From: Phycisphaerales bacterium
GTDB taxonomy: Bacteria > Planctomycetota > Phycisphaerae > Phycisphaerales > SM1A02
Reading direction: 5' to 3'
Assembly (NCBI GenBank): GCA_022447205.1
Contig: JAKVBQ010000019.1
Coordinates: 1-39,213, forward strand
DNA: 39,213 nucleotides
This document shows positions 1 through 39,213 of the stretch, piece after piece. How positions within the stretch are numbered: the first letter of the stretch is position 1; every line of letters starts with the position of its first letter. The position numbers and the translations under genes are program-made. Below the pieces are notes generated by a model. The model did not search any database. It saw only the letters and a list, made by a program, of their open reading frames with translations, and was not told where the DNA came from.

Positions 1-980
1 TCGCCTACATCGCCCTGGACAGAACCGAGGATGCCCCGTCACTGGATCGGGTTCTCGATCCGAAACTCGGTTGCGTGAGCTGGGAGACGCTGGCTCGGGG
101 TGGTCTCCGCACCTGCTTCGGCACGATCTTCACGGGATTCGGTGAACCGGAACATCCGTGCGGGTATCGCGACCACGATGATCGTGACGGAGCCCATGAG
201 GCGGGCGCCAGGCAGCTTGAACTCTACGAACGATGGGAACGGGAGGGACACCTGGTCATCGTTCGTTCGACGGTCGACCTCGAGCGGGCGATGAACGGAG
301 CAGGCCCACCCGCCATCGTCCTGCTGATGGAATGCGCGGATCCCATCCGATCACCGGACGAGGCGAGCTGGTGGGCGGATCGCGGCATCGCGATGGTCGG
401 CATGTCGTGGTCGCATGGGTCCAGGTACGCCGGTGGCAACAGCCGGGCGGGCGGACTGACCGACGAAGGTCGGGAACTGGTCGCCGCACTCGACGAGGCA
501 GGTGTCGCCCATGACGTCTCCCACCTTGCGGATCGATCGGTCGAGGACCTGCTCGGATGCGCACGCGGCCCCATCGCCTCGACCCACTCGAATGCACGGA
601 GCCTGCTCCCGAACAGCACCAATGCGACACGACACCTGACGGACGACCATGCGCGGGAGATCGCCGCGCGCGGCGGCGTCGCCGGAGTCAATCTCTACAG
701 CAGGTTCCTTGCCGAAGGTCGAAGGGCCACGATCCAGGACGTGCTGGCCCACATCGACTGGCTCGCCGGTCACTTCACGCGCCACCGGGTCGGGCTGGGC
801 TCCGACATGGACGGTGGCTTCGGCCCCGACCTGCTGCCGGTCGGCCTCGAGGGTCCAGACCAGCTCGCTCCGCTGGATGATGCGCTCGTCGCATCCGGCT
901 GGAACGACGAGGAACGACAGGCGTTCAGGACGGACGCATGGCTGGGCTTCCTCGAACGGGTGCCCTGCCTCGCACGTTGA
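1..980 (+). CDS. membrane dipeptidase, peptidase family M19 (5' truncated)
   Basis: Zinc-dependent dipeptidase of the renal/membrane dipeptidase family (M19). The reading frame is open to the window edge (first full codon at base 3), so the N-terminus with the usual HxD metal site lies outside. Seen here: GGLRTCFGTIFTGF near the start, an MEC segment matching the bridging-glutamate region, GLTDEGRELV, a DVSHL histidine, STHSNAR with the second histidine, and GLGSDMDGG, in the family's order. A GTG at 75 could be read as a start but would cut conserved sequence. The stop is 23 bases from the stop of the convergent minus-strand operon, with no hairpin between. The family assignment is firm; the substrate is not known. 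Confidence 0.9.
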   Translation, partial: AYIALDRTEDAPSLDRVLDPKLGCVSWETLARGGLRTCFGTIFTGFGEPEHPCGYRDHDDRDGAHEAGARQLELYERWEREGHLVIVRSTVDLERAMNGAGPPAIVLLMECADPIRSPDEASWWADRGIAMVGMSWSHGSRYAGGNSRAGGLTDEGRELVAALDEAGVAHDVSHLADRSVEDLLGCARGPIASTHSNARSLLPNSTNATRHLTDDHAREIAARGGVAGVNLYSRFLAEGRRATIQDVLAHIDWLAGHFTRHRVGLGSDMDGGFGPDLLPVGLEGPDQLAPLDDALVASGWNDEERQAFRTDAWLGFLERVPCLAR

Positions 981-1003
981 ATTCTGGAATGAATGATGGA
1001 AGG

Positions 1004-2506
1004 TCAGTGACCGCCGGCGGTCCGCTCGTTGTTGAGCGGGACCACGCGAGGTGTCGCTCCCTCGGGAAGCAGGAGATGCAGGATCAGCCCGCTCCCGTGC
1101 AGGTCGCTGCAGGCGGCGGCATCATCGACCAGCAGGTCGAGCCTGAGCCCGTTCGACGAGAACCCGGGTATGGACATGGCACGCGTGATCAACTGCTCGT
1201 TGCGTCGGACCCAGGTCTCGGCGGTTCGAAGCTCACGGAGCTGCGCCTCGCGGGCGATGAGGTGCACTCGCCCCGCCTCGTCGAGGCCGACCTCCACCCG
1301 GGCATCGATCGAAAGCGGTACCGGTGCGGGGCGCAGGCCGGGGAACAACGCGAGGAGCGAGCCTTCGATCGGACGGATCGGGGCCGGTGGGTCGATGGGT
1401 TCGTGGTTCGATGGTCCGGGTGGTGCATCCGGCACCTCCGGTGGCTCGGTCTCGGCGAGTGCACGGGCCTCCTCGGCACGAACCCGCTCGTCATGCTCGA
1501 AGACCTCGTCGAGTTCCTGTTCGAGCGCATCGCCGGCGGACTCGAGTGCGGGGGCATCCTCCTCGCGAGGTGCTTCCGCCGAGATGTCGATGTCGAGCGA
1601 ATCGTGGGTGGGATAGCGAGGCTCGGAAGCCTCGGTCGAACCGAGGACCGCAGGTTCGTCGACAGGCTCATCGACGGTCGCATCGGGTGCCTCCCGGGAA
1701 GCATGCCAACGGTCCGCACGGCCGGATGTGAGCCCCTCGATGACCTCCCCGCGTGCTTCCCTGAACTGTTCGATGAGTTCACGGGTCGAGAACCCGCCGG
1801 GAATCGGGATCGAATGGTCCTCGAACGGCCTGAGGCCGCTGATCCGCTGCAGGGAGTACTCGTCCCAGCGGACCTTCGCATCCATGAAGCGGCTGGCGGT
1901 CCGTTCGATCCGATCGGCCGCATTGCGTGCCTTGTCGAGCTCCGAGCCGAAGAACACCAGGCTGGTCCGTGGCGTCCGACACTCGACCTCCTTCGCGCAG
2001 TCGATGGTGTGCGCGAGCATCTTGTACGCGGCGACGACGGCCGGATCGTCGGTTCCGGAGAAGAGCAGCAGGTCTTCCTCGAGTCCGATGTAGGACGTGA
2101 TCGATTCCTCCGGACCGGGAATGACCACGAGATGACGAACGTTCGAAGCCAGCCAGTCGATCGCCTCGTCGATCGTCGCGAAGACGGGGGGCAGGGTCAG
2201 CCGAGCATCATCGTCCTCGTCGGGGAAGAAGAGCATCAGGTGACAGGTGCCCTCGTCCATCTCGATGAGACCGGAGGTGCCACCGGCAAGCGCGAGGCGC
2301 TTCACGTACTGCGGCGGCCAGATGAATCCACCGACCGGCATGTTCCCGCGGATGACGATGTCGACGTCGTTGCGGGCATCGGTGCCGTTCTCCAACGGAA
2401 CATCGGTCGTCTGCAGGGCGGGTTGGGTCGAACCGGTCACGACCGCGTCGATGAGCTCATCGATCGCATCGCCCTGGTCGCTGTCGTCGTACGGCGTGTC
2501 GTTCAT
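1004..2506 (-). CDS. MinD/ParA-like protein lacking a P-loop, partner of the ParA-CBM48 gene
   Basis: 500-residue protein of no named family. Residues about 45-235 follow the order of a MinD/FlhG-type ATPase: an LIEMDEG segment where LLxDxD is expected, a strand VRHLVVIPGP, an EDLLLFSGTDDPAVVAAYKML stretch like the 'aDevllVttP..ay.mlk' region, then a helix with ARNAADRIERTASRF before a last strand. The KGGxGKT P-loop is absent; IRGNMPVGGF occupies that place. A Pro/Glu/Asp-rich linker (about 255-365) leads to a C-terminal domain of about 115 residues that I do not recognise. Its ATG overlaps the ParA-CBM48 stop by 4 bases (ATGA), so the two are probably made together and may interact. Fold resemblance is judged by eye. 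Confidence 0.72.
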   Translation of the reverse strand: MNDTPYDDSDQGDAIDELIDAVVTGSTQPALQTTDVPLENGTDARNDVDIVIRGNMPVGGFIWPPQYVKRLALAGGTSGLIEMDEGTCHLMLFFPDEDDDARLTLPPVFATIDEAIDWLASNVRHLVVIPGPEESITSYIGLEEDLLLFSGTDDPAVVAAYKMLAHTIDCAKEVECRTPRTSLVFFGSELDKARNAADRIERTASRFMDAKVRWDEYSLQRISGLRPFEDHSIPIPGGFSTRELIEQFREARGEVIEGLTSGRADRWHASREAPDATVDEPVDEPAVLGSTEASEPRYPTHDSLDIDISAEAPREEDAPALESAGDALEQELDEVFEHDERVRAEEARALAETEPPEVPDAPPGPSNHEPIDPPAPIRPIEGSLLALFPGLRPAPVPLSIDARVEVGLDEAGRVHLIAREAQLRELRTAETWVRRNEQLITRAMSIPGFSSNGLRLDLLVDDAAACSDLHGSGLILHLLLPEGATPRVVPLNNERTAGGH

Positions 2507-3948
2507 GAATCGGGATCCGTCCCTGCCATGCCCGCACCCTCCGGGTGCCTGACCTGTTCCTGTACCACCTGAACCACGCTGCGATCGGTCTGATCCGGAC
2601 CGGTCACCCGCAGTGCAGCATAGGGATCCGGGGCCGGGACGCCATCGATGATCAACTGATATTCGTAGCGACCCGGCTTCAAGGCCACCTCGAGCTCGTG
2701 GAAACGGCCCGAATCATCGAGGGCGAGGGGCAGGCCCTCCTGGCTCCACCCACAGAAATCACCGGTCACGGCGATCCGGCCAGCCTCACCGGCGGGCTGG
2801 AGGAAGCGAACTCCGGACGGGGTCGGCACGCTGCCATAACGTTCGGGAAGACCGCTCGCGGACTCGAAGGCCTGCTGGTCATCGTCGGAATCGACCATCT
2901 TCACCGTCTGGGCGGGCAATCGGTCCCGATTCTCCGCCTGCAGCTCGGTGGGTTCGGACTCGCTGTCCACGATGCCGCGATGGCCACCCACTCCGGTTCG
3001 AACGCGCTTCAGGACATCCGCCACCCGGGTGGTGAGTGGCGCGGTGATCGAAGGTGGCTTGGGCTCCTGCATCGACTCGGGGTAGGCCGCCGACAACGGT
3101 GCCTTGGTCGCCCGCGCCTGCGCCTTGAGGGTGGTGTCCGCGGCACGCTCCGCACGGAGCCTGGTCACGTCGGTCGTCTCGTGGTCGACGACCCACTTCG
3201 CCAGTGCCGCGAAGTCCGCCGCCGCCTCGGAGCCGGGCGCATGCGCCTGGATCACCTGACCCATGCTGACCGATTCACGGAGTTCCTCGTGCTCGCGGAT
3301 CGCCACGGTCACGAGCTGGTGCGGGAACGTCTCCTCCAGCCGACGCAGCACGCCTTCGGAACGAGGGGAGTCCGGCCGATGCAGGGTCGGCAACAGGAAG
3401 AAGTCCGCTGGTCGCCCGACCTTCTCCATGAGTTTCTCGATCGTCTTCACCTGGCGTTGCGCACCCTTGAGTGCGAAGTAGCCGGTTTCCACGGGAATCA
3501 CGGTCTCGTCGGCGGCGCGCAGCGCGTTGAAGGTCAGCAGGCCGATCGAAGGCGAGCAGTCGACGATGCAGAACGCATATCGATCGGAGACCAGGTCGAG
3601 CACCTGCTCGAGACGACGATCCCGATCATGGCGATCGGCGATGCCCCCGTCGGCCTGTTCGAGCATGGCGAGTCGCATCCGGCTCGGCAGCAGGTCATGT
3701 CCCTTGCCAACCTCCCAGCAGGCATCCTTGAACCCGACGTCGTAGCGGAGATCCGCCGACATGAGGTCACCGATCCCACGCTTGATCGACCCCTCTGGAA
3801 CGCCGAGCCCCGCGGCACAGTGCCCCTGGGGATCGAGGTCGACCAGCAGCGTGGGATGACCATCCCGTGCGAGCTGGGCACTCAGGTTGATGGCGGTGGT
3901 GGTCTTCCCACAGCCGCCCTTCTGGTTGACTATCGCGATCGTCCGCAT
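2503..3948 (-). CDS. ParA/Soj-type ATPase fused to a C-terminal CBM48 (AMPK-beta-like) domain
   Basis: 481 residues. N-terminal 1-255 is a full ParA ATPase: deviant Walker A KGGCGKTT at 10-17, VDLDPQGH about 36-43, an IVDCSPSIG strand, and a C-terminal ParA helix region. A linker (about 255-380) follows. Residues about 380-465 read as a CBM48/AMPK-beta glycogen-binding module: GDFCGW, a GRYEYQLIIDG strand pair, and DPYA. The start is placed at the ATG directly before the P-loop strand; the frame is open 13 codons further but that stretch looks non-coding. ParA ATPases normally form nucleotide-dependent dimers that position DNA or protein cargo. No parB or parS is visible, so the cargo may be something else. 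It lies 107 bases after aroB and overlaps the next gene by 4 bases. Confidence 0.88.
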   Translation of the reverse strand: MRTIAIVNQKGGCGKTTTAINLSAQLARDGHPTLLVDLDPQGHCAAGLGVPEGSIKRGIGDLMSADLRYDVGFKDACWEVGKGHDLLPSRMRLAMLEQADGGIADRHDRDRRLEQVLDLVSDRYAFCIVDCSPSIGLLTFNALRAADETVIPVETGYFALKGAQRQVKTIEKLMEKVGRPADFFLLPTLHRPDSPRSEGVLRRLEETFPHQLVTVAIREHEELRESVSMGQVIQAHAPGSEAAADFAALAKWVVDHETTDVTRLRAERAADTTLKAQARATKAPLSAAYPESMQEPKPPSITAPLTTRVADVLKRVRTGVGGHRGIVDSESEPTELQAENRDRLPAQTVKMVDSDDDQQAFESASGLPERYGSVPTPSGVRFLQPAGEAGRIAVTGDFCGWSQEGLPLALDDSGRFHELEVALKPGRYEYQLIIDGVPAPDPYAALRVTGPDQTDRSVVQVVQEQVRHPEGAGMAGTDPDS

Positions 3949-4024
3949 GCACAGTGGCGTGCCACCCGACGTCCACAGGGTGGGCACGGCTCCCGGCTCC
4001 GTTATCGGAATTCCAGCCCTGAAC

Positions 4025-4040
4025 CCTCCAGAACTGGAGG
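4025..4040 (-). terminator. small hairpin after aroB
   Basis: Perfect 7-bp inverted repeat with a 2-base loop (CCTCCAG AA CTGGAGG), 15 bases past the aroB stop and 76 bases before the ParA start. No clear U-run follows on the minus strand. It may be a weak terminator or an intercistronic RNA element. Confidence 0.3.
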
Positions 4041-4055
4041 AAGGCCCGGACCTGC

Positions 4056-5192
4056 TCAGTCGCCGGAGACCCCGACCGCTCGCCAGCCCTCGAGCAGAAG
4101 GTCGCGCTCCGGAGCCTCATGCATCCGAACCGAGCCACGACCGGTGGGCACCACGATCGACAGGTTTCCGCGACGGACCTTCTTGTCCCAGCCCATCCGT
4201 TTGATGAGCTGACCGGCCTCGACACGGCCCTTGACCGAGACCGGCAGGCCACACGCCTCGAGCGTGGACCGGAGCTCGTCGCAGTCGACCTGGCTCCAGT
4301 CTCCCAACGCACGAGCACAGGCCCCCGCCGCGACCAGGCCGATCGCGACCGCCTCGCCATGCTTCAGTCCCAGCTCGGGAAGCGGCTCGATCGCGTGGGC
4401 GAAGGTGTGCCCGAGGTTCAGGAAGGCACGTGCAACGCCTGCACCGGCACCACGTTCCTCACGAACGTCCGCACCGACGACGTTCACCTTGATCGCCGCG
4501 GAACGAGCGACCAGCGAGCCACAGGCGGCCACGTCCCCATCGAGGATCCCGGGAGCCTGTTCGCGCAGCGCCTCGAGCAGGGACCAGTCGGCGATGAGCG
4601 CATGCTTGACGCACTCCGCGAGTCCGCAGGAGCGTTCGCGAGCGGGCAGTGATCGGAGCACCTCGGGATCGGAGACCACCCCGACCGGTTGCCAGAAGGC
4701 GCCGACGAGGTTCTTACCGAGCGCGCCGTCGGGAAGCGGCAGGTTCACGCCGGTCTTCCCGCCGATCGAGGCGTCCACCATCGCCAGCAACGTGGTCGGC
4801 ACCTGAAGGACGGGGATCCCCCGCAACCAGCTGGCGGCGACGAACCCAGCGAGGTCCCCGATGATGCCGCCGCCGACCGCGACCACCGCACCGGATCGAT
4901 CGATCCGTTCCCGGGCAGCCGCCTCGAGGAGGGCCTGGTGCACGTCGAGGGTCTTGTTCGATTCGAGGGCCTCGATCGTGGCGAAGGCCACGGAAAAACC
5001 TGCGCCTTCAAGGGCGCCGGCGACCTGCTCGGCATGGGTTTCCGCGACCGCGTGGTCGGCGACGAGGAGGATCCGCCTGCCGGAGGCGTCACCGAGGGCG
5101 TCGCGCAGGATCGTCCCGCACCGCGCAAGGGCGCCGGACTCCACGAGCACGTCGTAGGACTGATCACCGAGGGGGACGTTGAGTACGGTCAT
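4056..5192 (-). CDS. aroB: 3-dehydroquinate synthase
   Basis: 378 residues, usual family length. Catalyses the NAD- and metal-dependent cyclisation of DAHP to 3-dehydroquinate, second step of the shikimate pathway, in the cytosol. Seen: NAD-binding GGGIIGDLAGF at about 107-117, PTTLLAMVDASIGGKTGVN at 132-150, a metal-ligand region ECVKHALI, and LNLGHTFAHAIE with KHGEAVAIG. The ATG overlaps the upstream membrane-protein stop by 4 bases, so translation is coupled. No other shikimate gene lies in the window. Confidence 0.97.
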   Translation of the reverse strand: MTVLNVPLGDQSYDVLVESGALARCGTILRDALGDASGRRILLVADHAVAETHAEQVAGALEGAGFSVAFATIEALESNKTLDVHQALLEAAARERIDRSGAVVAVGGGIIGDLAGFVAASWLRGIPVLQVPTTLLAMVDASIGGKTGVNLPLPDGALGKNLVGAFWQPVGVVSDPEVLRSLPARERSCGLAECVKHALIADWSLLEALREQAPGILDGDVAACGSLVARSAAIKVNVVGADVREERGAGAGVARAFLNLGHTFAHAIEPLPELGLKHGEAVAIGLVAAGACARALGDWSQVDCDELRSTLEACGLPVSVKGRVEAGQLIKRMGWDKKVRRGNLSIVVPTGRGSVRMHEAPERDLLLEGWRAVGVSGD

Positions 5193-5935
5193 TGGTCGGC
5201 CTTCCTGATGGGATCATCGTGCCGTCGAGCCAATTCGTCGAGTGCGGAGACCGGATCGGTCGGGAGGACCCCGTCGGTCGACGGGCCCGGAACCTCGACG
5301 GGAGGCTCCTTGGCGGGGGTCCGCGCCTCGAACCGCCTCGACAGGAGGCGCAGCATGAACCAGGCGAGGAGCATCCCGACGACGAGGGCCATCAGGATCG
5401 GGCGGGACGGGAAGGTGGATGCGACCGGAATCGACCGTCCGACGAAGGCGGACCAGGTCCGCTCGGTGCCGTCACGGGCCTGCGCCGAGATCCGCTTGTA
5501 GTGCCGTGCGATCACCTCGACCTGAGCGCCGATCTCCAGATCCTCCTCGCGTGGCAGGTAGATCGCGACGACTTCCCCGTCGGGGCACTGCACGAACCAT
5601 TCGACGCAGCCGTCCCAGGGCGGGTCGAGCACCGAGGTCTGTTCGAGCCGTCCGCGCAGGAGCGCAGGTCGACCGCGCCAGGCATCGGGCTCCTCGCGAG
5701 CGGCGATGACCATGCCCGACGTCCATGACTCGACACCCGTCGGATCGATGGTCTCCATTTCGAGCCGGGCCAGCGCCGTGAACAACGCGGCAAAGGCCGC
5801 CTCCTGGTGATCGCGATCATCGACCGCGGTGGCCAGTGCGGTCCGCTCCTCAGATGTCAGCACACCCAGCGCGTCATCCGGCGTGGATGACGAGAGCATG
5901 ACGAGCGAGGCGATCAGGACCGGTTCCAGGAACAC
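5189..5935 (-). CDS. membrane-anchored extracytoplasmic protein of unknown function
   Basis: About 248 residues. The N-terminus is a hydrophobic signal or anchor segment (FLEPVLIASLVML). The middle, roughly 70-170, is a soluble region with a WRGRPALLRGRLEQ motif and a beta-rich stretch ending in GAQVEVIARHYKR. A single membrane helix (ILMALVVGMLLAWFMLRLL) follows, with a charged cytoplasmic tail. Start: the frame opens with a TTG at 5947, but the GTG at 5935 has a GGAG six bases ahead and is preferred. It leads the aroB operon with an ATGA overlap. I do not recognise a family. Confidence 0.75.
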   Translation of the reverse strand: MFLEPVLIASLVMLSSSTPDDALGVLTSEERTALATAVDDRDHQEAAFAALFTALARLEMETIDPTGVESWTSGMVIAAREEPDAWRGRPALLRGRLEQTSVLDPPWDGCVEWFVQCPDGEVVAIYLPREEDLEIGAQVEVIARHYKRISAQARDGTERTWSAFVGRSIPVASTFPSRPILMALVVGMLLAWFMLRLLSRRFEARTPAKEPPVEVPGPSTDGVLPTDPVSALDELARRHDDPIRKADQ

Positions 5936-6006
5936 CCGATGCTCCAACCAGGGGAGCGGCAGACGACGTGAAGGCGCCGGCGTCCAGACTCCCGGTCAAA
6001 GAGAAC

Positions 6007-6036
6007 GGGCGCGGCTCCCTGACGGGAACCGCGCCC
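6007..6036 (-). terminator. terminator-like hairpin after tRNA-Glu
   Basis: A 13-bp stem with one mismatch (GGGCGCGGCTCCC paired with GGGAACCGCGCCC) starts 5 bases beyond the tRNA-Glu 3' end. On the minus strand it is followed by TTCTCTTT, a modest U-run. It probably ends the tRNA transcript before the membrane-protein/aroB operon. Confidence 0.6.
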
Positions 6037-6041
6037 TGTGA

Positions 6042-6116
6042 TGACCCCAAGGGGATTCGAACCCCTGTTCCCAGGATGAAAACCTGGTGTCCTGGACCTG
6101 ACTAGACGATGGGGCC
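6042..6116 (-). tRNA. tRNA-Glu (anticodon TTC)
   Basis: Complete cloverleaf read on the minus strand. The 7-bp acceptor GGCCCCA/TGGGGTC has one G-U pair. The anticodon arm is CCAGG-TTTTCAT-CCTGG with anticodon TTC, and the T arm contains GGTTCGAATCC. Discriminator base is A and CCA is not encoded. 75 bases including the discriminator. It stands alone between two protein operons with its own promoter and terminator-like hairpin. Confidence 0.96.
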
Positions 6117-6119
6117 GCC

Positions 6120-6142
6120 CTGGTCGGCACCAGTCCGACCAG
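6120..6142 (-). other. hairpin in the tRNA-Glu 5' leader
   Basis: Perfect 8-bp inverted repeat (CTGGTCGG / CCGACCAG) with a 7-base loop. It ends 3 bases before the mature tRNA 5' end and begins about where the predicted transcript starts, so the leader would fold into a single hairpin next to the RNase P cut site. Confidence 0.55.
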
Positions 6143-6147
6143 CCGAC

Positions 6148-6177
6148 ATCCTAGCGATCCAGTCCCGTCCGGCAAGC
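6148..6177 (-). promoter_or_regulatory. promoter of tRNA-Glu
   Basis: On the minus strand: -35 TTGCCG (6177-6172), 18-base spacer, -10 TAGGAT (6153-6148). Predicted start about 6141, some 25 bases before the tRNA. Confidence 0.5.
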
Positions 6178-6273
6178 CGTGAGGGGCGATGTGTGTGGAC
6201 TTCTGGCAGGATCAATCGGGGGTTTTTCCAGGATCCCCGAAAGGAGAACCCACCATCGGTCGATCTATGGGAC

Positions 6274-6672
6274 ATGACCAGAACCTACCTGACCAGGATC
6301 CGCTACCGGTATGGACGCCTCTTCTCGGCGGTTGCGCTGCTGACCGGCGGACTCGCCATCGGGCTCACCGCTCAACCCAGGGGGGTTTCCGCCACCGACA
6401 TCGAGGTGAACGCCACCGTGCCCACCACCCCTGAGCAGGTGACCGTGGACACCACATTCCACTCGGTGATGCGATTCGGACAGGTCTACGTCATCTTCCG
6501 TCACCACCCGACCGAGGAACGCAGTTGCTGGAGCGTCCATGACCTGGACGGCACGATCCTCGGGATCCATGCCGATCGACAGGCGGTGGAAGCCTTCTTC
6601 CCCGAGGTGGATACGGCCGAACTGATGTTCGCGGCGATCCGGAACCTCCGCGAGACCGACACCACGAACTGA
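6274..6672 (+). CDS. small single-pass membrane or secreted protein, unknown function
   Basis: 132 residues. Basic N-terminus (RTYLTRIRYRYGRL) followed by one hydrophobic segment (FSAVALLTGGLAIGLTA), then a soluble domain of about 90 residues with VDTTFHSVMRFGQVYVIFRH and a central CWSVHDLDGTILG beta-hairpin. The ATG at 6274 is the only good start after the tRNA; the frame is open upstream but would run through the tRNA gene. An AAGGAG lies 28 bases upstream, too far for an ordinary Shine-Dalgarno. No family recognised. Confidence 0.65.
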   Translation: MTRTYLTRIRYRYGRLFSAVALLTGGLAIGLTAQPRGVSATDIEVNATVPTTPEQVTVDTTFHSVMRFGQVYVIFRHHPTEERSCWSVHDLDGTILGIHADRQAVEAFFPEVDTAELMFAAIRNLRETDTTN

Positions 6673-6693
6673 CCTCGAGGGATCCCCCCCTGC

Positions 6694-6699
6694 TACGCT
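6694..6699 (+). promoter_or_regulatory. -10 box close to the phosphorylase-like gene start
   Basis: TACGCT, 7 bases before the ATG at 6707. This predicts transcription starting at or next to the start codon (see the leaderless finding). No convincing -35. Confidence 0.4.
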
Positions 6700-6706
6700 C
6701 ATGATC

Positions 6707-7372
6707 ATGGATCATGGTGCGCCGGTCATCGTCTGCCCGCTCGAATTCGAACGACGAGCCCTGCTTCGAAGCGGGGTGTCGCTGCCATGTCGCATCGAGG
6801 TCTCCGGACCCGGACATGAAGGCATCACGAGATGGGCGGGCGCGAACCGGAAGCACGCAGGACCGGTGATCCTGACCGGTCTGGCCGGCGGCCTGGTGCC
6901 GTCGATGCAGGTGGGCATGACGGTGCTCGTCGATGCGGTGGTGGCCGCAGGCGGCAGGCGGCACACGCCCCCATGGCAACCGGGCATCACCAGGGACCTG
7001 GCCCGTGGCGCGGTGACCTCGACGACCCGAGTGGTGACCTCCCACCCCGCCAAGGGATCGTTGCACAAGGTCACCGGAGCCGAGCTCGTCGACATGGAAT
7101 CACTGTCCTTCGCACGAGTGGGAGACGAACTCGGCTGGCAGTACGGCATCATCAGGGGTGTCGGTGACAGTCTCGAGGAACCGCTCCCGCCGGGGTGCGA
7201 CCGCTGGGTCGATCACAATGGTCGCCCCGCCTACGGCGCGATCGGCAAGTCGCTGTTCCAGAATCCCCTGTCGATCCGCCGAATGCGGGAATTGAAACGA
7301 ACCGGTGAGGCGGTGATGGCAGGCGTTGCGGAACTGCTGGCATCCACCCTGGCCACGGGGCGGTCCGGATGA
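6707..7372 (+). CDS. nucleoside phosphorylase/nucleosidase-like protein
   Basis: 221 residues of the PNP/UDP-phosphorylase fold (MTA/SAH nucleosidase group). Seen: PVIVCPLEFERRAL at the N-terminus as in MTA/SAH nucleosidases, a glycine-rich TGLAGGLVPSMQVG strand-turn, and the signature ELVDMES with the base- and ribose-contacting residues, followed by a YGIIRGVGDS strand. The protein is slightly short for the family, and similar short members occur as hopanoid-associated phosphorylases; no hopanoid genes are here. Two ATGs (6701, 6707) are in frame; the second fits the nearby -10 box better. The stop overlaps nadD by 4 bases. Confidence 0.75.
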   Translation: MDHGAPVIVCPLEFERRALLRSGVSLPCRIEVSGPGHEGITRWAGANRKHAGPVILTGLAGGLVPSMQVGMTVLVDAVVAAGGRRHTPPWQPGITRDLARGAVTSTTRVVTSHPAKGSLHKVTGAELVDMESLSFARVGDELGWQYGIIRGVGDSLEEPLPPGCDRWVDHNGRPAYGAIGKSLFQNPLSIRRMRELKRTGEAVMAGVAELLASTLATGRSG

Positions 7373-8025
7373 GTCAGAACCCCGGACCGATCATCCTCTT
7401 CGGTGGGACCTTCGACCCGCCCCATCGGGGACACGTGGAGCTGCCTGCACGCGCGGCCGATCTCGTGGGCGCAAGCAAGGTGCTCTTCATTCCGACCGGA
7501 GTCAATCCCCAGAAGACGACACATCCGCCAACCGAGGCGATCCATCGAGTCGCGATGCTCGAAGCCGGCATCACAGGGGATCCGCGTGCCTCGATCTCGA
7601 GGCTCGAACTGGAACGGAGCGGTCCCAGCTACACCGTCGACACGGTGACCGCACTCGATGCCGCCCTTGGACCGGAACACCCGCCGATGCGGCTCCTGAT
7701 CGGCGCGGACCAGGCCCTGAACTTCAGGACCTGGCGACGATGGCAGGAGCTCGAGGCACTCGCGGAACCGCTGGTGATGCCACGTGCCCCCCACACCATC
7801 GACCGGCTCGAGGAACGGTTCGAGGAGGCCCACCCCGGAGAGGCCGGCAAATGGATGGGCCGGGTGCTGGATCTCCCGGAAGTCGATATCTGCTCGACGA
7901 CCATCAGGGAAGCCGTCCGGACGGGGTCCGATCTCGAGACGATGCTCACGAAACCGATCATCGACTACATCCTCGAGAACGGACTCTACGGTGCGCCACC
8001 CCGGCAGGGTAGAATCGGGACATGA
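7369..8025 (+). CDS. nadD: nicotinate-nucleotide adenylyltransferase
   Basis: 218 residues. Transfers AMP from ATP to nicotinate mononucleotide, giving deamido-NAD, in NAD biosynthesis. Seen: the nucleotidyltransferase signature GGTFDPPHRGH at 12-22 (HxGH-type site), a GPSYTVDTV segment, LIGADQALNFRTWRRW, and the C-terminal STTIREAV motif that matches the SSTxIR adenylate-binding element. Coupled by ATGA overlaps to the phosphorylase-like gene before it and rimO after it. Confidence 0.96.
   Translation: MSQNPGPIILFGGTFDPPHRGHVELPARAADLVGASKVLFIPTGVNPQKTTHPPTEAIHRVAMLEAGITGDPRASISRLELERSGPSYTVDTVTALDAALGPEHPPMRLLIGADQALNFRTWRRWQELEALAEPLVMPRAPHTIDRLEERFEEAHPGEAGKWMGRVLDLPEVDICSTTIREAVRTGSDLETMLTKPIIDYILENGLYGAPPRQGRIGT
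8010..8015 (+). promoter_or_regulatory. -10 box of an internal rimO promoter
   Basis: TAGAAT inside the last codons of nadD, exactly 6 bases before the rimO ATG at 8022. Same box and spacing as lpxA. It would give a leaderless rimO mRNA in addition to the operon read-through. Confidence 0.45.
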
Positions 8026-9578
8026 GTTCCGGCCAGGAAGACATCTCATCGATCGCCTTCGTCAGTCTCGGCTGTCCGAAGAACCTCGTCGACAGCGAGA
8101 AGATGCTGGGCACCCTGGCGGCGGACGGCATGGAGCTGGTCGCCGATCATGACCAGGCCGACGCGATCATCGTCAACACCTGCGGGTTCATGGAAGCCTC
8201 GAAGGACGAGTCGCTGGAAGTGATCAACGAGGCGATCGACCGCAAGAAGGCCGGCAAGGTCTCCCGGGTGGTGGTGACCGGATGCCTGGTCCAGCGGCAT
8301 CGGGCGAAGATGCTCGAATGGGCACCGGGCATCGACGCGATGATCGGCGTCTTCGACCGGGACCGGATCCTCGAGGCGGTGCGCGGCACGGGATCGGAAC
8401 GAGAGACGCTCGATGTCGAATCCGGTGACCATCCTCGCTACTGGATCTCCGGCAACGCGCTCCAGGCCGCAAAGGAACGAGGACGCGATACGGTGGGCCT
8501 GACCGTGAACGGGGCGGATGGCAAGGGCATCGGCTACTTCGAGGATGACTCCAACCGGATGCGGCTGACCCCGAGACACTGGGCGTACCTCAGGGTCAGT
8601 GAAGGCTGCAACCAGAAGTGCGCCTTCTGCACGATCCCGTCGATCCGGGGCAAGATGCGATCCAAGCCGATGGAGACGATCCTGGCCGAGGCTCGTTCAC
8701 TGGTGGCCAACGGCTGCTTCGAACTCAACCTGATCGGACAGGACACCACCAGCTTCGGCTACGACATCGGATACGACGCGGGGCTGGTCGGGATGCTGGA
8801 ATCGATCGACGGCGTGCTCGCCGAGGCGGGCGGCGGTTGGGCGCGACTCATGTACGCCTACCCGACCTACTTCGACGACGCGATGATCGACGCGATGGCA
8901 CGCCTGGAGAACGTGGTCGACTACATCGACATCCCGCTGCAACATGCCAGCGACCCGATGCTCGAGGCCATGCGGCGCAACGTCAAGGCCGATGATCAAC
9001 GACGCCTGATCGAACGAATGCGCGAGCGCAATCCCGGCATGGCGATCCGAACCACGTTCATCACCGGTTTCCCCGGGGAGACCGAAGCCGATCACGAGGC
9101 CCTGCTCGAATTCGTCAGGGACATGCAGTTCGACGCGATGGGGGTCTTCAAGTACTCCCGCGAGGGCGGCACGCCCGCGGGAACGATGGATGTCGACCCC
9201 GGGCTCCATGTCCCGGACGAGGTCAAGGAGGCCCGGGAGGCGGAGCTGATGCTGGCCCAGCAGGAGATCGCCTTCGAGAACGCGTCCTATCTCGCGGAGC
9301 AGAGGGTCCAGATGGACGTCCTGATCGACGGGCCGGCCGGTGGTGGCGCCTCAGGGCATGCCACCCCCGGCGTCTCCGGCGAACAGGCGCTCCATGTCGG
9401 CAGGTGCTATCACCAGGCCCCCCAGGTCGATTCGATCACCTATGTTTCAAGCCGAAACCAGCTGTCCACAGGGGAACTTGTTCGCTGTACGATCGTGGGG
9501 TGCGATGGCTATGATCTGATCGCACAACCCACGACGGACCTCGAAAGGCTGCATACGCTGCCGGTGGTGAACCCATGA
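8022..9578 (+). CDS. rimO: ribosomal protein uS12 (Asp88) methylthiotransferase
   Basis: 518 residues. Radical-SAM enzyme that adds a methylthio group to an aspartate of ribosomal protein S12. N-terminal cluster cysteines: C18 (SLGCPKN), C54 (VNTCGF) and C88 (VTGCLV). The radical-SAM triad is C196/C200/C203 in SEGCNQKCAFC, followed by IPSIRGK, the RimO form. LIGQDTTSFG and IDIPLQHASDPML are also typical. A TRAM-like domain closes the protein. It is longer than the usual roughly 440 residues, with extra sequence at about 120-180 between the first two domains and a Gly/Ala-rich insert near the TRAM domain. ATGA overlaps at both ends. Confidence 0.95.
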   Translation: MSSGQEDISSIAFVSLGCPKNLVDSEKMLGTLAADGMELVADHDQADAIIVNTCGFMEASKDESLEVINEAIDRKKAGKVSRVVVTGCLVQRHRAKMLEWAPGIDAMIGVFDRDRILEAVRGTGSERETLDVESGDHPRYWISGNALQAAKERGRDTVGLTVNGADGKGIGYFEDDSNRMRLTPRHWAYLRVSEGCNQKCAFCTIPSIRGKMRSKPMETILAEARSLVANGCFELNLIGQDTTSFGYDIGYDAGLVGMLESIDGVLAEAGGGWARLMYAYPTYFDDAMIDAMARLENVVDYIDIPLQHASDPMLEAMRRNVKADDQRRLIERMRERNPGMAIRTTFITGFPGETEADHEALLEFVRDMQFDAMGVFKYSREGGTPAGTMDVDPGLHVPDEVKEAREAELMLAQQEIAFENASYLAEQRVQMDVLIDGPAGGGASGHATPGVSGEQALHVGRCYHQAPQVDSITYVSSRNQLSTGELVRCTIVGCDGYDLIAQPTTDLERLHTLPVVNP

Positions 9579-10390
9579 AATACAGACTCGCACTTTGGAT
9601 GATCATGACTTCCATCGCTTGCACGGGCTGCAAGTCGGAGGAGGCGCTCGCCAAGCAATCGAAGCCGCTCGTCAAGCCGGCAACCGCTGCGGAACCCGCC
9701 ACCCGGATCACCGCGGAACCGATGGAGGCGGATGCCTCGAAGGACGCCGCCGAACCGGAGGCGGTGGCAGTCGCACCGGCACCGATCAGGATCGATGACG
9801 GAACGCGAACCACGTACCAGCTCGACCCCGCCGACCCGATCGAGATCGTCGGCTGGTGGGACAACGGGCAGTACCTCATGGTCGTCCAGTACGACTACGC
9901 CTACCGCGTGCTTCACGGGGAATACCCGGATGCCCCGGTGGTCGAGCGGGGACGATGGACCCAGAAGAACCACTCGAGGTTCACCCTCGAACCCTACAAC
10001 ACCAGCAAGGTCGAATCGGAGCAGGTGATCCTCTCCAAGGACCGTGGCCTTCCGATCGCGACCATCGAGGGACTGCCACCCTTCCACAAGCTGACGAAGG
10101 CTCCGGTACAGGTCGAGCGGCAGCTGGTCGGGAACTGGAAGAACAAGGAGAGCTCGTTGACACTCGACGAGAACGGCAGCTTCCAGATGACGCACGAAGG
10201 CTCGGAGAAGAGGACGACCGGCAGCTGGCGACTGGAACAGGGAGCACTCGTGCTCGAGCCCGGCGATCCCGAGGAGGACCCCGTGGTCTACACCCTCATC
10301 AAGCCGGAGCGAGGCCGAATCGATTCGATCGAGGATGGCGAGAACCCGCCCCTGCTGCGTTTCGTGCCGAAGCCCTCGAGCAACTCCTGA
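9575..10390 (+). CDS. predicted lipoprotein of unknown function
   Basis: 271 residues. Short signal peptide ending in a lipobox-like ACTGC (cysteine at about residue 19), so probably lipid-anchored in the envelope. An Ala/Glu/Lys-rich spacer follows to about residue 65. The folded part contains WWDNGQYLMVVQYDYAYRV, then near the C-terminus a GNWKNKESSLTLDENGSF / TGSWRLEQGALVL pattern that resembles a lipocalin-like or heat-resistance-lipoprotein beta-barrel repeat. The start overlaps the rimO stop by 4 bases. No family can be named with confidence. Confidence 0.75.
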   Translation: MKYRLALWMIMTSIACTGCKSEEALAKQSKPLVKPATAAEPATRITAEPMEADASKDAAEPEAVAVAPAPIRIDDGTRTTYQLDPADPIEIVGWWDNGQYLMVVQYDYAYRVLHGEYPDAPVVERGRWTQKNHSRFTLEPYNTSKVESEQVILSKDRGLPIATIEGLPPFHKLTKAPVQVERQLVGNWKNKESSLTLDENGSFQMTHEGSEKRTTGSWRLEQGALVLEPGDPEEDPVVYTLIKPERGRIDSIEDGENPPLLRFVPKPSSNS

Positions 10391-10551
10391 GCCCTCCAGT
10401 TCAATGCATCGACACATCAGCATCCCGGCCAGGCCGGGATGCTGTCATGCAGGGGCGCTTGAACCACGCGAAGAACCGAGGTGACGTTCTTCAAGGGCCG
10501 GGTTTCGTCTATGATCAAGGATCGACCACCATCTAGCCGAACCAAAGCACC
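10391..10551 (+). terminator. perfect inverted repeat between the lipoprotein gene and lepA
   Basis: The hairpin occupies 10418-10444: 13 bp (CAGCATCCCGGCC / GGCCGGGATGCTG) around a single central base, starting 27 bases after the lipoprotein stop. No U-run follows, so it may be a Rho-dependent end or an mRNA-stabilising hairpin. The rest of this gap holds only the presumed lepA promoter. Confidence 0.5.
10510..10515 (+). promoter_or_regulatory. probable -10 box of lepA
   Basis: TATGAT, predicting a start near 10522 and a leader of about 30 bases before the lepA GTG. No clear -35. Confidence 0.35.
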
Positions 10552-12354
10552 GTGAAGATCCGCAACTTTTCGATCATCGCCCATATCGACCATGGGAAGA
10601 GCACCCTGGCTGACCGGCTCCTGCAGGAGACCCGTGCGGTCGATGATCGAACCCGCAAGGATCAGATGCTCGACTCGATGGACCTCGAGCGGGAACGCGG
10701 CATCACGATCAAGGCCGCGGCGGTGACCGTGCCGTGGGAGCACGGGGGCGAACGGTTCCAGCTCAACTTCATCGACACCCCGGGACACGTCGACTTCACC
10801 TACGAGGTGTCCCGCGCACTCACTGCATGCGAGGGCGCCCTGCTGGTCGTCGACGCCGCACAGGGCGTCCAGGCCCAGACCGTCGCCAACGCCTATCTCG
10901 CGGTGGAGAACGATCTCGACCTGATCCCGGTGGTCAACAAGATCGACCTGCCGGGCGCGCAGCCAGAAGAGGTCGCGATGGAGATCGAACAGGTCCTCGG
11001 ACTCCCGACCGACGACTGCATCTTCGTCTCCGCGAAGACCGGTGAAGGCATCCAGGAACTGCTGGATGCGATCTGCGCGCGCTTCCCCGACCCGCCTCCC
11101 CCGACCACCGACAAGCTTCGTGCCCTCATCTTCGACAGCCACTACGACGACTACCGAGGCGTGGTGATCTCGACCCGTGTCTTCGACGGCGCGCTCGAAG
11201 TGGGCCAGAAGATCCGGATGATGGGGACCGGTCGGACCTGGACCGTGACCGACCTGGGCAAGAACACGCCGTTCCCGGTGCAGGTCAAGCGGATCGAGAC
11301 CAACGAAGCTGGCTGGATGGTCGCATCGATCAAGACCCTGGGCGACGTCCGGGTCGGCGACACCATCACGCTCGAACACGACCTCGCGGAGGAACCGCTT
11401 CCAGGCTACGAGGAGCCGAAGCAGATGGTCTTCTGCGACTTCTACCCGGCCACCAGCGGAGACGGTTCGAAGAGGGGCGACTTCGAGACGCTGCGCGAGG
11501 CGATGGAGAAGCTGCACCTGAACGATGCCAGCTTCACCTTCGAGGTGCAGCACTCCGAAGCACTCGGGTTCGGATTCCGCTGCGGTTTCCTCGGCCTCCT
11601 CCACATGGACATCGTCCAGGAACGGATCGAACGCGAGGGTGGCGTCGACGTGGTGCAGACCGCACCGACGGTGTCGTACATGATCGACCTCAAGGACGGG
11701 TCCAGCGTCGAGATCCACAATCCCGCCGACCTGCCGGACCCCAACCACATCGAGGCGATCCGCGAACCGATCGTGAAGCTCGAGATCATCTGCCCCAAGG
11801 AGAACATCGGAGACCTGATGAAGCTCTGCGATGCCCGCCGAGGCATCTTCAAGGGCCAGCAGTTCCTGAGCGAGACCCGTCAGATCCTCGACTTCGAGCT
11901 GCCGCTCGCGGAGATCATCTACGACTTCTACGACAAGCTGAAGTCGATCACCCGCGGGTACGGGACGATGGACTACGAGATCACCGGCTATCGCCCGGAC
12001 AATCTCGCCAAGATCTCGATCATGGTGAACGGCCAGCCGGTCGAGGCGCTCAGCCTGATCTGCCACCGAAACAACGCCGAAGCACGCAGCAGGACGATCC
12101 TGATCAAGCTTCGCAAGCAGATCGACCGACACCAGTTCGAGATCGCGCTCCAGGCCGCGATCGGCGGCAAGATCATCGCCCGCGAGTCACTGAAGGCCCT
12201 GCGCAAGAACGTGACCGCCAAGTGCTACGGTGGCGACGTCACCAGGAAGCGCAAGCTGCTCGAGAAGCAGAAGGCGGGCAAGCAGCGCATGAAGACCGTC
12301 GGCAGCGTGAACATCCCGCAGAAGGCGTTCATGGCGGTCCTCGAACAGGAATGA
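10552..12354 (+). CDS. lepA: elongation factor 4 (back-translocase GTPase)
   Basis: 600 residues, usual length. Ribosome-associated GTPase that reverses or remodels translocation under stress. Seen: G1 AHIDHGKST at 10-18, switch-region RERGITIKA, G3 DTPGHVDF, G4 NKIDLP, and the LepA-specific C-terminal domain ending NVTAKCYGGDVTRKRKLLEKQ with IPQKAFMAVL. The start codon is GTG; the MKIRNFSIIAHIDHG N-terminus matches the family from the first residue. Monocistronic here, without the lepB signal peptidase gene often found beside it. Confidence 0.98.
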   Translation: MKIRNFSIIAHIDHGKSTLADRLLQETRAVDDRTRKDQMLDSMDLERERGITIKAAAVTVPWEHGGERFQLNFIDTPGHVDFTYEVSRALTACEGALLVVDAAQGVQAQTVANAYLAVENDLDLIPVVNKIDLPGAQPEEVAMEIEQVLGLPTDDCIFVSAKTGEGIQELLDAICARFPDPPPPTTDKLRALIFDSHYDDYRGVVISTRVFDGALEVGQKIRMMGTGRTWTVTDLGKNTPFPVQVKRIETNEAGWMVASIKTLGDVRVGDTITLEHDLAEEPLPGYEEPKQMVFCDFYPATSGDGSKRGDFETLREAMEKLHLNDASFTFEVQHSEALGFGFRCGFLGLLHMDIVQERIEREGGVDVVQTAPTVSYMIDLKDGSSVEIHNPADLPDPNHIEAIREPIVKLEIICPKENIGDLMKLCDARRGIFKGQQFLSETRQILDFELPLAEIIYDFYDKLKSITRGYGTMDYEITGYRPDNLAKISIMVNGQPVEALSLICHRNNAEARSRTILIKLRKQIDRHQFEIALQAAIGGKIIARESLKALRKNVTAKCYGGDVTRKRKLLEKQKAGKQRMKTVGSVNIPQKAFMAVLEQE

Positions 12355-12385
12355 CCGACGAACGTCGCTGATCCTCGGTCCCTGC

Positions 12386-12391
12386 TAGGCT
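12386..12391 (+). promoter_or_regulatory. probable -10 box of the OmpH-like gene
   Basis: TAGGCT; predicted start near 12398, leaving a leader of about 29 bases with purine-rich AAGGAA and GAGGAA ribosome-binding candidates before the ATG at 12427. Confidence 0.4.
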
Positions 12392-12426
12392 GTCCGCCTC
12401 TTGAAGGAACCCCGAGGAACCCACCC

Positions 12427-13140
12427 ATGAAGACCGAACGACTCATCGCCGTCACCGCCCTCGTCGTCGCCGTGCTCGCACTGCTCTCGAACCTCGGAAG
12501 CACGCAGTCCGCCGTCGCGACCCTCGATGATGATCCGGAACGCGTCGGGCCGGCGGACGAACTGGTCCTCTCCGGCGACGAACCCCTGGTCATCAGGAAC
12601 CGGGAGAACCGGATCGGATGGGGTGATCGACCGACTTCCCGGGCCTGGAGCTTCGGCGCGGTCCACATCGACAGGGTGATCCAGTCGCTGCTCCAGTCCG
12701 ACGCCTACGTCGGGGAACGGGACGAACTCCAGCAGGAGCTGGTGGAGATGGACGAGGAGTTCACGGCTCGCGGGGAAGCACTGCAGGAGGAGTACGCGGA
12801 CATCACCGAGGAGGATCCGAACTTCCCGGAAGCCCAGCAGCGCATGCAGGCGATGATGCAGGAATACCAGCAGTTCGCCCAGATCGCCCAGGGCAGGATG
12901 AGCCAGCTGCAGACCATGCAGCTCGAACGCGGCTACCGGGAGATGATCGAAGCGGTCGAGGTGATCTCCGACAAGCGGGAGCTCGACATGGTGCTCCGGT
13001 TCATTCCCACCGCGGAACCGTTCGGCACCAACGCCGTGGAGCAGGCGATGCTGCAGATCCGCCTGCGCACGCTGCTTCGCTACCCGGACTCGATCGACAT
13101 CACCGAGGACGTGCTCGAGGAGCTCTCACTCGAGGGCTGA
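12427..13140 (+). CDS. OmpH/Skp-family periplasmic chaperone-like protein
   Basis: 237 residues. Signal anchor at 6-25 (LIAVTALVVAVLALL), a variable acidic stretch, then from about residue 78 the OmpH pattern: a FGAVHIDRVIQSL strand (compare the family's 'avvdvqrvl'), a long Glu/Gln/Met-rich coiled coil (about 95-165), and a closing region with SIDITEDVLEEL, matching the family's 'DiTdevl..l' end. Skp proteins hold unfolded outer-membrane proteins in the periplasm. The N-terminal extension before the core is longer than in E. coli Skp. It sits apart from lpxA, separated by the opposing lipB. Confidence 0.8.
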   Translation: MKTERLIAVTALVVAVLALLSNLGSTQSAVATLDDDPERVGPADELVLSGDEPLVIRNRENRIGWGDRPTSRAWSFGAVHIDRVIQSLLQSDAYVGERDELQQELVEMDEEFTARGEALQEEYADITEEDPNFPEAQQRMQAMMQEYQQFAQIAQGRMSQLQTMQLERGYREMIEAVEVISDKRELDMVLRFIPTAEPFGTNAVEQAMLQIRLRTLLRYPDSIDITEDVLEELSLEG

Positions 13141-13155
13141 CTCCGGTCGCACCAG

Positions 13156-13878
13156 TCATTCCGCCAGGTGACGTCGATGCTCCTCCTCGAGGAGAACGAC
13201 GAGCTGTTCCACGAGTCGTTCGCGAACATCCGGCATGGACGGAGCGTCCGCACCAAGTTCACGGCGAAGGCTGGTCACCGGCCGGCCGGCCAGTCCGCAC
13301 GGCACGATCAGGTCGAAGTGCGAGAGATCGGGATCGACGTTCAGGGCGAGCCCGTGCATCGAACACCAGCGACTCAGACGAACACCCATCGCACAGATCT
13401 TGCGGGTCGGTGCGTCCTCGGTTTCCCCGGGGAGCCAGACCCCCGTGGCACACTCGTCCCGGATGCCCTCGAGTCCGAAGCTGGAGAGGGTGCGCAGCAC
13501 CGCCTCCTCGAGGAGGCGAAGGTAGGGATGAATGCGAAGCCCCAGGCGATTGAGGTCGAGGATCGGATAGACCACCAGCTGCCCGGGACCGTGGTAGGTG
13601 ATGTCACCGCCTCGATCGGTCGGGGCGAGCTCGATGCCCATGGCGGCCAGGCGCGACTCGTCGACAAGGAGGTGCTCGGCGACTCCCGGGCGCGGCGTGA
13701 CGGTCACCACGGGAGGATCGTGTTCCACCAGCAGGATCGACATCGGCCCGCCGCCCTCGGCCCGAGAGGCCACCAGGGCCTCGTGGCGGTCCCTCTGGAT
13801 GGCCAGAGCGGCCCCGTAAGGCTGCCGTCCGAGGTCCTCGATGAGGATCTGGGGGATGTCCGGGTGCGGTTCGGTCAC
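13156..13878 (-). CDS. lipB: octanoyl-ACP:protein octanoyltransferase
   Basis: 240 residues. Moves octanoyl from ACP to lipoyl domains, the first step of lipoate synthesis. Seen: RGGDITYHGPGQLVVYPILDL, the catalytic-lysine region RKICAMGVR, WCSMHGLALNV, and the catalytic cysteine in VPCGL. The reading frame continues upstream antisense to lpxA but that is a shadow. A GTG at 13878 gives the family-typical N-terminus and lies 6 bases after a TACCGT box. Another GTG five codons earlier is possible. The stop is 15 bases from the convergent OmpH-like gene. No lipA is in the window. Confidence 0.95.
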   Translation of the reverse strand: MTEPHPDIPQILIEDLGRQPYGAALAIQRDRHEALVASRAEGGGPMSILLVEHDPPVVTVTPRPGVAEHLLVDESRLAAMGIELAPTDRGGDITYHGPGQLVVYPILDLNRLGLRIHPYLRLLEEAVLRTLSSFGLEGIRDECATGVWLPGETEDAPTRKICAMGVRLSRWCSMHGLALNVDPDLSHFDLIVPCGLAGRPVTSLRRELGADAPSMPDVRERLVEQLVVLLEEEHRRHLAE

Positions 13879-13884
13879 CCCGAT

Positions 13885-13914
13885 ACGGTACACGCCCCGA
13901 GGAAACCGTAGAAT
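13885..13914. promoter_or_regulatory. overlapping divergent promoters of lipB and lpxA
   Basis: Two -10-like boxes in a 42-base gap. Minus strand: TACCGT (13890-13885), 6 bases before the lipB GTG. Plus strand: TAGAAT (13909-13914), 6 bases before the lpxA GTG. With a 17-base spacer each -10 falls on the place of the other promoter's -35. Confidence 0.5.
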
Positions 13915-13920
13915 GTCCGC

Positions 13921-14748
13921 GTGCCGACTATTCACCCAACCGTATCGATAGAGGGCGATGTGGAGCTGGCCGACGACGTCGTCCTCGGCCCCCGCTGCAC
14001 GATCACCGGCCCCGTCAAGATCGGTGCGGGAACCCGGGCGGTCGGGGATGTCTGGATCCAGGGCCCCACCACGATCGGTGAAGGCAACATCATCTACCCC
14101 TTCACGACGATCGGTTTCGCCCCCCAGGCGAGGAACTTCGACATCGACATGCGGGGCCACGGGGTGCGGATCGGTGACCGGAACACCTTCCGGGAGCACG
14201 TCACCGTCAACCGTGCGATGACCGACGGCGGGCCGACCACGATCGGCAACGACAACTACATCATGGCCCAGTGCCACGCCGGCCACGACGTGGTCATCGG
14301 CGACTGGACGACCCTCGCGAACTCCGTCCACCTCGGCGGCCATGCGGTGATCGAGGATCTGGCGACCCTGGGTGGCGCGTCCAACGTCCACCAGTTCGTC
14401 CGCATCGGTCACGGCGCGATGCTCTCCGGTGCGGTCGGCACGACCCGCGACGTCCTTCCCTGGTTCACGGTGACCGCGACCAACGTGGCAGCGAGCCTCA
14501 ACCTGGTCGGCATGCGCCGGCAGGGACTCTCGAGCGACGAGATCGACACCGTCCGCTGGGTCTTCAAGACGATCAACCGAAGAGGCCTCTCGCTGCCTGC
14601 CGCGATCGACGAGGTCCGCATCCGTCACGACGGTGCGCCGGAACCGGTGCTGACCAGGCTGCTGAAGTTCCTGGACAGCGCAGAGCGTCCGATCTGCACG
14701 GCATTCAACCGCGCGGCACGAAGCGGCTACGAAGTCAACAAGCACTGA
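13921..14748 (+). CDS. lpxA: acyl-ACP--UDP-N-acetylglucosamine O-acyltransferase
   Basis: 275 residues. First enzyme of lipid A synthesis: adds an R-3-hydroxyacyl chain to UDP-GlcNAc. Left-handed beta-helix hexapeptide repeats run over about 1-185 (VELADDVVLGP, TTIGEGN, VVIGDWT and similar). The catalytic histidine is H122 in CHAGHD, aligned with the AHIAHD of E. coli, and GGASNVHQF holds the second conserved histidine. The C-terminal helical part contains NLVGMRRQGLSSDEI. The start is GTG. It implies an LPS-type outer membrane, although the rest of the lpx pathway is elsewhere. Confidence 0.96.
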   Translation: MPTIHPTVSIEGDVELADDVVLGPRCTITGPVKIGAGTRAVGDVWIQGPTTIGEGNIIYPFTTIGFAPQARNFDIDMRGHGVRIGDRNTFREHVTVNRAMTDGGPTTIGNDNYIMAQCHAGHDVVIGDWTTLANSVHLGGHAVIEDLATLGGASNVHQFVRIGHGAMLSGAVGTTRDVLPWFTVTATNVAASLNLVGMRRQGLSSDEIDTVRWVFKTINRRGLSLPAAIDEVRIRHDGAPEPVLTRLLKFLDSAERPICTAFNRAARSGYEVNKH

Positions 14749-14780
14749 ACCGCTCGCGCGGCCGATGCAAGGATGCAACG

Positions 14781-15620
14781 GTGTCACTCTCGTTCCTGGT
14801 CCTCGGTTCCTCCAGCAGCGGCAACGCCACCCTGCTGTCCTGCTCAACCCCGACCGGTGAACGCCACCTGCTCCTCGACGCGGGTCTCGGCCCACGCACC
14901 TTCGCCAGGCGCATGCACATGGCGGGCCTCGATCCGGTCCGACTCGATGCGATCATCCTGACTCATGCGGACTCCGATCACATCCGTGCCAGCTGGCGTC
15001 GCACCCTGGAACGGGAGTCGATCCCGGTCCACATGCCCCTCGCCCATCGCCGGGACGCGGAACGCGATGCGGTCCCGAACCACCTGAGCAGGCCGTTCAG
15101 TTCGAGGTTCGAACCGGTACCGGGTGTCGTGGTCGATCCGTTCGAGGTGCCCCACGACCGGGAGGGTGCGAGCGCATTCCGGATCACCTGCGGGGACGTC
15201 GCCCTCGGCTGGGCGACCGATCTCGGCCGGGTGGACGCCGGGCTGATCGAACACCTGAGGGGGGTCAATGCGCTCGGGATCGAATCGAACTACGACCTGG
15301 AGCGGCAACGAACCTCGGGACGACCGGAGTTCCTGGTCAGGCGGATCACCGGTGGACGAGGCCACCTCTCCAATCGGGAGTGCCTGGAGGCGGTCAGGCA
15401 GCTGACCCGGCAGGAAGCGGTGCCGGGCACGATCGAGCATGTCGTCCTCCTCCACCTCTCCCGGGACTGCAACTGCCCGGAGCTCGTGGCGGGACTCTGG
15501 GCGGACGAGGCGCCGGAACTGGTCGATCGGCTGCTGATCAGCCGGCACGACCGACCGATCGAGCAGCTTCACCTCGGTGCCGGGGCGGGGATCCGGGAGC
15601 AGGGCCTGCTCTTCGGCTGA
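14781..15620 (+). CDS. metallo-beta-lactamase-fold hydrolase, WalJ/YycJ type
   Basis: 279 residues from a GTG with AAGGA seven bases ahead. Seen in family order: LVLGSSSSGNATLL at the N-terminus, LLLDAGLG, the metal motif THADSDH, VPHDREGA with a metal histidine, GWATDLG with a metal aspartate, GHLSN, and LLHLSRDCN. This combination is that of the WalJ/YycJ single-domain hydrolases, implicated in DNA end processing or cell-wall control. The first motif is HxDxDH rather than the usual HxHxDH. It lies 32 bases after lpxA and probably shares its transcript. Confidence 0.8.
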   Translation: MSLSFLVLGSSSSGNATLLSCSTPTGERHLLLDAGLGPRTFARRMHMAGLDPVRLDAIILTHADSDHIRASWRRTLERESIPVHMPLAHRRDAERDAVPNHLSRPFSSRFEPVPGVVVDPFEVPHDREGASAFRITCGDVALGWATDLGRVDAGLIEHLRGVNALGIESNYDLERQRTSGRPEFLVRRITGGRGHLSNRECLEAVRQLTRQEAVPGTIEHVVLLHLSRDCNCPELVAGLWADEAPELVDRLLISRHDRPIEQLHLGAGAGIREQGLLFG

Positions 15621-15649
15621 CCCGGCTCGCACCGAACGCCGGAAGCGCC

Positions 15650-15655
15650 TATTCT
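15650..15655 (+). promoter_or_regulatory. possible -10 box of purF
   Basis: TATTCT, 12 bases before the ATG at 15668. It predicts a leader of only about 5-6 bases; no Shine-Dalgarno is present. Confidence 0.35.
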
Positions 15656-15667
15656 CTGCGCCTTCAC

Positions 15668-17584
15668 ATGAGTGACCGAATACCCCATGAGTGCGGTTTG
15701 GCGATGGTCCGGCTCCGGAAGGACATCGACTGGTACCGTGATCACCACGGCGATCCGCTCTGGGGGTTGCGCAGGCTCTTCCTGCTGATGGAGAAACAGC
15801 ACAACCGAGGGCAGGACGGCGCAGGCATCGGCGTCGTCAAGTTCGACATGCCGCCGGGCAACCGGTTCCTCAGTCGACTCCGGTCCGCGAAGCGCAACCC
15901 GATCGAACGTCTCTTCGATCGTTCGATGCAGCCGGCGGGCAGGCTCGGCAACCGGAGACTGCTCGAACTGGACGGGCTCCAGCTGAAGCAGGCGATCCCG
16001 ATGCTCGGCGAGGCGATGATCGGTCACCTGCGCTACGGCACGCACGGAGGCCGGACCACCGAGGCCTGTCATCCGCTGATCCGACGCAACAACGTCGCCA
16101 GCAGGAACCTCGCCCTCGCCGGAAACTTCAACCTCACCAATTCGGCCCGACTCTTCGAGAAGCTGGTGGAGTACGGCCTGCACATCGTGGGCGACTCGGA
16201 CACCCAGGCGGTCATGGAGCGGATCGGCTACATGCTCGATCGCGAGCACGAGATGCTGGCCAACACCATGGGCGAGGGCTCGTTCTCGAACCTCCGCGGC
16301 GTCGAACTCACACGGGAAGTCTCCCGCCAGCTCGACCTGATGCGGATCCTGCGCAAGGCGTCCTCGGACTTCGACGGTGGCTGGGTCCTTGCCGGACTGG
16401 TCGGTAACGGAGACCTCATGGTCTGTCGCGATCCGGCTGGCATCCGACCTGCGTTCAGCTACATGGACGACGAAGTGATCGCGGTGGCGAGCGAGCGACC
16501 CGCCCTGTGCACGGTCTTCAACGCGACCCCGGACCAGGTCAGGGAACTCCCGCCGGCCCACGCACTCATCGTCCAGCGATCCGGCGAGATCAGGGAGGCG
16601 GAGTACATCGCCCCCCTGCCCGCACGACGATGCACGTTCGAGCGGATCTACTTCAGTCGCGGCAACGACGTCGACATCTACAAGGAGCGGAAGCAGCTGG
16701 GCGCGAACCTGGTGCCACGCATCCTCGAGAAGATCGACCATGACGTCGAGAAGGCGGTCGTCGGATTCATCCCGAACACCGCGGAGACCGCCTACATCGG
16801 AATGCTCGAGGGCCTCCAGGCGCATGCGAACGCCAGCAACGCGGATCGGATCTGGGAGCACGTCCAGGCCGGAACGCTGACGCGCGAGAACCTCAAGGCG
16901 ACACTGGAGACCAGTGCACGCGCCGAGAAGGTCGCCCACAAGGACCAGCGACTCAGGACGTTCATCACCCACGATGCCGCGCGCAAGGGACTGGTCGGGC
17001 ACATCTACGACATCACGCGAGGCACGGTGCGCCCCGGCGACACCCTCGTGGTGATCGACGACTCCATCGTGCGTGGCACGACGCTCAGGGAATCGATCAT
17101 CACGATGCTCTCCAGGCTCGATCCGAAACGGATCGTGATCGCAAGCAGCGCCCCGCCGATCATGTACCCCGACTGCTACGGGATCGACATGAGCCAGCTG
17201 GGTCGATTCATCGCCTTCGAGGCTGCGGTCGAGCTCATCAAGGAACGGGGTGACGGCGAGCTCCTCGAGGAGGTCGAACGCAAGTGCCTCGAGCAGGAGC
17301 AGGCCCCCGACCAGAACCTCGTGAACCACGTGAAGGCGATCTACGAACCCTTCTCGCTCGAGGTACTCTCCGCCAAGATCGCCCAGCTCCTCCGTGATCC
17401 GGATCTGGACTGGAACGGCGAGCTCGAGATGGTCTATCAGGACATCGAGGGTCTCAGGGCCGCGATGCCGGAACACACCGGCGACTGGTACTTCACCGGG
17501 GACTACCCAACCCCCGGAGGCAACCGGGTGGTGAACACCGCCTACCTCAAGTGGCGCCGAAACGACCAGTCCAGGTCCTATTAG
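15668..17584 (+). CDS. purF: amidophosphoribosyltransferase, long form
   Basis: 638 residues against about 470-510 for ordinary PurF. Makes phosphoribosylamine from PRPP and glutamine, first step of purine synthesis. The class II glutaminase nucleophile is C9 in HECGLAMV, after an 8-residue propeptide that must be removed, as in Bacillus PurF. KQHNRGQDGAG lies at about 43-53 and GNFNLTN further on; the PRPP-binding VVIDDSIVRGTT is at about 461-472, followed by ASSAPPIMYPDCYGID. The extra length is in inserts in both domains. The layout matches the long PurF I know from Bacteroidetes. The open frame extends upstream of 15668 only as a shadow. It may be a divergent paralogue rather than the sole PurF. 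Confidence 0.85.
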   Translation: MSDRIPHECGLAMVRLRKDIDWYRDHHGDPLWGLRRLFLLMEKQHNRGQDGAGIGVVKFDMPPGNRFLSRLRSAKRNPIERLFDRSMQPAGRLGNRRLLELDGLQLKQAIPMLGEAMIGHLRYGTHGGRTTEACHPLIRRNNVASRNLALAGNFNLTNSARLFEKLVEYGLHIVGDSDTQAVMERIGYMLDREHEMLANTMGEGSFSNLRGVELTREVSRQLDLMRILRKASSDFDGGWVLAGLVGNGDLMVCRDPAGIRPAFSYMDDEVIAVASERPALCTVFNATPDQVRELPPAHALIVQRSGEIREAEYIAPLPARRCTFERIYFSRGNDVDIYKERKQLGANLVPRILEKIDHDVEKAVVGFIPNTAETAYIGMLEGLQAHANASNADRIWEHVQAGTLTRENLKATLETSARAEKVAHKDQRLRTFITHDAARKGLVGHIYDITRGTVRPGDTLVVIDDSIVRGTTLRESIITMLSRLDPKRIVIASSAPPIMYPDCYGIDMSQLGRFIAFEAAVELIKERGDGELLEEVERKCLEQEQAPDQNLVNHVKAIYEPFSLEVLSAKIAQLLRDPDLDWNGELEMVYQDIEGLRAAMPEHTGDWYFTGDYPTPGGNRVVNTAYLKWRRNDQSRSY

Positions 17585-17624
17585 CTTGAATCCCGGCGGA
17601 TCGATCGAGGCAATTCCTGGGAAC

Positions 17625-17650
17625 CCCCCCTCAGGAGCTCCTGTGGGGGG
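17625..17650. terminator. strong hairpin between purF and rpsD
   Basis: Six C-G pairs, one T-T mismatch, then C-AGGAG/CTCCT-G, giving 13 positions with a single mismatch and a very small loop, 40 bases past the purF stop. No U-run follows. It precedes the rpsD promoter, so it more likely ends purF transcription than controls rpsD. Confidence 0.5.
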
Positions 17651-17678
17651 TCGAAGGGCCTGAATGCGCCGTCAGCTG

Positions 17679-17707
17679 TTGACGTTGGGACCGGTTGGTG
17701 GTTCAAT
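17679..17707 (+). promoter_or_regulatory. promoter of rpsD
   Basis: -35 TTGACG (17679-17684), 17-base spacer, -10 TTCAAT (17702-17707). Best sigma-70-like promoter in the window. Predicted start near 17714, leader about 62 bases. Confidence 0.6.
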
Positions 17708-17775
17708 GCGCGACTCGCCCGACCGTTCGAGCCGGGCGGTGGCCTCACCGAACGAGGATGCCTAAAGGAAACCAG

Positions 17776-18381
17776 ATGGCACGATACCTTGGTCCCAAAG
17801 TCAAGCTTTCCCGCAGAGTCGGCGTTCCGATCGCGGACATCCCCAAGCACACCTCGAAGCGACAGCTGTCGCCTCCCGGCATGCACGGCTTCCGTGGCCG
17901 AAGGATCAAGGACTACGGCATCCGCAAGGATGAGAAGCAGAAGCTTCGCTACCACTACAACGTCCTCGAACGGCAGTTCCGTGGCTACCTCGCCACCGCG
18001 ACGCGCCGTCCGGGCAACACCGGTGAGAACCTCCTGCAGCTCCTCGAGTGCAGGCTCGACAACGTGATTCGACGAGCAGGTTTCACCAGGACGATCTGGG
18101 CCGCTCGTCAGTTCGTGGTCCACGGCCACATCAGGATCAACGGCAAGAAGGTCGACCGTCCGAGCTACCAGGTGCAGATCGGTGACGAGATCACCGTCCG
18201 CCCCAAGGACTCCTCCACCAAGCTCGCTCGCGAGAGCATGGAGAGCCTTGCCGGTCACATGGTCCCCGGTTGGGCGGAAGTGAACCCCGCCGAGCTCACG
18301 ATCAAGATCGTGGCCCGACCCACCTCCGACCAGATTCCGTTCGACGTCAACACCAACCTGATCGTCGAATTCTATCGTTGA
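17776..18381 (+). CDS. rpsD: 30S ribosomal protein uS4
   Basis: 201 residues. Primary 16S rRNA-binding protein that nucleates 30S assembly. It begins MARYLGPKVKLSRR, contains RRPGNTGENLLQLLECRLDNV and the S4 RNA-binding domain (ARQFVVHGHIRINGKKV with PSYQVQIGDEI), and ends LIVEFYR. The ATG has AAAGGA seven bases ahead. The frame is open to 17695 upstream but that part is not S4. It is a single-gene unit with its own promoter and a classic terminator, outside the alpha operon where many bacteria keep it. Confidence 0.98.
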   Translation: MARYLGPKVKLSRRVGVPIADIPKHTSKRQLSPPGMHGFRGRRIKDYGIRKDEKQKLRYHYNVLERQFRGYLATATRRPGNTGENLLQLLECRLDNVIRRAGFTRTIWAARQFVVHGHIRINGKKVDRPSYQVQIGDEITVRPKDSSTKLARESMESLAGHMVPGWAEVNPAELTIKIVARPTSDQIPFDVNTNLIVEFYR

Positions 18382-18428
18382 CCCCCCTGCCGAGCCCCAA
18401 GGCGCGGTACCATCGACATACCCCCCCT

Positions 18429-18464
18429 GCGGCGGTGGCCAAAGCCTCCGCCGCTGGTGTTTTT
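18429..18464 (+). terminator. Rho-independent terminator of rpsD
   Basis: GC-rich stem GCGGCGG / CCGCCGC with a 12-base interior loop that can add GGC/GCC pairs, followed by TGGTGTTTTT. It lies 48 bases after the rpsD stop. Confidence 0.75.
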
Positions 18465-18512
18465 GGCCCCCCCGAAAGCCGGTCCGTACTGGCCTCGGAC
18501 CTCATGGGAAGG

Positions 18513-18518
18513 TACCCT
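18513..18518 (+). promoter_or_regulatory. possible -10 box of the SurA/PpiD-like gene
   Basis: TACCCT; start near 18525, leader of about 18 bases with AAAGGA at 18533-18538 before the ATG at 18543. Confidence 0.35.
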
Positions 18519-18542
18519 GACGAGTTCCGTTGAAAGGACGCC

Positions 18543-20603
18543 ATGCTCAAGTTCCTACGCCTCTATCAAGGTTGGATTCTCGCGGTCTTCGGCACGTTCC
18601 TCGTGATCACGTTCCTGCTCCCGCAGGCGATCCAGGGGCTGTTCCAGAGCTATGCCGTCACGGGTGGCGACTGGGCCACCGTGGGGAGCAACGACTCGAC
18701 CATCTCCAATGGTGAATTCATGGAGATCCAGGGCGAACTCCGCATCCTCGAGATGGTCGGCAACCCGATCATCAGTGGTCTGGGTGCGGACAAGGATCCC
18801 GCCTACTGGTACCTCCTCACTCGAGAGGCGGACCAGGCCGGGCTGATCGGTGGCGCGGGCCAGGGGCAGGACATGCTGACGAACATGTCGCAGCAGCTCA
18901 TCACGAGCGGGCGACAGGTGAGTGAGACCAGCCTGCTTCGGCAGATGATGGGAACCGCGGGGTTCACCGACCGTCAGGTCTTCAGGACCCTCGCCAAGGT
19001 GCAGGGCGTGAGCGAACTCGCTCGCCAGTTCCAGACCGCGGCGCGCTACTCCGATGAACGACTGCGACAGGCCGCTGCCGAGATGACGCTCGCTGCCAGC
19101 GCGGACATCGTGGTCATCGACGCCACCAAGGATCCCGAGGACGCCACTCCGGAGGCGACCGAGACCACGGAGGCCGAGGCCACGGAGACCGAGGTCGCGA
19201 CGACCGAGGAGACCGAAGGCGCGGAGACCGAGGACGAAACGTCCCTGCTGGCCGTCGAGACACCGACCGAAGAGACGATCGTCGCCCAGTTCGAGGCACA
19301 CCGATCCTCGAAGGCCGGCGAGGGCACGAGTGGCTTCGGCTACATGCTCCCCGACCGGGCGGCCTTCGAATGGATCAGGGTCGACAAGGACGATGTGAAG
19401 GCCGCGGTCGATGCGAACGCACAACTTGATCCGATCGACCTGCGCAAGCGGTTCATCAACGATCCGACCGAGTTCGGCGCCCTCGGCTCCAGCGACGGCC
19501 CGGCGAAGTTCAGCGACTACGAAAGCGTCGTCAGGGATCGGGTGCTGCGGGATCTCCTCGACACCCGCATGGCCGAGATCGAGAAGTTCCTCGCCGACCA
19601 GACCCAGCTCCCGAGACGAGGACTGAACCGAACCGGAACCGCCTACGACCTGCCGGATGACTGGTCGGAGCGACGAGCCGACTTCAGCGAACTCGCCAGC
19701 GCGCTGGCCGAGGAATTCAAGCTGGACACCCCGCCTGCAGTCTCCGATTCGGATGGCGTGGTCGGCGCGGACGAGATCAACCAGCTTGACGGCATCGGAA
19801 CCGCCAGGAGCACCAAGTTCGGTCGTCAGCCCACCCAGGTCTCGACCTACATCATGGCCCTCCGCGAATTCGGCAACGAGAGTTCGATCCCCGCCCAGGA
19901 GGGACTCGCCAGTCCGGTCTTCAAGGATCCCACCGGCAACCTGTACATCTTCAGGGTGACCGAGACGGATCCTGCACGCGAGGCGGACTCGGTGGACGAG
20001 GTTCGCGACCAGGTCCTCACCGATGCGACCAACCTCAGTCGGTTCAACATGATCGAAGGCAGGGCCTCGGAACTGGAATCCAATGCCATCGACTACGGAC
20101 TCCAGCCGATCGCCGACCAGTACGACAGTCAGATCCGGTTCACGCCGAACCTGACCGAGGCCGACGCCCGACTGCTCGCCTTCGGCATCAAGAACCCCAC
20201 CCGCATCCCGGGCCTGAGGAACTCGGAGAACGTCGTCGACACGATCGTCGAGCGTGCCTCCGGACTCGACTACACGGTCCCCACCGCGGACATTCCCGTC
20301 GACGAACGCACGCTGGTCATCCCCGACGAGGAAAACCTCGCAGTCGCCGTCGTGCAGATCACCTCGGTCAAGCCCCTGACCAACGAGAGCTGGCGCGAAC
20401 TGGCCGCTTCCTCCGGGATCATCAGGGTCCTCGCCAGCGAGGAGACGGCGATCGACTTCACCGAGACGTTCTCGCTGGATGCGCTGATGGCTCGACACAA
20501 CTTCAAGTCGCTGCGCCCCAGCGATGACGACGACACGCTGATCGAGGAGGCTGAAGAAGAAGGCCTCGACGCCACCGGCGAAGACGAGGAAGCCACCGGC
20601 TGA
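18543..20603 (+). CDS. membrane-anchored SurA/PpiD-like periplasmic protein
   Basis: 686 residues. One N-terminal membrane helix (WILAVFGTFLVITFLL, about 11-26) then a long extracytoplasmic region. Residues about 50-185 form a helical SurA/PpiD-like N-domain: an NDSTISNGEFMEIQ opening of the 'v.g..it..ef' kind and a TDRQVFRTLAKVQGVSELARQFQ helix. A Thr/Glu/Ala stretch of low complexity (198-234) follows. The segment IPAQEGLASPVFKDPTGNLY resembles the 'spvf...G.~i..v.e' end of parvulin proteins, but no complete parvulin domain is evident. An acidic tail closes the protein. It probably helps fold or hold envelope proteins; the family call is tentative. Confidence 0.6.
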   Translation: MLKFLRLYQGWILAVFGTFLVITFLLPQAIQGLFQSYAVTGGDWATVGSNDSTISNGEFMEIQGELRILEMVGNPIISGLGADKDPAYWYLLTREADQAGLIGGAGQGQDMLTNMSQQLITSGRQVSETSLLRQMMGTAGFTDRQVFRTLAKVQGVSELARQFQTAARYSDERLRQAAAEMTLAASADIVVIDATKDPEDATPEATETTEAEATETEVATTEETEGAETEDETSLLAVETPTEETIVAQFEAHRSSKAGEGTSGFGYMLPDRAAFEWIRVDKDDVKAAVDANAQLDPIDLRKRFINDPTEFGALGSSDGPAKFSDYESVVRDRVLRDLLDTRMAEIEKFLADQTQLPRRGLNRTGTAYDLPDDWSERRADFSELASALAEEFKLDTPPAVSDSDGVVGADEINQLDGIGTARSTKFGRQPTQVSTYIMALREFGNESSIPAQEGLASPVFKDPTGNLYIFRVTETDPAREADSVDEVRDQVLTDATNLSRFNMIEGRASELESNAIDYGLQPIADQYDSQIRFTPNLTEADARLLAFGIKNPTRIPGLRNSENVVDTIVERASGLDYTVPTADIPVDERTLVIPDEENLAVAVVQITSVKPLTNESWRELAASSGIIRVLASEETAIDFTETFSLDALMARHNFKSLRPSDDDDTLIEEAEEEGLDATGEDEEATG
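19134..19245 (+). repeat. low-complexity Thr/Glu/Ala coding stretch
   Basis: Irregular repetition of GAG, ACC/ACG and GCG/GCC codons encoding about 37 residues of T, E and A, within the SurA/PpiD-like gene. Likely a flexible linker; the DNA repeats are imperfect. Confidence 0.7.
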
Positions 20604-20632
20604 TCGCGGCACGGCGACGAGAAGGACGAAAC

Positions 20633-20674
20633 GAAACGAGCGAAGCCTCCCCCTGGGGAGGCTTCGCTCGTTTC
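20633..20674. terminator. bidirectional terminator between convergent genes
   Basis: Perfect 20-bp inverted repeat (arms GAAACGAGCGAAGCCTCCCC and its complement) with a 2-base loop, starting 29 bases after the SurA/PpiD-like stop and ending 20 bases before the tRNA-binding protein stop. The GAAAC/GTTTC ends give short A/T-rich flanks in both directions. Confidence 0.85.
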
Positions 20675-20694
20675 AAGGCCGCTCTCCCGCGGTT

Positions 20695-21051
20695 TCAGCT
20701 GACCCGGGAACCGGGTGGGACCTCACCGTCGATCGCCAGCACACGGACTTCGCGCTCCTCCTCGCCCTTGATCTCGCTGGCGGCGAGGATCATGCCCTGG
20801 CTGATCTCTCCGCGGAGCTTCCGGGGCTCGAGGTTCGCGACGATCACCACCTGCTTGCCCACGAGGGACTCCGGTTCGTACCAGGCCTTGATCCCGGCAC
20901 AGACCTGCCGCCCCTCGGGGGTTCCGTCGTCAAGGGTGACCTTGAGGAGCTTGTCTGCATTGGGGTGGGGCTCGCACGCGCGCACGGTGGCGACACGAAG
21001 GTCGATCTTGCTGAAGTGCTCGAAGTCGATCGGGGGAAGCGGATCGGTCAT
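20695..21051 (-). CDS. free-standing tRNA-binding domain protein (Trbp111/CsaA/MetG-C type)
   Basis: 118 residues, a single OB-fold EMAP/Trbp111 domain as found at the C-terminus of MetG. Seen: FSKIDLRVATVRACEPHPNA, DKLLKVTLDDG, RQVCAGIKAWYEPE, VGKQVVIVANLEPRKLRG and SQGMILAAS, all in canonical order. Such proteins bind the outside corner of tRNA without sequence preference, usually as dimers. GAGGAA lies six bases before the ATG. It begins 23 bases after the ileS stop on the same strand, so it is probably co-transcribed with ileS. Confidence 0.93.
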   Translation of the reverse strand: MTDPLPPIDFEHFSKIDLRVATVRACEPHPNADKLLKVTLDDGTPEGRQVCAGIKAWYEPESLVGKQVVIVANLEPRKLRGEISQGMILAASEIKGEEEREVRVLAIDGEVPPGSRVS

Positions 21052-21074
21052 GTGGTTCCTCGGTTCAGTTGGGG

Positions 21075-23888
21075 TCAGACGCCGATGGCTGCTGCATCAC
21101 GGTCGCTGAGCAGTCCGCCATCGGCACGTTCACGTACCGTGCCATCGCGTTTCCAGGAACGTTCACAACGCGGTTCCTCACGCAGGTCCTCGATCTCGAT
21201 GTCGCCGAGGCCGTGCTGGAAGCGTGCCCGGCTGACGCCGCAGAGATCGGCGAAATCCTCGGCGAAGGGGGCGAAGGCATCCTCGGGATCAGGCACCGTG
21301 ACCCCCGCATCCAACGGGTTCTCGATACCGCGGGCCTTGGCCTCCTCAAGTGCCTTGAGCACGCCCTCGCGCTGGATCATCACCGCAGGCCACTCGGTCG
21401 CACTCTCGTAGGAGAGATCGAGATGGGCGGCCTCGAAGACACTGCCCTCGTCCCCGTGCAGGGCCTGGAAGAGCTCGGCGGCGGTGTGCGGGATGATCGG
21501 CGCCAGGAGCCTGCTGAGGAGTTCCGAAAGCGCGAAGATCGTCGTCTGGCAGCGACGGCGACGTTCCGAATCCGGCGCGTCGCAGTAGAGCCGGTCCTTG
21601 ACCGCGACACAGTAGGTCGCGGAAAGCGCCTCGTTGCAGAAGTCGAAGATTGCAAGATGCGCCTCACGGAAGGCATAGCGATGCATCGCCTCCCGGACAT
21701 GTCGCTCGACCTGCGCGGCGTGACCGAGGATCCAGCCATCGACGGTGTGCGGTTCGATCGAGTCGAGTCCGACTCCGTGCGACGCGGAATCGAAGTCCGC
21801 CAGGTTCGAGAGCAGGAAGCGAACGGTGTTCCGCACCTTTCGATAGCTCTCCCCTGCCAGGCGGAAGAATTCCTCGTCGACCTTCACGTCACTGTCGAAG
21901 GCGAGGGAGGAGACCCACCAGCGGCAGACGTCGGATCCGTAGGATTTCAGGAGCTCGTCGACCTCGAGGGCGTTGCCGAGGGACTTGGACATCTTCTTGC
22001 CGTCCTTGTCGACCATGAACCCATGGGTGAGGACGGTCTTGTACGGCGGGGAACCGGTCACACCGAGGGCGGGCAGCAGTGATGCCTGGAACCAGCCGCG
22101 ATGCTGGTCCGAACCCTCGAGGTAGAGATCCACGGGGTAGCCGAGATCGCGTTCCCGCATCACCGAGTTCCAGCTGGAACCGGATTCGAACCAGACGTCG
22201 AAGATGTCCTGCATCTTGGTCAGGCTGCCGATATCGAGCCCTTCCGGTGCGTCGGGATCCCCAGCCTGGTCGTAGGTGGCGAGGAGCTGCTCCGGCGTCT
22301 CCGTGAACCAGGCATCGCTGCCACGCTCGCGGAAGGCAGTCGCGACGGCGCGAGCGCTCGCTGCGGTGAGGAAGCTCTCGCCGGATGGCATCCGGAACGC
22401 CGGGATCGGAAGCCCCCAGGCACGCTGCCTCGAGAGGCACCAGTCAGGTCGCGATTCCAGCATGCCGAGCATGCGGTTCCGCCCCCAGGACGGAACGAAG
22501 TTCACGGTCGAGGTCACCGACTCGATCGCACGTTCCCGAAGCGAGGGGCCGTCGCCGTAGGTGCGATCGACTCCGATGAACCATTGTTCCGTGGCCCGGA
22601 AGATCACCGGCGACTTGCCACGCCAGTCATGCGGGTAGCTGTGACTGAACATGTGATCGTGGAAGAGATGCCCGCTGTCCCGAAGGTGCTCGACGACCCG
22701 GGGATTGGCATCCCAGATCGACATGCCGCGCATCCAGTCCGGAACGGTGTCGTCGTAGGTTCCGTCACCAAGCACCGGACAGTAGACGTCGAGTCCCTCC
22801 CGCAGCCCGGTGCGATAGTCATCGGCACCATGACCCGGGGCGGTATGAACCAGTCCCGTGCCGTCCTCGAGAGTCACGTAATCCGCGAGCACGACGGAAC
22901 TCTCCCGGTCGCAGAACGGATGTCGATAGGTCAGCCCGACCAGGTCGGATCCGGTGCAGGTGCCGAGCACCTCGATGCCTTCGGCGCCACCCCTGGCCGC
23001 GACCCGCTCGACGAGTTCGGCGGCGATCACCGTTTCACTGCCGTCGATCCTCGCCAACGCGTACTCGAAGCGTTCATGAACCGCGATCGCGAGGTTCGCG
23101 ACCAGGGTCCAGGGTGTCGTGGTCCAGATCATGAAGGAAGGCGTCGTATCGAGTTCGATCCCGAACGCCTTGCCGACCGCCTCACGGTCGGACGCCTCGA
23201 ACTCGACGTAGATCGAACAGTCCTCGCGATCCATGTATTCCAGTTCCGCCTCGGCGAGAGCGGTCTGGTTGTCGATCGACCAGTGCACGGGCTTGAGGTC
23301 CCGGAAGACCAGGCCCGCAGCGACGAGGTCCGCGAAGACCTCGATGGTCGCACCCTCGAAGGACTCCTGCATCGTGAGGTAGGGCTGGTCGTAGTCCGCG
23401 AAGGTGAGCAACCGCTCCATCTGGCCCCGCTGCCGCTTCTGGAACTTCTCGGCGTACTTGCGGCACTCACGACGCACCGCCATGCGACGAGCATCCTCCT
23501 CGAGGCTCGCGAGCTTCGAAATCCGGCCGGACTCGACGAGATCGGTCATCACCCGATGCTCGATGGGCAACCCGTGGCAATCCCAACCCGGAACATATTC
23601 GCACCACTCCCCTTCCATCAGGTGACTCCGGACGACGAGATCCTTGAGGACCTTGTTCATCAGGTGCCCGATGTGGATGTCCCCGTTCGCATAGGGAGGT
23701 CCATCATGGAAGATGAAGCGAGGGGCTTCCGAACGAGCGGCACGAACCCGCTCATACATGCCGGCAGCCATCCACTTCTTGAGGGACTGGGGTTCGTTCT
23801 GGGCAAGATTCGCCTTCATGGGGAAGGACGTCTTGGGCAGATTCAGGGTCTTCTTGTAGTTGCGCTTCTCAGCCTGCTGGTCGGACAT
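21075..23888 (-). CDS. ileS: isoleucyl-tRNA synthetase
   Basis: 937 residues, class I synthetase charging tRNA-Ile. Seen: HDGPPYANGD followed by the HIGH signature at 72-75, a CP1 editing domain, KMSKS at 632-636, and an anticodon-binding region. At the C-terminus, where bacterial enzymes carry a zinc module of the CxxC...CxxC kind, this one has CERSW (908-912) and LSDRD (927-931), so only one of four cysteines remains. The start is the ATG at 23888 with GAGGAG eight bases ahead; an in-frame TTG directly precedes it. Promoter TAGAAT at 23917-23912. Confidence 0.97.
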   Translation of the reverse strand: MSDQQAEKRNYKKTLNLPKTSFPMKANLAQNEPQSLKKWMAAGMYERVRAARSEAPRFIFHDGPPYANGDIHIGHLMNKVLKDLVVRSHLMEGEWCEYVPGWDCHGLPIEHRVMTDLVESGRISKLASLEEDARRMAVRRECRKYAEKFQKRQRGQMERLLTFADYDQPYLTMQESFEGATIEVFADLVAAGLVFRDLKPVHWSIDNQTALAEAELEYMDREDCSIYVEFEASDREAVGKAFGIELDTTPSFMIWTTTPWTLVANLAIAVHERFEYALARIDGSETVIAAELVERVAARGGAEGIEVLGTCTGSDLVGLTYRHPFCDRESSVVLADYVTLEDGTGLVHTAPGHGADDYRTGLREGLDVYCPVLGDGTYDDTVPDWMRGMSIWDANPRVVEHLRDSGHLFHDHMFSHSYPHDWRGKSPVIFRATEQWFIGVDRTYGDGPSLRERAIESVTSTVNFVPSWGRNRMLGMLESRPDWCLSRQRAWGLPIPAFRMPSGESFLTAASARAVATAFRERGSDAWFTETPEQLLATYDQAGDPDAPEGLDIGSLTKMQDIFDVWFESGSSWNSVMRERDLGYPVDLYLEGSDQHRGWFQASLLPALGVTGSPPYKTVLTHGFMVDKDGKKMSKSLGNALEVDELLKSYGSDVCRWWVSSLAFDSDVKVDEEFFRLAGESYRKVRNTVRFLLSNLADFDSASHGVGLDSIEPHTVDGWILGHAAQVERHVREAMHRYAFREAHLAIFDFCNEALSATYCVAVKDRLYCDAPDSERRRRCQTTIFALSELLSRLLAPIIPHTAAELFQALHGDEGSVFEAAHLDLSYESATEWPAVMIQREGVLKALEEAKARGIENPLDAGVTVPDPEDAFAPFAEDFADLCGVSRARFQHGLGDIEIEDLREEPRCERSWKRDGTVRERADGGLLSDRDAAAIGV

Positions 23889-23911
23889 CAAGAGCTCCTC
23901 GCAAGCGGGAG

Positions 23912-23917
23912 ATTCTA
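23912..23917 (-). promoter_or_regulatory. -10 box of ileS
   Basis: TAGAAT on the minus strand; predicted start near 23905, leader of about 17 bases containing GAGGAG. No clear -35. Confidence 0.45.
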
Positions 23918-23941
23918 GGGCAAAGGAGCCCCCCGGTGAGT

Positions 23942-24124
23942 TCAGAAGTCGGGCTTCTCGTCACCAGGCTTGATCGCCTCGTCGAGGTACTCCTGGAACG
24001 GGCCCATCTGGTAGCTGATGAAGCAGAAGACATGGTGCAGCGTGAACCACTCGGGATCGGTCGGATCCTTGTCCAGGTCGGCCCGCAATCGGTTCAGCTC
24101 GGCAAGCAGTTTCTCGGCCTTCAT
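23942..24124 (-). CDS. 60-residue acidic protein of unknown function
   Basis: Begins MKAEKLLAELNRLRADLDKD, an amphipathic helix, then TDPEWFTLHHVFCFISYQMGPFQEYLDEA and a charged tail. Soluble, helical, with one cysteine and an HH pair. GAGGAGGATC immediately before the ATG is a strong ribosome-binding site. It starts 15 bases after the ZIP transporter stop on the same strand and so is probably co-transcribed with it. A role linked to metal uptake is only a guess. The good ribosome-binding site and tight spacing make it a likely real gene. Confidence 0.7.
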   Translation of the reverse strand: MKAEKLLAELNRLRADLDKDPTDPEWFTLHHVFCFISYQMGPFQEYLDEAIKPGDEKPDF

Positions 24125-24139
24125 GATCCTCCTCGCCGA

Positions 24140-25087
24140 TCAATGATCGTGGTCGTGGTCGTGGTCGTGGTCATGGTCGTGGTGATCATGGCCGTGGTCA
24201 TGGTGATCATGGCCGTGGTCATGGTGCTCGTGGCCATGGTGCTCGATGGCATGGCCATGAGCGCCATGATCGTGCGCATGGCCTTCGAGCAGACCCGCAC
24301 CCCAGGCGATGGCAAGACCGAGGAAGAGCGCCAGCGTCAGTCCGAACCGGTCATGCTGGTGGAACTGGAGTTCGGGGAGCAGATCCGCACAGGCGATGCA
24401 GATGAAGGTTCCCGCACTGAAGGCCAGGACCCACGCCGTGAACTGTGGATAGTCGGTCACGCCTTCGACGAGGAAGAACGCTGCCACGCCGATCGGGATC
24501 ACGAGGGCGAAGAGCGCATTGACCACGAGCGTCTTGCCGCGACCGCTCCCACCCGCACGCATCAACGTCGTGATCGTCAGGGCATCGAACGGCTTGTGCA
24601 GGACGATGCCGAGGAAGACACCGAACCCGGCGAACCCTTCCGCGGTGCCTCCCATCGCCACGGCGGATCCCAGCGCGATACCGGCGATCAAGGTGTGCAC
24701 GCTGAGGCCGAAGAGGGCGCCGGACCAACCGAGGGTGTGGTGGGCGTGCCCGCAGGCTTCTCCAGCCTGGTCATCCGATTCGTGGTGATGGAAACAGAAG
24801 AACCGTTCCAGCATGAAGAGGACGAGGAATCCGGCGAGGAACGCGAGGAACACGCCATGCGGATCGGCTCCACCATGCAGTGCGTGCGGGAGCATGTGCA
24901 GGACCGCGACGCCGAGCAGGACACCCGAGACCAGGGACAGGGCGAACTGGGTGCGGCGATGCCCGAGCCTGAAGAGGACGGGAACAATGCCCCCGATCAG
25001 GGAGACGAGGACGATGAGGATGCAGTAGATGATCAGGGTGCTGTACATGGGACCGTGGCTGTGAATGGAGGTGTTTCGAGGCCGCAT
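24140..25087 (-). CDS. ZIP-family divalent metal transporter with a histidine-rich tail
   Basis: 315 residues, about eight hydrophobic segments. Moves zinc or related metals into the cytoplasm. The first helix is IIYCILIVLVSLIGGIVPVL. The metal-site helices show SVHTLIAGIALGSAV (TM4-like) and GIVLHKPFDALTI (TM5-like). A short His-containing loop (CFHHHES, CGHAHH) joins TM3 and TM4. The last 48 or so residues are half histidine. Start: the ATG at 25087 with GAGGTG eight bases ahead is preferred over the one at 25048; the frame is open further upstream to 25117. Followed by the 60-residue gene. Confidence 0.88.
   Translation of the reverse strand: MRPRNTSIHSHGPMYSTLIIYCILIVLVSLIGGIVPVLFRLGHRRTQFALSLVSGVLLGVAVLHMLPHALHGGADPHGVFLAFLAGFLVLFMLERFFCFHHHESDDQAGEACGHAHHTLGWSGALFGLSVHTLIAGIALGSAVAMGGTAEGFAGFGVFLGIVLHKPFDALTITTLMRAGGSGRGKTLVVNALFALVIPIGVAAFFLVEGVTDYPQFTAWVLAFSAGTFICIACADLLPELQFHQHDRFGLTLALFLGLAIAWGAGLLEGHAHDHGAHGHAIEHHGHEHHDHGHDHHDHGHDHHDHDHDHDHDHDH
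24143..24285 (-). repeat. short tandem repeats encoding the His/Asp tail of the ZIP protein
   Basis: Hexanucleotide GTCGTG-type and 15-18-base GTGGTCATGGTGATCATG-like units in tandem. They encode alternating HD, HHDHG and HEH units with about 24 histidines. Such repeats can change copy number by slippage. Confidence 0.8.
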
Positions 25088-25139
25088 GGTAGCACCTCGG
25101 AGACCATCCACGCACATGGCGGAGTCACCTCGGTGGAGC

Positions 25140-25145
25140 TAGAAT
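25140..25145 (+). promoter_or_regulatory. -10 box of tRNA-Ala
   Basis: TAGAAT, predicting a start near 25152, 8 bases before the mature tRNA. Identical to the lpxA, rimO and ileS boxes. Confidence 0.5.
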
Positions 25146-25159
25146 GTCCGATCACCAGC

Positions 25160-25232
25160 GGGGCGGTAGCTCAATTGGGAGAGCGCCTCGGTCGCATCGA
25201 GGAGGTTGAGGGTTCGATCCCCTTCCGCTCCA
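25160..25232 (+). tRNA. tRNA-Ala (anticodon CGC)
   Basis: Complete cloverleaf of 73 bases. Acceptor GGGGCGG/CCGCTCC contains the G3-U70 pair that identifies alanine tRNA. The D arm is GCTC-GAGC, the anticodon arm is CCTCG-GTCGCAT-CGAGG with anticodon CGC, and the T loop is TTCGATC. Discriminator A; CCA not encoded. A long open frame running through it toward mutS is not a gene. Confidence 0.95.
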
Positions 25233-25244
25233 TGTCCCCCGCCA

Positions 25245-25270
25245 CGACCCCGTCCATCAGGCCGGGGTCG
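25245..25270 (+). terminator. hairpin after tRNA-Ala
   Basis: Stem CGACCCCG / CGGGGTCG (8 bp) with a 10-base loop, 12 bases past the tRNA. No U-run, so only a possible terminator. The remaining bases to mutS hold only its promoter. Confidence 0.4.
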
Positions 25271-25342
25271 CAGCACATCCGGGCACTGCGATCGGTTCAT
25301 CCCCAATGGCGCGCCCGAAGAGAGCCGCCTGCCGGGAAGCGC

Positions 25343-25348
25343 TACACT
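25343..25348 (+). promoter_or_regulatory. -10 box of mutS
   Basis: TACACT exactly 6 bases before the mutS ATG; predicts a leaderless mRNA. No Shine-Dalgarno precedes the ATG. Confidence 0.45.
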
Positions 25349-25354
25349 TCAAGC

Positions 25355-28042
25355 ATGCCAACGACGCGCGCACCGGCGGACGCCGCCGGCACCCCCACCC
25401 CGCAGGATCTGCAGTTCGACAGCCCCGTCTGGAAGACGCCGGCGATGCAGCAGTTCGTGCGCTTCAAGAAGGCACATCCGGAGTGCGTCCTCCTCTTCAG
25501 GATGGGGGACTTCTACGAGCTCTTCGGCGACGACGCGATCCTCGCGCACAAGGCGCTTGCGATCACCCTGACCGAGCGCACCAAGGGCATGCCGATGGCC
25601 GGTGTCCCCCACCATGCGCTCGAAGGCTACCTGCGCCGACTCGTGGAGCAGGGACACCGGGTGGCGATCTGCGACCAGGTCCAGGATCCGAAGGATGCCA
25701 AGGGCGTGGTCGAACGTGCGGTCACCAGGGTCCTGACACCGGGCACCCTGGTCGACGAAACCCTCCTCGAGGACGGCACCTCCAATCACGTGGCCGCGAT
25801 CAGGATCGACGGTGACGACGCGGCGATCGCCACCGCGGAACTCTCGACCGGTCGGTTCGACCTGCACGAGACGACGCTCTCCTGCCTCGTGGACGACCTG
25901 ATCAGGATCGGTCCGGCGGAGATCGTCCATGCGGAACTCGACGGGCTCGACCCGGACTGGCTGGTCGCGATCCGCAACGCGGACATCGCACCCTGCAGCG
26001 CTCGTCCCGCCTGGACGTTCGATGTCGAGGAAGCCCGCCACCGCCTCGAGAGCTTCCATGGTGTCTCGTCACTCGAGGGGTTCGGCCTGGCACCGGAGGC
26101 CAACTCGACGGCGGCCGCAGGTGCCCTGATGCGCTACCTGATGGAAACCCAGAGCCCGGATGGCGATGGCAGGAACGCGAACCTCGGACATCTGCGCCCC
26201 CCTCGCATCGCCACCAGCAGCCAGCACCTCATGATCGATGCCACCAGCCTTCGCAGCCTCGAGGTCGAGCGTACGCTTCGTTCGGGCGGTACCGAAGGCA
26301 CGCTGCTCTCCGAACTCCAACGGTCCAGGACCCCGATGGGCAGGCGACTCCTGCGGGAATGGCTCTGCTGGCCGTTGATCGACCGGAATCGGATCGAGGC
26401 ACGACAACGTGCGATCGGCGCGCTGATCGAGGACCCGGACTGTGGCGACCGACTTCGGGACATCCTCTCCGGGATCCAGGATGTCGCCAGGATCGGTGCA
26501 CGCGTCTCGATGCGCCGGGCCACACCTCGCGACGTGGTGGCGCTGGGTCGGTCGCTCGGACGGCTCGTCGAACTCCTTTCCGAACTGGAGGCACGGCCCG
26601 CGTTCGAGGAAGCGCGCAACCGACTTGAACAGCTCGGACTGGCACTGGCCGGGGTCGAGGAACGGGTGCAGGAGACCTGCGTGGAGGATCCACCTGCACA
26701 CCTCCGGCAGGGCGGGCTCTTCAAGGACGGCGTCGACGAGATCCTCGACGAGGCCAGGTTGCTGCAACGGGATGCCAACAGCTGGTTGCTGGACTACCAG
26801 GCGAAGCTGACCGAGGAACACGCCATCGCGTCCATGAAGGTCGGCTTCAACAAGGTCTTCGGGTACTACATCGAGATCAGCAACGCGAACCGGGACAAGG
26901 TCCCGGACTCGTTCACGCGCAAGCAGACCCTGAAGAACGCGGAACGCTACATCACACCGGAACTGAAGACCTTCGAGGAGAAGGTGCTGTCCGCGGAATC
27001 GCGTGCATTCGACCGGGAGCGGGAGCTCTTCGACGAGCTGTGCACGTACATCTCGGATCATGGCCCGGAACTCGCCGAGTACGCCTCGATCGTCGCCGCG
27101 CTGGACTGCCTGGCCGGTCTCGCCGAGATCGCCTCGGCCGGTGGCTGGTGCCGACCGGAGATGGTCGAGGAACCGACGATCGAGATCGAGGGTGGCAGGC
27201 ACCCGGTCCTCGACCGCATGCTGAAGGACGACTTCGTCCCGAACGACACGCACCTGGGCACCGAGGAACACCCGGCGACCCTCGGGCTCATCACCGGACC
27301 GAACATGGCCGGCAAGTCCACCTACATCAGGCAGGTCGCGCTGATCACCCTGCTCGCCCATGCCGGGTCATGGGTTCCCGCGACGACTGCGCGCATCGGG
27401 CTGACCGATCGCATCTTCACGCGCATCGGAGCCAGCGATGAACTCCACTCCGGCCGATCGACGTTCATGGTCGAGATGACGGAGACCGCGAACATCCTGC
27501 ACAACGCGACGGCGCGGAGCCTCGTGATCCTGGACGAGATCGGACGTGGCACCAGCACCCTCGACGGCTTGAGCCTGGCCTGGGCGATCGCGGAGACCCT
27601 TGCCGCGCGCGGTGCACGAACGCTCTTCGCGACCCACTACCACGAACTGACATCGCTCGCCGATCGCCTCGATGCAGTCGGGAATCTCCACGTGACGGTC
27701 CGGGAGTGGAACGATCGAATCATCTTCCTGCACCGGATCCAGCCGGGACGGACCGACCGGTCCTACGGCATCCATGTGGCAAGGCTCGCCGGCGTGGACA
27801 CCTCCACCCTCGACCGGGCGCAATCGATCCTCGAGACCCTTGCCGTCGAGACCGGTCCACTGTCAGTGGCGAAGAACACGCCAACGCCCACGGAACAGGC
27901 GGACCAGCTCTCGCTCTTCAAGGAATACGTCCCCCACCCGGTGATCGATTCGCTGCGCGAGATGTCCATCGAGACGATGACTCCGCTGGAGGCATTCGAT
28001 CGACTGCGGGAACTGCTGGATCAGGTTCGGGACTCGAAGTGA
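25355..28042 (+). CDS. mutS: DNA mismatch repair ATPase MutS
   Basis: 895 residues. Recognises mispaired bases and recruits MutL. The N-terminal mismatch-binding domain holds FRMGDFYELFGDDA, matching the Phe-x-Glu wedge region, and PMAGVPHHALEGYL. Walker A GPNMAGKST is at 648-656, followed by GASDELHSGRSTFMVEM, Walker B LVILDEIGRGTST, and the FATHYHEL switch. The C-terminus ends in a short helix region with QLSLF. The start is the ATG at 25355; the frame is open upstream across tRNA-Ala but that is not coding. Monocistronic, no mutL nearby. Confidence 0.98.
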   Translation: MPTTRAPADAAGTPTPQDLQFDSPVWKTPAMQQFVRFKKAHPECVLLFRMGDFYELFGDDAILAHKALAITLTERTKGMPMAGVPHHALEGYLRRLVEQGHRVAICDQVQDPKDAKGVVERAVTRVLTPGTLVDETLLEDGTSNHVAAIRIDGDDAAIATAELSTGRFDLHETTLSCLVDDLIRIGPAEIVHAELDGLDPDWLVAIRNADIAPCSARPAWTFDVEEARHRLESFHGVSSLEGFGLAPEANSTAAAGALMRYLMETQSPDGDGRNANLGHLRPPRIATSSQHLMIDATSLRSLEVERTLRSGGTEGTLLSELQRSRTPMGRRLLREWLCWPLIDRNRIEARQRAIGALIEDPDCGDRLRDILSGIQDVARIGARVSMRRATPRDVVALGRSLGRLVELLSELEARPAFEEARNRLEQLGLALAGVEERVQETCVEDPPAHLRQGGLFKDGVDEILDEARLLQRDANSWLLDYQAKLTEEHAIASMKVGFNKVFGYYIEISNANRDKVPDSFTRKQTLKNAERYITPELKTFEEKVLSAESRAFDRERELFDELCTYISDHGPELAEYASIVAALDCLAGLAEIASAGGWCRPEMVEEPTIEIEGGRHPVLDRMLKDDFVPNDTHLGTEEHPATLGLITGPNMAGKSTYIRQVALITLLAHAGSWVPATTARIGLTDRIFTRIGASDELHSGRSTFMVEMTETANILHNATARSLVILDEIGRGTSTLDGLSLAWAIAETLAARGARTLFATHYHELTSLADRLDAVGNLHVTVREWNDRIIFLHRIQPGRTDRSYGIHVARLAGVDTSTLDRAQSILETLAVETGPLSVAKNTPTPTEQADQLSLFKEYVPHPVIDSLREMSIETMTPLEAFDRLRELLDQVRDSK

Positions 28043-28048
28043 CTCGCG

Positions 28049-28144
28049 TCAGGTCATGCGCGAGGAGAGCAGCAGAAGAAACAGCATGAGGCAGGCGAGA
28101 CGCCACCATCCGCCGGTTCGCAACCACAATCGCGCGGTCTTCAT
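28049..28144 (-). CDS. possible 31-residue membrane peptide
   Basis: Basic N-terminus (MKTARLWLRTGGWWR) and one hydrophobic run (LACLMLFLLLL), with GAGG five bases before the ATG, convergent with mutS. Size and single-helix pattern fit a small membrane protein, but so short a frame can arise by chance. Nothing else codes between 28043 and 28320. Confidence 0.25.
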   Translation of the reverse strand: MKTARLWLRTGGWWRLACLMLFLLLLSSRMT

Positions 28145-28278
28145 GCTCGCCTCTTCGTCGAGAGGATCCCGAAGTCGCCCAATGCACCCTCCGACCGGGA
28201 GCCGGAACGAAAGCGCATTGAAGGCAGCACCTGAATCTACTGAAAGTCCCGGTGCGAATCCATGGTTCAAGCGAAGAA

Positions 28279-28314
28279 TACAAGGCATAATTGCCTGGAA
28301 TACAATCACTTGTA
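28279..28314 (+). promoter_or_regulatory. AT-rich inverted repeats with a promoter-like TACAAT
   Basis: Outer arms TACAAG (28279-28284) and CTTGTA (28309-28314) enclose a second inverted repeat, AGGCA-TAAT-TGCCT (28283-28296). GAATACAA occurs twice here. TACAAT at 28301-28306 could be a -10 box for the 39-codon ORF at 28321. Distinctly poorer in GC than its surroundings; may be an operator. Confidence 0.4.
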
Positions 28315-28320
28315 CTCACG

Positions 28321-28440
28321 ATGAGTGAAGAGAATGACGCGAGATCCAAACATCGGCCCCCCAATCGGCCCCCACAAGATGATCTCCACGTGATCATGGA
28401 CCAGAAGCCCGGGATCGGGAGCAAAGGAAGAACGCCATGA
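28321..28440 (+). CDS. 39-residue ORF coupled to the thioredoxin-like gene
   Basis: Begins MSEENDARSKHRPPNRPPQD and ends GIGSKGRTP: hydrophilic, Pro/Arg-rich, without hydrophobic segments. Its stop overlaps the ATG of the next gene by 4 bases (ATGA), the same junction as elsewhere in this window, and a TACAAT box lies 14 bases upstream of its ATG. It could be a small protein or a leader ORF that couples translation of the thioredoxin-like gene. No ribosome-binding site stands out. Confidence 0.45.
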   Translation: MSEENDARSKHRPPNRPPQDDLHVIMDQKPGIGSKGRTP

Positions 28441-29009
28441 ACCAACTTGATGCACGGTTCCTTGCAGAGAAGCACGCGCTGGGCATGTCCTACACCGACT
28501 ACCTCGCGAGCGACCCCGGACGCGCACCGCAGTGGCAGGCGATCCATGATCGACTCACGCTCAGCGACACCCAGGCCGCGCTGCTGGATGGCTTCACCCG
28601 CGAGATGAAGGTGCTCTGCCTCTCCGGGATGTGGTGCGGGGACTGCGTGGCCCAGGGACCGATGTTCGCCTGCATCGCGGAAGCGAGTCCGATGATCGAC
28701 CTGAAGTGGCTCGATCGGGACGAACATTCGGACCTCTCGGAACTGGTCACGATCAACGCCGGTCAGCGAGTGCCGACCCTCATCTTCTGCGCCGAGGATT
28801 TCGAACTCGTCGGCTACCTCGGTGACCGAACCCTCAGCCGCTACCGGGCGATCGCGGCGAAGCAGATCGGTGCGGCCTGCCAGCTCCCCGGCGCCACCGT
28901 CGCCGAGGACGAGCTGGGTGCGACGATGCAGGACTGGCTCGACGAATTCGAGCGCGTCCAGCTGCTGCTCAGGCTCTCTCCCCGGCTTCGACAGAAGCAC
29001 GGGGATTGA
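28437..29009 (+). CDS. thioredoxin-family protein (WCGDC active site)
   Basis: 190 residues, cytoplasmic (no signal peptide). A helical N-terminal part of about 55 residues precedes the thioredoxin fold: a strand MKVLCLSGMWCGDC with the redox pair C67/C70, a DLKWLDRDEH strand, and the cis-proline region RVPTLIFCAEDFELVGYLGD. This arrangement is that of the bacterial 'thioredoxin_9'-like proteins with WCGDC; substrates are unknown. AAGGAAG lies before the ATG, within the small upstream ORF that overlaps it. Convergent with the minus-strand obgE operon, 3 bases between stops. Confidence 0.85.
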   Translation: MNQLDARFLAEKHALGMSYTDYLASDPGRAPQWQAIHDRLTLSDTQAALLDGFTREMKVLCLSGMWCGDCVAQGPMFACIAEASPMIDLKWLDRDEHSDLSELVTINAGQRVPTLIFCAEDFELVGYLGDRTLSRYRAIAAKQIGAACQLPGATVAEDELGATMQDWLDEFERVQLLLRLSPRLRQKHGD

Positions 29010-29012
29010 GCG

Positions 29013-30698
29013 TCACCGCGCGGGCGAGAACGGGCCTCGCCAGAGGATCCAGTCGCGCTGCTCCTCGAGAGGAACCTTGGGAACCGGTCGGCGGTAGCGG
29101 CGGGCGTCCCGGTCACGATCACAACAGTCTGCGGGCACGACCCCGCGCTGGTCGAGACAGTCGTTGCCGATCGACCAGAGTCGAGGCTGCCCGTCGACGA
29201 TGCGGTAGCGAAGGGCCGCACCGTCGTACGGATCCAGCGGGATCGCTCCGAGCAGATCGGGACCCAGCTCCTCGAGCGACTCCGGCCAGGGCGCTCCGGG
29301 CGCGCGCAGTCGATGGCGTGTCAGGGCGATGATCACCTGAAGCGCTTCGCGATCGGTGCGCGCAAGTTGACCGTAGGTCGCGAGCGATGACGCATCCATG
29401 CCCAGGAGCGACATCGGGAAGGCGCGCAACTTCGAGGTGAACGAGGCATCCGCGGGCTGGAAGCAGGCCATGATCTGATCGGCTTCATACCAGTCGATGG
29501 CGTGCAGGGGTTCCGCCTGCATGACATCCGCCACATCGAAGTGGCGCTCGAAGAGGGTGGTGGCCTCCTTGCGGGAGCGGACATAGAGATTGACGAACGG
29601 CTGCAGCAGGGTGCCGAGGACGCCGCCACCCCCACCCACCGGAGCGACCCCGCCAACATGTTCGAGGAGCAGGATGCCATCACCCGCGCCATCATCCGAG
29701 TAGATCCTCTGCATGAGATCCCTGACGTACGTGCGCTCCCCGTCGAGGTCGATCCGGAACCGCCCGTGGGCCTCGTCACCGATCGAGAAGGCAGCGGCCA
29801 GGCGCGCCAGATCAGCCTCGTCGAAGGCGGTCGGGTGATGTGTCAGGAGCGTCGTGCCGGTCTGGCTGACGAGGCTGTCGATCGCACCACCCACCAGCTG
29901 TTCGATGAGAATGGGCCTCGACCCGAGATGCGCACCAAGGGCGTCCGCCGCGATCAGGCCATCGACTGCACGCATGCCATCGCCTTCCGAAGCCGCCAGG
30001 CAGGCATCGGCAAGGAGCAGCCGTCCGAGCCCACGCAAGGGTGCGAGGTACTGCAGGTCGAGCTCCAGCAATGGAAACTGGACCGGTCCCTCCTGGATGC
30101 GCCCCGCCTCCAGATCCGCGCGAACCTGTGGCATGAGGAAGAACAGGCGATCACCCGGTGCGCTCGGCAGGCCCACCTCGTACGGGGCGCCGAACCCGGG
30201 CCGGCCGAGGGCCGAACGAAGACGCTCGAAGACGGGTGCCTGCTCCTGGAACCAGTCACGAATCCCCTCGGGATCGAGTCCCGCGGAGAGGATCCCTGAC
30301 TCGAGCGCCTCCTGGTGGGCGACGTCGATCGGGACGTCGGTCGTGCCGTTGAGGGTGGCGAGTTCGGAAAGATCGTCGAGACCCGCCATGAGGAGGAGAC
30401 CGGACATCTCCGAGAGCGGGTCCTCACCCTGACCGGGGACCGCGAGCATGAGTTCGAGGAGTCCGTCCCGAACGTCCGGCCAGGCCTGCGCCTCGATCGG
30501 CACCTCGTTGATCGAACTGTTCCAATCCGCGATCGGATCGAAGCGGATCACCCGTTGGTGACGAAGCGACACCGCCCAGATGACACTCCAGATGATCAGG
30601 ATGATGACGAGAAGCGGAAGCAACAACTTGAGGAGGAAGCGAACACGTCCGCCACGAACACCCTCGACCGGATCGACTTCCTGATGGACATCCTGCAT
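29013..30698 (-). CDS. large membrane-anchored protein of unknown function
   Basis: 561 residues. One membrane helix near the N-terminus (LLLPLLVIILIIWSVIWAV, about 25-43), the rest outside the cytoplasm and mostly helical. The end contains DREALQVIIALTRHRLRAPGAPWPE and then a PLDPYDGAALRYR segment followed by LWSIGNDCLDQ. This 'DPydG.pl.Y......yS.G.d' ending recurs in secreted planctomycete proteins and resembles the tail of pseudopilins. A five-glycine run (VGGGGGV) lies mid-protein. GAGGAG precedes the ATG, 32 bases after the obgE stop; same transcript likely. Function unknown. Confidence 0.75.
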   Translation of the reverse strand: MQDVHQEVDPVEGVRGGRVRFLLKLLLPLLVIILIIWSVIWAVSLRHQRVIRFDPIADWNSSINEVPIEAQAWPDVRDGLLELMLAVPGQGEDPLSEMSGLLLMAGLDDLSELATLNGTTDVPIDVAHQEALESGILSAGLDPEGIRDWFQEQAPVFERLRSALGRPGFGAPYEVGLPSAPGDRLFFLMPQVRADLEAGRIQEGPVQFPLLELDLQYLAPLRGLGRLLLADACLAASEGDGMRAVDGLIAADALGAHLGSRPILIEQLVGGAIDSLVSQTGTTLLTHHPTAFDEADLARLAAAFSIGDEAHGRFRIDLDGERTYVRDLMQRIYSDDGAGDGILLLEHVGGVAPVGGGGGVLGTLLQPFVNLYVRSRKEATTLFERHFDVADVMQAEPLHAIDWYEADQIMACFQPADASFTSKLRAFPMSLLGMDASSLATYGQLARTDREALQVIIALTRHRLRAPGAPWPESLEELGPDLLGAIPLDPYDGAALRYRIVDGQPRLWSIGNDCLDQRGVVPADCCDRDRDARRYRRPVPKVPLEEQRDWILWRGPFSPAR

Positions 30699-30730
30699 GC
30701 CAAGGCTCCTCGAAGAGCAGGGAAGGGTCG

Positions 30731-31795
30731 TCAGGAACCCGCCCTGCCACCCCAGCCGCCGGTGGTCGCATCAGCGCCCTTCCGACGGGAATCCGCCAGC
30801 TCGTCCCAGCAGGTCTCGAGCATCTCACGGACACCCTCCCCGGTCGCTCCGGAAACCACCAGGGCTCGTTCACCACGAGGGAAACCGACCTGACCGGAGA
30901 ACACTTCGATGAACTGGTCCCGCTCATCCTCGGCAACGAGCTCGATCTTGTTCAACGCGATCACTTCAGGCTTCTCCGCGAGCGCGGGGCTGAAGGTTGC
31001 AAGCTCGTTCCGAATGGTGCGGTAGTTCTCGACCGGATCACTGCCATCCGGGGGAGCGCAGTCGATGAGATGCAGCAGCAACGTCGTTCGCTCGATGTGC
31101 CGCAGGAAGTCATGTCCGAGACCCGCCCCATCGGCGGCACCCTCGATCAGGCCCGGAATGTCGGCGACGACGAGCCTGCGCTCACCCGGGAGATCGACCA
31201 TCCCGAGCTGGGGCACGAGGGTCGTGAAGGGGTAGTCCGCGATCCTGGGCTGTGCGTGGGAGATGCGGGAGAGCATCGTCGACTTCCCGGCATTCGGGAG
31301 TCCGACCAAACCGACGTCGGCGATCAGCTTGAGCTCGAGACGAAGCTGGCGTTCGACGGGCTCGCCACCTTCCTCGAACTCGACGGGGGTCTGGTGCGTC
31401 GGGGTGGCGAAGTGGATGTTTCCCCGGCCGCCCTTGCCACCGCGAGCGGCGACGTAGCGCTGGTCGGGACGCGTGATGTCGACGAGGAGTTCTCCGGTTT
31501 CAGCGTCGAACACCTGACAACCCAGGGGCACCGGGAGTTCGAGGTCCGCTCCACGCCGACCGTAGCAGGCCTTCTTCATCCCGTTCTGACCGGACTCCGC
31601 CTTGAGGAGTCGACGACGTGCGAACGGCGCGAGCGTGTCGAGGTGCTGGTCACCGATGAGGAGCACGCTGCCACCATCGCCACCATCACCACCATCCGGC
31701 CCGCCCTTGGGGGCGTACTTCTCGCGTCGCAGGCTGTTGGAGCCATTGCCGCCACGCCCGGAGCGAACTGTGATGAGGGTTTGATCGACAAGCAT
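30731..31795 (-). CDS. obgE: Obg-family GTPase
   Basis: 354 residues. Ribosome-associated GTPase for 50S assembly and stress control. The glycine-rich Obg domain (about 1-158) shows SGRGGNGSNSLRREKY, GGPDGGDGGDGG and GGKGGRGNIHF. The G domain follows with G1 GLPNAGKST at 165-173, DYPFTTL, G3 ADIPGLIEGA, and G4 NKIEL. It ends soon after the G domain, without the extra C-terminal OCT domain of some Obg proteins. Downstream of rpmA as in most bacteria. Confidence 0.97.
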   Translation of the reverse strand: MLVDQTLITVRSGRGGNGSNSLRREKYAPKGGPDGGDGGDGGSVLLIGDQHLDTLAPFARRRLLKAESGQNGMKKACYGRRGADLELPVPLGCQVFDAETGELLVDITRPDQRYVAARGGKGGRGNIHFATPTHQTPVEFEEGGEPVERQLRLELKLIADVGLVGLPNAGKSTMLSRISHAQPRIADYPFTTLVPQLGMVDLPGERRLVVADIPGLIEGAADGAGLGHDFLRHIERTTLLLHLIDCAPPDGSDPVENYRTIRNELATFSPALAEKPEVIALNKIELVAEDERDQFIEVFSGQVGFPRGERALVVSGATGEGVREMLETCWDELADSRRKGADATTGGWGGRAGS

Positions 31796-31845
31796 CGATA
31801 CGGTCCCAACAAGAGGAGGATCAAGTCAGAACTTCATGAGAACAG

Positions 31846-31871
31846 CAGCCCGGACCGAACCGGACGGGCTG
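31846..31871 (-). other. hairpin between rpmA and obgE
   Basis: 7-bp stem CAGCCCG / CGGGCTG with a 12-base loop, about 37 bases after the rpmA stop on the minus strand. It could act as a partial terminator that lowers obgE expression relative to rpmA. No strong U-run. Confidence 0.4.
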
Positions 31872-31908
31872 ATGGAGTCACATTCGGTGGAGTGGAGTTC
31901 CAGGCTCG

Positions 31909-32205
31909 TCAGGCGCGCTTGCGGGCGATGTGGTTGTCGACGACCTCGAACTGCTGGATCGAGGGGTCGGCAGGGATCACATCGACGAAGCGACCACGGA
32001 AGCGAACCGTGCCCGGGACCAGTGCCATCAGGGTGTCGTCGCGACCGCGAAGCACCTTGAAGCCGGCCTTGAACTTGGTGCCGCACTGGCGAACGATGAT
32101 CGAGCCGGCGATGGCCTGCTGACCGCCATAGAGCTTGATGCCGCGGAACTGGGGATTTGAGTCGCGTCCGTTCTTGGACGAGCCCTGACCCTTCTTATGT
32201 GCCAT
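31909..32205 (-). CDS. rpmA: 50S ribosomal protein bL27
   Basis: 98 residues. Peptidyl-transferase-proximal 50S protein. It begins [19 protein letters not shown], the classic bL27 N-terminus without a cleavable leader, and contains [20 protein letters not shown] and [16 protein letters not shown]. The start is five codons inside the open frame, where the family begins, with GTGGAG ahead. Followed by obgE. The rplU gene that normally precedes it is missing; the neighbour upstream is an unrelated secreted-protein gene. Confidence 0.97.
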
Positions 32206-32256
32206 TGCAGTGAACTCCACGCTAGGGGCGAATCGCCCACACCGGGCGAGCCCGGA

Positions 32257-32262
32257 AGTATA
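32257..32262 (-). promoter_or_regulatory. -10 box and structured leader of rpmA
   Basis: TATACT on the minus strand, predicted start near 32250, leader about 45 bases. The leader holds the inverted repeat GGGCGA-A-TCGCCC, and CCGGGC-GA-GCCCGG overlaps the predicted start. Confidence 0.5.
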
Positions 32263-32360
32263 GCGGAATCAAGGGCAAAGGTGCGCTGGTGATCCGCAGG
32301 AAAATGGTCGGCACCCCCCCGTATCGGCCGGAAAGGGGGCTCTGGGAACAAATCAGCCGG

Positions 32361-33074
32361 TCAGCGCCAGATCCAGAGTGCGTTCGGGATCCTGGCATGC
32401 ATCTGGATCGCACGGTCGGTGCTTTCCGGGGGGACGGAATCGACGGCGTCGCTCCCCCGCTCACCGGGGTTGCCGGAGATCCTGTAGTCCAGACGCAGTG
32501 TCTTGCGAAGCACGACCTCGTCACCGGTCACCGGATGATTCACGCGATCGGTGGCGTTGCTGAGTCCGGTCACGAAGATCGTCAGGTCGTTCGATTCGAG
32601 ATCGGTCGCCGCCCAGATCAGCAGCCCGTCCCGGGCGTGTTCCTTGCCCTGGCGGAGCTCGCCGATGATCTGGTTCTCGTCCTCGAGGAGTGGGTTCTGC
32701 AGGAGCCCTCGCAGGCGCCGCGTGACCTCGGTGGGGACACGACGTCCGGAACGAACGATCTCGCCCTTGTCGGTGAAGAGCTCGGCTCGCGGGGCGAACA
32801 TCCGGTCCTCACCGGTGGTGTTGGTCACCTGGTAGGTGAAATACCAGTACTTCGCGCCATCGATGGGATCGGTGTACAGGCGAAGGGCTCCGGGCTTGAA
32901 CCCGAGGGTCCATGCATCGCTCGCGGCCGGAACCACCGCCGACGCCCGGGCCTCGGGCGCCAGTGCGCTCGATCCGAGCACCCCGAAGAAGAGGACGGTG
33001 GCCGGAAGAAGCCCCCTGAGGGAGCGAACCAGCATCGCGCGTGCGGTTCCAATGTGGTTGCGTGATGTGCTCAT
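32361..33074 (-). CDS. secreted protein of unknown function
   Basis: 237 residues with a signal peptide (GLLPATVLFFGVLGSSALAPEARA, cleavage likely after ARA near residue 45). The mature part is beta-rich: LYTDPIDGAKYWYFTYQVTN with a GEDRMFAPRAELFTDKGE segment that resembles domains comparing 'ideal' and modified protein strands, then a helical RRLRGLLQNPLLEDENQIIGEL and IFVTGLSNATDRV. The ATG at 33074 has AGAAGG three bases ahead; the frame is open further upstream. Family not identified. It precedes rpmA by 155 bases on the same strand. Confidence 0.75.
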   Translation of the reverse strand: MSTSRNHIGTARAMLVRSLRGLLPATVLFFGVLGSSALAPEARASAVVPAASDAWTLGFKPGALRLYTDPIDGAKYWYFTYQVTNTTGEDRMFAPRAELFTDKGEIVRSGRRVPTEVTRRLRGLLQNPLLEDENQIIGELRQGKEHARDGLLIWAATDLESNDLTIFVTGLSNATDRVNHPVTGDEVVLRKTLRLDYRISGNPGERGSDAVDSVPPESTDRAIQMHARIPNALWIWR

Positions 33075-33142
33075 GACCTTCTCTTGTTCGAGTCGCCGTG
33101 CGCAGGAGTTGCAGTCCGGACCTCCGGACCTCTGGAACGCCA

Positions 33143-33171
33143 ATGATATCGATTGAGGGGGGATCTGACAC
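33143..33171 (-). promoter_or_regulatory. possible promoter of the secreted-protein gene
   Basis: Minus strand: weak -35 GTGTCA (33171-33166), 17-base spacer, -10 TATCAT (33148-33143). Leader about 60 bases. Confidence 0.3.
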
Positions 33172-33203
33172 CCATCTGGAGGCAGGTATCGGCATCGACC
33201 TGC

Positions 33204-33209
33204 TAGATT
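33204..33209 (+). promoter_or_regulatory. -10 box of the GNAT gene
   Basis: TAGATT, 8 bases before the ATG at 33218; no Shine-Dalgarno, so a leaderless or near-leaderless mRNA is expected. Confidence 0.4.
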
Positions 33210-33217
33210 TCACCACC

Positions 33218-34201
33218 ATGGACGACCCCAGAGAACCCGAACGGGGGCCCGAGAACACCTCGATGCCCGCGGAAAGAGCCCAGGAGCGGATCGGACGGCC
33301 GACTCCGGATCAGCTCCTGCAGGCGATCGAGCGGTTGCTCCGGTCGGATCGCCGACATGCCGAGCGATTCATCCGATACGCGAAGGAGACCCGGATGAGC
33401 CTGGAGCATGTCTGGTGCTCCTTCGGTGAGGACGATTCGATCCTTGCCACCGCCCTTGCCTCCCCGAGCCCGGGCGGCACCGCAATGCTCTTCGCCTCCA
33501 GCCCCCACGCTTCCGAAGAGGCCACGGCGATCGGCCGCATCATCGAGGCGACCTGCTCCTCCCTCGACTCGTCGGGCACCGCACTGGCCCAGGCCCTGGT
33601 GGAACCGGGGGACATCCTGGAGCAGGAGGCATTCGTCCATGGCGGGCTGCGAAGACTCGCGACGCTCACCTACATGGAGCGACCGGTCCCGAAACGTAAC
33701 ACGATCCCCGCGCCGGAGTTGCCAGACGGCATCAGCCTCAAACGCTTCCGGAATGACGACCGGCCTGTTCTCGAGCGGCTCCTGATCGAGACCTACCGCG
33801 ACACACTCGACTGCCCGGGACTCGCCGGACTCCGCTCGCCGAGTGACGTCGTGGACGGCCACATCCACTCCGGCATCTTCCGACCGCAGTGGTGGTTCAT
33901 CGCGTACGACCGGGGCACGCCGTGCGGCGTGGTGCTGCTCAATGGTTCAGCGGGATCGAGTTCGATCGAACTCGTCTACCTCGGCATCATTTCCACGGCC
34001 AGGGGACGCGGCATTGGCCCCGCGCTGCTGCAACACGGCCTTCACGTGGTCGCCGGTTCGCGGGAAAGAACCATCGTCCTTGCCGTCGACGAGGCGAATG
34101 CACCAGCACTTGCCATGTACGAAAAAGCCTGTTTTCAAAGGACGATTCGTCGCGTGGCCCTGATCCGAAGCCTGAACCCGCCTGCAGGTGGAGCGACCTG
34201 A
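33218..34201 (+). CDS. GNAT-family N-acetyltransferase with an N-terminal extra domain
   Basis: 327 residues. The C-terminal half (about 170-315) is a GNAT fold: LPDGISLKRFRNDDRPVLERL at its start, a WWFIAYDRGTPCGVVLL strand pair, the acetyl-CoA loop ARGRGIG at 261-267 after VYLGIIST, and DEANAPALAMYEKACF at 291-306. The N-terminal 160 residues are of unknown type and may be a degenerate GNAT repeat (FGEDDSILATALASPSPGGTAM). Acceptor substrate unknown. Divergent from the secreted-protein gene. Confidence 0.85.
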   Translation: MDDPREPERGPENTSMPAERAQERIGRPTPDQLLQAIERLLRSDRRHAERFIRYAKETRMSLEHVWCSFGEDDSILATALASPSPGGTAMLFASSPHASEEATAIGRIIEATCSSLDSSGTALAQALVEPGDILEQEAFVHGGLRRLATLTYMERPVPKRNTIPAPELPDGISLKRFRNDDRPVLERLLIETYRDTLDCPGLAGLRSPSDVVDGHIHSGIFRPQWWFIAYDRGTPCGVVLLNGSAGSSSIELVYLGIISTARGRGIGPALLQHGLHVVAGSRERTIVLAVDEANAPALAMYEKACFQRTIRRVALIRSLNPPAGGAT

Positions 34202-34814
34202 GGAACAGGTCGAGGGGTTCCTCTCCAACGAACGGCAACTTTCGATGGTGTCAAGTGACGGTTCCTTGTCCACAACGCATGGACACGCCCCACCGGGTTG
34301 GTGGAGAACTCAATCTGAATTCACGGATCGTCCGTAATTACCGTGCTTTCCGATCCACCGGCGCATGTGTCACACGAAAGTGGGGTTGCGAGCGGCCGAT
34401 TGCGCGGTACATTCGTGATCAACCCGCAAGGACGCGGGCCACGGCCTCACGGCCGGACCGACTTCTCGTTCAGACGAGGTCATCGCCGCAGATCGCGACC
34501 CTTTCCGGCAAGCGACGGTCCCGACCTGCCTCGATGATCAAGCCCTGGTGTTCGACAGAAGAACACCCCACCCGGACGACCTGCCTCAGGCCGACCGGAA
34601 CCAGGGTTCGAAGGAACGAGTGACCTGGATCGAGACCCCTCCCCCCCTTGGGACAGGCGGCCTGATCCGGCAAGGTGGAATGGAATCGCAGACATGTCAC
34701 GGTCTCCCGGTTGTTCCCGCAGCAGCACGGAAGGGTGTCTCATTGCACCAACCCGAGCAGCCGCCATCCCGCCAGGACACCATCCCTCGAAGCCCCTGCA
34801 CCCTCGAGATACAC
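34202..34814 (+). other. 613-base gene-free region upstream of dnaA
   Basis: No convincing protein gene on either strand. It holds one DnaA-box-like TTGTCCACA (34266-34274, one mismatch to TTATCCACA), a promoter-like pair at 34386-34413, and then several adjacent short inverted repeats between about 34430 and 34480 (CCCGC/GCGGG, CGGCC/GGCCG, CTCGT/ACGAG) that would give a structured RNA. It could be a long dnaA leader, a small RNA gene, or part of an origin. No known RNA family was recognised. Confidence 0.5.
34386..34413 (+). promoter_or_regulatory. promoter-like element in the dnaA upstream region
   Basis: TTGCGA (34386-34391), 16-base spacer, TACATT (34408-34413). Predicted start near 34420, 395 bases before dnaA. 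Confidence 0.4.
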
Positions 34815-36281
34815 ATGGCGCGCATGACCGAAACCCTCAATCGACCCTCGGCAGCACAGGATCACTCGATCTCCAACCGACTGGCAGATCGAATCGGACA
34901 GCATCGCTACGGCATGTGGTTCGATCACACCACCCACATGACCGTGGAGGGTGCCCGCGTCGACGTCGCGGCGGAAAGCCAGTTCGTCGCGGACTGGATC
35001 GGCAGGCACTTCCGACGTGACCTGGAAGAGGTCGCACGCCAGGCACTCGGGGAGGAAGCCTCGGTGGGACTCCGGGTCGCACCGGAGATGTTCACCAAGA
35101 CGACCGGTCAGGAAGCCGAGCAGCAGGGTTCGACCACCACGCGCCAGAAGCACGGCCCCGCCGCACGACAAGGAGCCCGCGATGGTGCTCCCAAGGGCGG
35201 CGTCGGCTCCCGACGCCAGCAGCTCCGTCGCCTCGAGGAGTTCGTGGTGGGCACCTCCAATCGGCTCGCCTACCAGACATCCCTGGCACTCGCCGAGGAC
35301 CCGGAGACCGCACCCCCCATCCTCTTCGTCCATGGAGAGTGCGGAGTCGGCAAGACGCACCTCCTCCAGGGAGTCGTCGAACACCGGGCGAAGTCCACTC
35401 CCGGCCAGTCGGTCAGGTACGTCACGGGCGAGGAGTTCACCAACGAATACATCGCAGCGGTCCGGAGCGGGAAGATCGACGGCTTCCGCGCGAAGATGCG
35501 TCGCCTCGACCTGCTGGCGATCGATGACATCCACTTCCTGAGCAACAAGAACGCGACCCAGAACGAGTTCCTGCACACCCTGGATGCGATCGGACTCGGC
35601 GGCTCCTCGATCCTCCTGGCCTCCGACGAACACCCCAGGCAGATCAGTCGCTTCAGCACCGCGCTGACCAGCAGGTTCCTCGCCGGGATGGTCGTGCGCA
35701 TCGAGCGGCCGGAACTCGCGATGCGGGAGCAGCTCGTCCGTCAGATGGCCGGTGACCGCAGCCTCGACCTCACCGACGCCGCAGCGTCGCTGCTCGCCAG
35801 CCGGTTCACCGGTTCGATCCGGGAACTCCGGGGCGGCATCACCAAGCTCGCCGCGCTTCGTCGACTGGACGGCACCAGACGCGATGCGGTCGGCGCGATC
35901 ATGGTCGAGCAGATGCTCGAGGGCGAATCCGCCCCCGGGCCACGCACGCCGGTCCGGCTGGCCGAGATCATCGAAGCCGTCTGCACCAGGATCGGTGTGG
36001 AATCCGACGAACTTCTGGGCCGTGGACGACACCGCCGGGTGGTTCTTGCCCGAGGCCTGGTGGTGCACCTGGCGCGCGAGCTGACCACGCTCAGTTTTCC
36101 CGAGATCGCTCGAGGTCTTGGACGCGAGAATCACTCCACCGTCCACACCGCGGCCAGACGGATCCTGAGGAATCTCCAGGCCAACACCCCGCTCGCACTG
36201 CCCGGTGTCGGAGAGGGTTCCCTCCGCGAGTTCGTCGAGCAGCTGAAGTACGACGTGGTTCGCCGTTCCTCGTCCCGCTGA
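34815..36281 (+). CDS. dnaA: chromosomal replication initiator DnaA
   Basis: 488 residues. Opens the replication origin and acts as a transcription factor. Domain I is about 18-90 (NRLADRIGQHRYGMWFDHTT), then a short Gln/Lys-rich domain II. Domain III has EEFVVGTSNRLAY, Walker A GECGVGKTH at 174-182 and Walker B LLAIDDIH at 233-240. Domain IV carries the DNA-binding signature GRENHSTVHTA at about 436-446, where most bacteria have G.RDHSTV. The open frame begins at 34548 but the added residues are not DnaA-like; the ATG at 34815 is used. No dnaN or rpmH adjoins it. Confidence 0.95.
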   Translation: MARMTETLNRPSAAQDHSISNRLADRIGQHRYGMWFDHTTHMTVEGARVDVAAESQFVADWIGRHFRRDLEEVARQALGEEASVGLRVAPEMFTKTTGQEAEQQGSTTTRQKHGPAARQGARDGAPKGGVGSRRQQLRRLEEFVVGTSNRLAYQTSLALAEDPETAPPILFVHGECGVGKTHLLQGVVEHRAKSTPGQSVRYVTGEEFTNEYIAAVRSGKIDGFRAKMRRLDLLAIDDIHFLSNKNATQNEFLHTLDAIGLGGSSILLASDEHPRQISRFSTALTSRFLAGMVVRIERPELAMREQLVRQMAGDRSLDLTDAAASLLASRFTGSIRELRGGITKLAALRRLDGTRRDAVGAIMVEQMLEGESAPGPRTPVRLAEIIEAVCTRIGVESDELLGRGRHRRVVLARGLVVHLARELTTLSFPEIARGLGRENHSTVHTAARRILRNLQANTPLALPGVGEGSLREFVEQLKYDVVRRSSSR

Positions 36282-36305
36282 GCCGATTCGAGACGCCGCC
36301 TGGTG

Positions 36306-36311
36306 TACACT
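36306..36311 (+). promoter_or_regulatory. -10 box of the gene at 36318
   Basis: TACACT exactly 6 bases before the ATG; same sequence and spacing as mutS. Confidence 0.45.
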
Positions 36312-36317
36312 CCGTGG

Positions 36318-37808
36318 ATGCCCGCCAGGTCGACCATGCTGTTCATCATGATGCTTCTCTCAGGTGCCCTGACACCACCGGGTGCCGCGCAGGGCTACCT
36401 CGAGGTCGACAGCTTCGATTCCTCCCTCGCAGCCCTGGACAAGGCGCTGCAGAAGACCGCGGACGGCAGCAATCACTCGATCCTCCTCGCCCTGAGGCAA
36501 CTCAGGGACGAAGGCATGCAACCGATCTTCCAGAGCCTCCTGCTCTCGGACGACACGGCGCTGAGGGTCGACGGCCTTCTGGCACTGGCGGAGATCGGCA
36601 CGGGCACGATCGATCCGTTCCTGATGAAGACGTTCACGCCGGAACAACGGATGATCACGATCCTCGCGGCGATCGACCTCGAACTCATGGATGGCGACAC
36701 CATCACCACGATCCTCGAGTTTCCGGATCTTCGAGCGGTCGAGTTCATCAACCTCGCGGTGATCGGTCGATCGATGGGTGTCGAGCCATCGAAGGAACGA
36801 CTGCAATCACTGGCGAGCTCCGAGGACGTCACGACCCGATGCATGGCCGCGATCCTGCTCGCGGAACTCAAGATTGACGCCACGCCGTTGAACGACCGCA
36901 TCGACGAGTACTCGTCGCTCGACATCGCCCGACGCGAGCGCTTGACGGCGGCACTCTCCGATCTGGGGTCCAGGCAGTCGTTGCCCAGTGCACTCCCGCT
37001 CCTCAAGGTGATGGCGGATGACGAGGCACTCTCCCGAGGAACGAGACTGGCCGCAGTCGATGCCTGCCTGGCATGCGACTGCCCGGAAGGCACTGCGATC
37101 TGGTTGCGTATGGCCGGCAAGAGTCTCACGTCGGGTGACCGCATGCGCCTGGGCATCATGGGTCTCGACCGACAGGTCATGCTGGAGGACTGGACCCCGT
37201 TCCGTGACGGCAGGCGGTTCAACGACCTGATCGCGGACGCCGGGGAGGCGGTCGCGTCTCAAGAGGGACTGACCGCGGCCACCACCGCACTGATTCGGGC
37301 ACGCAATCCCATCCTGATGGACGGCGCACTCGCGATCGCGGAACGTTCCGATCCGGACGCCTCCGAGGAGGTCTGGAACGCCATCATCGAGGCATCGATC
37401 GAGGTCCCGAAGATCAGGCCGGTCGCCGTCCGCGTGGTGACGATGCTCGCAGACCGGAAGGCCGCCTGTCTGGAGGGCGTGGTCGAGCGGCTGCGAACTG
37501 CCACCGATGCAACGGTCGGCGAAGTGGCGATGATCGGCCTGCTGAATGCAGAACCAGAGGACTCCACCGCACATGCCGAACGCTACAGGGACCATCCAAG
37601 TCGTACAGTTCGATCCTTGGCGGTCGTGCTCGAGGCACGGAACAACAAGGATGAACTCGACCGGAAGTCCCTGGACGAACTTGCCGGCGTCGCCTCGGGG
37701 GCCGGGCGAGTCGATCCGGCCATGCGAGCGGTAGCGGCCTGGCTGTGGCTGAAGCACAGCAAGCAACACGAACGAGCGGTCGCCCGGATCGTGAGCGAGG
37801 CATCATGA
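36318..37808 (+). CDS. secreted helical-repeat-like protein of unknown function
   Basis: 496 residues. Signal peptide (STMLFIMMLLSGALTPPGAAQG, cleavage likely after the AAQ). The mature protein is built of helix pairs with HEAT-like spacing: ALRQLRDEGMQPIFQSLLLS, LRVDGLLALAEIGTG, MITILAAIDLELMDG, TRCMAAILLAELK, GTRLAAVDACLACDC, and near the end RTVRSLAVVLEARN. Such solenoids usually mediate protein contacts outside the cytoplasm. The frame opens at a GTG at 36303, but the ATG at 36318 suits the signal peptide and promoter better. Followed after 46 bases by the DegT-like gene. Confidence 0.75.
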   Translation: MPARSTMLFIMMLLSGALTPPGAAQGYLEVDSFDSSLAALDKALQKTADGSNHSILLALRQLRDEGMQPIFQSLLLSDDTALRVDGLLALAEIGTGTIDPFLMKTFTPEQRMITILAAIDLELMDGDTITTILEFPDLRAVEFINLAVIGRSMGVEPSKERLQSLASSEDVTTRCMAAILLAELKIDATPLNDRIDEYSSLDIARRERLTAALSDLGSRQSLPSALPLLKVMADDEALSRGTRLAAVDACLACDCPEGTAIWLRMAGKSLTSGDRMRLGIMGLDRQVMLEDWTPFRDGRRFNDLIADAGEAVASQEGLTAATTALIRARNPILMDGALAIAERSDPDASEEVWNAIIEASIEVPKIRPVAVRVVTMLADRKAACLEGVVERLRTATDATVGEVAMIGLLNAEPEDSTAHAERYRDHPSRTVRSLAVVLEARNNKDELDRKSLDELAGVASGAGRVDPAMRAVAAWLWLKHSKQHERAVARIVSEAS

Positions 37809-37854
37809 TCATCATGGAACAAGGCAAGAACTCCAGCCCGACAAGGGTGGAAGC

Positions 37855-38997
37855 ATGGGGCAGCACCAGGTGAGCGACGCCATCCCCCTGAGACATGTCG
37901 AACTCAAGGCAGAAGAAGTCGAGGCCATGGCCCGCATGCTCCGCGGCGCGTCGGAAGGTGCGACCGTCGATGCCTTCGAGGAGGCATTTGCGGCCTCCAT
38001 GGGCCGGACCTGCTGCGTGAGCACCACCTCCGGCGGCACCGCGGTCGAGATCGCACTCGCGGCATGCGGCGTTCAACGCGGAGATCGGGTGCTGGTCCCC
38101 GCGATCGGTGCGAGCGCGGCCATCGCGGCGACCTCACGTCTCGGCGCGATCCCCGTCTGCGTCGATGTCGTCCCCCAGACCCTCTGCATGCGTGCCGAGG
38201 ATGCGGAGAAGCGACTCGATGAATCGGTGAAGGCGATCGTCGGCAGCGCGGACCTCGGCAGTCCCGCGGGCCTCGACGGGCTGGCACGCCTCGCGACGCG
38301 TTCGGAACTCCCGATGATCGAGCTGGTCGGTGCCGCGATCGGTGGCAGCGTCGGCGGCGAGCAGGTCGGACTGTTCGGGAGGATCGCGGTCTTCGACTTC
38401 TCCCCGGCCAGCGCCCTCTCGACCGGAACCGGCGGCGCGATCCTCACCAACGCGGACAACCTCGCGGACACCATGCGTGCCCTTCGTGACGGGCGGCGTG
38501 CCGTCGACGCCAACGGCGAACTGATCGTCAACGCCGCCGCGATGGATGCCCCGCTCGACGACCTCAGGGCGAGTCTCGGGCTCATCAGGCTCGGCGGGAT
38601 CGCCAACAGCATCGAGGTCCGGAAGGACATCGCGGCCTGCTACTTCCGCAGGTTGAGCGGCAACACCGACCTGATCCTTCAGGCCATGCCCGACGGAATC
38701 GAGACCAGCTGGTGCAGGATGATCGTCCGCCTCAGCGACCAGTACTCGCGCGAGGAGCGCGACGAGGTGATCGAGGGCATGGGACGGCACGAGATCGGGG
38801 TCAGCCCGGGCGTGCAGCTGGCTTCCGAGACCATCGCACCCGCAGAGGTCCTCGGCCTCCCCTGTCCGATCGCCGAACGCGCAGCCGATCGGTCGATCTC
38901 GCTTCCACTTCACAACACGCTCGAGGACCGGGAGATCGACCTGGTCTGCCAGACGCTCGAGTTGATGATGCAGCGCACCAGCTTCAGGAGAAGCTGA
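37855..38997 (+). CDS. DegT/DnrJ/EryC1/StrS-like protein lacking the PLP lysine
   Basis: 380 residues with the fold-type-I sugar-aminotransferase layout: IPLRHVELKAEEVEAM at the start, VSTTSGGTAVEIALAACGVQRG (SGT phosphate-binding region), DRVLVPAIGASAAIAATSRLGAIPV, then FDFSPASALSTGTGGAI. In the last motif family members carry the PLP lysine (F-S-F-x-x-x-K); here S186 occupies that place. The aspartate that holds the PLP nitrogen (IEDaa) is L157. The protein is full length and undamaged, so it is probably a non-catalytic homologue or one with another chemistry. The ATG is preceded by GTGGAAG. Confidence 0.85.
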   Translation: MGQHQVSDAIPLRHVELKAEEVEAMARMLRGASEGATVDAFEEAFAASMGRTCCVSTTSGGTAVEIALAACGVQRGDRVLVPAIGASAAIAATSRLGAIPVCVDVVPQTLCMRAEDAEKRLDESVKAIVGSADLGSPAGLDGLARLATRSELPMIELVGAAIGGSVGGEQVGLFGRIAVFDFSPASALSTGTGGAILTNADNLADTMRALRDGRRAVDANGELIVNAAAMDAPLDDLRASLGLIRLGGIANSIEVRKDIAACYFRRLSGNTDLILQAMPDGIETSWCRMIVRLSDQYSREERDEVIEGMGRHEIGVSPGVQLASETIAPAEVLGLPCPIAERAADRSISLPLHNTLEDREIDLVCQTLELMMQRTSFRRS

Positions 38998-39003
38998 CCG
39001 AAT

Positions 39004-39019
39004 TCGAGGGGGCCCTCGA
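39004..39019. terminator. hairpin between convergent DegT-like gene and guaA
   Basis: 7-bp inverted repeat TCGAGGG / CCCTCGA with a 2-base loop, in the 33 bases between the two stops. Probably a bidirectional terminator; no U-run. Confidence 0.4.
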
Positions 39020-39030
39020 TCCGCCGGAGC

Positions 39031-39213
39031 TCACTCCCACTCGATGGTGGCGGGCGGCTTCGAGGAGATGTCGTAGACCACGCGGTTGACGCCCTTCACC
39101 TCGTTGATGATCCGGTTCGAGATCGAGGCGAGGACGTCGTAGGGAATGCGCGCCCAGTCCGCGGTCATGAAGTCCTGGGTCTCGACGGCGCGGATCGCGA
39201 CCACCGAGTCGTA
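39031..39213 (-). CDS. guaA: GMP synthase (glutamine-hydrolysing), C-terminal 60 residues
   Basis: Open to the window edge on the minus strand; the N-terminal 85-90 percent lies outside. The visible end shows [39 protein letters not shown], and the closing [18 protein letters not shown], the conserved C-terminus of GuaA that forms the dimer interface and closes the XMP site. Converts XMP to GMP with ATP and glutamine. Convergent with the DegT-like gene, 33 bases apart. Confidence 0.96.

Follow-up and report, generated by a model that had tools for sequence, protein, structure and literature searches.

A CBM48-bearing ParA ATPase and its degenerate FlhG-like partner as candidate core of a positioning system without ParB

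The locus described here raises the question of which role a ParA-type ATPase may play that carries a carbohydrate-binding fold and is encoded away from any ParB. ATPases of the ParA/MinD type are responsible for placing plasmids, chromosomes, carboxysomes and chemotaxis arrays in the cell, and for a large number of "orphans" among them no partner is known (PMC10241942). The original prediction of a complete ParA ATPase fused to a CBM48 domain is borne out in the window (the whole stretch of 39,213 bases analysed), where one open frame at 2503..3948 codes for the 481-aa fusion protein P0001; all features given in the following are located on the minus strand. Residues 1-258 (3175..3948) form a Soj-like ParA domain with the motifs KGGCGKTT, DLDPQ and DCSPS, which matches Soj in Foldseek (TMt 0.90) and VIA-align (Z 36.9), and Pfam AAA_31 over residues 1-176 (E 1.1e-40). 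The protein shows the deviant Walker A motif KGGxGKT, the DxDPQ and D-C/S-PP stretches and the fold of the ParA/Soj family, and KGGxGKT is present in 59 of 60 orthologs, the remaining one being unreadable there. A probably disordered linker of residues 259-370 (2839..3174), consisting of a predicted helix (261-281) and mostly low-confidence sequence in the AlphaFold2 model, leads to an AMPK-beta-type CBM48 at residues 371-444 (2617..2838). In this model, both the ParA domain and an all-beta tail (372-461) are predicted with confidence, unlike the residues that join them. When the whole fusion was compared by VIA-align and Foldseek, the matches came from its ParA domain and are thus uninformative on the CBM48. 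The domain search suggested for the tail gave a mixed outcome, as AMPK1_CBM was indeed matched (3.7e-05, residues 388-442) but the window copy stays below the curated cut-off (24.3 vs 26.8 bits); CBM_48 was matched at E 0.0074. Among 39 aligned orthologs, picked from those reaching the tail, AMPK1_CBM is found at E<=0.01 in 38 (best value 2.2e-15) and CBM_48 in 30, and the tail of one ortholog matched AMPK-beta structures at 1.2e-10. A sequencing or assembly error joining two genes is ruled out, because the orthologs are fused in dozens of assemblies.

A survey of related genomes, as called for by the original prediction, recovered the same fusion widely. Of 61 genomes sampled from the order, 60 contain the ParA ortholog, and the CBM48 is attached to 47 of the 57 readable orthologs, the other ten being CBM-less. 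An alignment-based search of genome contigs, where a single-protein query had given none, yielded a longer list of named loci, of which the best 80 include 60 with a CBM48, among them loci from MAGs of Myxococcota, Deltaproteobacteria, Nitrospirae and Eisenbacteria. A restriction of the fusion to the order is refuted by these loci from other phyla, and ParA-CBM48 is a conserved bacterial gene of several phyla. In a tree of 79 rows (L194 was left out, as it does not contain the trimming motif), 21 canonical ParAs, three of which adjoin parB, fall on one side of a branch with support of 97/90. The window ParA does not group with the ParB-adjacent ParAs, and ParA-CBM48 should be regarded as a lineage of its own. 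No published account of such a fusion was found in the literature searched, as judged mostly by title. The upstream neighbour aroB (4056..5192), whose family occurs in 39 of 60 loci, probably lies outside the ParA-CBM48 system.

Directly downstream, and overlooked in the original prediction, lies the gene of a 500-aa protein, P0002 (1004..2506), which overlaps the ParA gene by 4 bases. It consists of an N-terminal helix (residues 9-23; 2438..2482), a pseudo-FlhG/MinD domain without P-loop (residues 46-228; 1823..2371) and a C-terminal domain (residues 405-489; 1040..1294). The best PDB profile match is FlhG both for the partner family of the order (9.9e-4) and for a set of eight partners drawn from other phyla and from G116 (5.6e-18); FlhG is also the top Foldseek match (5.4e-5), and the seven best VIA rows are all FlhG/FleN (Z 10.9-9.1). 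The two partner families are homologous to each other (hhalign 95.8%, 7.6e-9), and the motif GxxxxGK[ST] is absent from the whole length of all 62 partners, P0002 thus combining an FlhG-like fold with the lack of an intact P-loop. The partner is therefore a degenerate FlhG/MinD-like protein without P-loop. A derivation from the ParA family itself was rejected, as hhalign gave no match. P0002 shows no ParB or other Pfam match, and Pfam and NCBIfam gave nothing consistent for the partner and the third gene described below; the partner at L204 gave a weak match to CbiA (0.02).

As judged from the organization of the loci, 53 of the order's 60 loci have the partner directly behind the ParA gene, and 18 of these 53 show the exact 4-base overlap as called; four of the other seven loci are contig ends, and L084, L088 and L089 have no recognised partner. 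It also adjoins ParA in all nine CBM-bearing loci outside the named planctomycetes; note that six of these partners were used to build the profile, by which the other three were recovered (L209, 9.7e-92; L211, 3.4e-65; L214, 2.8e-11). Beyond the order set, the 67 loci with a CBM48 (60 of them named, the other 7 known by handle; some genomes are counted twice) comprise 35 with a recognised adjacent partner, 30 without one although the contig continues, or nearly so, and two that end. Since those 30 loci, mainly from class-level Phycisphaerae, are without a recognised adjacent partner, the ParA-partner pair is not universal. Whole-genome searches of five genomes without adjacent partner (G197, G212, G261, G310 and G334) gave one A6 match each, located elsewhere; the two readable A6 matches, L236 and L238, retain their P-loop and resemble genuine FlhG.

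A third gene sits behind the partner in nine of nine CBM-bearing loci outside the named planctomycetes, and the C-terminal domain of P0002 is homologous to its product (hhalign 89.9%, 1.7e-6), so that P0002 corresponds to genes 2 and 3 of the other phyla. The third-gene profile gave no match below 0.75 in the PDB; by eye, the core of the product recalls PD-(D/E)XK-type folds. At the other end of the partner, the N-terminal helix of P0002 corresponds in position and pattern to a ParB-like, ParA-activating type of box with which several distant homologs begin. The partner of G346 reads MKDRPKLGRGLSDV near its start and the ParB of the same genome MKARPRLGKGIDAL, as compared by eye, and such a basic/aliphatic box was recognised in the same way in the partners of G346, G116, G115, L207, L190 and L178. 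In the window and the other order partners, the box has become a mostly non-basic helix, the basic residues being lost in most of them and absent from P0002; a phmmer search with one 30-aa box retrieved nothing relevant. ParB activates ParA through such a motif (PMC12462528), and ParA partner proteins generally activate via a charged N-terminus (PMC10241942).

We put the probability at about one half that P0001 and P0002 form the core of a ParA positioning system that operates without ParB and has the pseudo-FlhG partner as its adaptor. In such a system, an ATP-bound ParA dimer would reside on the nucleoid, the N-terminal helix of the partner would dock on this dimer and stimulate ATP hydrolysis as the N-terminus of ParB does, and the pseudo-FlhG and C-terminal domains of the partner would attach to the cargo, with the CBM48 possibly acting as an accessory regulatory or docking module of ParA. 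The occurrence in 60 of 61 order genomes, together with MAGs from several further phyla, suggests that the cargo should be of general use. With this family, an ATPase and its partner become available as a defined pair, in which the partner represents a class made from an inactive MinD-like ATPase and the motor itself bears a carbohydrate-binding fold.

The best-surviving alternative, still rather unlikely, is a chromosome-partition ParA that works in trans with a ParB encoded elsewhere, the partner and the CBM48 merely tuning it. The statement that no parB or parS is visible is correct for the window, which contains no parS-like site at up to two mismatches from the consensus; the ParB of the window genome (G000) is encoded on another contig, not beside ParA-CBM48. 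Since this parB is without a neighbouring ParA, action in trans is conceivable, and it would agree with the presence of ParB in 30 of 30 genomes tested, with the lack of a ParA-like gene in the 9-kb stretch around parB in G000, G001, G115 and G046, with the ParA-CBM48 gene being the sole ParA near parB in G053 (about 4 kb off), and with the many class-level loci without recognised partner. However, a second ParA match (E<=1e-20) occurs in 57 of the 60 ortholog genomes (not in G022, G026 and G041), the ParA-CBM48 lineage stands apart from the ParB-adjacent ParAs, and G343, G346 and G348 have a canonical ParA beside parB and the fusion as a separate gene. Moreover, two parS-like sites with two mismatches are found at the parB locus of G000, in contrast to their absence from the window.

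The remaining alternatives concern the CBM48 and the partner. At the sites corresponding to Trp100, Lys126, Trp133 and Asn150 of AMPK, the window CBM48 has W, Q, P and S, and thus lacks the second glucan-stacking Trp. An aligned count of 107 distinct family CBM48s gave 103 with W at the Trp100 site, 98 with R or K at the Lys126 site and 91 with W at the Trp133 site, and N or Ser at the Asn150 site in 17 and 83, respectively; both Trp are retained in 91. These Trp are important when AMPK-beta and PTST bind sugar (PMC9788615 and PMC4339375), and their persistence leaves room for glucan or protein sensing by ParA. The ancestral CBM48 may have been capable of binding either a protein or a ligand resembling an alpha-glucan and have been lost several times later on, and the copy of the window genome probably serves protein contact rather than as a glucan anchor. 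A purely intramolecular or partner-binding fold without sugar ligand anywhere in the family appears improbable: the persistence of the domain where none of the four glycogen markers surveyed occurs and the Ser replacing the contact residue Asn150 of AMPK would be in accord with it, but the conservation of the Trp pair and of Arg/Lys at the Lys126 site exceeds what fold upkeep would seem to need.

The proposal that the CBM48 holds glycogen or alpha-glucan granules, which ParA distributes between daughter cells, has become quite improbable, and glycogen as ParA cargo is not upheld. It could draw on the widespread Trp pair, on a GlgB-like enzyme of the window genome and its alpha-glucan phosphorylase (TIGR02094, 744.7 bits), on TIGR02094 in 43 of 61 related genomes, and on a phosphoglucomutase/phosphomannomutase gene of L212 that follows the partner at a distance of about 3.4 kb. 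However, canonical GlgA occurs in just 2 of 61 related genomes, and six of the nine fusion genomes outside the named planctomycetes are devoid of GlgA, TIGR01515, TIGR02094 and PF00343, the markers to which this survey of MAGs extended (GH57 and GlgE routes lay outside it), yet still keep both CBM48 Trp. The genomes of the ten CBM-less orthologs hold at least as many alpha-glucan enzymes as the 47 CBM-bearing ones, and the window CBM48 itself is without the second Trp. Two neighbour clusters, cluster 9 with 19 loci and cluster 17 with 10, resemble glycosyltransferases, their representatives being judged by eye; ten neighbour proteins of L204, L207, L210 and L212 (OmpA-like, DUF362, ferredoxin-like, LPP20, HAD, Cys/Met PLP enzyme, and the PGM/PMM of L212) show no common theme. 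Finally, a flagellum or pole regulator, in which the pair with its FlhG-derived partner controls the placement of a surface organelle, is very unlikely despite the FlhG and FleN matches in fold and profile, as a partner without P-loop (62 of 62) is not an FlhG switch, FlhG-like proteins with intact P-loop coexist in two genomes read, and flagellar genes were not seen in the neighbourhoods inspected.

A positioning system of ParA-CBM48 and its pseudo-FlhG adaptor might, as a tentative extension, include AMPK-beta-like sensing on the ParA motor, where a CBM48-bound alpha-glucan or metabolite-bearing protein would set the nucleoid-binding or ATPase cycle and the pseudo-FlhG and third protein would link ParA to the cargo. 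If so, the energy or carbon state of the cell would control intracellular positioning by an old system common to several phyla. The similarity to AMPK beta and plant PTST, a CBM48 protein bringing another protein to starch (PMC4339375), lies in the AMPK-beta kind of CBM48 and the Trp pair of most family members, whereas the domain is fused here to a ParA ATPase and the window copy lacks the second Trp. The partner shares the fold and sequence profile of its main domain with FlhG/FleN, but is without P-loop in 62 of 62 cases and carries an additional helix at its N-terminus as well as, in partners of the order, a C-terminal domain. With Soj/ParA of the ParABS systems, P0001 has the fold, the Walker motifs and 30-35% identity to Soj structures in common, in contrast to its separate lineage, its C-terminal CBM48 and a window locus containing a pseudo-FlhG partner instead of ParB/parS. 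McdA/McdB and other ParA/MinD cargo-positioning systems (PMC10241942) likewise consist of an ATPase gene beside a dedicated partner gene, and the charged N-terminus of such partners recurs in several distant partners of ParA-CBM48; unlike in these systems, a degenerate FlhG/MinD-like protein takes the partner role here and the CBM48 sits on the ATPase itself.

The ParA-CBM48 gene of the window (3948..2503, minus strand) encodes a protein of 481 amino acids, whose residues 1-258 represent a Soj-like ParA, as indicated by the Pfam match to AAA_31 (1.1e-40) and by structure comparisons of this domain with Soj (TMt 0.90; Z 36.9), while residues 371-444 form a CBM48 of the AMPK-beta kind. The original prediction of such a fusion was borne out, but the Pfam search of the C-terminal domain bears this out only through the orthologs: the window copy itself stays slightly under the curated cut-off (24.3 vs 26.8 bits), whereas AMPK1_CBM is matched at E<=0.01 (top 2.2e-15) by 38 of 39 aligned orthologs, picked from those whose sequence reaches the tail. 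The tail of the ortholog in locus L085 also matches AMPK-beta structures (1.2e-10), and the predicted structure of the window protein contains two confident domains separated by a low-confidence stretch. Further upstream, at 5189-5947 (minus strand) and before aroB, the window encodes a protein of unknown function whose family occurs in 23 of 60 loci and whose sequence suggests a membrane anchor.

A search of the window genome and 60 relatives from its order yielded an ortholog in 60 of the 61 genomes, the exception (G027) containing a canonical-type match only. As called with our own profile (E<1e-10), 47 of the 60 ortholog loci bear the CBM48, ten contain a complete ORF without it, and three are cut by contig ends. 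A full-length alignment against 294 genomes of the phylum had seemed to confine the fusion to the order; this was overturned by the loci read from six class-level genomes and from G116, which belongs to a different family within the phylum, as these also carry the CBM48. A scan of named genomes showed the CBM48 in 60 of the best 80 loci, and at least nine CBM48-bearing loci among these 80 lie outside the planctomycetes, namely in Myxococcota/Myxococcales (L201, L203, L212), Deltaproteobacteria (L208, L210, L211), Nitrospirae (L204), Ca. Eisenbacteria (L214), and a bacterium grouping with L201 in the ParA tree (L209). Near-identical ParAs were seen in MAGs named Actinomycetota, Bifidobacterium breve and Ca. 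Fonsibacter lacus, also Planctomycetota and Singulisphaera (L218, L219, L221; L169, L185, L078); the names or contents of some of these MAGs are probably wrong.

In an unrooted tree of the ParA domains (79 rows), 21 canonical ParAs, three of which adjoin parB, are separated by a branch supported at 97/90 from all other rows, which comprise the 43 CBM48-bearing ones and CBM-less relatives. Because the latter are scattered, a single gain of the CBM48 followed by several losses is probable. The safest statement is that the fusion belongs to an old ParA lineage of its own, in which the CBM48 is an accessory module.

According to excerpts of PMC9788615 and PMC4339375, the sugar contacts of AMPK-beta are Trp100, Trp133, Lys126, and Asn150, AMPK no longer responds to beta-cyclodextrin once both Trp are changed, and starch binding by PTST requires the matching Trp pair. 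Among 107 distinct CBM48s of the family, W occupies the Trp100 site in 103 and the Trp133 site in 91, with both together in 91; the Lys126 site is R or K in 98, and the Asn150 site is N in 17 and S in 83. In the window copy, the Trp100, Trp133, Lys126, and Asn150 sites are occupied by W, P, Q, and S, respectively. As judged from these residues, glucan binding may be ancestral and has likely been lost in the window copy.

The idea that the system positions glycogen granules is not supported, given this missing second Trp and the distribution of marker enzymes. GlgA occurs in only 2 of 61 order genomes (4 of 17 others, which include G300 of the own family), TIGR01515 in 30 of 61 (7 over cut-off; 8 of 16 others), PF00343 in 37 of 61 (3 of 9 others), and TIGR02094 in 53 of 77 genomes, 43 of them among the 61 of the order. 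The window genome encodes a TIGR02094 alpha-glucan family phosphorylase and a GlgB-like enzyme (L134:713-2893, minus strand; L135:1127-3487, plus strand) and no GlgA; its alpha-glucan route is therefore not classical. With kinship ignored, TIGR02094 is found in 33 of 47 CBM-bearing vs 9 of 10 CBM-less order genomes, and TIGR01515 in 21 of 47 vs 9 of 10, a trend opposite to the glycogen idea. All four markers are absent from six of the nine non-planctomycete fusion genomes (G341, G342, G344, G345, G347, G348), whose CBM48s keep both Trp; these absences are softened by the possible incompleteness of MAGs and by the GlgE and GH57 routes, which lie outside the marker set.

Directly downstream of the ParA gene, with a 4-base overlap, lies a partner gene (1004-2506, minus strand; product P0002), whose family is found at this position in 53 of 60 order loci. 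Of the seven loci without a recognised partner, four are contig ends, and one of the other three, L088, contains an ORF of unrecognised family that overlaps ParA by the same four bases. Three partner profiles were run on the 2.4 kb behind ParA in 87 loci (the 80 named ones plus L122-L128): a partner follows in 35 of 67 CBM48-bearing loci (none in 30, two end too soon) and in 10 of 20 CBM-less loci (none in 8, two end). It is present in all nine non-planctomycete loci among the best 80 named ones, six of which were part of the profile itself; those of L209, L211, and L214 were found by it (9.7e-92, 3.4e-65, and 2.8e-11). The 30 partner-less CBM48 loci, some of which are duplicates from one genome, are chiefly from class-level Phycisphaerae. 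A whole-genome search of five partner-less genomes with a partner profile gave a single match each, away from ParA, and the two readable ones have an intact P-loop and resemble true FlhG. The ParA of these loci may be an orphan or have a partner that the profiles do not recognise. The pairing is thus strengthened by the loci from other phyla and weakened by the class-level ones.

In the nine non-planctomycete loci (among the best 80 named) and in L207, a third gene lies behind the partner gene, and its protein family has no Pfam match. Six members of 189-227 amino acids served to build a profile (L203:8024-8674, L204:5088-5702, L207:7844-8413, L208:7947-8534, L210:6872-7444, L212:2811-3494; all plus strand), which finds the third gene in L201 (7.1e-40), L209 (4.3e-36), L211 (7.6e-42), and L214 (2.6e-16). 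The C-terminal domain of P0002 (residues 405-489) is homologous to this family (89.9%, 1.7e-6), so that P0002 unites two proteins that other phyla encode separately, and this supports a joint function. The third-gene proteins have a GLT/GLS-(D/E)-type tail, and their core recalls PD-(D/E)XK folds, by eye only. In L212, from a Myxococcales MAG, a phosphoglucomutase/phosphomannomutase is encoded at a distance of about 3.4 kb from the partner gene, on its downstream side (6192-7736, minus strand).

Compared by eye with the ParB N-terminus, several distant partners begin with a similar box: that of G346 has MKDRPKLGRGLSDV near its start vs MKARPRLGKGIDAL in ParB, and further examples are KRKKLGRGIEDF in G116, KKRLGKSLDDI in L207, REGRGISSIA in G115, and SRRRGIGSIA in L190. 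A short RDLxDVxHYF opens the partners in most Myxococcota-kind loci, and the partners of the order have mostly lost the basic residues, keeping a DELAALFLT-type helix. A phmmer search with one 30-residue box matched nothing relevant. Such a motif serves ParB in activating ParA, as described in part of PMC12462528, and charged N-termini are presented in an excerpt of PMC10241942 as a general device of ParA/MinD ATPase partners.

ParB itself is encoded in all 30 genomes examined, and the fusion ParA might act with it in trans: no ParA-like ORF occurs in the 9-kb stretch around parB in G000 (the window genome), G001, G115, or G046 (L222, L225, L228, L229), and in G053 (L226) the sole ParA near parB is the ParA-CBM48, about 4 kb off. 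However, a canonical ParA adjoins the ParB gene in G343, G346, and G348, and parS-like sites are found at the parB locus of the window genome (two, with two mismatches each) and not in the window, as originally noted, which makes a role in trans less likely.

The ParA-CBM48 and its partner are probably a positioning system; the safest statement is that most of the order, as well as members of other phyla, have a dedicated pseudo-FlhG partner. We infer the mechanism, with its putative interaction, ATPase stimulation, and localisation, from homology. Pfam and NCBIfam searches of the partner family gave no match. The top PDB match of its profile is FlhG (9.9e-4), as is the top Foldseek match of the predicted model (5.4e-5), and FlhG/FleN take the seven best rows in VIA (Z 10.9 to 9.1), which cover roughly residues 46-228. 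A profile of distant partners, built from the genes that follow ParA in G116 and in seven loci of other phyla (one of the seven, L207, with a CBM-less ParA), matches FlhG (5.6e-18) and FleN (2e-15) and is homologous to the order family (95.8%, 7.6e-9); the Walker A stretch of these proteins is replaced. The partner therefore resembles FlhG/FleN in profile and predicted fold but differs from them in lacking GxxxxGK[ST], which is absent over the whole length of 62 of 62 partners, and is thus a dead FlhG/MinD-like protein.
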